A stretch of 64,000 bases of DNA, from the NCBI RefSeq assembly GCF_016612535.1, contig NZ_JAENXS010000002.1, positions 1,116,001 through 1,180,000 of the forward strand, written 5' to 3'. A program made the translations under genes and the position numbers. The notes under the pieces were generated by a model. That model did not search any database and was not told where the DNA came from. It saw nothing but the letters and a program-made list of their open reading frames with translations. Of the stretch, positions 1 through 64,000 are shown in pieces; the stretch's first letter is position 1, and every line of letters begins with the position of its first letter. This stretch comes from Bradyrhizobium diazoefficiens. Its GTDB lineage: Bacteria; Pseudomonadota; Alphaproteobacteria; Rhizobiales; Xanthobacteraceae.

Positions 1-215
1 CTTTTGGCGAGATGGCGCTGCTTGAAGCCATCCGCTCCGCCGACGTGTTCGCGGATATGGCGGCGACCGCTTTCGAGATTCCGCTTAGGGATTTCGAACG
101 CTTCCGCAGACAGCATCCCCACGCCAGCGAACGCATCATGCGCAACCTGGCGCAGCTGCTGGCCGATCGCCTGATCGTCGCCAACACCAAGGTGGACATC
201 CTGACGTCGACGTAA
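1..215 (+). CDS. C-terminal end of a cyclic-nucleotide-binding-domain protein (partial)
   Basis: The reading frame is open from the window edge and ends at 215, so only about the last 70 residues are seen. They start FGEMALLEAIRSADVFAD, which matches the phosphate-binding-cassette end of a Crp/cNMP-binding fold (FGEMALL followed by R-x-A-D-V), and continue into a helix ending LADRLIVANTKVDILTST. In this bacterial group such tails occur on glutaminases and on other enzymes fused to STAS/cNMP domains. The N-terminal partner is outside the window, so the full function cannot be stated. No DNA-binding helix follows the cassette, which argues against a Crp/Fnr regulator. Confidence 0.6.
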   Translation, partial: FGEMALLEAIRSADVFADMAATAFEIPLRDFERFRRQHPHASERIMRNLAQLLADRLIVANTKVDILTST

Positions 216-230
216 TGTGCCGAGGTTTCT

Positions 231-257
231 TCACTTCTCCCCGACGGGGAGAGGTGA
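231..257. terminator. Hairpin between two convergent genes, likely bidirectional terminator
   Basis: A 12-bp inverted repeat (one wobble mismatch) with a 3-nt loop lies 15 bp after the plus-strand stop at 215 and 24 bp before the minus-strand stop at 282. Its arms are TCACTTCTCCCC and GGGGAGAGGTGA. Its place between convergent genes fits a shared terminator, but there is no clear T-run. Confidence 0.45.
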
Positions 258-281
258 TCCCGTCCCTACTCGCACCTTGCT

Positions 282-584
282 TTAGCGGCTTGCCGCCTCG
301 CTGATCCGTCGCTTGATCTTGGCGGCGCTGGCCTCGAGCAATTCGGATGGCTGCTGGCCGGTCGCGGCGCACAGGCAGGCCCAGTAGTAGATGACATCGC
401 CGAGCTCTTCGACGAGACCGGCCTTGTCGAGCCAGTCATCGCGCAGCAGCTTCTTGATGTGTTCGGCGACCTCGCCGGATTCACCGGCGAGACCGAGCCC
501 GAGATAGGACAACCGCTCGTTCGAGGGATTCTCATCGACTTTCGCAATGCTTGCGGCCCAGGCCGCATATTCGTCGATGGTCAT
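282..584 (-). CDS. MazG-like nucleotide pyrophosphohydrolase
   Basis: This 100-residue protein has the all-alpha MazG/dCTPase-like layout. It carries an ExxE pair in GESGEVAEH (E35, E38) and an ExxD pair in EELGDVIYYW (E60, D63), which in the family bind Mg2+ and the nucleotide triphosphate. Members hydrolyse non-canonical or surplus (d)NTPs to monophosphate and pyrophosphate in the cytoplasm. The length is that of the short single-domain MazG-like class, not two-domain E. coli MazG. It sits 28 bp downstream of the AhpD-like gene on the same strand and could be cotranscribed. The precise nucleotide substrate cannot be read from sequence. Confidence 0.75.
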   Translation of the reverse strand: MTIDEYAAWAASIAKVDENPSNERLSYLGLGLAGESGEVAEHIKKLLRDDWLDKAGLVEELGDVIYYWACLCAATGQQPSELLEASAAKIKRRISEAASR

Positions 585-612
585 GACGTCCCTCGCAAGC
601 CAAGCTTTCGGT

Positions 613-1140
613 TCAGCCGACCACTTCCGTCACCGGCTGGAGATCGATGTCGAATGTCTCGAGGAATTTCGAGGTCATGATGTAGAAGCCGACGGAGAGC
701 TGAAGTTCGACCAGTGCTGCCGGCGTCAGCTTCGACGCGATCGCCTTGAAGGTCGCGTCGGTCGGCTTGTTCAGTCTGATGATCTCGTCGGTGAAGGCGA
801 GCGCGGCGCTCTGCACCTCATTGAAGCAGGACGCCGCCTGCCAGTTCTCGAGCGCCTCGTTCTGCGCGTCGGTGACACCGACATTCTTGCCGATACGCTT
901 GTGCGCGACGATTTCATACGGGGCCTCGCACAGGATGCCGGTGCGCGTGATTGCAAGCTCGCGCACGATCGGATCGAGCTCGCCCTTGTGGCGGATTGCG
1001 CCGCCGAGGCGGCAGTACTGCTCGAAATAGCTCGGCGAATGCGACATCATCCGGAAGATGTTGGCATTGCGGTTCTTGTCGAGGATTTCGCGGGTGCGGT
1101 CGGATGCCTTGGACGGATCACTGTAGTCGATGCGGGCCAT
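613..1140 (-). CDS. Carboxymuconolactone decarboxylase / AhpD-like family protein
   Basis: The 175-residue protein has an AhpD-like all-helical fold. The family core is seen as RELAITRTGILCEAPYEIVAH, with C71, E76 and H80. The second Cys of the CxxC pair used by AhpD peroxidase partners is absent, so alkylhydroperoxidase activity of the AhpD type is unlikely. Close relatives are annotated only as carboxymuconolactone decarboxylase family proteins with unknown substrates. A strong start (ATG at 1140) follows a purine-rich stretch. A 274-bp gap upstream probably holds its promoter. Function beyond family membership is not known. Confidence 0.75.
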   Translation of the reverse strand: MARIDYSDPSKASDRTREILDKNRNANIFRMMSHSPSYFEQYCRLGGAIRHKGELDPIVRELAITRTGILCEAPYEIVAHKRIGKNVGVTDAQNEALENWQAASCFNEVQSAALAFTDEIIRLNKPTDATFKAIASKLTPAALVELQLSVGFYIMTSKFLETFDIDLQPVTEVVG

Positions 1141-1414
1141 GATTTACCTTGAGTTTTTCCTGAAGCTTTTGATGCTTATTGTCGTTGCCGGAATAAGTTC
1201 CCCAAAACTGTATTCGCGCTCGACCGCAGGAGCAACATGATCGAGTCAAAATGCCGCCGCATTGCTGATCGACCTTGATACAGTCGATATTCGCCGCGTG
1301 GGGTCCTAAATCGCGGCGATGATCGAAGTGGGGTGTTCCGAGTAAAAACAATTGGCCGTCGGGTGCGCTCACCGCGCAACGATGAGTCACGCCCAAGTCT
1401 AGGGAGAAAACGGC

Positions 1415-1516
1415 ATGAAGGAAGCCACTAAGGGGGCGGCCTCGGGAGCGCTCGCGCATATGCTGGCGGTGATGGCGATGCTCGTCATCGCCAGCGTCTT
1501 GTTCTACGGGCGTTAG
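1415..1516 (+). CDS. Small single-pass membrane protein, 33 residues
   Basis: ATG at 1415 is preceded by the purine-rich ribosome site AGGGAGA (1401-1407). The frame encodes a charged N-terminus (MKEATKG), then a hydrophobic span of about 17 residues (roughly 14-31, MLAVMAMLVIASVLFYG), and ends in Arg before TAG. This is the typical make-up of small rhizobial membrane peptides. It stands alone between a divergent AhpD-like gene and a repeat-rich gap. No function can be given. Evidence is the ribosome site, start, hydrophobic segment and clean stop. Confidence 0.5.
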   Translation: MKEATKGAASGALAHMLAVMAMLVIASVLFYGR

Positions 1517-1532
1517 TTAGAGTTTTACAGTT

Positions 1533-1617
1533 TTCGTCATTCCGGGGTGGCTCTCGCACAAGCCAGGCCCAGAATACCCGTTCCAGGCTCGGTCCGATGA
1601 CCGCCCCCGAATGACGA
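1533..1617. repeat. Intergenic repeat of the CGTCATTCCGGGG type
   Basis: The stretch opens with CGTCATTCCGGGG and closes with CCCCCGAATGACG, forming imperfect inverted ends around GC-rich DNA with no coding frame. A related unit (CCCGGAATGACG) occurs at 46667-46678. Such elements are scattered in intergenic DNA of Bradyrhizobium-type genomes. Confidence 0.4.
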
Positions 1618-1648
1618 ATCCCACCGCCCCTGGCAGTAGCTCCTGGCG

Positions 1649-1735
1649 GTAGCCCGGATGGAGCGCAGCGCAATCCGGGAAAGTCTATCCGCGAGGTGAG
1701 AACCCCGGATTTCGCTGCGCTCCATCCGAGCTACA
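1649..1735. repeat. Palindromic intergenic repeat, family A copy 1
   Basis: The left arm starting GTAGCCCGGATGGAGCGCAG (1649-1679) is answered by an inverted right arm ending CGCTCCATCCGAGCTAC (1703-1735), so transcripts can fold into a long hairpin. The left 31 bp recur exactly at 15314-15344. It lies just past the stop of the minus-strand DUF35 gene (1755) and could end transcription there. Confidence 0.75.
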
Positions 1736-1754
1736 CATCAGCATCCAAATCCCA

Positions 1755-2114
1755 CTATTTCTCTTTGGCGAAAAACGGCACGAACCTCCCGGCAAAGGGC
1801 CTAAAGCCCGCAGACACTTCGTCACCGATGACGAGATCGTTCTCGCCATGCGCCATCATGCGAAAACCCTCGGCGCAATCGACCAGCAGGATGTTGTAGG
1901 GCACGTGCGCGCGCGTCTCGGGCGTGGCGGCGCGGCAAACCAGCGAGGTCGCGTACACCCTGCCCTTGCCGCTGGCGCGCTGCTCTTGCGGGTCGGACGC
2001 ACCGCAGGCAGCACAGAAGGCGCGATGGAAATATTGCACATGGCGGCATGAGGTGCAGGTCTGGTAGGTGATGGCCTCTTCGCCCTTGGTCCAGTCCGCC
2101 AGACGCTCGCTCAT
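1755..2114 (-). CDS. DUF35 zinc-ribbon/OB-fold protein, partner of the adjacent thiolase-like protein
   Basis: The 119-residue protein has an N-terminal zinc ribbon with C20, C23, C34 and C37 (CTSC and CAAC), followed by an OB-fold domain (GRVYATSLVCRA to SAGFRPFAGRFVPFF). This is the ChsH2/DUF35 architecture, which binds acyl-CoA and docks onto thiolase-like partners. Its ATG overlaps the stop of the upstream thiolase-like gene by 4 bp (ATGA), so the two are translationally coupled and probably form a complex. The frame stays open further upstream, but that extension only shadows the thiolase gene. The substrate is unknown. Confidence 0.85.
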   Translation of the reverse strand: MSERLADWTKGEEAITYQTCTSCRHVQYFHRAFCAACGASDPQEQRASGKGRVYATSLVCRAATPETRAHVPYNILLVDCAEGFRMMAHGENDLVIGDEVSAGFRPFAGRFVPFFAKEK

Positions 2115-3247
2115 CGCACCCGCTCCAAAAACATGCTGACATGCGACGACAGCACGCCGCCGTCGCCGTGCAGCAGCGCGATCGATGCATCCCGCACCTG
2201 GCGGTTTGCCGCCCGCCCCGTCATCTGCAAATGCGCCTCGACCAGATGCGCCATGGCGCCGCCAACGCCGCAATGGCCGTAGCTGAGCAGGCCGCCATGG
2301 GTGTTGAGCGGCATCGCGCCGTCGCGGCTGAAATGGCCGGAGCGGACGCGGGCGGCCGCCTCGCCGCGCCCGGCGAGGCCGAGGTCCTCCAGCAGCATCG
2401 CAAGCGTGATGGTGAAGCTGTCGTAGATCGCGGCGTAGCGCACGTCCGAGATCGCAAGGCCGGTGGCCTCCCTGGCGCGGGCGATGGATATCTCGGCGCC
2501 GAGTTCGCTCAAGGCGGGCGCGGCCGTGACATGCTGATGGGTGTGCGCCTGCGCGCAGCCGCGGATGCGCACGCCGGTCTCGCCGGTCCTTTCGCGGCTG
2601 ATGACGAAGGCTGCGCCACCGTCGGAGACCGGACAGCAATCCAGCAGCTTGAGCGGCATCGCCACCGGCTTCGAGGCCATGACGTCGGTAACCGTGATGG
2701 CATCGTGGAATTGCGCGCCGGGATGGGTGCAGGCGTGGGCACGCATCAGCACTGCGAATTCGGCGAGGTCCTGTTCGGTCACGCCATATTCGTGCATGTA
2801 CCTGTTAGCAACGAGGCCGTAATAGGCGGGAATGGTCGGCCCAAGCGGCACCTCATAGTCGGGATGGCCGACCTGCGCCAAGGCCTGGATCGAGGCGTCG
2901 CGGCTCTGCCCGGTGAGACGGTTCTCGCCGGCGACCACGAGCACGTTGCGCGCGACTCCGGCTTCGACCAGATGATGTGCCAGCATCGTCATCGCGAGGC
3001 CCGTGGCGCCGCCGACCTGCACGGCGTGGGCGTAGCTCGGGCGGATACCAAAATGCTCGGCGAAGACGGTCGCCAGCATGATGTGCGGCGAGACGGCGGA
3101 GTAGCCGCAGAGGATGCCGTCGATCTCGGCGCGCTTGAGCCCGGCATCGTCGAGCGCGGCTTGCGCCGCCCTGCTCATCAGGTCGAGCGAGGACGAGCCT
3201 TCGTGCTTGCCGTAAGGCGTGAGGCCGACGCCGATGATGAAGCTCAT
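2111..3247 (-). CDS. Thiolase-fold protein lacking the nucleophilic Cys (Ltp2/SCP-x-like, possible acyl-CoA aldolase)
   Basis: This 378-residue protein has the thiolase fold from ITGVGLTPYG-like N-terminus to the C-terminal GH motif (GHCGVGGA, H325). The position of the catalytic Cys (NACATG in the second thiolase of this window) reads VGGATG here (G80), and the usual HDCFT His is replaced by YDSFT (Y275). These changes are seen in thiolase-like retro-aldolases such as Ltp2, which work with a DUF35 partner and use Tyr instead of Cys. The next gene is exactly such a DUF35 protein, with a 4-bp overlap. A role in C-C cleavage of a 3-hydroxyacyl-CoA is inferred; a non-catalytic lipid-transfer role is the alternative. 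Confidence 0.8.
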   Translation of the reverse strand: MSFIIGVGLTPYGKHEGSSSLDLMSRAAQAALDDAGLKRAEIDGILCGYSAVSPHIMLATVFAEHFGIRPSYAHAVQVGGATGLAMTMLAHHLVEAGVARNVLVVAGENRLTGQSRDASIQALAQVGHPDYEVPLGPTIPAYYGLVANRYMHEYGVTEQDLAEFAVLMRAHACTHPGAQFHDAITVTDVMASKPVAMPLKLLDCCPVSDGGAAFVISRERTGETGVRIRGCAQAHTHQHVTAAPALSELGAEISIARAREATGLAISDVRYAAIYDSFTITLAMLLEDLGLAGRGEAAARVRSGHFSRDGAMPLNTHGGLLSYGHCGVGGAMAHLVEAHLQMTGRAANRQVRDASIALLHGDGGVLSSHVSMFLERVR

Positions 3248-3315
3248 GATGGCCTCCCCGGGCAGTCATTCCAGGGTGCGACGAAGTCGCGAGCTCTGAC
3301 GCACAATTGCAGCCG

Positions 3316-3522
3316 CTATTTCTTCTCGCGGGATTCGCGGATCTTGATGAGACGGTCGAGATCCTCGTTCTGCTGGTTGATGCGGTCGGCGATGCGCGAC
3401 TCGTTCTGCTCGCCGGAAGCAGCCGCGGCCTGCTCGATCAGCTGGCGGATATTGTCCTCGAGGATCGCGATGCGATCGTTAAGGGCTTCCATCGACAATG
3501 AGTCTTCGTAGTTATTGCTCAT
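3316..3522 (-). CDS. Small coiled-coil protein of unknown function
   Basis: The 68-residue product starting MSNNYEDSLSMEALNDR is almost entirely helical and charged, with heptad-like spacing (ALNDRIAILEDNIRQLIEQ, then ADRINQQNEDLDRLIKIRE). It resembles SlyX-sized coiled-coil proteins but cannot be assigned to them. An in-frame ATG seven codons upstream is possible; the inner ATG is preferred because it sits right at the acidic start typical of relatives. It follows the thiolase genes on the same strand but is upstream of them, about 70 bp away. Confidence 0.6.
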   Translation of the reverse strand: MSNNYEDSLSMEALNDRIAILEDNIRQLIEQAAAASGEQNESRIADRINQQNEDLDRLIKIRESREKK

Positions 3523-3601
3523 GATGCAGTCCCTGCAAATCAATCAAGAGCGTTAAGGTGCGCAAAGCGGAGCGTGCCCACCATGATCTAGCGCAAAGGC
3601 C

Positions 3602-3721
3602 GTAGGGTGGGTTAGCCGAAGGCGTAACCCACCTCTTTGTTTTCCGCCCCGGAGAGCGAAGATGGTGGGTTACGCCCGGCGGTTTGCGCTTCGCGCAATC
3701 CGAAGGGCTAACCCACCCTAC
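3602..3721. repeat. Palindromic intergenic repeat, family B copy 1
   Basis: The element opens with GTAGGGTGGGTTAGCCGAAG and closes with the inverted CTAACCCACCCTAC, with inner arms GGTGGGTTACGCC and GGCGTAACCCACC. The first 32 bp (3602-3633) recur exactly at 42519-42550. It fills the gap between the small coiled-coil gene and the stop of the second thiolase gene (3728), where it may act as a terminator or RNA-processing hairpin. Confidence 0.8.
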
Positions 3722-3727
3722 AAGAGA

Positions 3728-4897
3728 TTACTTCAGCGGCTCCAGCACGGAAACGTAATTGGCGACCGCGGCGCCGCCCATGTTGAAGATGCCGCCAAGC
3801 TTGGCATTTTTGAGCTGCATGCCCTCGGGCGCCTGTCCCGCGAGCTGCATCGCGGTCATCACGTGCATGGAAACGCCGGTGGCGCCGATCGGATGGCCCT
3901 TGGACTTCAGGCCGCCGGACGGATTGACCGGCAGCTTGCCGTCCTTCAGCGTCCAGCCTTCCTTGATGGCGCGGGCGCCCTGCCCCTTCGGCGTCAGGCC
4001 CATCGCTTCGTATTCGATCAGCTCGGCGACGGTGAAGCAGTCATGGGTCTCGACGAAGGAGAGATCAGACAGCGTGACCCCGGCCTGCTCCAGCGCACGC
4101 TGCCAGGCGACCGTGCAGCCCTCGAACTGGAGGATGTCGCGCTTGGACATCGGCAGGAAGTCCTGCGCATGCGCGGTGGCGCGGAATCCGATCGACTTGC
4201 TCATACCCTTGGCGGTCTCGGCATCAGCCAGCACCAATGCGGCAGCGCCATCGGAGACCAGCGAGCAATCGGTGCGCTTCAGGGGACCTGCAACGTAAGG
4301 GTTCTTCTCGCTCTCGGCGCGGCAGAACTCGAAACCGAAATCCTTGCGCATCTGGGCGAAGGGATTGGCGACGCCGTTCTTGTGGTTCTTGGCCGCGATC
4401 AGCGCCAGCGCGTCGGATTGGTCGCCGTATTTCTGGAAATAGGAGCTGGCGATCTTGCCGAAGACGCCGGCGAAGCCGCCAACCGTGTCGCCGTCCTCCG
4501 GCAAATAGGACGCCTTCAGCAGGTTCTTGCCGATCTCGGCGCCCGGCGTGCGCGTCATCTGCTCGACGCCAACGACCAGCACGATCTTGGCCGCACCTGC
4601 CGCGATCGCGCGCAGGCCCTGGTGCACGGCCGCGGAGCCGGTGGCGCAGGCGTTCTCGACGCGGGTGGCCGGCTTGAAGCGCAGCTTCGGGTCGGCCTGG
4701 AGCACCAGCGAGGCGGTAAAGTCCTGTGCCGAGAAGCCGGCGTTGAAATGGCCGAGCACGATTTCGTCGACATCGGAGGCCGAAATGCCGGCGTCCGCCA
4801 TCGCCTCGTTGGCGACGCGGGTGACCAGGCTTTCGACGGTTTCAGTGTCGAACTTGCCGAACGGCGTATGCGCCCATCCGACGATGCTGGCGGTCAT
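3728..4897 (-). CDS. Acetyl-CoA acetyltransferase / thiolase family protein
   Basis: The 389-residue thiolase keeps a full catalytic set: the nucleophile C84 in ENACATGSAAV, H285 in THDCFTVAE, and H335 in KSKGHPIGATG. The HDCFT form and the C-terminal FNMGGAAVANY (without the usual C-x-G Cys) place it near the SCP-2/acetyl-CoA C-acyltransferase branch. It would cleave or form 3-ketoacyl-CoA with CoA in the cytoplasm. It is a single gene after a 59-bp gap from the sugar-acid operon, and lies upstream of the Cys-less thiolase pair on the same strand, so the three could serve one beta-oxidation-like route. The substrate is unknown. Confidence 0.85.
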   Translation of the reverse strand: MTASIVGWAHTPFGKFDTETVESLVTRVANEAMADAGISASDVDEIVLGHFNAGFSAQDFTASLVLQADPKLRFKPATRVENACATGSAAVHQGLRAIAAGAAKIVLVVGVEQMTRTPGAEIGKNLLKASYLPEDGDTVGGFAGVFGKIASSYFQKYGDQSDALALIAAKNHKNGVANPFAQMRKDFGFEFCRAESEKNPYVAGPLKRTDCSLVSDGAAALVLADAETAKGMSKSIGFRATAHAQDFLPMSKRDILQFEGCTVAWQRALEQAGVTLSDLSFVETHDCFTVAELIEYEAMGLTPKGQGARAIKEGWTLKDGKLPVNPSGGLKSKGHPIGATGVSMHVMTAMQLAGQAPEGMQLKNAKLGGIFNMGGAAVANYVSVLEPLK

Positions 4898-4956
4898 GGT
4901 TGTTCTCCCTGGCGATCTCTTGCTGACCTAAGTCTTAGCCCAAGGATGGCAAGACT

Positions 4957-5607
4957 TCACCCGGCTTTCAACGCCTGGAGGGTGCGCTGGCAGATGGCAG
5001 TTATGCCGGCCCAGTTCCCGGCCCTGATCTCCGCCGTCGGGCAGAGCCAGGAACCGCCGACCGCGACCACATTGGGCTCGGCAAGCCAGGTCGCCGCATT
5101 GGCCTCGCCGACGCCGCCGGTCGGGCAGAACCGTACGTTCGGAAACGGCCCGCCCAGCGCCCGCAGCCCCTTGATGCCGCCGGCCTGCTCGGCCGGGAAG
5201 AATTTTGCGACGTCGAAGCCGTAGGACAGAGCCGTCATCAGTTCGGACGCCGTGGCAATGCCTGGCGCAAACGGCAGGGAGCTATCGGTGGCGGCCTTCA
5301 ACAGATCGGGGGTCAGACCCGGGCTGATGCCGAACTTGACGCCGAGCTTCTCGACTCGGGTGAAGTCGGCCGGATTGAGAATCGTGCCGATGCCGACGTT
5401 CGCCTCGGGGACTTCGGCCATCATCGCCCTCGCTGCCTCGATCGCAACGGGGGTGCGCAGGGTCACCTCCAGCGTGCGGACGCCGCCGGCAACCAGCGCA
5501 CGCGCCAGCGGCACGGCATCCTGGATCCGCTCGATGGTGAGGACGGGAATGACGGTCGCGGCCTTGAACAGCGCGACGAGGTGGTTCTGTTGAGCAGTCG
5601 TGGTCAT
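4957..5607 (-). CDS. eda: 2-dehydro-3-deoxy-phosphogluconate (KDPG) aldolase
   Basis: The 216-residue class I aldolase splits KDPG (or KDPGal) into pyruvate and glyceraldehyde 3-phosphate. E47 in LEVTLRT and the Schiff-base lysine K135 in KFFPAE are both present, as are the glycine-rich phosphate sites GIGT and PTGGV. The ATG at 5607 is chosen over a longer upstream frame because MTTTAQQNHLVALF matches the normal family N-terminus. It is the last gene of a seven-gene operon, 28 bp after the KDG kinase, and provides the final step of the pathway. Confidence 0.92.
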   Translation of the reverse strand: MTTTAQQNHLVALFKAATVIPVLTIERIQDAVPLARALVAGGVRTLEVTLRTPVAIEAARAMMAEVPEANVGIGTILNPADFTRVEKLGVKFGISPGLTPDLLKAATDSSLPFAPGIATASELMTALSYGFDVAKFFPAEQAGGIKGLRALGGPFPNVRFCPTGGVGEANAATWLAEPNVVAVGGSWLCPTAEIRAGNWAGITAICQRTLQALKAG

Positions 5608-5635
5608 ATTGGCTTTCGTTTCACTTGGTCGCTTG

Positions 5636-6640
5636 TCACTTGGTCGCTTGACGCGTGGTCGCCGGCCGGTGCCGTTTCTTCGGCGGCATGGCATAGCCGG
5701 GAATGATGGCGCCGGGATAGCAGATCACGAGGCTGGCCAGCCGATGCCCGGCCTGCGCCGCCTCAACGGGATCGGAACCGCCGAGCCGGGCCGCGATATA
5801 GGCCGCGGCGAAGCTGTCACCGGCCGCCGTGGTGTCAACCACCGGTTTGGTCATTGGTTCGGCACGGACTTCGTAGGTAGTCCCCGGGAAGCGCAGCAGG
5901 CTGACGGGTTCGGCAAGCCGGAACACCAACTCAGGCGTGGGAATGCGCGCCATCAATTGCTCACGGCTCTCGCCGGGATAGAGCGCGAGCAGATCCTCGG
6001 TCGAGGTCAGCACGATATCGGCGGCCGCAAACGCTGCGGCAAACACCTCGCGCGCGACATCGCGATCGGGCCAGCCGCGTGCGCGAAAATTGGTGTCGAA
6101 GACGAAGCGGGTGCCGAGCAGGCGCGCGCGCTTGATCGCCGCGAACAGGCGCTCGCGGCCGGGCGCGTCGTAGATCGAGAGCGTGATCGCGGAGAGATAG
6201 ACGATGTCGTAGCTCATCAGCGAGTTGAGCAGCTCGTCGGTTTCCGGCAGGCTCATCAGCTGGCGCGCCGCCGCGCTGTCGCGCCAGTGGAAGAACTGGC
6301 GCTCGCCCTTCGCATCCAGCTGGATCATGTAGAGGCCGGGCAGCTTGCCCGGCAGCCGCACGACGCGGCGGGTGCCGACGCCCTCTGCAGTCCAGGCCGC
6401 GATCATCTCCTCGCTCAAGCCGTCATCGCCGAGCGCGGTGAGATAATCGACCTTGACCTCGAGCCGCGCCAGATACACCGCCGTGTTGAGGGTGTCGCCG
6501 CCGAAGCCGCGCGAGTACAGGCCACCGCCCTGCCCGGCAGACTGTCCGGAGGAATGTCCCGCGGAATGTCCCGCAGAATGTCCCCCCTGGGCCTGCCGGA
6601 GCTCGACCATGCATTCACCGATGCAAGCAACGCTCGCCAT
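5636..6640 (-). CDS. kdgK: 2-dehydro-3-deoxygluconate kinase (PfkB family) with N-terminal repeat insert
   Basis: This ribokinase-type sugar kinase makes KDPG from 2-keto-3-deoxygluconate and ATP. Its N-terminal signature is GFGGDTLNTAVYLARL and its C-terminal signature is DTTAAGDSFAAAYIA, with the catalytic Asp in GDS. Between strand 1 (CIGECMVELRQ) and the substrate motif (LYSRGFGGDT) lies an unusual tetrapeptide repeat (HSAG, HSAG, HSSG, QSAG; residues 21-36). It is encoded by 12-bp tandem units at 6539-6586 and has no counterpart in ordinary KDG kinases. The product is 334 residues, slightly longer than usual, with a basic tail. It stands 23 bp downstream of the DenD-like gene. Confidence 0.9.
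   Translation of the reverse strand: MASVACIGECMVELRQAQGGHSAGHSAGHSSGQSAGQGGGLYSRGFGGDTLNTAVYLARLEVKVDYLTALGDDGLSEEMIAAWTAEGVGTRRVVRLPGKLPGLYMIQLDAKGERQFFHWRDSAAARQLMSLPETDELLNSLMSYDIVYLSAITLSIYDAPGRERLFAAIKRARLLGTRFVFDTNFRARGWPDRDVAREVFAAAFAAADIVLTSTEDLLALYPGESREQLMARIPTPELVFRLAEPVSLLRFPGTTYEVRAEPMTKPVVDTTAAGDSFAAAYIAARLGGSDPVEAAQAGHRLASLVICYPGAIIPGYAMPPKKRHRPATTRQATK
6539..6586. repeat. 12-bp in-frame tandem repeat inside the KDG kinase gene
   Basis: Two exact copies of GGAATGTCCCGC (6551-6562, 6563-6574) are followed by a near copy (6575-6586) and preceded by a degenerate one (6539-6550). A change in copy number keeps the reading frame and adds or removes four residues in the loop that precedes the GGDT sugar-binding motif. 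Confidence 0.85.
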
Positions 6641-6663
6641 TACTCTACCCGCTCAGTCACAGA

Positions 6664-7650
6664 TCAGGCGACGAAATTGCCGCCGAGCTCGTCTTCGATG
6701 TGAATGCGGATGATATCGTCGAAGCTCTTCTCTTCGGTGGTGAAGCCGAGCTCGCGCGCCCGCTTCGCCTCGAAATTGCGCGGCCAGCCGCCGACAATGC
6801 CAACGATGAACGGATCCGGCTCGTGCTTGATGCGCGCGGCGACCTTGTCGCCGGCCACCCGCCTGAGCGCAGCGATCTGCTCGCCGACCGTGGCTGAGAA
6901 GCCCGGCATGGTCAGATTGCGGCGCGGGCCAACTTTGGCGAGATCCATGGTGCCGGCGTGGAGCAGGAAGCCGACGGCCGAGCGCGGCGTGGCGTGCCAG
7001 TGGCGGACGTCCTCGGACACCGGAAGGACCGCTTCCTTGCCGGCCAAAGGCTCGCGCAGGATGTTGGAGAAGAAGCCCGATGCCGCCTTGTTGGGCAGGC
7101 CGGGCCGGATGCAGATCGTCGGCAGGCGGATGCCGATGCCGTCGAGGAAGCCGCGGCGCGAATAATCAGCCAGCAGCAATTCGCCGATCGCCTTCTGGGT
7201 GCCGTAGCTGAGCAGCGGCGTATGGAAGAATTCGTCGCCGATGGCATCGGGGAACGGCGCGCCGAACACAGCGATCGACGACGTGAACACCACGCGCGGC
7301 TTGTAGCCGCCGCCGACGAGCCTGACGGCATCCAGCAGCATCCGCGTGCCGTCGAGATTGATGCGGTAGCCCTTGTCGAAATCGAGCTCGGCTTCGCCCG
7401 AGACGATCGCGGCCAGATGGAAGATCACATCGGGACGACCGGCGATCAGCTTCTCGGCCGCGCCCGGCACGGCGAAATCGGCCGACACGGTCTCGACGGC
7501 AAAACCGGCCTTCTCCGGCTTCCTGGGCTCGACGACGTCATGCATGGTCAGCTTGGTGATGTCGCTCGTGCCGAGCCGGCCGTCACGCAAGAGACGTTCA
7601 CACAATTTGCGCCCGACCATGCCGGCAGCGCCCAGAACCAGAATGTGCAA
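6664..7650 (-). CDS. NAD-dependent epimerase/dehydratase family protein, DenD (D-erythronate dehydrogenase)-like
   Basis: The 328-residue extended SDR has the nucleotide motif GAAGMVG (7-13), a Ser at TSS (123-125) and the catalytic Y149-x-x-x-K153 in SYGTQKAIGE. The overall pattern (MHILVLGAAGMVGRKL to HIEDELGG) matches the D-erythronate dehydrogenase type of tetronate-utilising bacteria, but no tetronate kinase or isomerase lies nearby. It sits between the ABC permease genes and the KDG kinase, so it more likely oxidises a sugar acid or keto-sugar in this pathway. The exact substrate is unresolved. Confidence 0.75.
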   Translation of the reverse strand: MHILVLGAAGMVGRKLCERLLRDGRLGTSDITKLTMHDVVEPRKPEKAGFAVETVSADFAVPGAAEKLIAGRPDVIFHLAAIVSGEAELDFDKGYRINLDGTRMLLDAVRLVGGGYKPRVVFTSSIAVFGAPFPDAIGDEFFHTPLLSYGTQKAIGELLLADYSRRGFLDGIGIRLPTICIRPGLPNKAASGFFSNILREPLAGKEAVLPVSEDVRHWHATPRSAVGFLLHAGTMDLAKVGPRRNLTMPGFSATVGEQIAALRRVAGDKVAARIKHEPDPFIVGIVGGWPRNFEAKRARELGFTTEEKSFDDIIRIHIEDELGGNFVA

Positions 7651-7674
7651 GAACCTACTCCTTCTTATTGGCCG

Positions 7675-7708
7675 GAGCGCACCGCTCTCGAAACGTTTTG
7701 GTGCGCTC
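7675..7708 (-). terminator. Hairpin between permease and dehydrogenase genes
   Basis: A 9-bp stem (GAGCGCACC with GGTGCGCTC) and a 16-nt loop lie in the 75-bp gap between the MalG-type gene and the DenD-like gene. It could attenuate transcription or protect the upstream message. There is no T-run, so read-through into the enzyme genes is expected. Confidence 0.35.
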
Positions 7709-7725
7709 TCAGGCAGGCCCCGCGA

Positions 7726-8601
7726 TCATTCCTTCACGGCGCCGGTCATCGCCGAGACATAATACTCCACGAAGAAGGAATAAAGGATAACTACGGGGAC
7801 CGAGCCGGTCAGCGCCGCAGCCATCAGCGCACCCCAATGGTAGACATCGCCGTTGACGAGCTCGGTGATGGCGCCGACGGGAATCGTCTTGTTCTCGGAC
7901 GAGGAGATGAAGGTCAGCGCGTAGATGAACTCGTTCCAGGACAACGTAAACGCGAAAATGCCGGCCGAAATCACGCCGGGAAGCGACAATGGCAACGTGA
8001 TCTTGGTCAGGATCTGGAGCCGCGTCGCCCCGTCGATCAGCGCGCACTCCTCCAGCTCATACGGGATGGTGCGGAAATAGCCCATCAACAGCCAGGTGCA
8101 GAACGGGATCAGGAAGGTCGGATAGGTCAGGATCAGCGCCAGATTGCCGTCGAACAGGCCGAGCTGGAACACGATCGCCGCCAGCGGAATGAACAGGATC
8201 GAGGGCGGCACGAGATAGCCGAGGAAGATCGCGAGGCCGACATAGCGCGAGCCTTTGTAGCGGAGACGTTCGATCGCATAGGCGGCGCAGACGCTGGCGA
8301 ACAGCGAGATGCAGGTCGCGGACACCGAGACGATGACGGTGTTCCACATCCACAGCGGATAGTCGGTGTCGAAGAACAGCTTCTTGATGTGCTCGAGCGT
8401 CGGATGCGCAATCAGGAACGGATTGTACTTCTCATAGTCGTACATCTCCGCGTCCGGCTTGAACGTTGTCACCGCCATCCAATAGAACGGGAACAGCAGG
8501 AAGACGATGATCAGGCCGAGCGGAAGATAAACGCGGAGGAATTTCCGCGGAAAACTTTCCAGGTAGTCCATTCCGACGCTTTGGTCGTCCGCGGTGCTCA
8601 T
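7726..8601 (-). CDS. Carbohydrate ABC transporter permease, MalG type (CUT1)
   Basis: The 291-residue inner-membrane protein shows six hydrophobic spans and the cytoplasmic EAA loop as EECALIDGATRLQILTKITLPLSLPG, which docks onto the ATPase. It opens with a cytoplasmic stretch before LRVYLPLGLIIVFLLFPFYW and has the MalG-like SWNEFIYALTFI segment. It pairs with the MalF-type gene just upstream (2-bp gap) and the binding protein and ATPase further up. The import substrate is inferred to be a sugar or sugar derivative feeding the KDG route. Confidence 0.9.
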   Translation of the reverse strand: MSTADDQSVGMDYLESFPRKFLRVYLPLGLIIVFLLFPFYWMAVTTFKPDAEMYDYEKYNPFLIAHPTLEHIKKLFFDTDYPLWMWNTVIVSVSATCISLFASVCAAYAIERLRYKGSRYVGLAIFLGYLVPPSILFIPLAAIVFQLGLFDGNLALILTYPTFLIPFCTWLLMGYFRTIPYELEECALIDGATRLQILTKITLPLSLPGVISAGIFAFTLSWNEFIYALTFISSSENKTIPVGAITELVNGDVYHWGALMAAALTGSVPVVILYSFFVEYYVSAMTGAVKE

Positions 8602-8603
8602 GG

Positions 8604-9551
8604 TCAGTCCCTCCCGCCCTGCTGCCAGCGGGAGCGCTGAAGCCCGAAAAAGCTCAACAAGATCGCCGCGACCAGGAACGGGATCATCGCGTTCGAGATC
8701 GCCGCACCCTCGCCGAGATTGCCGCCGGTGATGGCGCGCTGGAACGACAGCGTCGCCATCAGATGGGTCGCGTTGATCGGGCCGCCGCGCGTGATGGTGT
8801 AGATCAGCTGGAAGTCGGTGAACGTCATCAGCACCGAGAACGTCATCACGACGGCGATGATCGGCGACAGCATCGGCAGCGTGATGTGACGGAAGCGCTG
8901 TAGATTGGTGGCGCCATCGAGATTGGCGGCCTCGTAGAGCGACGGCGAGATGGTCTGCAATCCCGCCAACAGCGTGATGGCGACAAAGGGGACGCCACGC
9001 CAGATGTTGGCGAGCACCACCGACCAGCGCGCGTTCCAGGGATCGCCGAGGAAATCGATGTAGTGGGTCAAGATGCCGGCTTTGATCAGCACCCAGGAGA
9101 TGATCGAGAACTGGCTGTCATAGATCCACCAGAAGGCGATTGCCGACAGCACCGTCGGCACCACGAACGGCAACAGCACGATGGCGCGGACCATCGACTT
9201 GAACGGCAGCCGTTCGTTGAGCAGCAAGGCCAGGTAAAGTCCGATCGCGAATTTCACGATGCTCGCGAACACCGTGTAGAAAATGGTGTTGAACACCGAC
9301 AGCCAGAACACGGAGTCCTTGGACAGCGAGACGAAGTTTGCGAAGCCGATGTAACGGCCGACGCCCCCGATCTTGGTATCGGTCATGCCGAGCCAGAAGC
9401 CCAGCGCAAGCGGATAAGCCAGAAACAGGATCAGGATGGCGATAGCCGGCACCATGAACATGGCGCCGAGGAAATTTCGGCTTTCGAACGCCCTGCTCCA
9501 CAAACTGCTGCGCTTGACCTGCGCGGCGACGGGCTCGGCCATAACTGCCAT
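8604..9551 (-). CDS. Carbohydrate ABC transporter permease, MalF/UgpA type (CUT1)
   Basis: The 315-residue permease has the first span at about residues 30-52 (GAMFMVPAIAILILFLAYPLAL region) and the EAA loop EAANLDGATNLQRFRHITLPMLSP near residues 218-241. It forms the heterodimeric channel with the MalG-type partner, 2 bp downstream. The gene follows the binding-protein gene by 67 bp, a gap that contains a hairpin, so less permease than binding protein is probably made. Confidence 0.9.
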   Translation of the reverse strand: MAVMAEPVAAQVKRSSLWSRAFESRNFLGAMFMVPAIAILILFLAYPLALGFWLGMTDTKIGGVGRYIGFANFVSLSKDSVFWLSVFNTIFYTVFASIVKFAIGLYLALLLNERLPFKSMVRAIVLLPFVVPTVLSAIAFWWIYDSQFSIISWVLIKAGILTHYIDFLGDPWNARWSVVLANIWRGVPFVAITLLAGLQTISPSLYEAANLDGATNLQRFRHITLPMLSPIIAVVMTFSVLMTFTDFQLIYTITRGGPINATHLMATLSFQRAITGGNLGEGAAISNAMIPFLVAAILLSFFGLQRSRWQQGGRD

Positions 9552-9577
9552 GTCGGACTCTCCTCAACGAACGACAA

Positions 9578-9607
9578 CGGCGGCGCCCAGCAAACCGGAC
9601 GCCGCCG
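9578..9607 (-). terminator. Hairpin after the binding-protein gene
   Basis: CGGCGGCG (9578-9585) and CGCCGCCG (9600-9607) can pair across a 14-nt loop in the gap after the binding-protein stop at 9619. Such intercistronic stems often protect the abundant binding-protein message or partly end transcription. The absence of a T-run makes a full stop unlikely. Confidence 0.35.
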
Positions 9608-9618
9608 CCTATGGCTGA

Positions 9619-10932
9619 TCAGACCTGGTAGTAGCGCTTGGCACGCTCGGCGGCGCGGGCAGCTGCTTCCTTCGGCGTCGTCTGTCCGGAGGCGGCTTCC
9701 GCGAACATGTCGACCACGACGAAGTCGCCCATGACGGCGGCCGAGGCGTAGCCGAGATCGCCGGCATAGCCGTTGTCGCGGCAGCGCTTCAGGCAGTCAC
9801 GATACGGCGTGATCTTGGGATCGGAGGTCCAGACCGGATTGTCGTTGTAGGCCGGGAGCGGCGGCGACACGTAGCCGTTGGAGGCGACCTCCCACGCGTC
9901 GTAGTTCTCCTTGTCCATCATGAACTTGATGTATTCCTTGACCGCCTTCGGATACTTCGAGTGCTTGTAGCCGTAGTAGACCAGGACGTTCTGCTGCTCG
10001 GTCGGCACGCCCACGGGCCCGATCGGCATCGCCGCGTGGTTCATGTCCTTGGCGATCTCCTGCTGCTTGGGATCGGGGGAGTTCTTGCCGACGGTCCAGA
10101 TCGAGATGCCGTTCAGAGTCAGGCTGATGTCGCCGGCGAGGAACGCCTTGTTGTTGTTGCTATCGTTCCACGACAGCACGCCCGGAATGAACGTCGCATA
10201 GAGCTGCTTGACGTATTCGAGCGCGGCGATCGTCTCCGGAGAATCGATCACGACCTCGTTCTTGTCGTTGACGACCTTGCCGCCGAACGCCCACAGCGCC
10301 CACTGGCACCAGCCGTTGGCGTCGCCGGTGGCGTGACCCAGCGCGAAGCCGGGCGGCGTGTTGTTCTTCTTCAGGGCCTGGCAGAGCTTGAGGAAGCCGG
10401 CGGTGTCCTTGGGGAATTCGTCGAAGCCCGCGGCCTTCACGTGGCTGATACGGTAGTTCAGACAGCCGCCGGTCGCGCCCTGCGGGATCGCGATCCAGTT
10501 GTTGCCTTTCTTGCCGTACTTCTCGGCGACGGGATACCAGCCGCCATACTGTTTGCCGAGATAATCGGCAACGTCGGTGACGTCGATCAGCTTCTCGGGG
10601 AATTTGAAGGGATCGTCGAGCGTGCCGATGATCAGGTCGGGGCCAGCGCCGACATTGGCGGCCACCGCGGCCTTCGGACGGATGTCTTCCCAGCTCTCGG
10701 CCTCGAGCTTCACCTTGATGCCGGTCTTCTCGGAGAACTTCTTGGTCTGCTCGGCGAACTTGTCGAACTCGGCCTGGATAAACTGCTTCCAGCGCAGCAC
10801 GCGGATGGAGGCATTCGGCTCCGGCGTGTTGGTCCACTCGGCCGCGCGGACCGGGACGATGCCGGGGCCGGCGAGCAAAGCTGCGCCGCCCAGGCTGGCT
10901 TTGAGCACACTACGCCTGTTGAAATCGCTCAT
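9619..10932 (-). CDS. Sugar ABC transporter substrate-binding protein with Tat signal
   Basis: The 437-residue protein begins MSDFNRRSVLKASLGGAALL, a twin-arginine signal with cleavage near the AAEW segment, so the folded protein is exported to the periplasm. The mature part shows the family 1 extracellular solute-binding pattern (IRVLRWKQFIQAEFDKF, GPDLIIGTLDDPFKFPEKLIDVTD, WVA-type hinge, and KEYIKFMMDKENYDAWEVAS). It delivers the ligand to the MalF/MalG permeases encoded downstream. Tat export suggests a tightly folded or cofactor-aided protein. The ligand cannot be read from sequence. Confidence 0.9.
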   Translation of the reverse strand: MSDFNRRSVLKASLGGAALLAGPGIVPVRAAEWTNTPEPNASIRVLRWKQFIQAEFDKFAEQTKKFSEKTGIKVKLEAESWEDIRPKAAVAANVGAGPDLIIGTLDDPFKFPEKLIDVTDVADYLGKQYGGWYPVAEKYGKKGNNWIAIPQGATGGCLNYRISHVKAAGFDEFPKDTAGFLKLCQALKKNNTPPGFALGHATGDANGWCQWALWAFGGKVVNDKNEVVIDSPETIAALEYVKQLYATFIPGVLSWNDSNNNKAFLAGDISLTLNGISIWTVGKNSPDPKQQEIAKDMNHAAMPIGPVGVPTEQQNVLVYYGYKHSKYPKAVKEYIKFMMDKENYDAWEVASNGYVSPPLPAYNDNPVWTSDPKITPYRDCLKRCRDNGYAGDLGYASAAVMGDFVVVDMFAEAASGQTTPKEAAARAAERAKRYYQV

Positions 10933-10980
10933 CGTTCTCTCCCTGATTTTTTATATTTGAATTGGTCGATCGTTACGTCG

Positions 10981-12042
10981 CTACATGCGTTTACCGGTCG
11001 CCTCGTCGAACAAGTGAACCACGGACGGGTCGGGCTTCAGCCGGACCTTGTCGCCCGGGTTGAACTGGTGACGCTCGCGGAAGACGGCGACGACCTGCTC
11101 GCCGCCGAGCTTCGCGAACACCTGCGTCTCCGAGCCGGTCGGCTCGACCACGACGATCTCGGCGTCGGCACCGTCGTCGGCGATGGTGAAGTGCTCGGGA
11201 CGGACGCCATAGACCACAGGCTTGCCGTCCGAGCCCGCCGGCGCGCTCTTGAGCGGCAGCTTGACGCCGTTCGGCCCCTCGAAGGTGGCAACGCCGTTCA
11301 CGCGGACATGGCCCTTGAGGAAGTTCATGGCTGGCGAGCCGATGAAGCCGGCGACGAACTGGTTTTCCGGCGTGTCGTAGAGCTCGAGCGGCGTGCCCAT
11401 CTGTTCGACGACACCGTCATGCATGACGACAATCTTGTCGGCCATGGTCATGGCTTCGATCTGGTCGTGGGTGACGTAGACGGTCGTGGTCTTCAGCCGC
11501 TGGTGCAGCTCCTTGATCTCGGTGCGCATGGCGACGCGCAGCTTGGCGTCGAGGTTCGACAAGGGCTCGTCGAACAGGAAAACCTGGGGATCGCGCACGA
11601 TGGCGCGGCCCATGGCGACGCGCTGGCGCTGGCCGCCGGAGAGCTGGCGCGGGTAACGCTCGAGCAATGGCGTCAGTGCAAGAATTTCAGCAGCGCGCTT
11701 GACGCGCTTGTTGATCTCGTCGGAGCCGGCATTGCGAAGCTTCAGCGAGAAGCCCATGTTTTCGCCGACGGTCATGTGCGGGTAGAGCGCGTAATTCTGG
11801 AACACCATCGCAATGTCCCGCTCCTTGGGCTGGACATTGTTGACGACGCGGTCGCCGATCGAGATCGTGCCGGAGGTGATGTTCTCGAGGCCTGCGAGCA
11901 TGCGCAGAAGCGTCGACTTGCCGCAGCCGGAGGGGCCAACCAGGACGACGAACTGCCCGTCCTCGATCGGGATCGACACGCCGTGCAGGACTTCAAAATT
12001 GCCGAACGATTTCCGCACGTCGCGGATTTGCACAGACGACAT
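10981..12042 (-). CDS. Sugar ABC transporter ATP-binding protein (UgpC/MsmK/MalK type)
   Basis: The 353-residue ATPase has Walker A GPSGCGKST, the Q-loop (VFQNYALYPHMTV), the signature LSGGQRQRVAMGRA, Walker B VFLFDEPLSNLD, and the H-loop VTHDQIEAMTMAD. A C-terminal TOBE/MalK regulatory domain (about residues 235-353) follows. It powers the CUT1 importer. It is the first gene of the seven-gene operon, 48 bp ahead of the binding-protein gene, and diverges from the LacI gene across a 205-bp control region that holds a candidate operator. Confidence 0.92.
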   Translation of the reverse strand: MSSVQIRDVRKSFGNFEVLHGVSIPIEDGQFVVLVGPSGCGKSTLLRMLAGLENITSGTISIGDRVVNNVQPKERDIAMVFQNYALYPHMTVGENMGFSLKLRNAGSDEINKRVKRAAEILALTPLLERYPRQLSGGQRQRVAMGRAIVRDPQVFLFDEPLSNLDAKLRVAMRTEIKELHQRLKTTTVYVTHDQIEAMTMADKIVVMHDGVVEQMGTPLELYDTPENQFVAGFIGSPAMNFLKGHVRVNGVATFEGPNGVKLPLKSAPAGSDGKPVVYGVRPEHFTIADDGADAEIVVVEPTGSETQVFAKLGGEQVVAVFRERHQFNPGDKVRLKPDPSVVHLFDEATGKRM

Positions 12043-12191
12043 CTAGCTCCCTCCTCCGACATAGACGACGCAACTGTCGCGCCGCCACCGTCTCGTTTTT
12101 TCTGAACTTCGCCGATCCGAAGCCCCTCTTAACGGGCAACATTGTCGGCAGTTTGTGCGGGTTTGGCAATTTGTCTTTGGTTAGTCGTTGC

Positions 12192-12205
12192 TGGTAGCGC
12201 TGTCA
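12192..12205. promoter_or_regulatory. Candidate LacI-family operator O1 in the divergent promoter region
   Basis: TGGTAGCGCTGTCA is a near-palindrome with the CG-centred AGCGCT core usual for LacI/GalR operators. It lies between the transporter operon (start 12042) and the regulator gene (start 12248). The reverse complement of O2 at 13321-13334 matches it at 12 of 14 positions, and both are followed by ACG on the plus strand. Confidence 0.6.
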
Positions 12206-12247
12206 ACGTTCCTTTGTTTACGGGAGTGACTGTGTTAAGAGCAACAA

Positions 12248-13345
12248 ATGGGTCGAAAGCGCACCAAGTCTGGCAAGATTCGGCTGGCGGAAGTCGCCGA
12301 GCTGGCCGGCGTCAGCCCGATTACGGCTTCCCGTTTCTTCCGCAATCCCGAGGCACTGTCGGTCGCCAAGCGGACGCGGGTCGACAGCGCGGCCAGGGAG
12401 CTCGGCTATGTGCCCAACCTTGCGGCACGCGCGCTGGCCTCGCAGCGCACCGAGGTGATCGGTGTCTTGATTCCGTCACTGACCAACAACGTGTTCTCCG
12501 ACGTGCTGCGCGGCATTTATGACGCATCCGAAAGCAGCCGCTACTCGATCCAACTGTCCAACACACGCTACTCCATCCTCCAGGAGGAGAAGCTGCTGCG
12601 GATCTTTCTGGCGCAGAAGCCGGCCGGGCTGATCGTCACCGGAATCGACCAGACCACGGAATCGCGCGCGATGCTGGAGGCGGCCGACTGCCCGATCGTC
12701 CAGATCATGGAGGTCGGGCCCAACCCGGTCGACATGATGATCGGCTTCTCCCACTACGATGCAGCGCGCGCGGCGGTCGCCCACCTGTTCGCCCAAGGCC
12801 ACCGCAGGATCGGCTTCGTCGGCGCGCGCATGGACCCGCGGGTGCAACGGCGGCTCGACGGCTATGTCGCAGCCATGAAGGACGCCGGGCTGTTTGAACA
12901 GCGCCTCGTCGTCACCACGGCGACACCGACCTCGGTGACGCTCGGCGGCACGCTGTTCGCCGATTTGCTCGCCCGCGAACCCGACATCGACTCGGTGTTC
13001 TGCGCCAATGACGACCTCGCGCTCGGCGTTCTCTTCGAATGCCGCCGCCGGGAGATCGCAATCCCCGAGCAGATCGCGATCGTCGGCTTCAACGATCTCG
13101 AATTCATGGCCTCTTCGGTGCCGACGCTGACGAGCGTGCGGACCAACCGTTACGAGATGGGCAGCACAGCTGCCGCGATGCTGATCGACGCGATCGAAGG
13201 AAAGCGCCCCGATGAGCCCGTGCTCGATCTCGGCTTTACGGTGATCGAGCGGCAGAGTTCGCAGACGCAGCGGGCCGCAACCAGCCCGCGCTGGCCGGAA
13301 TGGCCGCAGGCTGTACAAAATGATAGCGTTACCAACGACCCATGA
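12248..13345 (+). CDS. LacI-family transcriptional regulator of the sugar-acid locus
   Basis: The 365-residue protein has an N-terminal LacI helix-turn-helix and hinge (IRLAEVAELAGVSPITASRFF, then ELGYVPNLAARALAS) and a periplasmic-binding-protein-like effector domain (GVLIPSLTNNVFSDVLRGIYDA to NRYEMGSTAAAMLIDAIEG). It resembles the GntR-type gluconate repressors. It diverges from the transporter operon and is followed by the dehydratase on its own strand. Two similar operator-like palindromes, one before and one at the end of this gene, suggest it controls both arms and itself. The inducer is probably the imported sugar acid or its 2-keto-3-deoxy product. Confidence 0.9.
   Translation: MGRKRTKSGKIRLAEVAELAGVSPITASRFFRNPEALSVAKRTRVDSAARELGYVPNLAARALASQRTEVIGVLIPSLTNNVFSDVLRGIYDASESSRYSIQLSNTRYSILQEEKLLRIFLAQKPAGLIVTGIDQTTESRAMLEAADCPIVQIMEVGPNPVDMMIGFSHYDAARAAVAHLFAQGHRRIGFVGARMDPRVQRRLDGYVAAMKDAGLFEQRLVVTTATPTSVTLGGTLFADLLAREPDIDSVFCANDDLALGVLFECRRREIAIPEQIAIVGFNDLEFMASSVPTLTSVRTNRYEMGSTAAAMLIDAIEGKRPDEPVLDLGFTVIERQSSQTQRAATSPRWPEWPQAVQNDSVTNDP
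13321..13334. promoter_or_regulatory. Candidate LacI-family operator O2 upstream of the dehydratase gene
   Basis: TGATAGCGTTACCA overlaps the last codons of the LacI gene and lies about 140 bp before the dehydratase ATG. Read on the other strand it is TGGTAACGCTATCA, matching O1 at 12 of 14 positions. Its place fits repression of a separate promoter for the dehydratase-SDR genes. Confidence 0.55.
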
Positions 13346-13471
13346 GTAGTATCGAACTTGTGAAGAAACGTTCGCCAGCAGGCGGGCCGATATGACTTGC
13401 TCGCGCTGCCGGGCATCGCACCGATCGACATCCCGACGTCGGCCCGTGCGTTTGCATTGAAGGAGAAACCA

Positions 13472-15301
13472 ATGACAAAAAAGCCAACCAATGGGCACGC
13501 GCCCGCCGGTAACGGCGCCCGCCGCCACCTTCGCTCGCAGGAATGGTTCAACAACCCGCATAATCCCGGCATGACCGCGCTCTATCTGGAGCGCTATCTG
13601 AACTACGGCCTCACCCGCGCCGAGCTTCAGTCCGGTAAGCCGATCATCGGCATTGCGCAAACCGGCAACGACCTCTCCCCCTGCAACCGCCACCACATCG
13701 AACTCGCGCACCGTGTCCGAGAAGGCATTCGCGAGGCCGGCGGCATTGCGATGGAATTTCCGACCCATCCGATCCAGGAGACCGGCAAACGCCCGACCGC
13801 TGCGCTCGACCGCAACCTCGCTTATCTCGGCCTGGTCGAGATCCTCTACGGCTATCCACTCGACGGCGTGGTGCTGACCACCGGCTGCGACAAGACCACG
13901 CCCGCCTGCATGATGGCGGCGGCGACCGTCAATTTGCCCGCGATCGTGTTGTCGGGCGGCCCAATGCTCAATGGCTGGCACAATGGCGAGCGCACCGGAT
14001 CCGGCACCATCGTCTGGAAGTCGCGCGAGCGGCTCGCTGCCGGCGAGATCGACTACGACGAGTTCATGGAGATCGTGGCCTCGTCGGCCCCCTCGGTCGG
14101 CCATTGCAACACCATGGGCACGGCCTCGACCATGAACGGGCTTGCCGAAGCGCTCGGCTTCTCGCTGCCGGGCTGCGCGGCAATTCCCGCGCCCTACCGC
14201 GAGCGCGGCCAAATCGCATATGAGACCGGCAAGCGCGCCGTCGAGATGGTCTGGGAAGACCTCAAGCCCTCGGACATTCTCACGCGCAAGGCGTTCGAGA
14301 ACTGTATCGTGATCAATTCGGCGATCGGCGGTTCGACCAACGCGCCGATCCACATCAATGCGCTCGCCCGCCACATCGGCGTGGAGCTGTCGATCGACGA
14401 CTGGCAGAAATTCGGCCACGACGTGCCGCTGCTCGTCAACATGCAGCCGGCCGGCTTCTATCTCGGCGAGGAATTCCACCGCGCCGGCGGCGTGCCGGCG
14501 GTGGTGCGCGAACTGATGAAGCACAAGCGCATCCATGAGGACGCGGTCACGGTCAACGGCCGCGGCATCGGCGAGAACTGCAAGGACGCGCCGGCGCCGG
14601 ACAACGACGTGATCCGGGCCTACGACAAGCCGCTGGTGAAGGATGCCGGCTTCCTGGTGCTGAAGGGCAATCTGTTCGATTCCGCGATCATGAAGACCTC
14701 TGTGATCTCGAAGGAGTTTCGCGATCGCTATCTCAGCAATCCGAAGGACCCTGGCGCGTTCGAGGGCCGCGCCATCGTGTTCGAGGGACCGGAGGATTAT
14801 CACGCGCGGATCGACGATGCCTCGCTCGACATTGACGAGCACTGCGTGCTGTTCATTCGCGGCACCGGGCCGATCGGCTATCCCGGCGGCGCCGAGGTCG
14901 TGAACATGCAGCCGCCGGCAGCTCTGATCAAGCGCGGCATCCTCGCCCTGCCCTGCATCGGCGACGGCCGCCAGTCCGGCACTTCGGGTTCGCCCTCGAT
15001 CCTCAACGCCTCGCCGGAAGCCGCCGCCAATGGCGGGCTCGCGATCCTCAGGAACGGCGACAAGGTGCGTATCGACCTCAACAAGGGCAGCGCCAACATC
15101 CTGATCCCGGACGACGAGGTGAAGAAGCGCCACGCCGAACTCATGGCCAATGGCGGCTTCAAGCATCCGCCGAACCAGACGCCGTGGCAGGAACTCTATC
15201 GCAACACCGTCGGCCAGCATGCCACGGGCGCCTGCGTGGAAATCGCCACGCGCTACCAGAACGTCGCCGGCACCTTTGGTGTGGCGCGGGATAATCACTG
15301 A
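13472..15301 (+). CDS. IlvD/Edd-family sugar-acid dehydratase (arabinonate/xylonate-dehydratase-like)
   Basis: The 609-residue enzyme removes water from an aldonate to give a 2-keto-3-deoxy sugar acid. Iron-sulfur cluster cysteines are in [11 protein letters not shown] and [17 protein letters not shown], and the metal-site PCNRHH segment is present. The N-terminal [22 protein letters not shown] is the mark of the pentonate/hexonate branch rather than of dihydroxyacid dehydratase for branched amino acids. AAGGAG 6 nt before the ATG at 13472 fixes the start; a longer frame begins 25 codons earlier. It is followed by two SDR genes. Which aldonate is used cannot be told from sequence. Confidence 0.88.
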
Positions 15302-15313
15302 TTTGAGCACCAC

Positions 15314-15399
15314 GTAGCCCGGATGGAGCGCAGCGCAATCCGGGTTCACCATCCGCGAATGCAGAATCCCGGATTACGCAAGCGCTCCATCCGGGCTAC
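15314..15399. repeat. Palindromic intergenic repeat, family A copy 2
   Basis: The first 31 bp are identical to those at 1649-1679, and the element closes with the inverted GCGCTCCATCCGGGCTAC. It sits 13 bp after the dehydratase stop and 38 bp before the first SDR gene, so it forms a strong hairpin inside what is probably one transcript. Confidence 0.8.
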
Positions 15400-15437
15400 G
15401 GCGCTGCGGCATTAAAGAAACCAAGGAGAACAAGAAA

Positions 15438-16169
15438 ATGGCAGACCGCCTCAAGGGAAAGCGCGCCGTCATCACGGCAGCGGCAGCCGGCATCGGGCGC
15501 GCATGCGCCCTCGCATTCGCGCGTGAAGGCGCAACCGTCATCGCCACCGACATCAACGAGAGCGGCATCGCGGGCCTGACCAAGGAAGGCATCGCCGAGG
15601 TCGCAAAACTCGACGTTCGCAACACCGCCGACGTCAACGCATTTGCAAAACGGGTCGGCAAGATCGACGTCCTGCTCAACGCCGCCGGCTTCGTCCACCA
15701 CGGCACCATCCTGGATTGCTCGGAAGAGGATTTCGACTTCTCGTTCGACCTCAACGTCAAGTCGATGCACCGGACCATCAGGGCGTTCCTGCCCGACATG
15801 CTCGCAGGCGGGGGCGGCAGCATCGTCAACATCTCATCCTGCGCAGCGCTGCGGCCGCCGGCCAACCGTTACGTCTACAGCGCCTCGAAGGCTGCCGTGT
15901 CGCTGCTGACCCGCGCGGTCGCGCTCGACTTCATCACCAAGGGCATCCGCTGCAACTCGATCTGCCCCGGCACCGTCGAGACACCCTCGATGCTCGATCG
16001 CGCCGCCGCGCAAGGACCGCAGGGCAAGGAAATGTTCGTCTCCCGCCAGAAGATGGGCCGGCTCGGCACTGCGGACGAGATTGCCTCCATGGCGGTCTAT
16101 CTCGGCAGCGACGAGAGCGCCTTCACCACCGGCGTCGACCTCGTCGTCGATGGCGGCTACATGCTCTGA
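15438..16169 (+). CDS. SDR-family oxidoreductase (2-keto-3-deoxy-fuconate / 3-hydroxybutyrate dehydrogenase type 2-like)
   Basis: The 243-residue classical SDR has the active-site pair in YVYSASKAAV and the sheet motif LLNAAGF in place of NNAG. The dinucleotide motif reads TAAAAGIGRA, with Ala for the first Gly of TGxxxGxG. A C-terminal TTGVDLVVDGGYML is typical. This pattern matches the DHRS6-like group that includes 2-keto-3-deoxy-L-fuconate dehydrogenase. AAGGAGAA precedes the ATG. Downstream of an aldonate dehydratase, it may oxidise a 2-keto-3-deoxy sugar acid at C4, giving a branch separate from the KDG kinase route. Confidence 0.8.
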   Translation: MADRLKGKRAVITAAAAGIGRACALAFAREGATVIATDINESGIAGLTKEGIAEVAKLDVRNTADVNAFAKRVGKIDVLLNAAGFVHHGTILDCSEEDFDFSFDLNVKSMHRTIRAFLPDMLAGGGGSIVNISSCAALRPPANRYVYSASKAAVSLLTRAVALDFITKGIRCNSICPGTVETPSMLDRAAAQGPQGKEMFVSRQKMGRLGTADEIASMAVYLGSDESAFTTGVDLVVDGGYML

Positions 16170-16199
16170 CGCCCAAGGCATCGAACAGGATCACATCTG

Positions 16200-16946
16200 A
16201 TGAACAGGATTGATCTCCACGGCCGCGTCGCTGTCGTCACCGGCGGCGCTCAGGGTTTTGGCCGTGCCATCAGCGAGCGCTTCGTCGCCTCCGGCGCAAA
16301 GGTCGCGATCTGGGATTTCGACTCGGCGCTGGCCGAGAAGGCGGCGAAGGAGATCGGTGACAACGTCCGCGTCTTCAAGGTCGACGTCACCGACACCGCC
16401 GGCGTCGAGCAGGCGCGCGACGCGACGCTCGCCGCCTTCGGCAAGATCGACATCCTCGTCAACAATGCCGGCATCGCCGGCGTGAACAAGCCGGTCTGGG
16501 AGACCGATCTCGAGGAATGGCGCAAGGTGCTGCGCATCAACCTCGACGGCCCCTTCATCGTGTGCAAGGCCATCGTGCCGACGATGCTCAAGCAGAAATA
16601 CGGGCGGATCGTGAACATCGCCTCGATCGCCGGCAAGGAGGGCAATCCGAACGCCTCGCACTACTCGGCTTCCAAGGCCGGCCTGATCGCGCTGACGAAG
16701 TCGCTCGGCAAGGAGCTCGCCGCGCATGACATTCTCGTGAATGCGGTGACGCCGGCGGCGGCGAAGACTGCTATTTTCGACCAGATGACGCAGCAGCACA
16801 TCGATTTCATGCTGTCGAAGATTCCAAAAGGCCGCTTCGTACTGGTCGAAGAGCTGGCCGCGATGGTGGCTTGGCTTTCATCCGAGGACTGCGCGTTCTC
16901 GACCGGCGCGGTGTTCGACATCTCGGGCGGACGCGCAACTTATTGA
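16200..16946 (+). CDS. SDR-family oxidoreductase, probable sugar dehydrogenase
   Basis: The 248-residue classical SDR has TGGAQGFGRA for NAD(P), NNAGIAG, and the catalytic Y-x-x-x-K in HYSASKAGL. The loop after the active site reads VTPAAAKTAIFD where most family members have a PG motif. This is also seen in sugar-1-dehydrogenases and 2-keto-3-deoxy-rhamnonate dehydrogenases. It probably oxidises the imported sugar to its lactone or a later intermediate. It lies 30 bp after the first SDR gene and 8 bp before a GFA-family gene. Confidence 0.8.
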   Translation: MNRIDLHGRVAVVTGGAQGFGRAISERFVASGAKVAIWDFDSALAEKAAKEIGDNVRVFKVDVTDTAGVEQARDATLAAFGKIDILVNNAGIAGVNKPVWETDLEEWRKVLRINLDGPFIVCKAIVPTMLKQKYGRIVNIASIAGKEGNPNASHYSASKAGLIALTKSLGKELAAHDILVNAVTPAAAKTAIFDQMTQQHIDFMLSKIPKGRFVLVEELAAMVAWLSSEDCAFSTGAVFDISGGRATY

Positions 16947-16954
16947 GGAATCCC

Positions 16955-17347
16955 ATGATCCGGGAAGGTGGATGCCTCTGTGGCGCGGTGCGGTTCAAGG
17001 CGGAAGGCGAGCCGCTAAACGTGCGCATCTGCCATTGCCGCATCTGCCAGAAGGCGATGGGCTCGCCCTACTTCGCGCGCGCCCAGTTCGACCAGCGCGC
17101 ACTGACCGTCGAGGGTGTGACGGGGCGCTATGCGTCGTCCGAGAACATCGACCGCGTGTTCTGCAAGACCTGCGGCACACGCCTGTTTGCATGGCGTCGC
17201 AACGGCACGCTAGCGGGCGTCGCGCTCGCGACTTTCGACGACCGCAACGCCTTTGCCCCGACCGAGCACATCTGGGTCTCGGAAAAGCTCGCCTGGCTGA
17301 AGCTCGACGACGGCCTCACACAATATCAGGGAACGATCCCGGCCTGA
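16955..17347 (+). CDS. GFA-family zinc-binding protein
   Basis: The 130-residue protein has the Cys pattern of the glutathione-dependent formaldehyde-activating (GFA/CENP-V) fold: C7 and C9 in GGCLCG, C26, C28 and C31 in CHCRICQ, then the FCKTCGTRLF pair. These bind two zinc ions. Most relatives have no proven activity, so formaldehyde chemistry should not be assumed. GAGGAA precedes the ATG at 16955, 8 bp after the SDR stop, so it belongs to the same transcript. Confidence 0.85.
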   Translation: MIREGGCLCGAVRFKAEGEPLNVRICHCRICQKAMGSPYFARAQFDQRALTVEGVTGRYASSENIDRVFCKTCGTRLFAWRRNGTLAGVALATFDDRNAFAPTEHIWVSEKLAWLKLDDGLTQYQGTIPA

Positions 17348-17349
17348 CG

Positions 17350-18249
17350 TCAGGTTTGCTGTGAGGCCGTCGCGGCTCGTCGGCCGGTCGTCGTCGCGAT
17401 CCAGATCCCGGCAAAGACCGCGACGATGCCGGCGGCGAGATTCCAGCGCAGCGGCTCGTGCAGCAACCAGGCCCCTACCAGCGATGCCGTGACCGGATTG
17501 ACGGTCACCGAGATCGCGACGCGCGTCGGCGTCGTCCGCTCCAGCGCGAAGGCCCAGAGATAGAAGGTCAGCGCCGCACCGAACGCGCCAAGATAGAGCG
17601 CCGCGAGCCATTGCGGCGCGCCAAATCCTGCGATGGGCGCGAAGCTGTCGCGGACACACGAGAGCAGGACGAGACATAGCGCCCCTGCCGCCATGCTCAT
17701 GGTCGTGAAGGCGATCGGGCTCGATCGCCGGATCAGCGGCTTCGACCAGATGCCATACAGCGCCATGCACAACGCGGCCGCCATCATCAGGAGATCGCCG
17801 CGCCAGGCGCCCGACGGCGCCGAGCCGAGATCGGTGAGCAGCGCGATGGCCACGCCGAGCGTTGCCACCACGACGCCGATCGATTTGCGCCAGGTCAGTG
17901 CTTCGCTGCCGAGTGCGGCACCGATCACCAGCGTCAGTAGCGGCAGCGTCGACAGCGCGAGCGCCCCACGCGCGGCTGTCGTGAAGATCAGCGACGCGTT
18001 GAACAGGATCGGAAACAGCGCGAAGAACAGGATACCGAGCCCGATGGTCGCAGCCCAGTCGCCTCGCTCTGGCCAGCGATCGCTGCGCAGCAAGGTGAGC
18101 GGCAGCAGCAGGAGAAGGCCGATGCCGAACCGGAACGAGCCGATCGCCAGCGGATCGATGCTACCGACGAGATAGCGCGTGGCGCCGATCGAGGTGCCGC
18201 CCAGCGCGCTCGACAGCACAGCGGCCAGAACTCCGAGAATTTCGTCCAC
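17350..18249 (-). CDS. DMT/EamA-family membrane transporter
   Basis: About 299 residues with ten hydrophobic spans in two EamA halves (from ILGVLAAVLSSALGGTSI through WNLAAGIVAVFAGIWIA) mark a drug/metabolite exporter of the inner membrane. The open frame extends 80 codons upstream into the regulator gene. The GTG at 18249 is preferred because it follows GGGAGGGATC and starts right before the first membrane span. It converges with the GFA gene (2-bp gap) and diverges from a LysR gene, the usual arrangement for an exporter controlled by its neighbour. The exported compound is unknown. Confidence 0.8.
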   Translation of the reverse strand: MDEILGVLAAVLSSALGGTSIGATRYLVGSIDPLAIGSFRFGIGLLLLLPLTLLRSDRWPERGDWAATIGLGILFFALFPILFNASLIFTTAARGALALSTLPLLTLVIGAALGSEALTWRKSIGVVVATLGVAIALLTDLGSAPSGAWRGDLLMMAAALCMALYGIWSKPLIRRSSPIAFTTMSMAAGALCLVLLSCVRDSFAPIAGFGAPQWLAALYLGAFGAALTFYLWAFALERTTPTRVAISVTVNPVTASLVGAWLLHEPLRWNLAAGIVAVFAGIWIATTTGRRAATASQQT

Positions 18250-18305
18250 GATCCCTCCCGTCGAAAGCCTTTGCAGAGAACATACGGAGTGCGCCGAAAC
18301 TGGGA

Positions 18306-18318
18306 ATGGAATTTCCAT
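18306..18318. promoter_or_regulatory. Candidate operator between exporter and LysR genes
   Basis: ATGGAATTTCCAT has 6-bp arms around one central base, within the 91-bp divergent gap. It could be part of the LysR binding site that controls both genes. The site is short and the assignment rests on position only. Confidence 0.3.
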
Positions 18319-18340
18319 CATGCTAAGATTACGCTTCGTC

Positions 18341-19207
18341 ATGACCGCACCCGATCTCGATCCCGATCTGCTGAAGGCCTTTCTCGCCGTCGCCGAGCAT
18401 CGCTCATTCACGCGCGCGGCAGATCGACTCAACCGGACCCAGTCGGCGGTCAGCGTGCAGGTCAAGCGCCTCGAGCAGCGGCTCGGCACGAAACTGTTTC
18501 AGCGCAATAGGGCCGGCGTCGTACCGACCGCCGCGGGCGATGAGCTCCGCGCCTATGCGCAGCGCATCCTCGCCCTCCATGCGGAGGCGGTCGGCGCGCT
18601 GCGCGCGCGCAAGCCGGAAGCCTTTGTTCGCCTCGGCGTGATGGACGATTATGGCACGATCGTCATTCCGCCCCTGCTCGCACGCTTCGCCAAGGACCAT
18701 CCGGCAGTCCGGGTCGAGATCGAGACCGGCCTGACCGTGACCATGCCCTCACGACTCGGCGACGCCTATGATCTCGTCATCGCCATGCACCCGCAAGGGC
18801 GTGGCGACGGCGAACTGTTGCGACGCGAGCAGGCCGTGTGGGCAGCCGCCGCCTCCAGTCGAGCCACGGCGGAGGAGACCTTGCCTGTTGCGCTCTATCC
18901 GCCCGGCTGCCTGTTTCGCCAATGGGCGGCGGAGGCGCTCGATCGCGCCGGCCGGCCGTGGCGGCTGGCCTTTGTCAGCCGGACACTGGCGGCGGTGGAA
19001 TCAATCGCGGCACAGGGCCTCGCGGTCACCGTGGTCAAGGCCGGCACCTTGCCACCCCGCCTTCGCCCTCTCGGCCCGGCCGACGGCCTGCCACCGCTGC
19101 CTATGGCCGACATCCGCCTCCACCGCGCGCGCAGCCTGTCGCGGGCCGCTGCGCTGCTCGCCGATCATTTGCAGCGTGGCATTTCGGAACCGGCCACCCT
19201 ATGTTGA
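18341..19207 (+). CDS. LysR-family transcriptional regulator
   Basis: The protein of about 288 residues has the LysR winged helix at its start (DLLKAFLAVAEHRSFTRAADRLNRTQSAVSVQ, split here only for description) and a co-inducer domain (FVRLGVMDDYGTIVIPPLLARF onward). The ATG at 18341 directly precedes TAPDLDPDLL; another ATG at 18320 is equally open, and neither has a strong ribosome site. It is divergent from the DMT exporter and probably regulates it. Confidence 0.85.
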   Translation: MTAPDLDPDLLKAFLAVAEHRSFTRAADRLNRTQSAVSVQVKRLEQRLGTKLFQRNRAGVVPTAAGDELRAYAQRILALHAEAVGALRARKPEAFVRLGVMDDYGTIVIPPLLARFAKDHPAVRVEIETGLTVTMPSRLGDAYDLVIAMHPQGRGDGELLRREQAVWAAAASSRATAEETLPVALYPPGCLFRQWAAEALDRAGRPWRLAFVSRTLAAVESIAAQGLAVTVVKAGTLPPRLRPLGPADGLPPLPMADIRLHRARSLSRAAALLADHLQRGISEPATLC

Positions 19208-19281
19208 CCTGAAGCGTTGCTGCACCGCCGGTTTGGCTCGGTCGTCTGCAAGGCGGCAGGCAAAACCGGGACAGACGCGCC

Positions 19282-19962
19282 GTGAACATTTCTCTCTATG
19301 ACCTCTCGGTATGGGTGCTGCCGCTGGTGCTCGCCATCACCTTCCACGAGGCGGCGCATGGGTTCGTCGCGCACCGGCTCGGCGACAACACCGCCTGGCA
19401 GCTCGGGCGCGTCAGCTTCAACCCGCTTCGCCATATCGACCCGTTCGGCACCCTGATCCTGCCGGCGATGTTGCTATTTGCGCATTCGCCGTTCCTGTTC
19501 GGCTATGCCAAGCCGGTGCCGGTGAATTTTCGCAATCTCAACAACCCGAAGCTGGACATGGTCTGGGTGGCCTTGGCCGGTCCCGTCACCAACATCCTGC
19601 TGGCGCTCGTGGCAGGCATCGCCCTCCACGCCCTGCCCTGGGCGCCCGCCAGATCGGCGCAATGGATGTTCGACAACCTCAAGAATGCACTGCTGATCAA
19701 CGCCGTGCTGGCGGTCTTCAACATGATGCCGATCCCGCCGCTCGACGGCGGACGGGTCGCGGTCGGGCTGTTGCCCCGGCCGCTTGCCCTGCCCCTGTCG
19801 CGGCTCGAGCCGTTCGGCATGATGATCCTGATCGCGCTGCTGATCCTGCTGCCGCTGGCGGGTTCCCAGTTCGGTCTAAATCTTGATGTTATTTCAGCAA
19901 TACTGCGAACGTTGACCGGTTATGTGATTCAAGCTGTTCTCTTGCTGACCGGCAATGCGTAG
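19282..19962 (+). CDS. M50-family site-2-type intramembrane metalloprotease
   Basis: The 226-residue protein has the zinc motif H22-EAA-H26 in the first span and the third ligand in NMMPIPPLDGGR (D155). It has the minimal core of the SpoIVFB-like group 3 site-2 proteases, without PDZ domains, and further spans at the end (MMILIALLILLPLAG). Such proteases cut transmembrane substrates in the inner membrane; the substrate here is unknown. A GTG or nearby start is possible, since the listed start codon at 19282 reads GTG (CCGTGAACATTTC). Confidence 0.88.
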   Translation: MNISLYDLSVWVLPLVLAITFHEAAHGFVAHRLGDNTAWQLGRVSFNPLRHIDPFGTLILPAMLLFAHSPFLFGYAKPVPVNFRNLNNPKLDMVWVALAGPVTNILLALVAGIALHALPWAPARSAQWMFDNLKNALLINAVLAVFNMMPIPPLDGGRVAVGLLPRPLALPLSRLEPFGMMILIALLILLPLAGSQFGLNLDVISAILRTLTGYVIQAVLLLTGNA

Positions 19963-20021
19963 TTGAAGCGACACTTGAAGACGATGCACTTAAAGTCAAA
20001 GCCGAAGGGCTAGAGGCCAAC

Positions 20022-20462
20022 TTGGTCAAAGCTGCCGATATGCTGATCGCGCGACGCGCCGACACCCGTGCCCGCGCCGATTTCGCCACCTGGAAGATGA
20101 TGGCCAAGCTGAATGGGTTGTCGGCGCTGCCTCCGGACGCACAGGGCTTCCTCGACGGCTACAAGAAGCTCCTGGATCGGATGAACGAGGCCGAGGCGAC
20201 CGAGGTCGCCATCGCCGAGGTCTACAAGTCTTATTATCTGGAGATGGGAGGCGCCGGGAACCCGCCCGATGTGCGCACGCGGCCGGCCGAGCCGGTGGCG
20301 GACAATGTTACCGCCTTCCGGCGCCCGACTCCCAAACCGAAGAAGGCCAGCATGTTCGGGGCGGCGAAGTTTGGGGGAACCGAGAAGCGCCCTCTCCCGG
20401 TGGCGCTGATCTTCGCCTGCCTGGTCGTGGTCTACGTCTCGATCCAGTACTACTGGCGCTGA
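20022..20462 (+). CDS. Unknown protein with C-terminal membrane anchor
   Basis: The 146-residue product has a helical, charged N-terminal part (FATWKMMAKLNGLSALPPDA, then LDRMNEAEATEVAIAEVYKSYY), a Pro-rich linker, and a single hydrophobic span at the very end (VALIFACLVVVYVSIQYYW), so it is probably tail-anchored. The TTG start at 20022 follows AGAGG by 5 nt. The frame remains open upstream through the gap after the protease gene and could encode more residues if another start is used. No family is recognised. Confidence 0.55.
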   Translation: MVKAADMLIARRADTRARADFATWKMMAKLNGLSALPPDAQGFLDGYKKLLDRMNEAEATEVAIAEVYKSYYLEMGGAGNPPDVRTRPAEPVADNVTAFRRPTPKPKKASMFGAAKFGGTEKRPLPVALIFACLVVVYVSIQYYWR

Positions 20463-20473
20463 GCGCCGCCCGG

Positions 20474-21265
20474 CTATTTCGGCGGCTTCTTGAAATTCAC
20501 CGGCAGGCTGAACGAGAACTGATCGTCCGTGAGTTCGGCCGGTGGGACCGGCACGGGATCCGAACGGCGCACCATGGATACGGCCTCGCTGTCGAAGACG
20601 GGATCGCCCGAAGATTCGGCCACATCGACGGAGACGACATTGCCGCGCCGGTTCAGGACCAGGCTGAGCTTGACCGTCGTCGTCTTGCTCTTGTTCTTGG
20701 GATAGCGCTTGTGAAGCTCGAAATAGGCGCTGATCCGCTTGCCCCATTCGGCCGTCAGCTTGCGAACGTCCTTGCCGATGCCGTGGTGAGGCGCAGCCGC
20801 CTTCTCGTCCTCCCGCGCGTTCTCGTCGAGCGCCTGCCTCGCCGAATCCTGGGCGTTCGGCATCTCCTCGACGGCCTGGGTCTCGACCTTGGCGACCTTC
20901 GTGGTGTCCTCGACCGGCTTCTTGGAGTCGTTCTCGGTGACGAGCCGATCCGGGTCTTCGGCTTCCTGAGGGATTTCCTTCGGCAGATCGGTCTCTTTCA
21001 CCTCGGCCTGCTGCTGCATCTGTTGCGGCTGGAACTGCGAGGCTTCGCTGTCCGGTCCCGGCGGCAGATCGGTCTCAGGGAGCTTCGGCGAGGTCATCTC
21101 GACGGCGTATTCCGCGCCGTTGGCGCCGAGGCCATCGTCACCGTCATCGGACCGCAGGTTGGCGAGCGCCAGCGCGGCCCCGCCAAGATGCAGGCCGATC
21201 GCGACCATCGCGGCCAGAATCCAGAGCCACCGGGACGGTTTCGCATCGATCAGAGGATCGGACAT
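20474..21265 (-). CDS. tonB: Energy transducer TonB
   Basis: The 263-residue protein has one N-terminal span (WLWILAAMVAIGLHLGGAAL), a long acidic/Lys/Gln-rich periplasmic linker (EVKETDLPKEIPQEAEDPD and so on), and the C-terminal TonB fold ending in SLPVNFKKPPK. The conserved YP lies in HKRYPKNKSK. It couples the proton gradient, via ExbB-ExbD, to the outer-membrane receptors encoded upstream in the same operon. The ATG at 21265 (MSDPLIDAKPSRW) is preferred over a longer upstream frame. It is the last gene of the iron-uptake operon. Confidence 0.9.
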   Translation of the reverse strand: MSDPLIDAKPSRWLWILAAMVAIGLHLGGAALALANLRSDDGDDGLGANGAEYAVEMTSPKLPETDLPPGPDSEASQFQPQQMQQQAEVKETDLPKEIPQEAEDPDRLVTENDSKKPVEDTTKVAKVETQAVEEMPNAQDSARQALDENAREDEKAAAPHHGIGKDVRKLTAEWGKRISAYFELHKRYPKNKSKTTTVKLSLVLNRRGNVVSVDVAESSGDPVFDSEAVSMVRRSDPVPVPPAELTDDQFSFSLPVNFKKPPK

Positions 21266-21275
21266 CGCGCTGCCA

Positions 21276-21737
21276 TCAAGGTTGGACGGCCCCCTGCGCC
21301 GGCCCAGCCGCCGCAGGAGGTGCTTCGAGCGCCACCAGCTTGATCCGGGAATAGCCACCGGACCGCAGGATTTCCATGACGCCCATCAACTCGCCGTAAG
21401 GCACGGCCTTGTCGGCACGCAGGAACACATATTTGTCCTTGCTCATGTCGGCGATCCCGTCAAGCGAGCTGACCAGGTCGGTTCGCTTGACCGCGTTTTC
21501 GCCGATCGCAAGCGTCAGATCGGGCTTGATGCTGACATAGGTCGGCTTGTCCGGCTTCTTCTGCGGCATCGCGCTCGACGTCGGCAGGTCGATCGGCAGA
21601 TCGACGGTCGATAACGGTGCCGCGACCATGAAGATGATCAGCAGCACCAGGATGACGTCGATGAACGGCGTGACGTTGATGTCATGCGTCTCGGAAAAAT
21701 CGTCGTCGTCATCGTCGTCCGTGAGCGAAACAGCCAT
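21276..21737 (-). CDS. exbD: Biopolymer transporter ExbD
   Basis: The 153-residue protein has a short cytoplasmic N-terminus rich in Asp, then HDINVTPFIDVILVLLIIFMV, with the conserved proton-pathway Asp in PFIDV, and a periplasmic domain. The length and layout are those of ExbD rather than TolR. It lies 3 bp after exbB and 10 bp before tonB on the minus strand. Confidence 0.93.
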   Translation of the reverse strand: MAVSLTDDDDDDDFSETHDINVTPFIDVILVLLIIFMVAAPLSTVDLPIDLPTSSAMPQKKPDKPTYVSIKPDLTLAIGENAVKRTDLVSSLDGIADMSKDKYVFLRADKAVPYGELMGVMEILRSGGYSRIKLVALEAPPAAAGPAQGAVQP

Positions 21738-21740
21738 GGC

Positions 21741-22736
21741 CTACTCCGCCGCACGGGAATGCGCGCTGCCGTGGCTGCGATCGAGATCGCGCGAGAGCAG
21801 CCGCGCGGCCGCGCCCGAGGCACGGCTGACGAGTTCGAGATAGCTCTTCGTGACGCGCGAGAAATGGTTGTAGATGATGACGGCAGGAATGGCCGCAACG
21901 AGGCCGATCGCGGTGGCGAGCAGCGCCTCGGCGATGCCTGGGGCGACGACGGCGAGGTTCGTGGTCTGCGACTTCGAGATGCCGATGAAGCTGTTCATGA
22001 TGCCCCACACCGTGCCGAAAAGGCCGACGAAGGGCGACGTCGAGCCGATGGTCGCAAGCACGCCCATGCCGATGCGGATGCGCCGCGCCTCCGCGCGCGT
22101 GATCTCCGAAAAGCTCGAGGCGGCGCGCTCCCTGATGCCGGTGTCGCTGGACAGGCCGGCTGACATCCGTGCCTCGCGCAATGCCGCCGCCAGGAACGAC
22201 GGAAGGATGCCCGCTTTGGCGCCCAGCGCCATTTGCGCCTCCGCGAGCGAGCGCGCCTCGGCGATCTTCCTCAGCGCCGAACGCAGGCTGCCGGACGCGA
22301 CCGACAGCTCGATCGATTTGGCGATGAGGACGGTCCAGGTCATGAGCGATGCGAAGGCAAGCCCGATCATCACCGCCTTCACGATGATGTCCGCCGACAT
22401 GAACATCACCCAGGGCGACAATTCCTTCATGGCCGGCGCGATACCGGCTTTCGGCGCAGCCTCGGATGCCGGGGCCACGACAGCATCGGTCGAAGCTGCA
22501 CTGGGTGCCACCGCCGTAGGCGCAGCAGCCGCGGGGGCCGTAGTCGATGCCGCAGGCGCAGCAATCGGGATTGGCTGTGCTGCAACAGCCGGAGTTGGCT
22601 GAGCCGCCACGGGTGCAACAGGCCGGGCCGGCGCAGCCGGCTGGGTCTGTGTCTGGGCAGAAACAGGAACTGCGAGCCAGGTGGACATCAGCAGCACGGC
22701 TGCAGCGAGGCTTGCTTGGAAAGATGTGATCTTCAT
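21741..22736 (-). CDS. exbB: Tol/Exb proton channel ExbB with extended N-terminus
   Basis: The 331-residue protein begins with a signal-like segment ([20 protein letters not shown]) and an Ala/Pro/Thr-rich periplasmic stretch of about 100 residues, then the three spans of the MotA/TolQ/ExbB channel including [20 protein letters not shown]. The long N-terminal extension is common in ExbB of alpha-proteobacteria and Pseudomonas. Its ATG overlaps the stop of the PiuC-type gene by 4 bp, showing translational coupling. Confidence 0.92.
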
Positions 22737-23422
22737 ACTTCGGCCCAGCTGCGAATGAGATTGTGATAGATACCCGTTAATTTGACCGTTTCGGGATCGT
22801 CACGCCCGAGCCGTTGCACCAGTGCCTGAATGGCGGTGTCGAGGTCAAAGATCATGCTGCGGGCTTGATCGTCCCGTATCATGCTCTGGAGCCAGAAGAA
22901 AGACGCAACCCGCGCGCCCCTCGTCACCGGGGTGACGAGATGGAGGCTGGTCGAAGGATAAAGCACGCAGTTCCCGGCTGGCAGCTTGACCTCGTGCGAA
23001 CCGTAGGTGTCCTCGATCACAAGTTCGCCACCATCATAGTCCTCGGGCTCGCTGAGGAACAGCGTGACCGAGAGGTCCGTGCGGATGCGAAGGCCGGTCA
23101 GGCGGTCGCCGCGGATGGCATTGTCGACGTGCAGGCCGAAATGATGGCCGCTGTCCGCGGCATAGCGGTTGAACAGCGGCGGAAAGATCTGGAGCGGGAT
23201 CGCCGCCGCCAGGAACCGCGGATTCGACGTCAACGCCGAAATGATGCGGTTGCCGAGCTTTCGCGCGACCTCGCTATCCGGCGGCAATTGCTCGTTGCGT
23301 TTGACCATTGCTGACTGCGCGCCCGCGGTGGAACGGCCGTCTTCCCATTCGCTGGCGTCGATGATGCGGCGAAACTCCGCCACATCGTCCTTGCTCAGAA
23401 CGCCGTCTATGCATGTCAGCAT
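22733..23422 (-). CDS. PiuC-type Fe(II)/2-oxoglutarate-dependent PKHD hydroxylase
   Basis: The 229-residue protein has the iron-binding facial triad H98-x-D100 ([13 protein letters not shown]) and H161 (SLHLVTPV), and R171 for 2-oxoglutarate. This is the PiuC/YbiX family that often accompanies siderophore receptors, though its substrate is not established. It lies 20 bp after a receptor gene and overlaps exbB by 4 bp, so it is an integral part of the iron-uptake operon. Confidence 0.88.
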
Positions 23423-23442
23423 GGCACCTCGTTATGTCTCCA

Positions 23443-26013
23443 TCAATATCGCGCGGAAAGAACCAGATAGGCGGCGCGTCCCGGTGCCTCCAGCACGAAG
23501 GGCGTAGCGCTCTGGTACAGCGCGTCGTAATAGCGCTTGTCGAAGATGTTGTTCACGAACAGCTTGATCCGCCAGTTCTTGTTGATCTTCGCCTCCGCAA
23601 AGGCATCGAAGCGCCAGTAGCCGGGGATCGAGGTCCCCTGGTTCGCCGCGAGCAAGGTTCCGCCGTAGATCTGCGAGCGGTAGACCGCCTGCCCACCCAG
23701 CTCCCAGACGTCGGTGAGCTGGTACTTGGTCAGCATGCTGAAGGACTGGTGCGCGATGTTGGCGAGCGGACGCCCGACATTGGTCGGATAGAGCGACGGC
23801 TGCGCCGACGGCGCCAGCGACTTGGTCACCTCCGACTGCATCAGCACGAGACCACCGAACACGCTCCATTTGTCGGTGATCTTGCCGCCGACGCCGAGGT
23901 CGATGCCGCGGATGCGATAGGCAGCACCGGCGGTGATGCAGGACACGGTGCCCGTTGTCGCGGGAGGATACGGACAAGTCGCGCTTGCGGTCGCCGCGGT
24001 GACGTTCTGCGACTCGCGCGCGTTTTCCTTCTCGGTCTGGAACAACGCGGCGGTCAGCAACAGATGGCGATCGAACAGCTCCCACTTGGTGCCGAGCTCG
24101 ATCGCCGTATTCTTCTCGGGCCCGAAGATCTGGTTCGAGCTGCCGTTGAGAACCGGCGAAAGGCCACCATAGGCCGTGCTGGTGCCATCGAACTCGGCGC
24201 CCACCGGATTCGACGACGTCGCATAGGCCGCGTAGACGCTGCCGTTCGGCAGTGGCTTCAGCGTGATACCGAGGTTGAAGTTCGGCATGCCGAAATCGGC
24301 GCTCTGCGTACCGAAGGTCTGCTTCCCGCCGACCGAACCGTAACCGCTGCTGTTGATGGTGTAGTCGTCGTAGCGGACGCCGCCATTGAGAATGACGAGA
24401 TCGCGGTAGTTGGCGCTGTCCATCAGATAGACACTCTTGGTGTCGATCGAGAGGTTGGTCGGCGCTCCCAGCATTCGCGGCGCATCAAACGTGTTGAGGA
24501 AGGTGTATTGCGGCGCGAACACGCTGACGCCCGAGGTTGAACCGCCGGGCGTGAACGCCGGGCCCGTCGTCACTTCCGAATCCAACCCGGCATACTTGTC
24601 GATGAATGACGTCTCGCGTGAGATCTCGAGGCCTCCGAGCGCGGTGTGCCTGAACGCGCCCGTGTCGAACTTGTAGGTCGCCTCGCTCTGGTTGGCCAGA
24701 ACACTGGTGACCTGGTAGCGGCTTTGCGGATTGAGGGTCACGGTCGAAGCCGACAACGGAATCGTGGCGATGGGAGATTCCGCCAGCGTTCCGATGTAGT
24801 CGTTGACGGAGCGCGATGCGCGGATCTTGTCGGTGAGAACGAGATCTGGCGTGACATAGACCTCGGCGCCCACCGTTCCGATGTCTTGTTTGACCTTGAA
24901 GAAATCGCGGTTGACGAAGCCGTAGAAATTATTGCGGCTGGAACCAAAATCCGGGAACGGACCGCCTGCGGTGGTACTGAATTGCTGACCGCCGACGCCG
25001 GTCGATCCCGGGCGGTAATACGGCACGCCGAAATCCGGGATGCCATGCTGATACGTATGGATGTAGTCCGTGGTCACCTTGACGGCGTCGACGGGCTTCC
25101 ACGTGGTCGCGACGAAAGCTCCGCTGCGGTCATCCGTGATAAAGTCGCGCCCCGCGACGTCCGCATCCTGGAACAGCCCGCCGGCACGTACCGCAAAGGT
25201 TGGATTGATCACCTGGTTGATGTCGAGCGTCACCCGCTTGGTCTTGTCGGTGCCAAACGAGGTGTCCATGTTGTAGAAGCTCCTCTCCGTGTTCGCCTGC
25301 TTGGTGACGATATTGATCGCACCACCGGCGACACCGCGGCCGGAGAACGTCGAACCGGGACCGCGCAGGATCTCGACCTGCTCGGTGAAGAAGTTCTCGC
25401 GGACGCTGACGCCGGGATCACGCACACCATCGATGAAGATGTCGTTGCGGGCGTCGAAGCCGCGGATGAAGAAGCGGTCACCGAAGGCGTTGCCGCCCTC
25501 GCCCGAGCCCAGCGTCACGCCGGCCGTGCTGAGGATGGCCTGCTTCAAGTTGGTCGCGTTCTTGTCCGCAAGCACCTCCTTGCTGAGGACGGTGATCGAC
25601 TTCGGCGTGTCGACCAGCTTCTCCGGGAATTTGCCGCCGGCCTGCACGTGATCGACCTTGTAGGGCGCAGCCGGATCCGCATAGGGATTGCGGTCGGGCG
25701 CAGGCGCGGGCGTATCGATTACCGGGGCGGCTGCGGCCGGCTGGCGCTGTGCGGCACGCCGCAACGCGTTGCGGGCGCGGACCTGATCGGCCGTCGGTTT
25801 CGCAGCGGTCGAGCGCGGCCGCTCCTTCGGCGCGTCGACGTTCACGGGCGGCAAGGTTGATTGCTGTGCCTGCGCTCCGCTCGATACGGACGCGACGGCA
25901 ATCAGGCTTGCAACAGTGGAAACAGTCTTGCCGGCAGCAACATCGAAATTTCTGCCAAATGCTTGCCGCGCCGCTGTCGAACGCAACGACCGCGGAGCCC
26001 GTGCCATACCCAT
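23443..26013 (-). CDS. TonB-dependent siderophore receptor (first of two)
   Basis: This outer-membrane protein of about 856 residues has an N-terminal export segment (TVASLIAVASVSSGAQAQ), a TonB-box region, the plug (EKLVDTPKSITVLSKEVLAD, then RGFDARNDIFIDGVRDPG), and a 22-strand barrel ending in Tyr (LVLSARY). The plug motif TPKSITVLSKE is typical of FhuA/FpvA-like ferric-siderophore receptors. The ATG at 26013 (MGMARAPRSLRS) is chosen by alignment with the second receptor; the frame is open 33 codons further. Three iron-control-like repeats lie 128 bp upstream. It heads the receptor-piuC-exbB-exbD-tonB operon. Confidence 0.9.
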   Translation of the reverse strand: MGMARAPRSLRSTAARQAFGRNFDVAAGKTVSTVASLIAVASVSSGAQAQQSTLPPVNVDAPKERPRSTAAKPTADQVRARNALRRAAQRQPAAAAPVIDTPAPAPDRNPYADPAAPYKVDHVQAGGKFPEKLVDTPKSITVLSKEVLADKNATNLKQAILSTAGVTLGSGEGGNAFGDRFFIRGFDARNDIFIDGVRDPGVSVRENFFTEQVEILRGPGSTFSGRGVAGGAINIVTKQANTERSFYNMDTSFGTDKTKRVTLDINQVINPTFAVRAGGLFQDADVAGRDFITDDRSGAFVATTWKPVDAVKVTTDYIHTYQHGIPDFGVPYYRPGSTGVGGQQFSTTAGGPFPDFGSSRNNFYGFVNRDFFKVKQDIGTVGAEVYVTPDLVLTDKIRASRSVNDYIGTLAESPIATIPLSASTVTLNPQSRYQVTSVLANQSEATYKFDTGAFRHTALGGLEISRETSFIDKYAGLDSEVTTGPAFTPGGSTSGVSVFAPQYTFLNTFDAPRMLGAPTNLSIDTKSVYLMDSANYRDLVILNGGVRYDDYTINSSGYGSVGGKQTFGTQSADFGMPNFNLGITLKPLPNGSVYAAYATSSNPVGAEFDGTSTAYGGLSPVLNGSSNQIFGPEKNTAIELGTKWELFDRHLLLTAALFQTEKENARESQNVTAATASATCPYPPATTGTVSCITAGAAYRIRGIDLGVGGKITDKWSVFGGLVLMQSEVTKSLAPSAQPSLYPTNVGRPLANIAHQSFSMLTKYQLTDVWELGGQAVYRSQIYGGTLLAANQGTSIPGYWRFDAFAEAKINKNWRIKLFVNNIFDKRYYDALYQSATPFVLEAPGRAAYLVLSARY

Positions 26014-26140
26014 CCTACGCCCCACCTTATTTCCATTTCCGCAGTGTGTCGCATTGCGACAATGCGGCACACTGGTCGTATCGAGCGGGATAAAGTGGGT
26101 CAACGCAATCACGGCTGTCGGATCTTTGAATCGGTCCAGA

Positions 26141-26206
26141 TCAAAACGATTCTAAACTCCAGTTTGAAACGGTTCTAAACTCGAGTTTGTAAGCGTTCTA
26201 AACTGG
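26141..26206. promoter_or_regulatory. Triple 23-bp direct repeat, candidate iron-control element
   Basis: Three imperfect direct repeats, each containing the core TTCTAAAC preceded by a T/A-rich half (for example TTGAAACGGTTCTAAAC), have cores starting at 26150, 26173 and 26196, exactly 23 bp apart. Each unit is itself a partial palindrome (GTTTnnAACGnTTCTAAAC). The arrangement resembles the iron control element bound by Irr in Bradyrhizobium. It lies upstream of the first siderophore-receptor operon. Confidence 0.65.
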
Positions 26207-26262
26207 CCTCGATATCTCTCCTCGATATGCCGATCTCGCGCGTCGCGATCGGTTGGAGTAAC

Positions 26263-26288
26263 GGAATGCCTGCCATGGCAGGCATTCC
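26263..26288 (-). terminator. Perfect 26-bp palindrome after the second receptor gene
   Basis: GGAATGCCTGCCA and its exact inverse meet without a loop, 15 bp past the receptor stop at 26304 (minus strand). The RNA would fold into a strong stem. There is no T-run, but its position fits a terminator that insulates the next operon. Confidence 0.6.
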
Positions 26289-26303
26289 CAATTTGGACGG
26301 CAA

Positions 26304-28739
26304 TCAGAACTTGGCCGTCGTAATCAGATAGAACGCCCGCCCCGGCGCGACCGCGACGAACGGCACGGCGCTGCGATAGAGCGTGTCGTAATAGAGCTTG
26401 TTGGTGAGGTTCTGCGCGTAGAACTTCATGGTCCAGTTCTTGTCGATCTTTTTCTCGACGAACGCATCGAAGCGCCAGTAGCTCGGCAGCTCATTGCCGG
26501 TGTTGGCCGCGAACGTTCCGCCATAGACCTTCGAGCGGTACACCGCCTGCCCGCCGACTTCCCAATCGCCGTCAAACTTGTACTTGGTCAGCATGCTGAA
26601 CGACTGGTGCGCGACGTTGGCAAGCTGCAGGCCAAGATTGGAGGCGATGTTGCTCTGCGTGACCTTGGACTGCATCAGCACCAGGCCGCCGAAGATGCTC
26701 CAGCGATCGGTGATCTTGCCCTCTGCCTCGATGTCGATGCCTTGGATCCGGTAAGCCGCGCCCGAGGTGAGGATGCCCGCGGCGTTGGTCTCGCGCGCAT
26801 TGTCCTTCGTGGTCTGGAACAGCGCCGTAGAGACCAGCAGGTGACGATCCGCGAGCTCCCATTTGGTGCCGAGCTCGGCCGCCTTGTTGCGCTCGGGCCC
26901 CAGCAGAACGGTCGTGTTGGCGGGAACGCCACCGTAATCGGTGCCGGTCGCGTCAAGCTCCGACCCGAATGGATTCGCCGAGGTTGCATAGGCAGCATAG
27001 AGGCTACCGATCGACATCGGCTTGTAGACCAGGCCGACATTGTAGTTGACCAGATCGGAGTTCATTTTCAGATAGGCCGAGTTGGTGGACGAGCTCATGC
27101 TGTAGCCGTCGTAGCGGATACCACCGTTCACAATGATGGTGTCCTGCCAGTTCGCAGTGTCCATGGCGTAGACGCTGCTGGTGTTAACGCCGTAGCGCGT
27201 CGGATTGCCCGTCAGCGACGGCGTGCCGAAGCCGCCGACGTAAGTGTACTGCGGGGAGTAGAGATTGACCCCCGAGACGGCCCCGCTGCTGGTGAAGCCG
27301 GAGCCGGCCAGCTCCGATGCGAGACCCGAGTAACGGTCGATCGAGACATTCTCGTCGGTGTATTCGACGCCGAGCACCGCGGTGTGCTTGACTCCGCCGG
27401 TGTCGAGCTTGAACGTAGCCTCGTCCTGGTTGGCCCACACATCCACGGTCTGGTAACGGCTCTGCGCGCTCGCCGTCGTGGTCCAGAGTAGCGGATTGAC
27501 GTTGGTCGTGACCGGGTTCTGCGGCAGCGTGCCGATGTAGTTGAGCAGTGAATGCTCGCCTCGCACCTTGCTGGTCAGCGTGATGGCGTCGTTGACCTTG
27601 TACTCGGCGGTTGCGGTGCCGAAATCCTGCCGCGCGGTCTGGAAGTCGCGGTTGAGGAAGCCGTACCAGGTGCCACGCGGAATGCCGGCCGACGTCACCG
27701 GCACGTTGCCCTGCTTGTAGTAGGGCACGCCGAAATCCGGCAGGCCGCTGAGATCGGTATGGACGTAGTTGGTCGTGATCTTGATGTCGTTTGTGGGGGT
27801 GTACTTGGTCGAGAGGAAAGTCCCCCAGCGATCATCGGTCACGTAGTTGCGGCCGGCGACATTGGCGTCCTGGAACATGCCGCCGGTGCGCACCGAGAAG
27901 GTCGGGTCGATGACCTGGTTGACGTCGAGCGTGACGCGCTTGGTCCTGTCGGTGCCGAACTCGGTATCCATCCGCTTGAAGTTGACGTCACCGGCCTGCT
28001 TGGTGACGATGTTGATAGCGCCGCCGGCGGTGCCGCGGCCGGCATAGGACGATGCCGGTCCGCGCAGGATCTCGATCTGCTCAGTGAAGAAGTTCTCGCG
28101 GATAGAGACCGCCGGATCGCGGATGCCGTCGATGAAGACGTCGTTGCGCGCGTCGAAGCCGCGGATGAAGAAGCGGTCACCGAAGGCGTTGCCGCCCTCG
28201 CCCGACCCCAGCGTCACGCCTGCAGTCGAGCGCCCGATCTCCTTCAGCGTCGTCGCGTTCTTGTCCTCGAGCACTTCCTTGCTGAGCACCGTGATCGTCT
28301 TTGGCGTGTTGAGCATCGGCTCGGGAAATTTGCCGGAAGCCTGCACGTGGTCGACCTTGTAGGGCGCGGCCGGATCGGCATAGGGATTGCGATCGACCGC
28401 ACCGACCGGGGGCGGCGCGACGGCCGCGGCCGCGGCCTGCTGCTGCGTCTGCTGGCGCTGCGTGGCGCGGCGAAGCGCGTTGCGCGCGCGGATCTGCTCC
28501 GGCGTCGGCTTCGAAGCTGCCGGACGCGGGCGCTCGACCGGAGCATCGACATTCACCGGCGGCAGGTTCGACTGCTGCGCCTGTGCGCCGCTCGACACCG
28601 ACGCCACCGCAATCAGGCCAGCAACGGCCGACACCGCCTTGCCGGAATTGCCATCGAGCTTCTCGTCAAATGAATTTCTTCCCGTGATCGCACGCAACGA
28701 TCGCGGAGCCACCGCCTGCCCCATTCCAGTGCATCCCAT
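26304..28739 (-). CDS. TonB-dependent siderophore receptor (second of two)
   Basis: A paralogue of the downstream receptor, about 811 residues. It has the same export segment (VAGLIAVASVSSGAQAQQS), the same NPYADPAAPYKVDHVQ linker and plug (TPKTITVLSKEVLEDKNATT, then RGFDARNDVFIDGIRDP), and ends in Phe (YLITTAKF) as outer-membrane barrels do. ATGs at 28739 (MGCTGMGQAV) and 28724 (MGQAVAPRSL) are both possible, and the frame also opens at 28763. It is separated from the first receptor by a palindrome and a new control region, so it is probably its own unit. The ligand is likely a ferric siderophore, identity unknown. Confidence 0.9.
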   Translation of the reverse strand: MGCTGMGQAVAPRSLRAITGRNSFDEKLDGNSGKAVSAVAGLIAVASVSSGAQAQQSNLPPVNVDAPVERPRPAASKPTPEQIRARNALRRATQRQQTQQQAAAAAVAPPPVGAVDRNPYADPAAPYKVDHVQASGKFPEPMLNTPKTITVLSKEVLEDKNATTLKEIGRSTAGVTLGSGEGGNAFGDRFFIRGFDARNDVFIDGIRDPAVSIRENFFTEQIEILRGPASSYAGRGTAGGAINIVTKQAGDVNFKRMDTEFGTDRTKRVTLDVNQVIDPTFSVRTGGMFQDANVAGRNYVTDDRWGTFLSTKYTPTNDIKITTNYVHTDLSGLPDFGVPYYKQGNVPVTSAGIPRGTWYGFLNRDFQTARQDFGTATAEYKVNDAITLTSKVRGEHSLLNYIGTLPQNPVTTNVNPLLWTTTASAQSRYQTVDVWANQDEATFKLDTGGVKHTAVLGVEYTDENVSIDRYSGLASELAGSGFTSSGAVSGVNLYSPQYTYVGGFGTPSLTGNPTRYGVNTSSVYAMDTANWQDTIIVNGGIRYDGYSMSSSTNSAYLKMNSDLVNYNVGLVYKPMSIGSLYAAYATSANPFGSELDATGTDYGGVPANTTVLLGPERNKAAELGTKWELADRHLLVSTALFQTTKDNARETNAAGILTSGAAYRIQGIDIEAEGKITDRWSIFGGLVLMQSKVTQSNIASNLGLQLANVAHQSFSMLTKYKFDGDWEVGGQAVYRSKVYGGTFAANTGNELPSYWRFDAFVEKKIDKNWTMKFYAQNLTNKLYYDTLYRSAVPFVAVAPGRAFYLITTAKF

Positions 28740-28850
28740 TTCAAATTCGTCAATACGCAACATGCGCGACGAACGATGGGGCGGTGCTATCGGTCACGAA
28801 AAATCAGGTCAATGCGAGGAGATGCGGAGGACCACTTGAATCCCTCCAGA

Positions 28851-28890
28851 TCAAATCGATTCTAAAATTTCGAATCTGAAATGATTGAAA
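28851..28890. promoter_or_regulatory. Candidate iron-control motif upstream of the second receptor
   Basis: TCAAATCGATTCTAAA (28851-28866) matches the repeat unit found at 26141-26156, including the preceding CCAGA. A degenerate second copy (CTGAAATGATTGAAA) starts at 28876. The site is about 110-130 bp upstream of the receptor start, a similar distance to the triple repeat of the other receptor. Confidence 0.55.
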
Positions 28891-28958
28891 TGCCGCGCGA
28901 CAAATCGAAGCAGTCAGACACGAGAGAGTTTGCCGTCGCGCATCATCTTTTGGAGCCG

Positions 28959-29198
28959 TCAGTCGCTGCTCGGGGGCTTCATCAGCGAGAACAATTCGTC
29001 GACGGTGCGCTGCGCGACCGCACGCACGCGATCGGAGTTGTCCATGCCGGCGATGTTAACACCGCTGACGACGGCTTTGATCTCGTCGCGGAAGTCGGTG
29101 AGGAAGCGCAAGGGATCGCGCTGCTCGTTGGCGACGCGCGCGATCAGCCCCGTGATCAGAATCTGACACGCGATCAGCTTGCCGTTCAGTTCGTCCAT
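28959..29198 (-). CDS. Small protein of unknown function
   Basis: About 79 residues beginning MDELNGKLIACQILITGLIARV, mostly helical, with the C-terminal stretch DRVRAVAQRTVDELFSLMKPP. Three consecutive ATG codons (29204, 29201, 29198) follow GGAGC; the third has the best spacing to GGAG. No family was recognised. It lies upstream of and on the same strand as the second receptor gene, but separated by more than 200 bp that contain the iron motif, so it is not obviously part of iron uptake. Confidence 0.6.
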   Translation of the reverse strand: MDELNGKLIACQILITGLIARVANEQRDPLRFLTDFRDEIKAVVSGVNIAGMDNSDRVRAVAQRTVDELFSLMKPPSSD

Positions 29199-29595
29199 CA
29201 TCATGCTCCAGTTGCGGCCGGCCGATATGAACGACACTGATTTTCCTGACAACCGAAACGCTGCATCGCCGGTTTAGAACCCTCCTAACTGCGATGAATC
29301 CGAATCTTAGGCTATGGGCCCGCCCGCATGGCCGCGCCAATGCTCGATCACGCACGCGGTCTGCGCGTGCTGCCTAATTTTTACACGCCGCTCGCTCGCG
29401 CCGGGAAAATGCAGCACTGCACACCGCTGCATCACCCGGTTGCCTACGGGGTGCAAAGCTTTCCAATTGTTTAGGATTCTCAACGGATAGTGCTGTTTAC
29501 AGTGGAACTTGGCGTGTATTATACAACGCGCGCTGGGAACCCTTTGCTAGCGCCACAATTCGTTTCTTTGGGCATACAAGCCGACACGAATAGAT
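29199..29595. other. Intergenic region with probable promoter for the first RND operon
   Basis: About 400 bp without a convincing gene. The right half is A/T-richer than its surroundings, and at 29496-29524 holds TTTACA and, 17 bp on, TTATAC, a plausible sigma-70-type promoter 75 bp before the pump gene. The overlapping TGTATTATACA (29515-29525) is also a short palindrome that could bind a regulator. Confidence 0.4.
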
Positions 29596-30768
29596 ATGAA
29601 AAAGTCACGGCCGATCCTGTGGATTCTCGTCATCGCAGCTGTGGCCGTTGGCGGCTATTACGGCTGGCAACGATTCTCGGCGCCTGAGGCCGGGAAAACC
29701 CAAACCGCGCAGAAGGGCGGGCCGCGGGCGCCCGCAGTGCCTGTCAGCGTGTCCCCGGTGCAGAAGGCCGACTTCCCGGTCTATCTGACCGGCCTCGGCA
29801 CAGTGCAGGGCTTCAACACCGTACAAGTCCGGACCCGGGTGGACGGCCAGATCGACAAGATCGCCTTCACCGAAGGCCAAATGGTCAACCAAGGCGATCT
29901 CCTGGTCGAGATCGATCCGCGCCCGTTCCAGGCCGTCCTCGATCAGGCCAAGGCCAAGAAGCAGCAGGACGAGGCCAATCTCGCCAACGCCAATCTCGAT
30001 CTTCAGCGCTACACAAAGCTCGGCGAATTCGCGACGCGGCAGCAGACCGATACGCAACGCTCCACCGTCGCCCAGCTCACCGCTCAGATCGCCTCCGACG
30101 AGGCCGCGATCGCCAACGCCCAGACCCAGCTCGACTACACCCAGGTCAAGTCACCGATCACCGGCGTTGCCGGCCTGCGCCAGGTCGACATCGGCAATAT
30201 CGTCAACGCCTCCACACAGACCGGAATCGTCACGATCTCGCAGGTCGAGCCGATCTCCGTGATCTTCACCGCGCCGGAGGATCAGCTCCCCTACATAGCC
30301 GAGGGTCAGAAGACCGGCGCGCTCAAGGTGATTGCGTTCACCACCGACGGCAAGAAGACGCTGGCCGAGGGCAAGCTCGCCGTCATCAACAACCAGGTCG
30401 ACACGACCAGCGGAACTATCCGCCTCAAGGCGGTGTTCGACAACAAGGACCACGCGCTTTGGCCGGGCCAGTCGGTTTCGACGCGCCTTCTGGTGCGCAC
30501 CCTGAAGGATGCGACAGTGGTTCCGGATGACGCAGTCCAGCATTCGACCAACGGCCTCTACGCCTACACCGTCAGCCAGGACAACAAGGCCGAGCTGCAC
30601 AAGGTGAAGGTCAGCTACGCCATCGACGGACGCTCGGCGATAGAGGAAGGACTTAGCCCGGGACAACAAGTGATCACCGGCGGTCAATTCAAGGTCCAGC
30701 CCGGAAGCCTCGTCTCCACGGCAGTCGCGAGCACTGATCCGAGCCAGAACAAGGTACGACAGGAATGA
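29596..30768 (+). CDS. RND efflux periplasmic adaptor (MdtA/AcrA-like)
   Basis: The 390-residue adaptor has an N-terminal anchor (PILWILVIAAVAVGGYYGW), a lipoyl/barrel-sandwich half (VRTRVDGQIDKIAFTEGQMV), a coiled-coil hairpin (residues about 115-170), the second lipoyl half (YTQVKSPITGVAGLRQVDIGN), and beta-barrel and membrane-proximal domains. It links the inner-membrane pump to an outer-membrane channel not encoded here. Its stop overlaps the permease start by 4 bp (ATGA). No local regulator is seen. Confidence 0.9.
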   Translation: MKKSRPILWILVIAAVAVGGYYGWQRFSAPEAGKTQTAQKGGPRAPAVPVSVSPVQKADFPVYLTGLGTVQGFNTVQVRTRVDGQIDKIAFTEGQMVNQGDLLVEIDPRPFQAVLDQAKAKKQQDEANLANANLDLQRYTKLGEFATRQQTDTQRSTVAQLTAQIASDEAAIANAQTQLDYTQVKSPITGVAGLRQVDIGNIVNASTQTGIVTISQVEPISVIFTAPEDQLPYIAEGQKTGALKVIAFTTDGKKTLAEGKLAVINNQVDTTSGTIRLKAVFDNKDHALWPGQSVSTRLLVRTLKDATVVPDDAVQHSTNGLYAYTVSQDNKAELHKVKVSYAIDGRSAIEEGLSPGQQVITGGQFKVQPGSLVSTAVASTDPSQNKVRQE

Positions 30769-33700
30769 CCGAGGGCGGGATTTCGGCACCCTTTATCCGT
30801 TATCCCATCGGCACCTCGCTGCTGATGGCCGGCATTCTCTTTGTCGGTCTCGTTGCGTATCCGCTGCTGCCGGTCGCGCCCCTGCCGCAGGTGGACTTCC
30901 CGACCATCCAGATTACCGCCAACCTGCCGGGCGGCAGTCCGGAAACGATGGCCTCCTCGGTGGCGCAACCGCTCGAGCGCCAATTCGCCCAGATCCCCGG
31001 CATCGCGCAGATGACCTCGACGAGCTATCTGGGCACGGCCTCGGTCACCATTCAGTTCGATCTCAACCGCAGCATCGACGGCGCGGCGAACGACGTGCAG
31101 GCGGCCATCAACGCGGCCTCCGGCCAGCTGCCGAAGAACCTGCCGTCGCCGCCGACCTACCGCAAGGTCAACCCGGCAGACTCGCCGATCCTGCTGTTGT
31201 CGGCGACGTCGGAGACCCTGCCGCTGACCAGCGTCAGCGACGCGGTCGACGCCCAGCTCGCACAGCAGATCAGCCAGATCTCCGGCGTGGCACAGGTCAT
31301 CATCGGCGGCCAGCAGAAACCGGCCGTCCGGGTTCAAATCGATCCAGCCAAGCTCGTCGCCAAGGGCCTGTCGCTTGAGGACGTGCGCAGCGCTATCGCG
31401 ATCACGACGGTCGATAGTCCGAAGGGCAATATCGATGGCGCGAAGCGCGCCTATACGATCTATGCCAACGACCAACTCACCCAGTCCAAAGACTGGAACG
31501 ACGTCATCATCGCCTATCGCAACGGGGGTCCGTTGCGGATCAAGGATATCGGCCAGGCGGTCACCGGTCCCGAAGACGCCAAGCAGGCGGCGTGGGCCAA
31601 CGGCAAGCGCGGTGTGTTCCTCGTGGTGTTCAAGCAGCCCGGGGCCAACGTCATCGACACTGTCGACAAGATCAAGGCGACCCTGCCCCGGCTGGTGGCG
31701 GCGATCCCGCCGGCGATCAAGATCGAGCTCATCAGCGACCGCACCCAGACCATCCGCGCCGCGGTCGAGGACGTTCAGTTCACGCTGCTGCTGACCATCT
31801 TCCTCGTGGTCACGGTCATTTTCGCCTTCCTGCGCAGCTTCTGGGCCACCGTCATTCCCGCGATCACGGTGCCATTGGCGCTGCTGGGCGCCTGCGCGCT
31901 GATGTGGGTGTTCGGCTATACGCTCGATAACCTCTCCCTGATGGCGCTCACCATCGCGGTCGGCTTCGTGGTCGACGACGCCATCGTCATGCTCGAAAAC
32001 ATCTCGCGTTATGTCGAGGAAGGCGAAAAGCCGCTCACCGCCGCCTACAGGGGCGCGAAGGAAATCGGATTCACGATCGTTTCCATCAGTATCTCGCTGG
32101 TGGCAGTGCTGATCCCGCTGCTCCTGATGGGCGGTATCATCGGACGCCTATTCCGCGAATTCGCCGTGGTGCTGGCGATGACGATCTTCGTGTCGATGTG
32201 CGTGTCGCTGACGCTGACCCCGATGATGGCCTCGCGCTTCCTGCGCGCCCACGGCGAGGTGAAACACGGCCGGATCTACCAATGGAGCGAGAGCGCCTTC
32301 GATGCGATGTTGCGCGGCTATGAGCACGTCCTCGATATCGCACTGAGCTGGCGACGCACGACGCTGCTGATTTTCTTCGCAACCCTCGGACTATCGCTGT
32401 ATCTGTTCGTCCTGATCCCGAAAGGCTTCTTCCCGCAGCAGGACAACGGACTGATCACGGCGACCTCGGAAGCCTCGCAGGACATCTCCTTCGCGGCCAT
32501 GCAGCAGCGCCAGCAGGCTCTCGGTGATATCGTCAGGGCCGATCCGGACGTCGCCAGCGTCGCGATGGCGATCGGCGGCAGCGGTCGCGCCGGCAATAAC
32601 GGCAATCTGTTCATCACGCTGAAGCCGCGCCACGACCGCAAGGCCTCGGCGCAGCAGATCATTGCTCGACTGCGTCCCAAGCTCGAAAAGGTCGAAGGCG
32701 CCCGGCTCTATATGCAGGCGGCACAAGACGTCCGCCTGGGCGGTCGTCCGACGCGGACCCAGTTCGAATTCACCTTGCAGGATGCGGATCTCGGCGAGCT
32801 CAACGAGTGGGCACCAAAAATCCTCGCTAAGATGCAGACGCTGCCGGAATTGCGCGACGTCGCGACCGACCAGCAGACGCAGGGCACCACCGTCCAGCTC
32901 AAGATCAACCGCGACACCGCATCGCGCTACGGCATCCAGCCGCAGCTGATCGACGACACGCTCTACGACGCGTTCGGCCAGCGCCAGGTCACCCAGTACT
33001 TTACCCAGCTCAACAGCTATCACGTGATCCTGGAAATCCTGCCGGAGATGCAGGGTAATCTCGACAGCCTGAACAAGCTTTACCTGAAATCGCCGTTGAC
33101 TGGCGACCAGGTGCCGTTGTCGACCTTTGCGACCTGGACCACCGATCCGGTCCGGCCGCTCTCGATCAGCCATCAGGGCCAGTTCCCGGCGACCACGATC
33201 AGCTTCAACCTTGCGCAAGGCATGGCACTCGGACAGGCCACGCAGGCCGTGCAGAAAGCTATGGCCGATCTCGGCGCGCCGCCGACACTCAACTCGAGCT
33301 TCCAGGGTACCGCGCAGGCGTTCCAGCAATCGCTCGGCACCGTGCCGCTTCTCATCCTCGCTGCGCTTGTCGTGGTCTACCTGATCCTCGGCATCCTCTA
33401 TGAAAGCTACATCCACCCGATCACGATTCTCTCGACGCTGCCGTCCGCCGGCGTCGGAGCGCTCCTGATCCTGATGGCAGCCGGCTTCGACTTCAGCCTC
33501 ATTGCCTTGATCGGAATCATTCTCCTGATCGGCATCGTGAAGAAGAACGGCATCATGATGGTCGACTTTGCGATCGCGGCCGAACGCGACCAGCACAAGA
33601 CACCTGAGGAATCGATCCGTCAGGCCGCGCTGCTGCGCTTCCGCCCGATCATGATGACGACGATGGCGGCACTGCTCGGCGGCGTGCCGTTGATGCTGGG

Positions 33701-33911
33701 CCAAGGTACCGGCGCGGAAATCCGCCAGCCGCTCGGCTATGCAATGGTCGGCGGTCTGATCGTCAGCCAGGCGCTGACCTTGTTCACGACGCCGGTGGTC
33801 TATCTCTATCTCGACAATCTCAGCAACTGGTTCTCCGGCTGGGGCCGCTCAACTGAGGACGAAGGCCACGCGGAAGCCGAGCACGGCACCGTCAAGGAAG
33901 CTGCCGAGTAA
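30765..33911 (+). CDS. RND multidrug efflux permease (MdtB/MdtC-like)
   Basis: The 1048-residue proton-driven pump has 12 spans and two large periplasmic loops. The proton-relay Asp pair is in GFVVDDAIVMLENISRY, and family motifs LPQVDFPTIQITANLPGGSP near the N-terminus and GIVKKNGIMMVDFAI near the end are clear. The closest pattern is the MdtB/MdtC type, but only one permease is present instead of the usual pair. It is translationally coupled to the adaptor. Substrates are unknown. Confidence 0.92.
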   Translation: MTEGGISAPFIRYPIGTSLLMAGILFVGLVAYPLLPVAPLPQVDFPTIQITANLPGGSPETMASSVAQPLERQFAQIPGIAQMTSTSYLGTASVTIQFDLNRSIDGAANDVQAAINAASGQLPKNLPSPPTYRKVNPADSPILLLSATSETLPLTSVSDAVDAQLAQQISQISGVAQVIIGGQQKPAVRVQIDPAKLVAKGLSLEDVRSAIAITTVDSPKGNIDGAKRAYTIYANDQLTQSKDWNDVIIAYRNGGPLRIKDIGQAVTGPEDAKQAAWANGKRGVFLVVFKQPGANVIDTVDKIKATLPRLVAAIPPAIKIELISDRTQTIRAAVEDVQFTLLLTIFLVVTVIFAFLRSFWATVIPAITVPLALLGACALMWVFGYTLDNLSLMALTIAVGFVVDDAIVMLENISRYVEEGEKPLTAAYRGAKEIGFTIVSISISLVAVLIPLLLMGGIIGRLFREFAVVLAMTIFVSMCVSLTLTPMMASRFLRAHGEVKHGRIYQWSESAFDAMLRGYEHVLDIALSWRRTTLLIFFATLGLSLYLFVLIPKGFFPQQDNGLITATSEASQDISFAAMQQRQQALGDIVRADPDVASVAMAIGGSGRAGNNGNLFITLKPRHDRKASAQQIIARLRPKLEKVEGARLYMQAAQDVRLGGRPTRTQFEFTLQDADLGELNEWAPKILAKMQTLPELRDVATDQQTQGTTVQLKINRDTASRYGIQPQLIDDTLYDAFGQRQVTQYFTQLNSYHVILEILPEMQGNLDSLNKLYLKSPLTGDQVPLSTFATWTTDPVRPLSISHQGQFPATTISFNLAQGMALGQATQAVQKAMADLGAPPTLNSSFQGTAQAFQQSLGTVPLLILAALVVVYLILGILYESYIHPITILSTLPSAGVGALLILMAAGFDFSLIALIGIILLIGIVKKNGIMMVDFAIAAERDQHKTPEESIRQAALLRFRPIMMTTMAALLGGVPLMLGQGTGAEIRQPLGYAMVGGLIVSQALTLFTTPVVYLYLDNLSNWFSGWGRSTEDEGHAEAEHGTVKEAAE

Positions 33912-33975
33912 GCTTGCGCCACCGCGTCAGCGACGGTACAGCGAAGCCCTCGGTTCACGCCAACGCGGTTACGCC

Positions 33976-34542
33976 ATGCCCATGCAATCCAGACTTGTCG
34001 TCCTCGCCGCCGCTGTCCTGTTGTCGACCGGTGCCGTGTGTGCCCAGCAGGGCGCTAAGAAGAGCTCAGCTCCCGCGGCCGCGCAGCCCGCGCCTGCACC
34101 GACCCAGCCGCAAGCCGAGGGCGCTCCGGCGCAACAGCCCGGCTGGATCGCACGCTGCACCAGCGTCAGCCGCGACGCCCCGCTCGAATGCGCGATCGAG
34201 CAGAACGCGGTCCTGACCAAAACCGGCCAGACCATCATCCTGATCAACATCCGCATCGCCCCCGATACCCGCACGCCAGTCGCGCTGCTGCAATTGCCGC
34301 TCGGCCTCAATTTGCCGGTTGGCGCAAAACTCCAGGTCGACGAGGGCAAGACCGTCGATCTCCAGATTCAGACCTGCGAGAACCGCGGCTGCTACGCCTC
34401 GACGCCGATCGCGCCGGACCTGCTTGCGAGCCTGAAGTCGGGCAAGCAGTTGAAGGTCTCCTTCCAGAACATGGCCAAGGAGACGATCGCGATCCCGATG
34501 CCGCTGAACGATTTCGCGGCGGCCTACGACAAGATCAAGTAG
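33976..34542 (+). CDS. Invasion-associated locus B (IalB) family periplasmic protein
   Basis: The 188-residue protein has a signal peptide (LVVLAAAVLLSTGAVCAQQG), a low-complexity Ala/Pro/Gln linker, and an IalB domain (WIARCTSVSRDAPLECAIEQ to VSFQNMAKETIAIPMPL) with four cysteines likely to form two disulfides (around CTS, ECA, TCEN, GCYAS). IalB proteins are widespread in alphaproteobacteria and of uncertain role. It follows the RND permease by 64 bp on the same strand and converges on the sulfatase gene. Confidence 0.82.
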   Translation: MPMQSRLVVLAAAVLLSTGAVCAQQGAKKSSAPAAAQPAPAPTQPQAEGAPAQQPGWIARCTSVSRDAPLECAIEQNAVLTKTGQTIILINIRIAPDTRTPVALLQLPLGLNLPVGAKLQVDEGKTVDLQIQTCENRGCYASTPIAPDLLASLKSGKQLKVSFQNMAKETIAIPMPLNDFAAAYDKIK

Positions 34543-34558
34543 CCGATCTCGCCGTCCG

Positions 34559-36847
34559 CTACTGCCGCGCCATCTGCGCATTGCCAACGGCCTCGCCGTC
34601 GAGCTTCTGGTCGTTGTGCATGGTGACGGTGACACGCGAGAGCCTTCCCTCGAATTCGAACGGCGCAGCGTAGTGCGACACCGGGCTGCCGCGGTCGCGG
34701 CCGATGTCGAGGCCGGACCACGAGATCAGGGTGTGGAAGCCGAGCTGCGTCTGGAGCGAGCCGGCCGGCTCACCGTCGATCAGCAGCGTGTAGTCGGTGA
34801 CGCCGGTGCGCGAGCCCATGGCCGGCGGCTCCTTGCGGACAAGACGCTCGACATGCACGCCGAGCCGCCGCGCCCCCGACGGCACCTTGCGGTCCGAGCG
34901 CACGACCTGGTGGCTGCCGCCGATGTTGAGATCGTGCACGAGGTGGCCGTCCTTGACGTAGAGGCTATAGCCGGACGTCGCATCGCCATGCGAGATCAGC
35001 ACGCCGCTGGCCCCCGCCTCCTCGATCTCGACATGTGCCTCGATCGTGTAGCTGCGGCTGCGCACGTCGGGCGCAACGTCGGTCGGCACATGGCCCATTC
35101 CGTGGTGAAAGACGAAATGGTGGCGCGCGCCATGGAAGCGCGCGGCGTTCTCGGCAAAGCGCGGCCCGAAGCGGTCGTCGAGCGGCAGCACGTTGTGCTT
35201 CTCGGCCTCGCCCCACCATGTCGCGATCATCTGGCCCAACCGCTCCGGCTCTTTCGCCGCGAGATCGTTGGTCTCGGAGAAATCCTCATCGAGGTGAAAC
35301 AGCTCCCATTTGTCGTTCTCGAACGGCGTCCCCGGCGGATGATAGGCGACGGCCTTCCAGCCGCGCTGCCAGAGGCCGCGATGGCCGAACATCTCGAAAT
35401 ATTGCGCTGACGTCTTCGACGGTGCCGAGGCATCCGCGATCGAACGCGCGAAGCTCTCGCCTTCGAGCGGCATCTGCCGGCAGCCGGCGATCTCGTGGGG
35501 CGCCTCGATGCCGATCAATTCCAACAGCGTCGGCGTCAGGTCGCTGGCATGCACGAACTGGTGACGTAGCTCGCCCCTGGCCGCAATGCGCAGCGGCCAG
35601 TTGACGACGAAGGGATCGCGGATGCCGCCGCCATGGGTGTTCTGCTTGTAGCGCCGCAGCGGCGTGTTGGAGGCCATGGCCCAGCCGTGCGGGAAATTGC
35701 TGTGGGTGTCGGGGCCGCCGATGTCGTCGATGCGGGCGAGCTTTTCCGCGATCGGCTCCGGCTTGAAATTGAATGGCCCCATCGCATTGACGAAGCCGAG
35801 CGGTCCGCCCTCCTGGCTCGCGCCATTGTCGGACATCACGATGATCATCGTGTTGTCGCGAATGCCGGCCGTCTCCAGGAACGAGACCAGACGTGCAAGA
35901 TGCCGATCGGAATGATCGAGCATGCCGGCGAAGGCCGCCTGCAGTCGCGTGAACACGCGGCGCTCGTCGGCCGAATGGTCTTCCCAGGCCTTGACGCCGT
36001 CATTGCGCGCCGGCATCCGCGTGTCCGGCGGCACCAGCCCCATGGCCTTCTGGCGCGCGAGACGCCGCTCGCGTTCGACGTCCCAGCCATGCGCGAAGGA
36101 CGCGTCGTAGCTTCGGATGATATCGACCGGCGCCTGGTGCGGCGCGTGGCAGGCGCCGAGCGCAACCCAAGTGAGCCAGGGAATGTCGGGCCGATCGGCG
36201 TGATGATCGCCGATGAAGCGGATGGCCTGGTCGATCAGGTCCTCGGTCAGATGATAACCGTCGGCATAGGCCCCGGGAGGGTCGATATGCGTGTTGTCCG
36301 AGACGAGCTCGGGCGCGTATTGATCGGTCTCGGCATCGAGGAAGCCGTAGAAGCGATCGAAACCGCGTCCCAGCGGCCAGCCGTCGAACGGACCGGTCGC
36401 GCCGCTCTCGGTCAGCGGCGTGACGTGCCATTTGCCGATCATGTAGTTGCGATAGCCGTGCACGCGCAGCATCTCGGCGAGCGTGCCCGCCTCGCGGGCG
36501 ATCTTGCCGCGATAGCCGGGATAGCCGGAATCGAAATTGGCGAGACACCCGACGCCGACCGAATGGTGGTTGCGCCCGGTGAGCAGCGCAGCGCGCGTCG
36601 TCGAGCACATCGCGGTGGTGTGGAAGCCGGAATAGCGCAAGCCTTCCGCGGCGAGCCGGTCGATGGTCGGCGTCTTGATGCGCGAGCCGTAGCAACCGAA
36701 ATCGGAGAAGCCGACATCGTCGAACAGCACGACGAGGATGTTTGGCGCGCCCTCGGGCGGTTTGGGCGCCTCCGGCCACCAAGGCTTGGACTCCGCAACC
36801 GTCTTGCCGACGGTGCCGCGGAACGGCGTGCCGCTGCCTGCGCTCAT
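34559..36847 (-). CDS. Cytoplasmic arylsulfatase, formylglycine type with CSTTR motif
   Basis: The 762-residue sulfatase has the metal-binding Asp pair in LFDDVGFSDFGCYG (D43, D44), the formylglycine site C81-S-T-T-R85 followed by AALLTGRNHH, and HGWAMASNTPLRRYKQNTHGG with further metal ligands. Thr replaces the usual Pro of CxPxR. A C-terminal beta-rich domain (about 560-762) follows. No signal peptide precedes the catalytic domain, so it acts in the cytoplasm on an imported sulfate ester. The ATG at 36847 (MSAGSGTPFRG) is preferred over a longer frame. It is the last gene after a Liv-type importer operon, 88 bp downstream. Confidence 0.88.
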   Translation of the reverse strand: MSAGSGTPFRGTVGKTVAESKPWWPEAPKPPEGAPNILVVLFDDVGFSDFGCYGSRIKTPTIDRLAAEGLRYSGFHTTAMCSTTRAALLTGRNHHSVGVGCLANFDSGYPGYRGKIAREAGTLAEMLRVHGYRNYMIGKWHVTPLTESGATGPFDGWPLGRGFDRFYGFLDAETDQYAPELVSDNTHIDPPGAYADGYHLTEDLIDQAIRFIGDHHADRPDIPWLTWVALGACHAPHQAPVDIIRSYDASFAHGWDVERERRLARQKAMGLVPPDTRMPARNDGVKAWEDHSADERRVFTRLQAAFAGMLDHSDRHLARLVSFLETAGIRDNTMIIVMSDNGASQEGGPLGFVNAMGPFNFKPEPIAEKLARIDDIGGPDTHSNFPHGWAMASNTPLRRYKQNTHGGGIRDPFVVNWPLRIAARGELRHQFVHASDLTPTLLELIGIEAPHEIAGCRQMPLEGESFARSIADASAPSKTSAQYFEMFGHRGLWQRGWKAVAYHPPGTPFENDKWELFHLDEDFSETNDLAAKEPERLGQMIATWWGEAEKHNVLPLDDRFGPRFAENAARFHGARHHFVFHHGMGHVPTDVAPDVRSRSYTIEAHVEIEEAGASGVLISHGDATSGYSLYVKDGHLVHDLNIGGSHQVVRSDRKVPSGARRLGVHVERLVRKEPPAMGSRTGVTDYTLLIDGEPAGSLQTQLGFHTLISWSGLDIGRDRGSPVSHYAAPFEFEGRLSRVTVTMHNDQKLDGEAVGNAQMARQ

Positions 36848-36935
36848 CAGATCCTCCCTGTTTTTCGCACCGATGGACACGGTTGACCCGCAGCCCGTCC
36901 TTCTGCCTGTCACTGCTGCTCCAGGCGGAGATAAA

Positions 36936-37655
36936 TCAATCTAAGCCCAAATAAGCCTTCTGCACCTGCGGATCCTCGGCCAGCGCCGCCGCGGGTCCCG
37001 AGAGCACGCTCTTCCCGACCTGGAGCACCGTCGCATAATCCGAGACCTCGAGCGCCAGCTCGATCGACTGCTCGGCGAGCAGGAGGGTCAGCCCCTCGCG
37101 ATGCAAACGGCCAAAGGTCTCGTACATGGACTCGACCACCGCTGGCGCCAGGCCGAGCGAGGGCTCGTCGAGCATCAGCAATTTCGGGTCGCTCATCAGC
37201 GCGCGGCCGACCGCGAGCATCTGCCGCTCGCCGCCGGACATGGTGCCGGCGCGCTGATTGCGGCGTTCCTTCAGGCGCGGAAAGAACTCATAGACACGTC
37301 CCAGCAGAGCGGCCTTGTGCGACTTGTCGTGCAGCGGCGTTGCGCCGAGCATCAGGTTGTTCTCGACGCTCTGCTGCACGAACAGCCGCCACCCCTCGGG
37401 TGACAGTGCAAGCCCCTTGCGCACGATCGCAAACGCCCTCTCGCCGGCGATCTCCTCGCCGCGAAAGCTGATCGATCCCGAATGCACGGGGATGAGGCCG
37501 GCGATGGCGTTCAGCGTCGTGGTCTTGCCACCGCCATTGGAGCCGAGCAGCGCGACGACGCTGCCCTCAGGCACCTCCAGCGAGACGTCGGAAACGCCGA
37601 TGAGGTCGCCATAGCGCACCTCGAGGTGCTCGATCCGCAGCAACGCCCCACTCAT
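36936..37655 (-). CDS. livF: Branched-chain-amino-acid-type ABC transporter ATPase LivF
   Basis: The 239-residue ATPase has Walker A GSNGGGKTT, signature MSGGERQMLAVGRALMS, and Walker B LLMLDEPSLGLAP typical of LivF. It pairs with LivG, whose stop it overlaps by 4 bp. The HAAT family carries amino acids, amides, urea and aromatic acids, so the ligand is open. The following arylsulfatase hints at a sulfated or aromatic compound. Confidence 0.92.
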   Translation of the reverse strand: MSGALLRIEHLEVRYGDLIGVSDVSLEVPEGSVVALLGSNGGGKTTTLNAIAGLIPVHSGSISFRGEEIAGERAFAIVRKGLALSPEGWRLFVQQSVENNLMLGATPLHDKSHKAALLGRVYEFFPRLKERRNQRAGTMSGGERQMLAVGRALMSDPKLLMLDEPSLGLAPAVVESMYETFGRLHREGLTLLLAEQSIELALEVSDYATVLQVGKSVLSGPAAALAEDPQVQKAYLGLD

Positions 37656-38419
37656 AAGTCCGGCCCGCCCATCAGCTCGACCGGCGTGTGTCCGGCGGCC
37701 GCCTTGGCGGCGCGCTTGCCGAGATAGGCCTCGATCACGGCGGGGTTGGAGGTGACCTCGCGCGGAGAGCCGCGGGCGATCTCCTTGCCCTGGTGGAACA
37801 CCATGACGCGGCTTGCGAGCGACATGATCACCTCCATGATGTGCTCGACGATGACGAGCGTGATGCCGGACCGATGGATGTCGCGGACGAGATCGATGGC
37901 GAGCTTCACCTCATGTGCGTTGAGGCCGGCCATGGCCTCGTCGAGCAGCAACACTTTTGGCTCGGTCGCGAGCGCGCGCGCAATCTCCAGCCGCTTGCGA
38001 CCGGGCGTGCCGAGCGAGCGCGCCGGCGCATCCGCGAGCCGGCTCATGCCGACGCGTTCCAGCACCGCGCGCGCCTTGACTTCGGCGTCCTTGCGATGCG
38101 CGCTGCGCAGGAAGGCGCCGATCATGACGTTTTCCAGCACCGTCATGCCCTCGAAAGTCTGTGGCACCTGAAACGTACGGGCAAGGCCGAGCCCGGCACG
38201 CAGCTCCGGCGTGGCGTCGGTGATGTCGCGCCCCTCGAACAGCACGCAGCCGGAGGTGGTCTTGAGATCGCCGGTGAGGCAATTGAAGAAGGTGGATTTT
38301 CCCGCGCCGTTCGGGCCGATCAGGCCGAGAATGTCGCCCTGCTCCAGCGTCACGGAGGCATCGTCCACCGCCTTGAAGCTGCCGAACGCTTTGGTAATTC
38401 CGCGTGCCTCAAGGAGCAT
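37652..38419 (-). CDS. livG: Branched-chain-amino-acid-type ABC transporter ATPase LivG
   Basis: The 255-residue ATPase has Walker A GPNGAGKST, Walker B VLLLDEAMAGLNAHE, and the C-terminal GSPREVTSNPAVIEAYLGKRA helix that marks LivG. The signature is unusual: where most have LSYG or LSGG, the sequence reads PARSLGTPGRKRLEIARAL. It overlaps the 3' end of livM by 11 bp and livF by 4 bp. Confidence 0.92.
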   Translation of the reverse strand: MLLEARGITKAFGSFKAVDDASVTLEQGDILGLIGPNGAGKSTFFNCLTGDLKTTSGCVLFEGRDITDATPELRAGLGLARTFQVPQTFEGMTVLENVMIGAFLRSAHRKDAEVKARAVLERVGMSRLADAPARSLGTPGRKRLEIARALATEPKVLLLDEAMAGLNAHEVKLAIDLVRDIHRSGITLVIVEHIMEVIMSLASRVMVFHQGKEIARGSPREVTSNPAVIEAYLGKRAAKAAAGHTPVELMGGPDL

Positions 38420-39380
38420 GGCTTGCTCCCGTGTCTGAAGTCCGCTTGCTCTGCCGCATGAACAGGCTGAGCAAACCGCTGGGCTGGAAGCGCGCGATCA
38501 GCACGATGATCGCGCCATAGAGCACGAAGGTGAGCCCTGCTCCCCTGCCGCCGAGCCAGCTGTTGGAAATCTCCTCCAGCGGCACCAGGATCGCCGCGCC
38601 GACCAGCGGCCCGAACAACAGTCCAGCTCCGCCCAGCGCCGCCATGATCAGGATCTTCACCGAGATCAGAGTGCCGAACCCGGACTCTGGATCGACGAAG
38701 CCGAACATCATCGCATAGAGCGCGCCGGCGACGCTCGTCAGCGCAGCGCTCAGCATATAGGCATAGAGTTTCGTGCGGCTGGCCGGCGCGCCGAGCGAGC
38801 GCGCGGCGCGCTCGGAATCCTTGATCGCGCGCAGGTAAAATCCCATCCGGCTGTTGGTCATCCACCAGGTGATGAGCAGCGTGATCGTGAGGACGACAAG
38901 GAAGAGATAATAATACGGCAGCGACGACAGGAACGAGAGATCGAAGATGTTGCGCGGCACGGTCGGCCCCGAGAGGCCGACGGCCGCACCCAACCAGTCG
39001 GTATTGGTGACGATCAGCCGCATCGTCTCGGCGACCGCGATCGTCGCCATGCTGAAATAGTGACCTGACAGCCGCAGCGTTGGCACGCCGATGATTGCAG
39101 CCAAGCCTACCGCCACCACGATGCCGCCGGGAATACCGAACAGCGGCGACAGGCCGAATTTGGCGTAGGACCCCATCGCAGCATAGGCGCCGCAGCCGAA
39201 GAATACGACATGGCCGACCGAGACCTGACCGGCATAGCCGCCGACGATGTTCCAGGCAGACGCAGCGATCGCATAGAGCAGCACCAGCGCACCGAGGCGC
39301 TGCTGGAACGGCGAGGACAGCAGCAGCGGATAGGCAATCGCCACCGCTGCGACGACCGAAAGCCAGATCAGGCGCCGCAT
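38409..39380 (-). CDS. livM: Branched-chain-amino-acid-type ABC permease LivM
   Basis: The inner-membrane permease of about 323 residues has the LivM cytoplasmic loop (RAIKDSERAARSLGAPASRTKLYAY, given here as landmark positions near 195-220) and eight or more spans. Both a GTG (39383) and an ATG (39380) are possible starts; the ATG is better spaced from GGGGAA. The start codon itself looks like the last, degenerate unit of a 14-bp repeat that fills the gap after livH. Confidence 0.9.
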   Translation of the reverse strand: MRRLIWLSVVAAVAIAYPLLLSSPFQQRLGALVLLYAIAASAWNIVGGYAGQVSVGHVVFFGCGAYAAMGSYAKFGLSPLFGIPGGIVVAVGLAAIIGVPTLRLSGHYFSMATIAVAETMRLIVTNTDWLGAAVGLSGPTVPRNIFDLSFLSSLPYYYLFLVVLTITLLITWWMTNSRMGFYLRAIKDSERAARSLGAPASRTKLYAYMLSAALTSVAGALYAMMFGFVDPESGFGTLISVKILIMAALGGAGLLFGPLVGAAILVPLEEISNSWLGGRGAGLTFVLYGAIIVLIARFQPSGLLSLFMRQSKRTSDTGASHAP

Positions 39381-39391
39381 CACATCTTCCC

Positions 39392-39447
39392 CATCAGGAC
39401 TTGCTCATCAGGACTTGCCCATCAGGTCTTGCCCATCAGGCCCTGTG
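39392..39447. repeat. Four tandem 14-bp repeats at the livH/livM junction
   Basis: Units start at 39392, 39406, 39420 and 39434, with consensus CATCAGGACTTGCC. On the coding (minus) strand each unit contains TGATG, a stop-start overlap. The livH stop lies in the third unit, and livM begins with a fifth TGATG just after the first unit, in register with the same period. Confidence 0.85.
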
Positions 39448-40285
39448 GCCGGAACCAGAGGAAGAACAGGAACAGGACATAGACGACGATGTCCTTGTAG
39501 ACCGCGCCGATCAGATAGCCCGAGAGCGACTCGATCACGCCGATCAGGAGGCCCGCGACCAGCGCGCCCGGCACGCTGCCGAAGCCGCCGAGCGAGACCG
39601 TGACGAAGGCAACGATGCTGAGCGTCTCGCCGACGGTCGGCACGATGTAGAAGAAGTTCGCGATCAGCGCGCCGGCCAGCCCCGTGGCACCGGCCGCAAT
39701 CGCCCAGGCGATGGCCTGCATGGTGTCGGGCCGGATCCCCATCAGCTGGGCCGCGGTCTGATCCTCCGCCACTGCCAGCATCTTCGAGCCGAGCGAGGTG
39801 CGCGTCAGCAGGAGATGCAGGCCGAGCGTCACCAGCAACGCAACCACACCGGCAAGCAGCCGCGAGGCCTCGATGCGCAGGCCCGCAAACGCATACGTGC
39901 CGCCGACGATGTCCTGCGGCATCGACAGGAAATTGGCGCCGAACCACCAGAACACGGAATAGCGCAGCAGCAGCGCCAGCCCGAAGGTGCCGAGGATCTG
40001 CGCCAGCATCGGCCCCTTCATGATGTCGCGGATCAGCGCGAAGTAGACGACCACGCCGACGGTGGCGAGCACCAGCGTTGCGAGCGGCGCACCGAGAAGC
40101 GGCCCGCCCCCCATCAGGATGTAGACGACATAGGCGACGTACATGCCGAGCATGACGAAATCGCCATGCGCGAAATTGACGATGTTCATCATTCCCCACA
40201 CCAGCGTGAGGCCCGAGGAAAACAGGGCGTAGACGGCGCCAAGCAGAAGCCCGCCGACGATCACCTGGACGAGTACAAAGGACAT
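39422..40285 (-). CDS. livH: Branched-chain-amino-acid-type ABC permease LivH
   Basis: The permease of about 287 residues begins MSFVLVQVIVGGLLLGAVYAL and has the LivH landmarks GMMNIVNFAHGDFVMLGMY and the loop LLLTRTSLGSKMLAVAEDQTAAQLMGI. The ATG at 40285 is preferred over a TTG seven codons upstream. Its last residues (GLMGKT) and stop codon lie in a 14-bp tandem repeat. A strong hairpin precedes it, after the binding-protein gene. Confidence 0.9.
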   Translation of the reverse strand: MSFVLVQVIVGGLLLGAVYALFSSGLTLVWGMMNIVNFAHGDFVMLGMYVAYVVYILMGGGPLLGAPLATLVLATVGVVVYFALIRDIMKGPMLAQILGTFGLALLLRYSVFWWFGANFLSMPQDIVGGTYAFAGLRIEASRLLAGVVALLVTLGLHLLLTRTSLGSKMLAVAEDQTAAQLMGIRPDTMQAIAWAIAAGATGLAGALIANFFYIVPTVGETLSIVAFVTVSLGGFGSVPGALVAGLLIGVIESLSGYLIGAVYKDIVVYVLFLFFLWFRPQGLMGKT

Positions 40286-40318
40286 GAGCCGCGTTGCTCT
40301 GATCAAATCATCCCGGGA

Positions 40319-40343
40319 AAGGCGGGGCGCGCGGCCCCGCCTT
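40319..40343 (-). terminator. Strong hairpin between binding-protein and permease genes
   Basis: A perfect 10-bp stem (AAGGCGGGGC with GCCCCGCCTT) with a GCGCG loop sits right after the binding-protein stop at 40352 and 34 bp before livH. This is the usual place for an attenuator or message-protecting stem that keeps binding-protein levels above permease levels. Confidence 0.6.
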
Positions 40344-40351
40344 CAAAAATC

Positions 40352-41605
40352 TCACCAGCCCTTGTAGGGCAGCATCGGCGCCTTCACGGCGTTCGCCTTC
40401 GGCCAGACCGCGGTGTAGTTCTCGCCATCCTGGAGCTGGATGATGAGGCCGGAGGCGAGCACGTTCTGGCCCTTGTCGTCGAACTTGACGCCCTTGTAGC
40501 CCATCATGAGTTGCTCAGGCTTCAAGTCGGTCGCCTTCAGCGCCGCCTGGATTTTCGCGGGATCGGTCGAGCCGGCGCGGTCGATCGCATCGGCGAGCAC
40601 GAAGAAGCCCTGCATCTCGCGGCCGACGGTGTCGTCCATCTCCTCGCCGCTCTTCTTCTTGTACATGTCGGCGATGATGGCCGATGGCGAGCCGGACGGA
40701 CCCACCGACCAGGACGAACGGTTGAAGACGCCCTGCGAGATCTTGCCGACGGCCTTGATGAAGGACGGATCGGAATAGCCGGCGTCGTCGGCGAGCAGCA
40801 CCGCCGGCTTGTAGTCGAGCGACTGCATAGTTTTGGCAAACAGGATCGCATCCGACGTGTAGGAGATCATGATGATCACGTCGGGCTTCTTGTCCTTGAG
40901 CTGGAGCACCTGGCCCTGCACGTCGGTCGCGTTGACGGGATAGGCGATGTCGAGCGCGACCGCTTGGCCCTTCTCCTTGAAGGCGGCGCTAATGGTATTG
41001 GCGACCGAGGTGCCGTATTCGGTGTTGTCGTGAACCAGAGCCACGCTGTCGGTCTTGGCGCCCTGCGCCTTGATGTCCGCGAGGAAATCGACGTAGGCCT
41101 TGGCAAAATCGGTGGCGATCGGCGTGGTGCGGAAGAACCATTTGAAGCCGCGCTCGGTGAGATTGGCGGCGACGGACTCCGAATTGAGATAGGGAATGCC
41201 GTATTTCTCGGCGATCGCGCTCGACGTCAGCGTGATGCCGGACTGGTAGGCGCCGAACACGGCCGCCACCTTGTCTTCGGTGATCAGACGCAGCGCCTGG
41301 TTCTGGCCCGTCGCCGGGTTGCCCTGGTTGTCTGCGAACACGGCCTCGATCTTGGCGCCGCCGAGGCCGGCAAGGCCTGCGTTCTTGGCCAGCGGCAGAT
41401 TGGCGAGCTCGGGATGGGCGTTGTTGATGATGTCCATGGCGACCTCGAGCGCCGCCTTGGCGTGCGCGCCGATCGAGGCGGTGCCGCCGGACATCGGCAG
41501 GATCACGCCGATCTTGACCACCTTGTCCTCGGCCCGCGCGCCCGCGGCGAGCGCAATGGACATCGCGGCCGCGCAGAGCAGCCCCGTGACGTGGTTCAAT
41601 GTCAT
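40352..41605 (-). CDS. ABC transporter substrate-binding protein, LivK/HAAT type
   Basis: The 417-residue periplasmic protein has a Sec signal (LLCAAAMSIALAAGARAED), then the type I Leu/Ile/Val-binding fold (VVKIGVILPMSGGTASIGAH, GAYQSGITLTSSAIAEKYGIPYLN, DVIIMISYTSDAILFAKTMQ). GGGAGG precedes the ATG at 41605. The frame stays open for almost 600 bp more upstream, but that DNA is repetitive and non-coding. It captures the ligand for LivHMGF encoded downstream. Divergence from classical LivK sequence leaves the ligand open. Confidence 0.9.
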   Translation of the reverse strand: MTLNHVTGLLCAAAMSIALAAGARAEDKVVKIGVILPMSGGTASIGAHAKAALEVAMDIINNAHPELANLPLAKNAGLAGLGGAKIEAVFADNQGNPATGQNQALRLITEDKVAAVFGAYQSGITLTSSAIAEKYGIPYLNSESVAANLTERGFKWFFRTTPIATDFAKAYVDFLADIKAQGAKTDSVALVHDNTEYGTSVANTISAAFKEKGQAVALDIAYPVNATDVQGQVLQLKDKKPDVIIMISYTSDAILFAKTMQSLDYKPAVLLADDAGYSDPSFIKAVGKISQGVFNRSSWSVGPSGSPSAIIADMYKKKSGEEMDDTVGREMQGFFVLADAIDRAGSTDPAKIQAALKATDLKPEQLMMGYKGVKFDDKGQNVLASGLIIQLQDGENYTAVWPKANAVKAPMLPYKGW

Positions 41606-42518
41606 GAAATCAGACCTCCCAAAGGGTTTCCCCAACCAAGATTTTTGGAAGGCTCGGCAAAGCGCCCGCTTCCGTTTGATTATGCCTGGCGATGAGAGGA
41701 TGGCATGCTGACAAGTTACCGGCAAGGTGAAACGGATTGCGACGATGCTGCATAAGGTGGCAGCGATTACGGTCTGAGAGACACACGGCTCAATTGCAGA
41801 TGGTTCGTGCAATCCAGAACAACTCCGAGCCGCGGACGCACCCTGGCGATCTCGCGACATGTTTTGCCCGAGTCTTGCGCGTCTCGTCACGCCCTCTCCG
41901 AAAGGGCGCAGGGAAGACCGGGCGCCGGCTGGCACCCATAAAGCCCCCATGCGAACATGATGCACACGTAATGCACAGGGGAGACACAGGGCAACCGAAA
42001 CTCGGCCTTCCCTGCGCGATGGTTGACGGCTTATGCGCGCTCTCCCCGGAGACGAGTTCCTTTTGCCTCCGTCACCCCGCAAAATGCACGCCACCGCATC
42101 GGTTGACGCAATGACGCCTTCGCGAAGGCTGGACCGTAGCGACGACGGCCAGGACCACACGGTTTCGCCGTACGCGAGCTTCCCTGCGTCGCCCAAGGGG
42201 CTTCGCAGGACATCGAGCGCCGTTCGTACAACGCGGCTTGCCTGTGGCTCACAGGGCTCGGCTCAATCCACTGCCCCGCCCTGCCACTTGCATCCGCGAC
42301 GGCGCTGCCCGCGTCCACCGCAATCCCTGCCCGCGTTCGTGACGACGTACGACCGCCCCTTTGGTGGGCTGGGATGCGCGACACATACGACAAATCCGAA
42401 TTTCGGTAAAGTGGAATGTTTTTGCCTGACGGGATTGACGGCTCTCTCGCGTGTTTTGCCTGGCGACAGCACAAGGGATTGTGGCTCCGTACGATTGTCC
42501 GGCCTGGGGCGCGAATGC
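41606..42518. repeat. Non-coding stretch made largely of dispersed repeat sequence
   Basis: About 900 bp with no convincing gene, although long frames are open on both strands because of high GC. None has a ribosome site or a recognisable family. The block from about 41870 to 42400 has the look of the dispersed intergenic repeats of Bradyrhizobium and Rhodopseudomonas, which are often annotated as spurious small ORFs. Short inverted segments are visible, for example CGCCTTCGCGAAGGC at 42114-42130. The first 100 bp should hold the promoter of the binding-protein gene. Confidence 0.45.
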
Positions 42519-42606
42519 GTAGGGTGGGTTAGCCGAAGGCGTAACCCACCACTTCCATTTCCGCGGATATAAAAGTGGTGGATTACGCTACGCTAATCCA
42601 CCCTAC
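42519..42606. repeat. Palindromic intergenic repeat, family B copy 2
   Basis: The first 32 bp equal those of 3602-3633, and the element closes with GGATTACGCTACGCTAATCC followed by ACCCTAC. Its end overlaps the DUF1428 gene: the stop codon of that gene (42603-42605, minus strand) is the CTA of the closing CCCTAC. Confidence 0.8.
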
Positions 42607-42968
42607 GAAGCAGACTCGTCGCTCGCGCTCAGCAGCTTCGTGAAGCCGCCATAAATCATGCGCTTGCCGTCGAATGGCATGTCGGAGCCCTTGAGCCGCG
42701 GATCGGCCATCACCTTCTTGTTCACGGCATCGCGGCTCGCGCGGTCGCTGTAGACGATCCAGGAGAACACCACGACCTCGTCCTCGGTGGCCATCACCGC
42801 GCGCGGAAACGATGTGAGCTCGCCATAGGGCACGTCATCACCGATGCATTCGACATAATCGAGCGCGCCATGCTCCATCCACACCGCGCAAGCCGTTCGC
42901 GCCAGCGCCTTGTAGGCCTCCATCTTGTCCTTGCGTACAGCCAGCACGAAACCATCGACATAGGGCAT
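42603..42968 (-). CDS. DUF1428 family protein
   Basis: The 121-residue protein starts MPYVDGFVLAVRKDKMEAYK, the standard opening of DUF1428, and contains the conserved VVFSWIVYSDRASRD and MPFDGKRMIYGGF segments. The fold is a dimeric alpha-beta barrel like that of YbaA/antibiotic-monooxygenase proteins, but no reaction is known. A ribosome site (AAGGAG) precedes the ATG at 42968. Its stop codon falls in a family B repeat. Confidence 0.85.
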   Translation of the reverse strand: MPYVDGFVLAVRKDKMEAYKALARTACAVWMEHGALDYVECIGDDVPYGELTSFPRAVMATEDEVVVFSWIVYSDRASRDAVNKKVMADPRLKGSDMPFDGKRMIYGGFTKLLSASDESAS

Positions 42969-43121
42969 CACGGATCTCCTTGGGTTGTGTGCCCCAGGAC
43001 GAACGGCGGCGCGGCAATCCGACCCGGGAACGCGATTTTCAGCTGAGGCAAACCGCCGCGAGCGGTGACGCGCGAGCCGCCGGAGAAGAGGCAAATCAGA
43101 CCTGAGGAGAGCACGCGGAAT

Positions 43122-43195
43122 TGGCTGGGGAACTAGGATTCGAACCTAGACAAACAGAGTCAGAGTCTGTTGTGCTACCGTTACACCATTCCCCA
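43122..43195 (-). tRNA. tRNA-Gln (anticodon CTG)
   Basis: The 74-nt minus-strand sequence folds as a standard cloverleaf. The acceptor is TGGGGAA/TTCCCCA, the anticodon stem ACAGA/TCTGT surrounds the loop CTCTGAC (anticodon CTG), and the T arm is CTAGG-TTCGAAT-CCTAG. The discriminator is G and the CCA end is encoded. No integrase or direct repeat is seen beside it, so it shows no sign of use as an attachment site. Confidence 0.95.
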
Positions 43196-43365
43196 ACGGA
43201 ATAGCCGAACAAATTCAACGCTTTATTGACTTGTCCGACTGCGGCCGGAAGCGCGTTTGGCGCAAATCACGGCTCAGGCGTGGCAGCGTTCTACCCGCTC
43301 GGCTTTGGGCTGGCAAGCGCCGCGGTCGGCTGTTCTGTGACTCGCGGGCAGGACTGGGGACACGC

Positions 43366-43569
43366 CTATTCCGGCACCAGCGTTGCAAGGCCGGCTTCGA
43401 TGATGGTGATGTCCTCGCTCACCTGCGTGATGGCTTGCTTCGGGTCGACACCGGTCACGGCCGCGAGCTGCCGCAGGAGGTCCTGGCGATGCGCCAAGAT
43501 CTCTTCCAGCGCATCGCGATCGTTCAGCCTGACATAGCCTTCGACGATCAATTCAACGGAACGAGACAT
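43366..43569 (-). CDS. Small helical protein of unknown function
   Basis: The 67-residue product (MSRSVELIVEGYVRLNDRDALEEIL onward, split for description) is helical and acidic, with HRQDLLRQLAAVTGVDPKQA in the middle. No family is recognised. It lies alone between tRNA-Gln and RNase Z on the same strand, preceded by a purine-rich site. Codon use is like that of its neighbours, which supports a real gene. Confidence 0.6.
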   Translation of the reverse strand: MSRSVELIVEGYVRLNDRDALEEILAHRQDLLRQLAAVTGVDPKQAITQVSEDITIIEAGLATLVPE

Positions 43570-43687
43570 ATGACTCTCAATACAAAAGCGTTTTCTGATC
43601 GCCGAAAATATCGCGCCGCCGCGCGGTTGCGGGAATGAAGTCGCGTCAACCTTGACAGGTAAGATTAATGGCCGCGCAACGCACTGC

Positions 43688-44593
43688 CTAAACAGCGACG
43701 CGATCGAAATCGGCGGCGATCCGGGCGTTCGGGAAAATCCTTGCCGCTTCCGTCAAAATCTCTTCGTTCTCATATCGGCCCGACAGATGCGTGAGCACGA
43801 GCCGTTGGACGTTGTTTGCGGCCGCGAACCGAGCCGCCTCCGCCGCGGTCAGATGGCCATAGTCCCGCGCGGTCGGCGCGTCGCGATCCAGGAACGTCGC
43901 CTCGATCACAAGCAGGTCTGCGCCTGCGACGTGTTCGGAGAGCCCATCGGTGGCCTCGATGTCGCCGATCACGACCAGCTTCTTGCCGCCGCTCGGAGGA
44001 CCCAGAACATCCTCCGGATCGATCGTCCGGCCGCCTTCAAGGATGCCCGGCCGTCCCGCGGCCAGCTCGCCGCGTAGGGGACCATCCGGCACATCAAGCG
44101 CAGCAAGGCGATCGGGCAAGAGATGGCGGCGCGCGGGGCTTTGCAATGAGAAGCCAAAACTGTCGGTGCCGCGGTGACGGACCGCAAAGCAGTCGATGGT
44201 GAAATCGCCGGCGTCGATAACCCGCCCTTCAGCCAGCGGCGCGAACTCCACCGCGATCGGCGCCCGGCCCGCGCCCCACAGGCCTGCAAGCATGCGGATG
44301 ACGATGTCGAGCGTGCCCGGACCGCCATGGACGGTCATCACGTCGGAGGTCTGCCGCAGCCCCAGGGTCGAGAAGAGACCGGGGATACCAAGCACGTGAT
44401 CGAGATGACCATGCGTCAGCAGAATGCGGTCGAGACGCCGAAATCCGGCACCGCTCCGTAACAGCTGGCGCTGTGTCCCTTCACCGCAATCGATCAGCAT
44501 GCGCTCGCCCGCGGCCTCGACGAGAAGCGCCGGATGATTGCGCTCGGCGGATGGGACGCTGGCCGAGGTGCCGAGAAATGTCAGGGCGAACAT
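43688..44593 (-). CDS. rnz: Ribonuclease Z / metallo-beta-lactamase-fold nuclease
   Basis: The 301-residue protein has the MBL zinc motif H61-x-H63-x-D65-H66 (LLTHGHLDHVLGIPG), further His and Asp ligands in VIGDIEATD and LTHLSGRY, and the N-terminal LTFLGTSASVPSAERN typical of RNase Z. The enzyme trims tRNA 3' ends. The nearby tRNA-Gln already encodes CCA, for which RNase Z is not strictly needed. It ends up 5 bp after the TetR gene stop, so the two may share a transcript. Confidence 0.85.
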   Translation of the reverse strand: MFALTFLGTSASVPSAERNHPALLVEAAGERMLIDCGEGTQRQLLRSGAGFRRLDRILLTHGHLDHVLGIPGLFSTLGLRQTSDVMTVHGGPGTLDIVIRMLAGLWGAGRAPIAVEFAPLAEGRVIDAGDFTIDCFAVRHRGTDSFGFSLQSPARRHLLPDRLAALDVPDGPLRGELAAGRPGILEGGRTIDPEDVLGPPSGGKKLVVIGDIEATDGLSEHVAGADLLVIEATFLDRDAPTARDYGHLTAAEAARFAAANNVQRLVLTHLSGRYENEEILTEAARIFPNARIAADFDRVAV

Positions 44594-44597
44594 CGTT

Positions 44598-45194
44598 CTA
44601 TTTCGACTGCATCTCCACCGCCTGCACCGCCACGTCCGCCACCTGCCGCAGCGCCTCGCGGTCGGAACCTGAGGACGCCATCACGCCCATCCCGACAGAC
44701 ACCGCCGAAACATAGCGCGCGAGTGCTGCGGGATCCGCCGTCGGCTTCAGATCGCCTTCGGCCTTGGCGCGGACGAAACGGTCGCGGAGCTGGTCTTCGT
44801 TCTCAGCGCGGCGGGCGGCGAGCTCGAACGGAACGTTTTCGGAGCCGGTGCCGCAGGCAATGCCGCCCTGCACGAGCAGGCAGCCCGGCGGATTGGCGGG
44901 ATCGGTCTGCTTCTGGGCGATACCCATCAGCATCCGCTCGGCGACCTCGCGAGCGGTGGGCGCGGCCACCACCTCGTCCATCCAGACGCTGCGGAGCTTG
45001 GTGTAGCGGTCGAGCGCAGCCTTCAGCAGGCCTTCCTTGTTGCCGAAGCAGGCATAGAGGCTCGGCGGATTGATGCCCATGGCCTCGGTGAGCTCTGCAA
45101 TGGTGGCGCCCTCGTAGCCGTGACGCCAAAACACTTCCATCGCCTGATCCAACGCCAATTCGGCGTCGAATTCGCGGGGGCGTCCCATGCCCAT
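44598..45194 (-). CDS. TetR/AcrR-family repressor, probable regulator of the adjacent RND pump
   Basis: The 198-residue protein has the N-terminal TetR helix-turn-helix (ALDQAMEVFWRHGYEGATIAEL, then GINPPSLYACFGNKEGLL) and a C-terminal ligand domain. The start may be the ATG at 45194 or that at 45188 (MGRPREF), which matches the usual TetR opening. It diverges from the RND operon across 200 bp that contain a 16-bp palindrome just before the pump gene, so it probably represses the pump. Confidence 0.9.
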   Translation of the reverse strand: MGMGRPREFDAELALDQAMEVFWRHGYEGATIAELTEAMGINPPSLYACFGNKEGLLKAALDRYTKLRSVWMDEVVAAPTAREVAERMLMGIAQKQTDPANPPGCLLVQGGIACGTGSENVPFELAARRAENEDQLRDRFVRAKAEGDLKPTADPAALARYVSAVSVGMGVMASSGSDREALRQVADVAVQAVEMQSK

Positions 45195-45362
45195 ATGCCC
45201 TTCTCCTTGGGTTCGGCGTCGTCCCTCAACCTAACGCCTGATCCTATCTATTTGTTCTAGCTTTATTTTCTCCTCCGCCTTCCCCTGCTTGCGGTAAGCG
45301 GCTACAATTTTCTTAGCAAACGGTACATAAGTATCTTGCGCTGCGATATCCACCTCCACATC

Positions 45363-45378
45363 TGTAGTGAACACTACA
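45363..45378. promoter_or_regulatory. Candidate TetR operator upstream of the second RND operon
   Basis: TGTAGTGAACACTACA is a perfect inverted repeat of 7 bp with a 2-bp centre, 16 bp before the adaptor ATG. Its size and place, near the start of the pump operon and in the divergent gap with a TetR gene, fit a repressor site. Confidence 0.65.
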
Positions 45379-45394
45379 TTTCTGGAGCGCGCAA

Positions 45395-46636
45395 ATGCCC
45401 CCCTCCCAAAATACCTCTCGCCCCGGCCGTATCCGCCGCCTGCTTGGCGGCGTTGCCATCGTGGGCTCGCTCGCCGTGGCCGGTTCGATCGCGACCGGCC
45501 ACTATTTCCGTGCGGCGCAAGCGACCGCGACGGCGGCCGCGACTGAGCAAGCCGTCCCTGTCACGGTCGCGCTGATCGAACCGCGGCAGACTGTGCTGTG
45601 GGACGATTTTTCCGGCCGGCTCGAGGCGATCCAACGCGTCGAGCTGCGCCCGCGCGTGGCCGGCGCAATCATGTCGACCAATTTCACCGAAGGCGCGCTG
45701 GTGAAGGCCGGCGACGTCTTGTTCAAGATCGATCCTGCGCCTTACGCGGCCGAGGTCGACAAGGCCAACGCCCAGCTCGAGGCGGCCAAGGCGCGCGTGG
45801 TGTTCACCCAGAGCGAGCTCGAACGCGGCGCCCAGCTCGTCGGCAATGCCGTCGTGACGCGGCGTGACTACGACCAGCGCGACAACGCCAACCGCGAAGC
45901 TATCGCCAACGTGAAGGCGGCCGAAGCGACGCTCCAGACCGCAAAGCTCAATCTCGACTACACCGAGGTGCGCGCGCCCGTGGACGGCCGCGTCGGCAAG
46001 ATCGAGATCACCGTCGGCAACCTCGTTGCCGCCGGCACCGCTTCCCCGGTGCTGACCTCACTGGTCTCGGTCAATCCGATCTACGCGTCCTTCGATGCGG
46101 ATGAAGAGGTCGTGCTGCGCGCGCTGAACTCGATCGCAGACGCCTCCGGCAAGCGCGGCAATCTCGACCAGATCCCGGTCGAGATGGCGACCTCCGGCGG
46201 CCTCTCGGCCAAGGGCCACATCCAGCTCATCGACAACCAGGTCAACGGCCAGAGCGGCACCATCCGCGTCCGCGCGGTCTTTGGGAACGAGGACGGCCGC
46301 CTCATTCCCGGCCAGTTCGCACGCGTGCGCATGGGCCAGCCGAAGCAGCAGACGCTGGTGATGATCGACGAGCGCGCGATCGGCACCGACCAGGACAAGA
46401 AGTTCGTGATGGCCGTCGGCGACGACAGCCGCGCGGTCTACCGGCCGATCACACTCGGCGGCTCGGTCGATGGCTTGCGTATCGTGACGGCGGGGCTGAA
46501 GCCCGGTGATCGCATTGTCGTCAACGGCCTGCAACGCGTGCGTCCCGGCGCTCTCCTCAAGACCGAAGTCGCGGCGATGGGCGCGCGCGGGCAGCAGGCC
46601 TCCAACCACAGCAACCAGGACGTGGTGCAACGCTAG
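45395..46636 (+). CDS. RND efflux periplasmic adaptor (MexE/AcrA-like)
   Basis: The 413-residue adaptor has an N-terminal anchor (LLGGVAIVGSLAVAGSIATG), two lipoyl half-motifs (LRPRVAGAIMSTNFTEGALV and YTEVRAPVDGRVGKIEITVGN), an intervening coiled-coil hairpin, and C-terminal beta-barrel domains. GGAG lies 8 nt before the ATG. It is paired with the permease gene 139 bp downstream; a repeat element occupies much of that gap. Expression is probably under the divergent TetR protein. Confidence 0.9.
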   Translation: MPPSQNTSRPGRIRRLLGGVAIVGSLAVAGSIATGHYFRAAQATATAAATEQAVPVTVALIEPRQTVLWDDFSGRLEAIQRVELRPRVAGAIMSTNFTEGALVKAGDVLFKIDPAPYAAEVDKANAQLEAAKARVVFTQSELERGAQLVGNAVVTRRDYDQRDNANREAIANVKAAEATLQTAKLNLDYTEVRAPVDGRVGKIEITVGNLVAAGTASPVLTSLVSVNPIYASFDADEEVVLRALNSIADASGKRGNLDQIPVEMATSGGLSAKGHIQLIDNQVNGQSGTIRVRAVFGNEDGRLIPGQFARVRMGQPKQQTLVMIDERAIGTDQDKKFVMAVGDDSRAVYRPITLGGSVDGLRIVTAGLKPGDRIVVNGLQRVRPGALLKTEVAAMGARGQQASNHSNQDVVQR

Positions 46637-46639
46637 TTG

Positions 46640-46745
46640 CGTCGCTCCGGGCCGGACGACGCGGCCCGGAATGACGAAATCATAGACCAAGACATCGCAT
46701 CTCGATCCCGGGTTTGCGGGCGACGCCCGCATCCCGGAGTGACGG
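46640..46745. repeat. Intergenic repeat between adaptor and permease genes
   Basis: The 139-bp gap inside the pump operon contains a GC-rich inverted stretch (CCGGGCCGGACGACGCGGCCCGG) and ends with CGGAGTGACGG, with CCCGGAATGACG also present. The last also closes the element at 1533-1617. A hairpin here could reduce permease expression relative to the adaptor. Confidence 0.4.
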
Positions 46746-46775
46746 GAGAGCTGTCTCTGACGCAGGGGCAAAGCC

Positions 46776-49700
46776 ATGAATCTCTCAAAGTTCTTCATCG
46801 ATCGTCCGATTTTTGCAGGCGTCCTTTCGGTCCTGATCTTCCTTGCGGGTCTGATCTCGCTGTTCGCGATGCCGATCTCGGAATACCCTGACGTCGTGCC
46901 GCCCTCCGTATTGGTGCGCGCGACCTATCCCGGCGCCAATCCCAAGGTGATCGCAGAGACGGTCGCGACGCCGATCGAGGAGCAGATCAACGGCGTCGAA
47001 GGCATGCTCTACATGTCGAGCCAGGCAACCACCGACGGCGCGATGACGCTGACGGTGACGTTCCGCCTCGGCACCGACCCCGACAAGGCGACGCAGCTGG
47101 TGCAGAACCGCGTGCAGCAGGCCGAGCCGCGCCTGCCGGCCGTCGTCCGCCAGCTCGGCATCATCACCAAGAAGTCGTCGCCCGACCTCACCATGGTCGT
47201 GCATCTGTTGTCGCCGAACAACCGCTACGACATGACGTATTTGCGCAACTACGCCGTGCTCAACGTCAAGGACCGGTTGGCCCGGATCGACGGCGTCGGT
47301 GACGTCCAGCTCTACGGCGCCGGCGACTATTCGATGCGGATCTGGGTCGATCCGCAGAAGGCGGCCGAGCATGGCCTGACCGCAAGCGATATCGTCAAGG
47401 CGATCCAGGCGCAGAACGTCGAGGCTGCGGCAGGCGTCGTGGGCTCCTCGCCGAACCTTAGGGGTATCGACCTGCAAATGTCGGTCAACGCCGAAGGGCG
47501 GCTTGCGAACGAAGAACAATTCGGCGACATCGTGGTCAAGACCGGCACGCGTGGAGAAGTCGTGCGGTTGCGCGACGTCGCGCGCATCGAGCTGGGCGCG
47601 TCCGAATACGGCCTGCGCTCGCTGCTCGACAACAAGCAGGCAGTCGCGATCCCGATCTTCCAGGCGCCGGGCTCCAATGCGCTGGAGATTTCCGGCCACG
47701 TCCGCGCCACCATGGCCGAGATCAAGAAGAACATGCCTGAAGGCGTGTCCTACCAGATCGTCTACGATCCCACCCAGTTCGTGCGCTCCTCGATCGAGGC
47801 CGTCATCCACACGCTGCTGGAGGCGATCGCGCTGGTGGTGCTGGTGGTGATCTTGTTCTTGCAGACCTGGCGCGCCTCCATCATCCCGCTGCTGGCGGTG
47901 CCGGTGTCGATCGTCGGCACCTTTGCGGTGATGCACCTGTTCGGCTTCTCCATCAACGCGCTCAGCCTGTTCGGCCTGGTGCTCGCGATCGGCATCGTCG
48001 TCGACGACGCCATCGTGGTGGTCGAGAACGTCGAGCGCAACATCGAGGGCGGACTGTCGCCGCGCGATGCCACCTATCAGGCGATGCGCGAGGTTTCGGG
48101 CCCGATCATCGCGATCGCCATGGTGCTGATCGCGGTGTTCGTCCCGCTCGCCTTCATCTCCGGCCTCACCGGCCAGTTCTACAAGCAGTTCGCGCTGACG
48201 ATCGCGATCTCAACCGTGATCTCCGCCGTGAATTCACTGACGCTCTCCCCAGCCCTATCGGCCCTCCTGCTCAAGGGTCATGATGAGCCGAAAGATCAGC
48301 TCACGCTGATCATGGAAAAGAGCCTTGGGTGGTTCTTCCGCCGCTTCAATCGTGCGTTCACCTACTCCTCGGAAAGCTATAGCGGCACCGTCACCAAGGT
48401 CATCTCCGGCAAGGCGGCGGTGATGGGGCTCTATGTGGTGCTGGTCGGCGTGACCGCCTTCCTGTTCCAGCAAGTCCCGAGCGGCTTTGTGCCGGGCCAG
48501 GATAAGCAATATCTGGTCGGCTTCTCGCGACTGCCCGATGGTGCAGCGCTCGATCGCACCGAAGAGGTGATCCGCAAGATGAGCGACATCGCGCTGACCC
48601 AGCCCGGTGTCGAGAGTTCGGTCGCCTTTCCCGGCCTGTCGATCGCCGGCTTCACCAACTCGTCCAACGCCGGCATCGTGTTCTCGACGCTGAAGCCGTT
48701 CGAGGAGCGCAAGGGGGCTGCGCTGAGCGGTAATGCGATCGCGGCCGACCTCAACAAGAAGTATTCCGGCATCCAGGAAGCCTTCATCGCCATGTTCCCG
48801 CCTCCCCCGGTCAACGGCCTCGGCACTATCGGCGGCTTCAAGCTGCAGATCGAGGACCGCGCCGGTCTCGGCTATGAGGCGTTGAACGAGGCAACCAAGG
48901 CCTTCATGACGGCGATGCAGAAGGCGCCGGAGATTGCCGGCGTGTTCTCGAGCTTCCAGGTCAACGTGCCGCAGCTGTTCGCCGACATCGACCGCACCAA
49001 GGCGCTCCAGTTAGGCGTGCCCGTGACGGAAGTATTCAACACGCTCCAGATTTACCTGGGCTCCTACTACGTCAACGACTTCAACAAATTTGGCCGCACC
49101 TATTCCGTCTATGTCCAGGCCGACGCGCCGTTCCGCGCCCGCGCCGACGACATCAGGCAATTGAAGGTGCGGTCGTCCTCTGGCGACATGGTGCCATTGT
49201 CGGCCCTGCTCACGATCCGCCAGAGTGCGGGCCCGGAGCGGGCAATCCGTTACAACGGCTTCCTGTCGTCCGACATCAACGCCGCCGCCGCGCCCGGCTT
49301 CTCCTCCGGTCAGGCCCAAGAGGCCGCGACGCGGATCGCCGCGGAAACGTTGCCGCCCGGTTTTGCCTTCGAATGGACCGACCTGACCTATCAGGAATTC
49401 ATCGCCGGCAATTCCGGCCTCTGGGTGTTCCCGCTGGCGATCCTGCTGGTGTTCCTGGTGCTCGCGGCTCTCTACGAGAGCCTGACCTTGCCGCTCTCGA
49501 TCATCATGATCGTGCCGATGGGGCTGTTGGCGGCGATGTTCGGCGTCTGGCTCTCCAAGGGCGACAACAACGTCTTTACCCAGATCGGATTGATCGTGCT
49601 GGTCGGCCTCTCCGCCAAGAACGCGATCCTGATCGTCGAATTCGCGCGCGAGCTCGAATTCGCCGGACGCACGCCGATCCGGGCCGCGATCGAGGCGAGT

Positions 49701-49964
49701 CGCCTACGGCTCCGTCCGATCCTGATGACGTCGATGGCCTTCATCATGGGCGTGCTGCCGCTGGTGCTCTCGACCGGCGCCGGCTCGGAGATGCGGCGGG
49801 CGATGGGAGTCGCGGTGTTCTCCGGCATGATCGGCGTCACCGTGTTCGGCCTGTTCCTGACGCCGGTGTTTTACGTGCTGCTCAGAACCGTCACCGGCAA
49901 CAAGGCGCTGGTGCATCACGGCAGCGACATCAGCGCCGCACCGGTTCAGGGCGCCGGCCACTAG
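46776..49964 (+). CDS. RND multidrug efflux permease, HAE1 type (AcrB/MexF-like)
   Basis: The 1062-residue pump has an N-terminal FFIDRPIFAGVLSVLIFLAG, the paired proton-relay Asp residues in GIVVDDAIVVVENVERN, and C-terminal GLSAKNAILIVEFARELEF and PRAMGVAVFSGMIG-like segments. Length and motifs match hydrophobic/amphiphilic exporters of the HAE1 family. Its stop overlaps the stop of the convergent TSUP gene by 3 bp. No outer-membrane channel gene is in the window. Confidence 0.92.
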   Translation: MNLSKFFIDRPIFAGVLSVLIFLAGLISLFAMPISEYPDVVPPSVLVRATYPGANPKVIAETVATPIEEQINGVEGMLYMSSQATTDGAMTLTVTFRLGTDPDKATQLVQNRVQQAEPRLPAVVRQLGIITKKSSPDLTMVVHLLSPNNRYDMTYLRNYAVLNVKDRLARIDGVGDVQLYGAGDYSMRIWVDPQKAAEHGLTASDIVKAIQAQNVEAAAGVVGSSPNLRGIDLQMSVNAEGRLANEEQFGDIVVKTGTRGEVVRLRDVARIELGASEYGLRSLLDNKQAVAIPIFQAPGSNALEISGHVRATMAEIKKNMPEGVSYQIVYDPTQFVRSSIEAVIHTLLEAIALVVLVVILFLQTWRASIIPLLAVPVSIVGTFAVMHLFGFSINALSLFGLVLAIGIVVDDAIVVVENVERNIEGGLSPRDATYQAMREVSGPIIAIAMVLIAVFVPLAFISGLTGQFYKQFALTIAISTVISAVNSLTLSPALSALLLKGHDEPKDQLTLIMEKSLGWFFRRFNRAFTYSSESYSGTVTKVISGKAAVMGLYVVLVGVTAFLFQQVPSGFVPGQDKQYLVGFSRLPDGAALDRTEEVIRKMSDIALTQPGVESSVAFPGLSIAGFTNSSNAGIVFSTLKPFEERKGAALSGNAIAADLNKKYSGIQEAFIAMFPPPPVNGLGTIGGFKLQIEDRAGLGYEALNEATKAFMTAMQKAPEIAGVFSSFQVNVPQLFADIDRTKALQLGVPVTEVFNTLQIYLGSYYVNDFNKFGRTYSVYVQADAPFRARADDIRQLKVRSSSGDMVPLSALLTIRQSAGPERAIRYNGFLSSDINAAAAPGFSSGQAQEAATRIAAETLPPGFAFEWTDLTYQEFIAGNSGLWVFPLAILLVFLVLAALYESLTLPLSIIMIVPMGLLAAMFGVWLSKGDNNVFTQIGLIVLVGLSAKNAILIVEFARELEFAGRTPIRAAIEASRLRLRPILMTSMAFIMGVLPLVLSTGAGSEMRRAMGVAVFSGMIGVTVFGLFLTPVFYVLLRTVTGNKALVHHGSDISAAPVQGAGH

Positions 49965-50689
49965 ATCAGCGAGATGCCCGACAACAACAGGAGGACGAGC
50001 ACGGTCTTGCGAAAGACCGTCTCGTTGACCCTGTGAAAGGCGATCACGCCGAGCGCGGAGCCGGCGAACAACGCCGGCAGGCTGACGGCGAGGTCGACGA
50101 AGACCTTTGACGACAGATCCTGATGTCCGACCAGCAGGACGATCGCGAACAGCTGCATCGCGGCGATGAACGGCTGCACCAGGCCGCGCTGCTCGCTCTT
50201 GGGCACGCCGCGCATGTCGCACCAGATCGTCGGGATCGCACCGGGCATGGCGGTCAGGCCGCCGACGAGCCCTCCCCCGAATCCGATCAGCGCAACCCAG
50301 TGACGGCCGACGGCCTCACCGGCGGTCACCAGCGTCGGCCGCAGCAGCATATAGGCGGCATAGAGCGCAACGACCGCGCCAAAGCCGCGCCTGAGCAGAT
50401 GCGTATCGGTCGACTGCAACAGCGAGACGGCGATAGGAACGCCGATCAATCCACCGACGATCAAGAGCAGGCTTCCTTCCCAGCGGATGCTGCGCCGGAG
50501 CGCCCACAGATTGGTCGCCTGCACACCGATGCTGCACGCCATCATCAGTGGCACGGCCTCGAGCGGCTGAAACACCCGCAGCAGGATCGCACCGGCGACG
50601 GCGGAGAATGCGAAGCCCGAAAGCCCCGAGACGAAGGCTCCAGCGAACACGGCGACGCTGAGCAGCAGCAGGGTCGTGATGTCAGGCAC
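49961..50689 (-). CDS. TSUP (TauE/SafE) family membrane permease
   Basis: The 242-residue protein has about seven to eight spans and the TSUP opening LLSVAVFAGAFVSGLSGFAFSAVAGAILL, with a second similar half (GFGGGLVGGLTAMPGAIPTI). TSUP proteins move sulfite, sulfonates or organic anions across the inner membrane. No sulfur-metabolism gene is adjacent, so the substrate is open. It converges with the RND permease and overlaps its stop codon. Confidence 0.88.
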   Translation of the reverse strand: MPDITTLLLLSVAVFAGAFVSGLSGFAFSAVAGAILLRVFQPLEAVPLMMACSIGVQATNLWALRRSIRWEGSLLLIVGGLIGVPIAVSLLQSTDTHLLRRGFGAVVALYAAYMLLRPTLVTAGEAVGRHWVALIGFGGGLVGGLTAMPGAIPTIWCDMRGVPKSEQRGLVQPFIAAMQLFAIVLLVGHQDLSSKVFVDLAVSLPALFAGSALGVIAFHRVNETVFRKTVLVLLLLSGISLI

Positions 50690-50703
50690 GGTCCACCCTC
50701 CGC

Positions 50704-50937
50704 TCAGTCATAGGGAATCTGCGAGACCGGCGCAGGGGCAAGCTCCGCGCAACTTGCCGGCTCGCGCGGAAACGACACCTGCATCGCGTGCGCGTGCGAT
50801 CGTTCCAGCATGACGAGACCGAACAGTTGAAGAGTGACGAGCGCGGCGGTGAGCGCCATCACGACAATGTTGACGTTACGCGCGCTCGAGACTGGGACGG
50901 TTGGCCGAACGCTCGCGCGCATCAGATTGGTGGGCAT
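50704..50937 (-). CDS. Small single-span membrane protein of unknown function
   Basis: About 77 residues starting MPTNLMRASVRPTV, with one span (IVVMALTAALVTLQLFGLVML) and a short periplasmic tail with one Cys. An AGGA stretch lies 11 nt before this ATG; an upstream ATG at 50979 is also open. It overlaps the next gene upstream by about 60 bp in another frame, so the shorter form is more probable. It could be cotranscribed with the TSUP gene (14-bp gap). Confidence 0.45.
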   Translation of the reverse strand: MPTNLMRASVRPTVPVSSARNVNIVVMALTAALVTLQLFGLVMLERSHAHAMQVSFPREPASCAELAPAPVSQIPYD

Positions 50938-51133
50938 TTTCTGAGATATCCTTTTCACTGCAGACGGAAATGATTTCATTCAAAGGCAATGCTTCATGCT
51001 GCCCTTCGAGCAGATGGCGGTAGCGGTGCAATACGCGCCGCGCCTCGATTGCGCGCTGCTGGTGCAATGCTGCAACCATACGATCGACAACGCCGTGGAA
51101 CTTCTCGGCCAGGCTCCGTGACGTTATTCGCAT
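50876..51133 (-). CDS. Small helical protein of unknown function
   Basis: The 85-residue product (MRITSRSLAEKFHGVVDRM, then VAALHQQRAIEARRVLHRYRH) is rich in His, Arg and Glu. GAGAGGAGATCGCC directly precedes the ATG, one of the better ribosome sites in the window. No family is recognised. It overlaps the small membrane-protein gene downstream in a different frame, which suggests translational coupling or that one of the two starts is wrong. Confidence 0.5.
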   Translation of the reverse strand: MRITSRSLAEKFHGVVDRMVAALHQQRAIEARRVLHRYRHLLEGQHEALPLNEIISVCSEKDISENAHQSDARERSANRPSLERA

Positions 51134-51355
51134 GGCGATCTCCTCTCAACCTGCGAGCGAAGATGATGGAATTCACTTCCACTCGCTGTGAGACGCTTCA
51201 CACAACAATCGAACGCGACGAACAAGAAACCGTGTGAGTGCTCTCGTAGGAGAGAACGCAGCAAATCGCGTCACCCGAACGAATGACGCGCGATAACATT
51301 CTGATGATGAAATTGCGGGTGCCGCGCCGATGCTTTCTTCAGCGCCGACGATGCG

Positions 51356-52477
51356 TCACTGAACCAGCGGATTGGAAAATCCTGCCGCGAGCTTGACGAG
51401 GTCGGCCTGGCGGCTCGTACCGGTCTTGGCGAACACACGATGCAGATGCGTCTTCACCGTCGTCTCTGCGATTCCGAGCGCGTCGGCCGTCTCCGGCACG
51501 CCGCCGACGTCGACAATGGACAGCAGAACCCTGAGCTCCGCTGGTGTCAATTCGAACGTACGGTCGATCAGGCCTGCGCAGGAGCGAGCATCGATCGTCG
51601 CCTTCCAGACGAACAAGGCTCCAACAGCGCCGCACGCGTGCCCTGGTCCACGTTCACGAAGAAGCGACGGCAGCGCGATGATTTGCGCGATATAGTGAGA
51701 TCCGTCGTGTGAGGTCAGTTGAATATTTCGGCCCGCGGCCGCCGCGACGGCGACCTCTCCTTCGTCGCGGAAGATGTCGCGTAAGGCCGCATTCGCGCCG
51801 GACGACCTTGCCACGAGCCGGCCGGCGACGGACCGCAAGACATCGTTGGCCGCCAGGATCGCGTCCGCAGCCGGATTGCTGTGGACGATGTTGCAGGCGG
51901 CATCGAGCAAAATCACACCCGCATCAAGCCGATCCACGACGTCGGCAAGCGCGACTGACCTCTGGCGCTTCTGCTCGACCGCTCGGTTGATCATCAGAGC
52001 CCGGCTTGCATGGGGAACGATGAGCTGCATTCGCGCGCGCATCTTGGCATCGAGCATCTCCCTGCCCGGGATGACCGTCATCAAGATCGGGCATGGCGAA
52101 TTCGACTGCTCCAGCACGACATTGGCGACGTCGGCGCATCCTTGGGGACGCAACCATTCCTGGTAGAAGCGCCCGCGACGATATTCGTCGAAATTCACGA
52201 GATCGGGAATGTTGCGGACCTCGCCGTAGCGGGGCAACCTCGCGAGCGGGTCATGCTGCGCGTATTCGTCGGCATAGAGCTGGATATAGTGCGGATCGAC
52301 CCCACAATAATAATGCGTCGATCCCGTCTTGCTGACCTTATCCTTCGAAATCAGGCCGCAGGCCTGGCTGCCCAAGAACTCATTAAGCATGACAACGATG
52401 CCAGCCCACAATTCAGGATTGAGGCCGGCGTCGTAGATGCTCTCGATCAAGTCTGAGTGCTTTGCAGTCAGCGGCAT
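51356..52477 (-). CDS. LuxR-type (GerE helix-turn-helix) regulator, intact paralogue 1
   Basis: The 373-residue protein begins MPLTAKHSDLIESIYDAG. An N-terminal sensor-like domain comes first, then a PAS-like middle (VDRLDAGVILLDAACNIVHSNPAADAIL, around residues 183-210), and a C-terminal LuxR/GerE domain (LTPAELRVLLSIVDVGGVPETA, then GIAETTVKTHLHRVFAKTG). It shares this whole architecture with the broken paralogue at 52590-53775 and the more distant one at 58280-59434. The ligand is unknown; there is no luxI-type synthase nearby and the sensor is not an acyl-homoserine-lactone domain. Confidence 0.85.
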   Translation of the reverse strand: MPLTAKHSDLIESIYDAGLNPELWAGIVVMLNEFLGSQACGLISKDKVSKTGSTHYYCGVDPHYIQLYADEYAQHDPLARLPRYGEVRNIPDLVNFDEYRRGRFYQEWLRPQGCADVANVVLEQSNSPCPILMTVIPGREMLDAKMRARMQLIVPHASRALMINRAVEQKRQRSVALADVVDRLDAGVILLDAACNIVHSNPAADAILAANDVLRSVAGRLVARSSGANAALRDIFRDEGEVAVAAAAGRNIQLTSHDGSHYIAQIIALPSLLRERGPGHACGAVGALFVWKATIDARSCAGLIDRTFELTPAELRVLLSIVDVGGVPETADALGIAETTVKTHLHRVFAKTGTSRQADLVKLAAGFSNPLVQ

Positions 52478-52589
52478 TGGAAGAACCAATAGTCAGATGC
52501 CCAAATACGAAACGCTCCTCATGCCCGGCGGCTTCTCAGGAGTCGGTCGAGGGGCCAATAGGTTCAAAGTTCCAGCGCCAATTAACCAG

Positions 52590-53775
52590 CTAGTTGACAA
52601 GCGGATTGGAGAATCCGGCCGCGAGCTTGACGAGGTCCGCTTGACGCGAGACGCCCGTCTTGGCGAACACGCGATGCAGATGCGTCTTCACCGTTGTCTC
52701 CGCGATTCCGAGCGCGACGGACGTCTCCGGAACGCCGCCGACCTCGACGATCGACAGGAAAACGCGCAGTTCCGCCGGGGTCAGGTCGAAGGCCCGCGCT
52801 ATCAGCTCACCATAGGAGTGCCCACCAAGCGTGACCTTGCGCAGCAGCAGCGCGCCGACCGCATCGGTCGACCGCTCGCTGCCATTACGCAGCACCGACG
52901 ACAGCGGCAGGATATGCGCGACGTAGCGCTCGCCGTTGGAAGAAAGCAGCGGGATCGCACGCCCTCCTGGAGCAAGCGAGGTCATGTCGCGGCGGGCCGC
53001 AAAGACCTCGCGCAGCGTCTGATTGGCCTCGGCGTGGAGCAAGCGAGGTCATGTCGCGGCGGGCCGCAAAGACCTCGCGCAGCGTCTGATTGGCCTCGGC
53101 GCCGCTGGTCACAAGCTGGCCCGCAGCGACGCGGACCACGTCATCGGCCTCGATAAGCGCGCAGCCGCTCGCATTGGCGTGCACAACATGGCAGCAGGAA
53201 TCGAGCAGGAAGATGCCGGACGATAGATTGTCCAGGACATCGGCGAGCGCCGTGGCCAATGTCAGCTTCGAGCTGATCGCCCGGTTGACGAGCAGCGCGC
53301 GGCTGGCGTGCGGCACGATCAGCGACATTCGATGTTTCATCTTCGCGTCAACCATGCGCCGCCCCGACAGCACCGTCATCATGACCGGGCAGCTCGCGTT
53401 CGAGTTCTCGAGCACGACATTGGCGGCGTCGCCGCATCCCTGCGGCCGCATCCATTCCTGATAGAAGCGCCCGCGGCGATATTCGGCGAAATTGACGAGG
53501 TCGGGAATGCCTACGATCTGGCCGTGTGGCGGCAGGATCGTCAGCGGGTCGAACTTGGAATGCGTCTCTGAATAGAGCTGGATGTAGTGCGGATCCGCCC
53601 CACAATAATAATGCGTGACGCCGAACTTGCTGATCGAGTCCTTGGAAAACAAACCGCAGGCCTGACCACCGACGAAATCGCGGATGCCGACGACGACATC
53701 GTTCCACAGCGACGGATCGAGGCCTGCATCGTAAATGGACTCGACCAGGTCGGGCAGCTTGCGCGGTCTGTGCAT
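52590..53775 (-). pseudogene. LuxR-type regulator paralogue 2, frameshifted by a 67-bp tandem duplication
   Basis: The N-terminal part starts MHRPRKLPDLVESIYDAG and is intact to SGAEANQTLREVFAARRDM. The same stretch then repeats in another frame (HAEANQTLREVFAARRDM) and continues to a normal GerE end (LTPAELRVFLSIVEVGGVPET to GFSNPLVN). The cause is an exact 67-bp tandem duplication at 52968-53101. Since 67 is not a multiple of 3, the frame is lost before the DNA-binding domain. With one copy removed the span is 1119 bp, a 372-residue protein, one shorter than paralogue 1. As it stands, a truncated sensor without helix-turn-helix would be made. Confidence 0.88.
52968..53101. repeat. Perfect 67-bp tandem duplication inside a regulator gene
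   Basis: Copies occupy 52968-53034 and 53035-53101 with no mismatch; both begin TGGAGCAAGCGAGGTCATGT. Exact identity points to a recent event and allows precise loss by slippage or recombination. Confidence 0.95.
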
Positions 53776-53834
53776 GGCGTTGAATGGCTTGGATGAACAA
53801 TGCCGGGCAACGTAACACAACCGGAGCACGCCCT

Positions 53835-53854
53835 CATCCTCCAATCGGAGGATG
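53835..53854. promoter_or_regulatory. Palindrome P1 upstream of the broken LuxR gene
   Basis: CATCCTCC and GGAGGATG flank AATC. The centre is about 70 bp upstream of the LuxR start at 53775. The core TCCTCCRATCGGAGGA is shared with palindrome P2 at 56587-56610, 17 of 20 bases matching over the aligned length. Confidence 0.6.
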
Positions 53855-53856
53855 GC

Positions 53857-53885
53857 GCCGGCCGGGCGGATGGAGCCCGGCCGGC
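53857..53885 (-). terminator. Perfect GC hairpin after the autotransporter gene
   Basis: An 11-bp stem (GCCGGCCGGGC with GCCCGGCCGGC) and a 7-nt loop lie 36 bp beyond the stop at 53922 on the minus strand. It probably ends the autotransporter message before the next promoter, where P1 lies. No T-run follows. Confidence 0.65.
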
Positions 53886-53921
53886 AGGCACCGCGTTCAG
53901 GCCGCCAGGGCTGATGCCGGC

Positions 53922-56531
53922 TTAGAACGCGACGCGAAGCCCCCCTTTTGCGGTTCCAGTGCGGCTCTGGTCGGACATCACCATGCCCTCCACGGCACCG
54001 AACACCGACACGTTTTGAGTGGTCCGGTAGTCCAAACCGAGGCCAGCGACCGCACCGACGGTGCTGCGGCTGCCGGGCGTGATGAAGGAGAGGTTCTGAC
54101 CGAGCAGCACCGTGTTGATGCCGGTGTCGCCCACGCGCTGGAGCGCGATCACGCCGCCATGGATATTGGCCTTGAGCTCGCCGCCGTCGAGCTGCGTCAC
54201 CCGGGAGAGATCGACCTCGCCGCGTTCTTCGAAGTCCTGGAGCGTGCGGCTGCCGACCGACAAGCCCTGCGCGGAACCGCTTTCACTGTAGCCATCGAAC
54301 CGGCCAGCGACATAGCGCAGCCGCGCCGTCGGCGTCAGCAGGTAGCCATTGCCGACATCGAGCTTGTAGCCATAGGCGACCTCCGGGCTGATGTACCAGC
54401 CGCTGTAATTGGCGGCCGCCGTCTCCATGCCGCCAGCGACCGCATCATTGAGCACCCGTCGCCGCGACTTGTTGTCGGCATTGCCGCCCTGGACGGTGAA
54501 GTCGAAGAACTGCGAGACCCATTCGAAGCGGCTGTAAGCGCCGGCGAACACGTAACTGGTGTCGACCGTCTGCGAGTCGAGCGCGACCGAGAGGCCACCC
54601 TGCCCGCCGCCGAGGAAGGCACCGATCAGCCAGTTCGGCTGCACCATGCGGTCGATGCCGATGGCGCCGCCCCAGGCCGTCGAGGTCGCGCGCAGGGTCA
54701 AGGCGGTCTCGTCCTGGATGCGCTGACCGCCAAAACTGTTGGCCCAGACCGTGATTGGCGCCGGATCGGTCCAGAGGCTTTTCGGCGCCTTGGTGAAGGG
54801 GCCGGCCTGCGTAGCCTCCGGCGCATAGGCCATCGCCATCATGTTGCTCCCGCCTGCGCCGATGCCGCTCAAGCGGCCTTGCACGAGCGAGGACACGCCG
54901 CTGGTAAAGTCCATCAGCGTGCGGTCGGTCTGCGCCAGTGCGGTGGGATCGAGGGTTGCGAGCGTGGTACCGGAGAAAACCGATGGACCGTTGAAGCCGC
55001 CGCCTGAGACGTTGGTGTTAATTGTACCATTGAAGTTCACGAAGGTCGGCAGGTCGATCGTCGTCAGCGACGATACCCTGCTGCTCAACGGGATGAAGTT
55101 GACGTTGACGACGTCGTTGCCGAAGCCGAAATCGACCACGCCGTTGATCCTCGAGTCGGGCAGCAGCGTCAGCGTATCGGCCGCACTCGATAGCTTGATC
55201 GCGGTACCGCCGGTGCCGGTAATCGTGCCGGAATTGGTGATCGTCGCTGCGTCTGACGACAGGATGCCGACGTTGCCTGTTATGAATCCGGCGTTCCTGA
55301 CATTCGCGTTGGTCCCGACAATTCCGGTACCGTTGCTAGCCGTGGCCTGAATGAGACCGGTATTGCTCACATTGGCCTGGTTTGCGGAGATGGCCGCCAC
55401 CGAGCCAGATATGGTCCCCGCATTGACGACGTTTACGACATTCGAATGAGTATCGGCCTGGATGCCGTATACAGCGCTCGTGATAGTCCCGGTGTTGCGA
55501 ACCGTTACGTCTCCGGCGACCGCCGCGATCGCATCGCCCGACGTTCCGGTGATTGTACCGGCATTGTCGATGACGGCAGAGGCGTTGACGAAAACGGCGA
55601 CGTTACCACTCACGCTGCCGCCGGCGAGGTTCGTCAGCTTCACGTTCCCGGCCTGGATACCAACCGCAGCGCCGGAAATGGTTCCGGAATTAGCGACATC
55701 GGCAAGGTTGGTGGCAATGACCGCGTCGGCACCGCTGACCGTGCCGGAGGCAAGATTCAATAGGTTGACGTCCTGGCCGGATACGCCGAACGCGTAACCA
55801 ATGATGCTGCCCGCGTTTGCGACTGTCGCCAGACCGGAGGCCTGAATCGCGCCACCGCTTGCCGCAATCTGTGAGACGACGCCGGAGCTATTATTGGTGA
55901 TGTTGAGGGCACCGCCGGTAATGCCGCCCGCATCTCCCGAGATCGTCCCGGTGTTCGATGTCAGATTCACCGTATCGCCATTGATCCCGACGGTATTGGG
56001 CCCGATGCCGACAATCGTGCCGGAATTACTCACGTTCGCGATCCTGGCTTCGATGCCACTACCACCCGCGCCGGCCTCGCTCACGATCGTGCCCGCGTTG
56101 GCGATGTCGAGGGTTGAGGCTGTGATTGCGTGAAAACCCTTGATCGTGGCTCCGCTGAGGTTCGAGATGGTCATATCACCACCTGCAATGCCGGCCGAGA
56201 ACGTTCCCCTGATCGTCCCGGCGTTGATAATGACGCTGTCATTGCCGGTCTCGAAGCCGAAGAACGTTCCGCTGACGGTCACTCCCGACGAGACCTCATA
56301 GGTATTGTTCCTGTCGTTGCGCGTTCCGTAGCCCGTGCCATTGCCTTGCTGGTTATCGGTGTCGCTCGCGCATACGACGGTCGCGTTGCTGACCGGTGCC
56401 GCCGGCGTGCAGGCCGCCTCCGCCCGCTCGATCATACACAACGGTATGACGATCACCGCTGGCACCAGAACGCACGTCGACCGCCGCACCACACGCCATC
56501 GTGCCACACCGCCCAGAGCCGTCACATTCAT
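53922..56531 (-). CDS. Autotransporter-like outer-membrane protein with NxGTI repeats
   Basis: The 869-residue protein has an export signal ([22 protein letters not shown]), then a passenger of about 480 residues built of repeated N-x-G-T-I turns ([45 protein letters not shown] and others) that should form a beta-helix. The C-terminal 280 residues are an autotransporter barrel ending in Phe (KGGLRVAF). GAGGAACTGGAA precedes the ATG at 56531; a longer frame is open. It is probably a surface adhesin. A perfect 24-bp palindrome is centred 68 bp upstream of the start. Confidence 0.88.
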
Positions 56532-56586
56532 TTCCAGTTCCTCGGTCGCCGCCATCCAGCCCCACGGGCGTAAGCACGTTGCTACC

Positions 56587-56610
56587 GGCCTCCTCCGATC
56601 GGAGGAGGCC
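56587..56610. promoter_or_regulatory. Perfect 24-bp palindrome P2 upstream of the autotransporter gene
   Basis: GGCCTCCTCCGA is followed by its exact inverse, with GATC at the centre, about 68 bp upstream of the start at 56531. Its core is almost the same as P1 (53835-53854), at nearly the same distance from a start codon. A dimeric regulator site is the most likely reading. Confidence 0.65.
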
Positions 56611-56747
56611 GTCACAGCGAACCCTGAATCGCTGAACGCCAAGGTAGAAAGGACCGTCGCTTCCGGCTTGGACGGAAGCGACCGGGTCGCGGCTCAGAGC
56701 GAACTGACGCTCTTTCGCTCACCACTGATGCGGAGTTGCGACACCGC

Positions 56748-56993
56748 TTAGATGTCCCAACCCGCCTTCTCGACATTCTCAGACCAAACCGCGGCGCGAT
56801 AGATCTCGCGCCCGCCATTGTCCCTGACGCGGATCCAGGCGTCGCGACCGCGCAGATCGTCGCGCCAGACGAAGAGATGCCTTGCCATCTCGTCGGCGAC
56901 GACGAATGCCGCCCTCGCGTGCTCGAACACCATGCCGCCCGGATCGATCTTCACGACATTGCCGACCAGGAGGTCAAAGAAGAAACGGCGCAT
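56748..56993 (-). CDS. DUF6894-type small protein
   Basis: The 81-residue protein begins MRRFFFDLLVGN and has the family pattern of a short strand, a DPGG turn, the helix ARAAFVVADEMARHL, and a terminal strand (WIRVRDNGGREIYRAAV). Such proteins are abundant in Bradyrhizobium and related bacteria and have no known role. It lies between the autotransporter and AraC genes, all on the minus strand, with gaps large enough for separate promoters. Confidence 0.8.
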   Translation of the reverse strand: MRRFFFDLLVGNVVKIDPGGMVFEHARAAFVVADEMARHLFVWRDDLRGRDAWIRVRDNGGREIYRAAVWSENVEKAGWDI

Positions 56994-57079
56994 TCAACAC
57001 TCCAGCCATGACTTCACGATCAGGGATCGTGTGCTCCGGATTGAAATTGACGAGCCGCTGAAATTCGCGGGGACCTCGA

Positions 57080-58054
57080 TCACTCCGCCGTGCCGCTCCT
57101 GACGTCACTCGGCGTGGCGTTATAGGCCCGCCGGAAACAGCGATTGAAATAGGAGAGATCGCCGAAGCCGACGTCATAGGCGATCGACGAAACCGGACGC
57201 TCGGCGAATTCCGGTTCCCGCAACATGCGGTGGGCACGCTTCAGGCGCTGCTCAATCAGGAAGGAGGAAAACGTCTTGCCGTCGGCCTCGAACAGGCGCT
57301 GGAGGTAACGCGGCGTGACGCCGAGCTCCTGCGCGACGCCGGCGACCGACAGGTCCTGCCGCGCGCAATTGTTGACGATCAGGAACTTGGCCTTGCGCAA
57401 GCGGGCGACTTTCCCGCCACGTTGGCCAGCGCTCTCCCTGGCGTCGTCCATCGGGCCGAGCACGAGAGCCAGGAGATCATGCAGATGCCCGGCCCCGAGC
57501 TGACGCAGCGCGGCGGTTGCAAGCCCGTTCTCACGGACAAGCGACGTGGCGTAGTCGACCAGAACCCTGATCTCGGTCTGACGGTGGCGGATGATACGCA
57601 TGACCGCATCCTCGACATCCATGATCATCGGCACGAGAACCCGCCGCGGCACGAGCAGAGAGAAGCAATCGCCGGCCAGAAGTCGCTCGAACACAGCCAC
57701 GTCTTCGGCGCTAGTCAGCGCGGCCTCGCCAGGGCCGAGCAGCAGTTCGCGACCTCGCGCAGATATCCCGACCGCTCCGGATCGATTCACGACCAGGGCA
57801 AGACTGTCGTCACCGTCGATGGTCAGTTCCTTCGTCCGAATGATGCGCGCTCCAAACAGCCTTCCGGTCAGCAGTTGGGCTCCCGGCAGAGCATAGGCGG
57901 CGAAGGTCGCCTCAAACGGCTGTCCTTCCTTCGCGTCGACCTCGGCTTTCACGACCCCGCGGCGATAGAATTCGCGCAACATGGTGATCCGCTCGCTCTC
58001 GGGAACGTCGTTTGTCGACACGTTGAGAATCGAACACTCATCCTTGCCATTCAC
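57080..58054 (-). CDS. AraC-family transcriptional regulator
   Basis: The 324-residue protein has an N-terminal cupin-like sensing part of the AraC_binding_2 type (LTIDGDDSLALVVNRSGAVG, LLGPGEAALTSAEDVAV) and two C-terminal helix-turn-helix units (LSVAGVAQELGVTPRYLQRLF and VSSIAYDVGFGDLSYFNRCFRR). The GTG at 58054 is chosen because GGAGAG lies 6 nt before it. The frame is open for 56 more codons, but those have no clear start signal. Its target is unknown; the nearest candidates are the DUF6894 and autotransporter genes downstream. Confidence 0.85.
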   Translation of the reverse strand: MNGKDECSILNVSTNDVPESERITMLREFYRRGVVKAEVDAKEGQPFEATFAAYALPGAQLLTGRLFGARIIRTKELTIDGDDSLALVVNRSGAVGISARGRELLLGPGEAALTSAEDVAVFERLLAGDCFSLLVPRRVLVPMIMDVEDAVMRIIRHRQTEIRVLVDYATSLVRENGLATAALRQLGAGHLHDLLALVLGPMDDARESAGQRGGKVARLRKAKFLIVNNCARQDLSVAGVAQELGVTPRYLQRLFEADGKTFSSFLIEQRLKRAHRMLREPEFAERPVSSIAYDVGFGDLSYFNRCFRRAYNATPSDVRSGTAE

Positions 58055-58279
58055 TGCAATCTCTCCAATCGACGAGCAGTCTGGGCCATGCGCCGTCGTC
58101 TTCTCGCACCCGTATCCGGTGCTCCCGCGCATTGGTGGCGTGCATGGCCCTTCCCATTCCAGAAAACGCCTATACGAAAGTATCAAATGACAAGCGTCAT
58201 ACGTTCGGAGGACGAATGTCACCTGGCCTTCACAATGGATTGAGATCGCGCAATCTCGCAGCGCACGATGTGAATTGGA

Positions 58280-59434
58280 TCACACGGCGTCGTCTGGGTC
58301 GGTCGGCGGCGCGAAGGGAACGGCAAATCCGGCCGCGATCTTGACGAGATCGGCTTGCCTGCCGGCACCAGTCTTCTCGAACAGGCGACCGAGATGCGTC
58401 TTCACCGTCGTCTCGGCAATTCCGAGCTTCGCCGCGATGTCGGGAACTCCGCCGAGCTCAACGATGGCCATCAGGACGCGGAGTTCAGACGGTGTCAGCC
58501 TGAAGGCTGCGGCGATCGCGTCCGGCGCAAGCTGGGGCGCCATTGAGGCGTTTTGAAAGAACAGCACCGTAGTTGCCCCATCGCGTTGCAGGCTGCGTTC
58601 GTGCGTCAGCGAAAAGGCGCGGGCGAGATAGTGCTGGCCGTCGGCCGACGTCATGAGCTCGATCCTGCGGCGATCGGCCGAACAGGTTCCGTCGTCAGCG
58701 ACAACGTCGAAGAGGCTGCGGAATATTTTGTCTGCCTGGGTGTTGCGGACCACGATGCGATCACCGACGATCACGAGGAGATTGCCGTCGGCGAGCATTT
58801 GCCGACAGGCCGCGTTGGCATGAACGACCCGTCCCTCCGCGTCGAACAGGCAGATCGCCGTGCTCAGGCAATCGAGCACTTGCGCGAGGTCGGCTACGGT
58901 GTGCGAGCGAGCCCTGATCTGCCGACCCATGACGCGCGAGCGCTGGATGTGCGGGGCAAGCAACCGCAGGCGCTCGCGCATCGAATCATCGACGTTACCG
59001 CGCGACCTGCCGCGCATGACCTGAAGGATCGTCGTGCGCGCATCCGATCGCTCGAGCGCGACGGTCGCGAGATCGATCGCGCCCTGCGGTTCCACCCACT
59101 CGCGATAGAAGTTCGAGGCCACGAAGTCCGAATAGGGCATGACATCGGCGACGCCGATGGTCTGTTCGACGGGTAAATTGAGGTGACGGTCGAGCAGAGG
59201 ATCAAGCTCGACATATCGGTCCCGATAGAGATCGCGGAAGCGGGAGTCCGTTCCGTGGTGCTCGTGGATTTCGATCGAGAGCCTGGCTGCGTCGCGCGAG
59301 AGAATGGTCACGGCGGAGCCGCCGACGAAACCCGCAACCTGTTCCAGAGCAGCGCTTCGCTGCGCGGGATCGACTGCCGCATCGTAGATCTCGCCGACGA
59401 GCGAGGAGAACCTGTGCGCCTCGAGGATCGTCAT
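58280..59434 (-). CDS. LuxR-type (GerE helix-turn-helix) regulator, paralogue 3
   Basis: The 384-residue protein has the same three-part plan as the two regulators at 51-54 kb: a sensor-like N-terminus (SSLVGEIYDAAVDPAQRSAAL), a PAS-like middle (LDCLSTAICLFDAEGRVVHANAA), and the GerE domain (LTPSELRVLMAIVELGGVPDIA, then GIAETTVKTHLGRLFEKTG). It is more distant than they are from each other. A start at 59434 gives the full domain. No palindrome like P1/P2 is seen upstream. Confidence 0.85.
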   Translation of the reverse strand: MTILEAHRFSSLVGEIYDAAVDPAQRSAALEQVAGFVGGSAVTILSRDAARLSIEIHEHHGTDSRFRDLYRDRYVELDPLLDRHLNLPVEQTIGVADVMPYSDFVASNFYREWVEPQGAIDLATVALERSDARTTILQVMRGRSRGNVDDSMRERLRLLAPHIQRSRVMGRQIRARSHTVADLAQVLDCLSTAICLFDAEGRVVHANAACRQMLADGNLLVIVGDRIVVRNTQADKIFRSLFDVVADDGTCSADRRRIELMTSADGQHYLARAFSLTHERSLQRDGATTVLFFQNASMAPQLAPDAIAAAFRLTPSELRVLMAIVELGGVPDIAAKLGIAETTVKTHLGRLFEKTGAGRQADLVKIAAGFAVPFAPPTDPDDAV

Positions 59435-59683
59435 TGGCCGGGCAATGCGGTCTGGAGACTGACCATGAAGCCAGGCCTGCCGTCTGTCGTCGCCGGCGAA
59501 GAGAAAACGTCTGAGAAGAATGCTGGAATTTCAAACATCGCCCTTGGGTAACGTCAACCGCAGGGTGCGGCTTGGACGTTTTCGCCAAAGACTAGGATAA
59601 ATGCGAACAGCAATCGGGCTGTGTGCCGTGCATCACGCGCCCTCCCGCACCTTGCTTATTGAATCGCGCTCGCGTGCGGCATT

Positions 59684-60181
59684 CTATTTTCGGTTCTCCT
59701 CGCAGAACTTCAACGCGGCGAGCGCCTCGCCGGCGCGGGGAATCTGCATCTCGATGCTGTCATCGTCGTCATCCTCGAAATCGAGCGTGAGGCGCTTGGC
59801 TTTCGAGAGGCGGTCCATGATGGACTGATCGAACTCGAAGATGCCGCGCACGGTGGTCCTGTCCATGACCTCCCACTTCGCCTTCGACATGATGTCGAGG
59901 TCGTCGGTGCCGACGTCGGCCTTCAGGATCTCGCCGACCTTGTCCCACTCCCAGCCGTCATAGATCATCACGATCACGATGGCCTTGTCCGAATAGGTGA
60001 TGACGACGACGTAGTCGCGGTTCTCGTCGTCCTTGTCCTTGTAGCCGCGGCTCGCGTTGCAATGGGTATCCTGGGTACGCTTCTCGATGGTCCAGTCGCC
60101 GACCCTGGATTGTTGTGCGACCGCAGGCCCGGCACCCAAGGCGCCGGTGAGCAGCGCAGCGGCGAGAATGAATCGTCTCAT
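59684..60181 (-). CDS. Exported protein of unknown function with acidic run
   Basis: The 165-residue product has a Sec signal (MRRFILAAALLTGALGAGPAVAQ), then a compact domain beginning VGDWTIEKRTQDTHCNASRGY. It has an acidic run near the end (DFEDDDDDSIEM) and CEENRK at the C-terminus. The GDWTI opening with a later Cys recalls IalB-like domains, but the rest does not fit well. The ATG at 60181 is the one directly before the signal peptide. Function unknown. Confidence 0.7.
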   Translation of the reverse strand: MRRFILAAALLTGALGAGPAVAQQSRVGDWTIEKRTQDTHCNASRGYKDKDDENRDYVVVITYSDKAIVIVMIYDGWEWDKVGEILKADVGTDDLDIMSKAKWEVMDRTTVRGIFEFDQSIMDRLSKAKRLTLDFEDDDDDSIEMQIPRAGEALAALKFCEENRK

Positions 60182-60286
60182 GTCAGCTTCCAGCGTCTTC
60201 CCCGGACCAAGCTGACCACCTCTCCCGACAAGCCGCAAGGGCTTCGGCCCCTTCAACCCGGCCGATGGTGAGCGGCGCGAACCGCC

Positions 60287-60733
60287 CTAGGCACGCCGCG
60301 GCACGATCGCGATTGGGGTAAAGGTGTAAACCTCCTCGCCGTTCTGGTTGAACATCGTCCACTTCACCAAGGCGATGCCCTGCGGCTTCGACTTGGAGGG
60401 CGTCAGGCTCATGACCTCACCGACCAGATGCAGGCGGTCGTTCGGCCGCACCGGAATCGTCCAGCGCAGCCCATCGACGCCCGCACCGATCAGGGGGTGC
60501 GGCCCGAACGGACGGGTCTGGATCGCGAGGTTCATGGCGATCGCCGCAGTGTGCCATCCCGACGCAGCCAGGCCCTTGAACAGGGTTTCTTTCGCGGCCT
60601 CATGGTCGAGATGCATCGGCTGCGGGTCGAACTCGGCGGCAAACCGCTTGATGTCGGCCTCGGTGACCTCGACCTCGGAGGATTTGAAACGCATGCCGAC
60701 GGTGAGATCGTCGAACCAGGCGACCTGTGCCAT
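60287..60733 (-). CDS. MaoC-family (R)-hydratase/dehydratase
   Basis: The 148-residue hot-dog-fold protein has the hydratase-2 catalytic pair in FDPQPMHLDHEAA (D36, H41) and the following SGWHTAAIAM helix. Relatives hydrate trans-2-enoyl-CoA or act on related CoA thioesters. The C-terminal YTFTPIAIVPRRA is typical. It stands alone with about 100 bp before the exported-protein gene downstream. Substrate unknown. Confidence 0.85.
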   Translation of the reverse strand: MAQVAWFDDLTVGMRFKSSEVEVTEADIKRFAAEFDPQPMHLDHEAAKETLFKGLAASGWHTAAIAMNLAIQTRPFGPHPLIGAGVDGLRWTIPVRPNDRLHLVGEVMSLTPSKSKPQGIALVKWTMFNQNGEEVYTFTPIAIVPRRA

Positions 60734-60928
60734 GATTTTGCCTCGAAATGTGATGCGCCGTCTGCACGATGCGCACGGCCAAAGCGATGGATTGGTGTGG
60801 GATGTAGCGGTTTGGCCGTGCGCAGGCCAGCCCCGGTTCCCCGCGAAACCCCTTTCCCAAATTGACGAAACACGCCTGAAACAGAAGGCCGGCTATCTAG
60901 TTGTCAAAATCATAAAGGGACGGCCGCC

Positions 60929-61012
60929 ATGCAATTCCTCCTCGACCTGATCAGCGAATTCGCCTGCTGCCAGCATCTCGTCGCCCAGCCGCTTCGGGAG
61001 GACGAGCTATGA
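60929..61012 (+). CDS. Short ORF, 27 residues, upstream of a coupled small membrane protein
   Basis: ATG at 60929 follows AAGGGA by 8 nt and encodes MQFLLDLISEFACC, then QHLVAQPLREDEL, before TGA. The stop overlaps the next start in ATGA. The second ribosome site (GGGAGG) is inside this ORF. It is either a real micro-protein or a leader controlling the next gene. Confidence 0.4.
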   Translation: MQFLLDLISEFACCQHLVAQPLREDEL

Positions 61013-61101
61013 TCGAGCTGATATCGGCCGTGCTCGCCCTTTGCAGCATCGGCGTTTTTGCAGCGCATGCGCTGGACGCCTACCGCACCACGCATTCCTG
61101 A
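61009..61101 (+). CDS. Small membrane protein, 30 residues
   Basis: The product is MIELISAVLALCSIGVFAAH followed by ALDAYRTTHS, a single hydrophobic span (about 3-22) with a short polar tail. It starts in the 4-bp overlap with the 27-residue ORF and has GGGAGG 9 nt upstream. No family is known. Confidence 0.45.
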   Translation: MIELISAVLALCSIGVFAAHALDAYRTTHS

Positions 61102-61127
61102 CCGGCCATTCCACCCGCTCCTGATCG

Positions 61128-61550
61128 CTAGAACGGGCGGCGGTAAAAATGCTCCGAATGCGTTGCCGGCGGAAACCGGTTGGCGAGCGCCAGCGCCCCC
61201 TTCTCGTCGGTCTCGATCGCAATCTTTTGCGCCAGCATGACGTCGCCCGGCACAAGAAAGCCTGACGGGACGAAGCACCACCCCATCGTTGCAATCCCGG
61301 CCTCGTCGATCTCGTGGACGTTGGCGGCGGTGCCGTAGTGAATGCGATAGCGCTTGCCGGTGTCGCAACCGATGACGTCAAAATGCCGGTGCTGCTCGAA
61401 TTGTGTGCGCTGCTCAGCGGACAGCCATTCGGACAACAGCCGCCGGCCGCGCGCCTCGGGCGTGTTTTCGCCGAAGAAGCGCCGGTAGAGCTCGCGGAGC
61501 GCGTGCAGACGCGCTCGCGCGGGCGCGCGAAGCCTGAATACCGCGATCAT
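61128..61550 (-). CDS. Protein of unknown function
   Basis: The 140-residue product has a basic N-terminus (RLRAPARARLHALRELYRRF), a stretch LLSEWLSAEQRTQFEQHRHFDVIGCDTGKRYRI, described here by its landmarks WLS and CDTGKRYRI, and HEIDEAGIATMGWCFVPSG. Relatives would be the uncharacterised rhizobial proteins annotated only as hypothetical. It precedes no gene of known function; the next minus-strand gene upstream (61563-61784) is 12 bp away, so the two are likely cotranscribed. Confidence 0.65.
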   Translation of the reverse strand: MIAVFRLRAPARARLHALRELYRRFFGENTPEARGRRLLSEWLSAEQRTQFEQHRHFDVIGCDTGKRYRIHYGTAANVHEIDEAGIATMGWCFVPSGFLVPGDVMLAQKIAIETDEKGALALANRFPPATHSEHFYRRPF

Positions 61551-61562
61551 GAGCCGTTCAGA

Positions 61563-61784
61563 TCAACCGCCGACCAGGCGGGGATAGAACAGCGTTTCCT
61601 TCGCGGTCGGGTCGAACGATTTGATACGCGTGACTTCGCCTGGCCCGGTCCGGAAAGCAGCGGTAAAGCCCGCTCCGGTCAGCTCCCGAAAGCGCTGCTC
61701 TGCTCGCGCCAGCGCTTCGGCATTCTCAGGATCAAACTCGTGGCGTGTATCGCCAGTCTGGTCCATCACGATCTGGGAAGCCAT
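61563..61784 (-). CDS. Small protein of unknown function
   Basis: The 73-residue product contains HEFDPENAEALARAEQRFRE and ends SFDPTAKETLFYPRLVGG. The pattern resembles short proteins found in Bradyrhizobium with a TAAFR-like strand, but no named family is recognised. A GAGGAGAACTC ribosome site precedes the ATG. It is the first gene of a probable two-gene unit with 61128-61550. Confidence 0.65.
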   Translation of the reverse strand: MASQIVMDQTGDTRHEFDPENAEALARAEQRFRELTGAGFTAAFRTGPGEVTRIKSFDPTAKETLFYPRLVGG

Positions 61785-61895
61785 GTTGAGTTCTCCTCAT
61801 GCCCAGCCCTGAACTTGATCTAAGCAAACCTCGTGCCGTCGGTTCCTGAAAGCAACAACTTTCTCTGACAAGCAGGTCACGCCTTGCGGAGCGCC

Positions 61896-62714
61896 TCAGC
61901 GCGCCGCTGCCGCCCCACCACCCCCGTCGATCTGCCGGCCCATCAGCGCGATGGCCTTCTGGTAGACGCCTGCCGCATTCCACGCCTGGATCGCGGCGAA
62001 ATTCGGCTCGCCCGGCTGGTAACCGGCTCCCGCACGCCAGCCATTGGCTTTCAGGAAGTTCGCGGTCGAGCTCAGCGCGTTGGCGGCGACGTCGAGATTG
62101 CCGGTGCCGTAGGCCAGGATGTTCTTGGGCATGAATTGGGTCTGGCCGACCTCGCCATGCATGGAGCCACGGGTCGCCCCCGTCAGCATGCCGCGGTCGA
62201 TCAGCTTCAGCGCCGCGTAGAGCTGCTCGGTGAAGAATTCGGGACGGCGGCAGTCATAGGCGAGCGTCGCGATCGACGAGAGCATGTTCTGGTTGCCGCG
62301 CTGGCTGCCGAAACCAGTCTCCATGCCCCAGATCGCGATCAACGGCCCGGGCGGCACGCCATAGCGCTGCTCGATCGAGGCGAACATCGCGGCCTGCGAC
62401 TGCTTGAGCGACCGGCCGCGCGCGACGATGGTGGTGGCGCCGCGCTTGGCCAGGAACTGATCAAGCGACAGCGAAAAACTGTGCTGGCTGCGATCGGCCC
62501 CGATGGTGGCGCTGGCGTAGTTGGTCTGCATCAGCGCCGAGATCGCGGCTTGGCCGATGCCCTTGCCCTGCGCCTCTGCGCTGAACTCGCGTTTCCAGGC
62601 CTCGAAGCCGCCGGGTCCGTTGCCGCATTGCGCGGCATGGACGGCGGGGGCCAGGGCCAACAATAGCACGGTCGCGCCAATCATCGCCGTCACTGCGGTC
62701 CTGCCCTTGGTCAT
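61896..62714 (-). CDS. Lytic murein transglycosylase (MltB/GH103-like)
   Basis: The 272-residue protein has a signal peptide (VTAMIGATVLLLALAPAVHA), then the GH103 domain with the catalytic Glu in IWGMETGFGSQRG (E132) and GEVGQTQFMPKNILAYG later. No lipobox and no peptidoglycan-binding repeat are present, so this is a short, soluble periplasmic form. It cleaves the glycan strand to a 1,6-anhydro end. The C-terminus is Gly/Ala-rich (GGGGAAAAR). Confidence 0.9.
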   Translation of the reverse strand: MTKGRTAVTAMIGATVLLLALAPAVHAAQCGNGPGGFEAWKREFSAEAQGKGIGQAAISALMQTNYASATIGADRSQHSFSLSLDQFLAKRGATTIVARGRSLKQSQAAMFASIEQRYGVPPGPLIAIWGMETGFGSQRGNQNMLSSIATLAYDCRRPEFFTEQLYAALKLIDRGMLTGATRGSMHGEVGQTQFMPKNILAYGTGNLDVAANALSSTANFLKANGWRAGAGYQPGEPNFAAIQAWNAAGVYQKAIALMGRQIDGGGGAAAAR

Positions 62715-62841
62715 CCCTGCGTTCCCTTCTCTCGATGCGCGACCCGCTCGCGCGTGCGCATGATCCTACGTCAGCCGCGCCGGCTCAAGCCCCCGACCGA
62801 TGCAATCAATGCAGGCAATGCGGTTGACATGAAGCAAACAC

Positions 62842-63657
62842 TTATCGTCGGCCGTCCGTCCCAAGCAGGAAATCCACCATGATGCTCTGGTGCTGCTGGT
62901 ACATGTCGGTGCCGGTCGCGGTGACGCAGCCGAGCTTGCGGGCCTCTGCTATGAACGGCGAAATGTCGGGCTTGGTGATCACGCAGCCGCAATAGGCCGA
63001 CGGCGCCAGCCGCGTGACATCAACCGGCAGCGGATCCCCGTCTTTCATTCCGGCGGGTGTTGCATTGGCGACGAAATCGAAGCCCCAAGGGTCGGCGGTT
63101 CCGACCCGCGTGCGTCCCTTGCCGAGCCGATTGAGCTGATGGATAAGCGCATCCCGCCGCTCGGCCGAGCTGTCGTGAATGGCGAGCTCGCTCACACCGG
63201 CCTCGACCAGCGCAAGCGCAATGGCTGACCCCGCCCCACCGGCACCAACCAGAAGCGCCCGCATTCCCCGGGGATCGATCCCCTTCGCCTGTGCCGCGCC
63301 GAGGAAGCCGAGGCCGTCCACCATGTCCCCGTGCCATGCGCCGTCGGTGCGCCGGCGCATCAGGTTCACGGTGCGCAGGAAATGTGCGCGTTCCGTTGCG
63401 CTGGCGCAGGCCTGATAGCAGGCGAATTTGTGCGGGATCGTCACCACGATTCCGTCGAGATTCTTCAGCCGTGCCGCCACGGAAAGAAAATCGGGCAGAT
63501 CGGCGGTCGCAACCTGAACCGGAACGAGAATGCCGTCATGGCGGCGCGCCGCAAAGGCGGCCGACACACCGGCGGGCGAACGCACCTGTGCGATGGGATC
63601 GCCGACGATGACGTAGAGTCGCGTCGCACCTGAAGGCGCCGGGATCATGTCGCTCAT
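62842..63657 (-). CDS. Shikimate-dehydrogenase-like protein
   Basis: The 271-residue protein has the AroE N-terminal fold with VIVGDPIAQVRSP (GDP kept, but the usual HSxSP reads QVRSP), TIPHKF with K77, DMVDGLGFLG for the N/D-G site, and the dinucleotide motif GAGGAGSA. The changed substrate loop suggests a YdiB/RifI-like or other specialised member rather than housekeeping AroE. Its ATG overlaps the stop of the upstream monooxygenase by 4 bp, which also points to a catabolic role. It is on the minus strand, and the substrate is unknown. Confidence 0.8.
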   Translation of the reverse strand: MSDMIPAPSGATRLYVIVGDPIAQVRSPAGVSAAFAARRHDGILVPVQVATADLPDFLSVAARLKNLDGIVVTIPHKFACYQACASATERAHFLRTVNLMRRRTDGAWHGDMVDGLGFLGAAQAKGIDPRGMRALLVGAGGAGSAIALALVEAGVSELAIHDSSAERRDALIHQLNRLGKGRTRVGTADPWGFDFVANATPAGMKDGDPLPVDVTRLAPSAYCGCVITKPDISPFIAEARKLGCVTATGTDMYQQHQSIMVDFLLGTDGRR

Positions 63658-64000
63658 ACCGGGACGCCAGCACCGCCCGTAGCGGCCGCATAACTCAGTT
63701 CCAATCCGTCCAGGGTGCCGTCCTTTCGCCACTTGTCCAGCAGTCGCAGGAACGCCATTGGCCCGCGCCAATACTGGCTGTTGCGCGCCGCGATCGGATC
63801 GAACACGCCTTCGTTATTGTAGTAGCCGGGCGTACATTCGGCGAGATAGGTCTGGCGGCCGAGCGCGGCCTTCACGATCTCCTCGACCCAGGCGTTCTCG
63901 GCGGCGAGCGTCGGCTCCACTGTCCTGGCGCCACGCTTGCGTGCCTGATCGATGACATAGGCGATGTGCTGCGACTGTTCGTCGATGATATGCGGGAAAT
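63654..64000 (-). CDS. C-terminal part of a flavin monooxygenase, Baeyer-Villiger type (partial)
   Basis: The frame runs off the window at 64000; about 115 C-terminal residues remain. They read FPHIIDEQSQHIAYVIDQ, VEPTLAAENAWVEEIV, ECTPGYYNNEG and GPMAFLRLLDKWRKDG. This is the usual C-terminal pattern of cyclohexanone/phenylacetone-type flavin monooxygenases (AEAAWVE, TPGYYNNEG). The NAD(P)H and FAD motifs lie outside. The stop overlaps the shikimate-dehydrogenase-like start in ATGA, so the two are coupled. Confidence 0.8.
   Translation of the reverse strand, partial: FPHIIDEQSQHIAYVIDQARKRGARTVEPTLAAENAWVEEIVKAALGRQTYLAECTPGYYNNEGVFDPIAARNSQYWRGPMAFLRLLDKWRKDGTLDGLELSYAAATGGAGVPV

Follow-up and report, generated by a model that had tools for sequence, protein, structure and literature searches.

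The window analysed here, a 64,000-nucleotide stretch of Bradyrhizobium diazoefficiens DNA, contains two adjacent LuxR-type regulator genes on the minus strand, one of which is intact and the other split between two reading frames at an exact 67-bp tandem duplication. The features of this pair are listed below, with the domain limits of the PAS-like region taken from a structure model of an intact homolog of the broken gene, P0001.

51356 to 52489, minus strand: intact paralog next to the broken gene, with the same architecture and about 61% identity to P0001
53775 to 52590, minus strand: frame-shifted LuxR-type regulator gene, recognized by its tandem copies and a split tblastn match
52885 to 53775, minus strand: open frame from the gene start, with 247 native and 49 out-of-frame residues (296 in all)
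52590 to 53048, minus strand: second frame, which is open from 53048, encodes native residues 226-372 and ends at the native stop; its first TTG is at 53042 and its first ATG at 52985
53035 to 53101, minus strand: 67-bp copy that comes first in the direction of transcription, part of the exact tandem duplication
52968 to 53034, minus strand: identical 67-bp copy, second in the direction of transcription
53035 to 53259, minus strand: N-terminal portion of the PAS-like domain predicted in the P0001 model (residues 173-247), in the upstream frame
52833 to 52967, minus strand: C-terminal portion of the PAS-like domain predicted in the P0001 model (residues 248-292), out of frame with the N-terminal portion
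52620 to 52784, minus strand: GerE/LuxR-type helix-turn-helix (PF00196), matched at E 4e-06 by residues 87-141 of the downstream frame (150 residues) and passing the curated cut-off

A regulator gene split between two frames

The earlier note on this DNA had placed two exact, adjacent 67-bp copies at 52968-53034 and 53035-53101, and both tests applied agree with it: base i equals base i+67 across exactly 67 positions, and Tandem Repeats Finder reports the tandem at 100% with 2.0 copies. The proposed shift of frame upstream of the DNA-binding domain is confirmed by tblastn with P0001, which is intact, 372 residues long and 99% identical to the product of the broken gene, and which represents 17 member sequences found on 6 contigs of up to 54 kb. 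Residues 1-247 of P0001 align at 53775-53035 (99.2%), and residues 226-372 align at 53033-52593 in another frame (98.6%). Without one copy the gene measures 1186 - 67 = 1119 bp, or 372 codons and a stop, exactly as had been predicted for the one-copy form; P0001 shares this length with 10 of the 12 ortholog reading frames whose length was checked, while the remaining two have 371 residues. The restored protein was also said to be one residue shorter than that of its neighbour, which is so when the neighbour is read from its ATG (373 residues) but not when it is read from an upstream TTG (377 residues).

Translation from 53775 would pass through the 247 native and 49 out-of-frame residues and end at the stop at 52887-52885. 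The 296-residue product would be without the last PAS-like strands and without the whole DNA-binding domain, and so it should not act as a regulator. Neither piece of the gene has a further stop or frameshift, and the overlap of the two frames contains no homopolymer of five or more bases as a frameshift site.

The assignment to the LuxR-type (GerE) regulators made in the earlier note stands, given the PF00196 match above cut-off in the downstream frame; the same family is matched by all 44 members of the alignment, and homologs are named helix-turn-helix or CsgD-family regulators in their sources. With its helix-turn-helix out of frame with the N-terminal part, the window copy is a broken member of this group. 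A Pfam scan of the two pieces, of the paralog and of 44 homologs matched no autoinducer-binding family, which an AHL-binding LuxR solo would have. No family reached its cut-off in the NCBIfam search, a sequence search of solved structures returned no match, and a plasmid search returned short helix-turn-helix matches only. A literature search of partial coverage found no paper on this regulator gene by title or start of abstract.

The sensory part is visible mainly in the P0001 model, which was built from 43 sequences and has low overall confidence (mean pLDDT 60.8); Pfam PAS_8 is matched in only 7 of the 44 homologs. Residues 173-292 of the model follow a PAS-like order of strands and helices, with pLDDT mostly 70-87 and low-confidence loops. 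A good helix-turn-helix follows after residue 299, and the N-terminal ~140 residues have no confident model. The top solved matches in a Foldseek search with this model are chains of VqmA and EL222, although these matches are partial (TM 0.2-0.35, rmsd above 10 A, 14-18% identity). The P0001 model recalls these PAS-LuxR one-component regulators in its order of parts, with a predicted PAS-like domain ahead of the LuxR-type helix-turn-helix; unlike them, P0001 has an extra N-terminal region of ~140 residues. The model also qualifies the earlier idea that the duplication disconnects the sensor from the helix-turn-helix. The break does lie upstream of the helix-turn-helix, but it falls at residue 247, in a low-confidence loop within the predicted PAS-like domain rather than in the linker to the helix-turn-helix, so that the predicted domain itself would be cut.

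One could imagine that the duplication creates two working proteins, with the sensor and the DNA-binding part each acting as a separate fragment and the latter translated from an internal start codon or after re-initiation close to the stop at 52887-52885. The downstream frame, open from 53048, keeps its GerE domain intact and offers the candidate starts TTG 53042, ATG 52985 and GTG 52895, the last of which adjoins the new stop. By eye, however, none of the three is preceded by a convincing ribosome-binding site, and the split form occurs in no relative among 37 named loci and 52 close orthologs. Since the predicted PAS-like domain is cut in its middle, the edges of both fragments should unfold, and we regard functional fragments as extremely improbable.

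An autotransporter-type gene (53922-56642) lies just upstream of the broken regulator gene and is matched in 24 of the 37 orthologous loci too. A third LuxR-type paralog is found on the same strand at 58280-59434, with about 39% identity to P0001 over the part compared, and an AraC-type regulator (57080-58222) stands between it and the broken gene. Elsewhere in the window, at 39386-39440, a 14-bp unit occurs in 3.9 copies (90% matches) where two minus-strand reading frames, which we take for branched-chain amino-acid transporter permeases, meet (the end of 39422-40306 and the start of 38409-39383). These units contain a TGATG-like stop/start overlap, and a change in their number could affect how the first protein ends or is coupled to the second.

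The gene in relatives

Two surveys, which probably overlap and are not independent, place the broken gene among its relatives. Named loci were fetched by means of the paralog (59 in all), and the 37 with a P0001 match of at least 70% identity were used, the remaining 22 being dropped. In every one of these 37 loci, most of them recorded as Bradyrhizobium, the ortholog is uninterrupted, with no stop and no extra length, one of them aligning only to residue 371. In the second survey P0001 was searched against 265 genomes of the same genus at E <= 1e-120, a level at which 200 of the 265 gave no match and which heavily truncated orthologs could escape. Sixty-four other genomes matched: 52 carry close orthologs at 75-92% identity, each in one open frame, and 12 match at no better than 55-65%, which is paralog level. 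Only the genome analysed here gave a partial match (1-248). When 211 bases around the duplication were used as the query, with at most three candidates per genome scored and many of the matches lying in other genes, 64 of the 264 other genomes matched somewhere, the longest match being 108 bases, as expected for one copy, and no match in any of the 264 spanned both copies. Given this result and the single partial P0001 match, the two-copy form is private to this genome among those compared.

Breakage of other kinds does turn up in the family. At least four other homologs among 71 (P0060, P0067, P0069 and P0102) have out-of-frame tails, from which loss of this regulator gene seems to be tolerated at times, unless the tails are sequencing errors. 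Such tails fit occasional loss by different routes, or errors of sequencing, rather than one switch. The Bradyrhizobium nanningense locus (L081, 6001-6084 and 6199-7314) lacks the first regulator gene and has a short remnant matching residues 345-372 beside the paralog; the gene pair looks as if it had been partly deleted.

The gene thus has the marks of a recent pseudogene, being disrupted here, intact in relatives and little decayed beyond the disruption. We consider it probable that this is a recent, lineage-specific loss-of-function mutation, in which a spontaneous 67-bp tandem duplication limited to this strain or its immediate lineage would have inactivated one of two adjacent PAS-LuxR paralogs. 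The absence of further damage in either half indicates that the event is recent. The window differs from P0001 at four residues (97, 208, 353 and 358); at 353 and 358 it is the window that has the commonest residue (V and D) and P0001 that has a rare one. At position 97, where 120 homologs have D in 99 cases, E in 17 and A in one intact homolog, the window has A, and this D97A substitution is the one striking change in the window copy. Estimates of dN/dS between the window and 12 of the 37 orthologs are 0.12-0.19 for the first piece and 0.15-0.24 for the second, against 0.12-0.17 and 0.10-0.18 in five ortholog pairs that do not include the window. The second piece is therefore somewhat above background, and some relaxation may predate the duplication; since intact P0001 shares nearly all of the second-piece residues, most of the excess would have arisen before the break.

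Origin of the duplication

A 67-bp exact tandem is far beyond chance. A scan of the window and of 140 pieces of 20 kb from the same contig (about 2.8 Mb, counting overlaps) gave one further exact tandem with a period of at least 20, of 25 bp, and in 750,585 bases from the 59 loci of relatives no exact tandem has a period above 18 bp. The 25-bp tandem of this genome lies between reading frames and is likewise without homology at its ends.

The two copies could nevertheless be one copy in the genome, an unmerged 67-base overlap having been written twice during assembly. Exactly 2.0 copies without end homology would look just like an unmerged contig overlap, the assembly is in 14 contigs and not closed, and the gene is uninterrupted in all relatives examined closely as well as in the 99%-identical P0001. 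Against this, the site lies deep within a 3.07-Mb contig, no N was present in the 100 of the 140 pieces checked for it, and no second 67-bp tandem exists in the 140 pieces and the window, where the 25-bp repeat stands alone. The lack of any other 67-bp tandem in these pieces argues against a systematic k-mer or overlap artefact as a genome-wide pattern, a single local error aside. An assembly error of this local kind is unlikely, though it deserves to be taken seriously, and the case is a caution against calling regulators broken from single assemblies. The earlier note had named a recent inactivating mutation or an assembly error as alternatives to a switch, and with no recurrence in relatives and intact orthologs both suit the evidence better than the switch does.

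If the duplication is real, its ends bear on how it was made. Identity between base i and base i+67 extends over 67 positions and no further, which leaves no microhomology at the ends. A total lack of microhomology is unusual for duplications made by slippage. Ends of this kind suggest a blunt-end or template-switch event more than plain slippage between short repeats, although homology-free ends fit an unmerged overlap equally well as they fit end-joining or template switching. Four matches to the Ku family (PF02735) above cut-off are present in this genome (G000 C2:2968702, C1:458016, C2:1590980 and C4:186590), and in a genome with four Ku genes such ends are a possible footprint of end-joining. 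The outer ends of the duplication (52967/52968 and 53101/53102) each centre a palindrome with 4-base arms; by this definition, which was set after the ends had been viewed, palindrome centres make up 2.95% of window positions.

Reversibility and comparison with known systems

The earlier note had raised the possibility of a reversible switch, that is, selected phase variation in which the regulator is turned off by gain of a 67-bp copy and on again by its loss. As in phase-variable genes, the frame is disrupted by an exact tandem duplication, and the one-copy allele exists in the near-identical homolog P0001. As the note pointed out, one of two identical neighbouring copies could in principle be removed with precision, and replication slippage could do this here, so that rare revertants would be expected; this is, however, general to any exact tandem duplication and is no mark of a switch. 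In M. smegmatis, perfect deletions are reported to be raised about 1,000-fold over background by direct repeats, with a stronger rise without RecA-type recombination (PMC3519483). Experience in Staphylococcus aureus is mixed (PMC6686034): an agrA duplication gave no revertants, whereas revertants were obtained from an agrC duplication with inversion.

What speaks against a switch at this locus is mainly its distribution. The two-copy form was found once and recurs in 0 of 264 other same-genus genomes, the gene being open in 52 of 52 close orthologs and uninterrupted in 37 of 37 named loci, and on these counts we reject a conserved switch. There are also no short end repeats that would make a 67-bp duplication recur, and no older repeat array is present. 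The idea of a reversible switch is accordingly not upheld, and we hold selected phase variation to be very improbable. There is similarly little reason to expect bet-hedging in living populations of this lineage, in which a soil symbiont-type bacterium would gain and lose a 67-bp copy without flanking microhomology and in this way switch one of two adjacent PAS-LuxR regulators off and on. Were both alleles found in one culture, the gene would count as a regulator that varies in phase by a route other than the common simple-repeat and inversion mechanisms. As a recent loss-of-function duplication, the probable reading, the locus would instead be a clear case of young gene inactivation that is in principle precisely revertible.

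Two known systems offer the nearest comparisons. In pneumococcal capsule genes, a tandem duplication inside the reading frame reportedly abolishes the product, and the exact copies are said to be removable. Such capsule gene duplications are reported as controlling phase variation (Waite 2001, 2003, cited in PMC4022640). The likeness to the present gene lies in a tandem duplication in an open reading frame with loss of the product; the difference is that recurrence and reversion are claimed there, at least in the titles of those reports, whereas here there is one genome, one event and a regulator gene. The lrp gene of Xenorhabdus nematophila is closer in kind, since there too short tandem duplications disrupt a gene for a transcription regulator and arise spontaneously (PMC6786866). 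The spontaneous lrp mutations include tandem duplications of 26-116 bp, three of the mutants being of this type. None of eight isolates reverted genetically, although the eight were not necessarily duplications, no phenotypic reversion was a genetic reversion, and the authors conclude that this is not phase variation (PMC6786866). The lrp duplications arose in observed culture, whereas the duplication described here is seen in a genome sequence alone.
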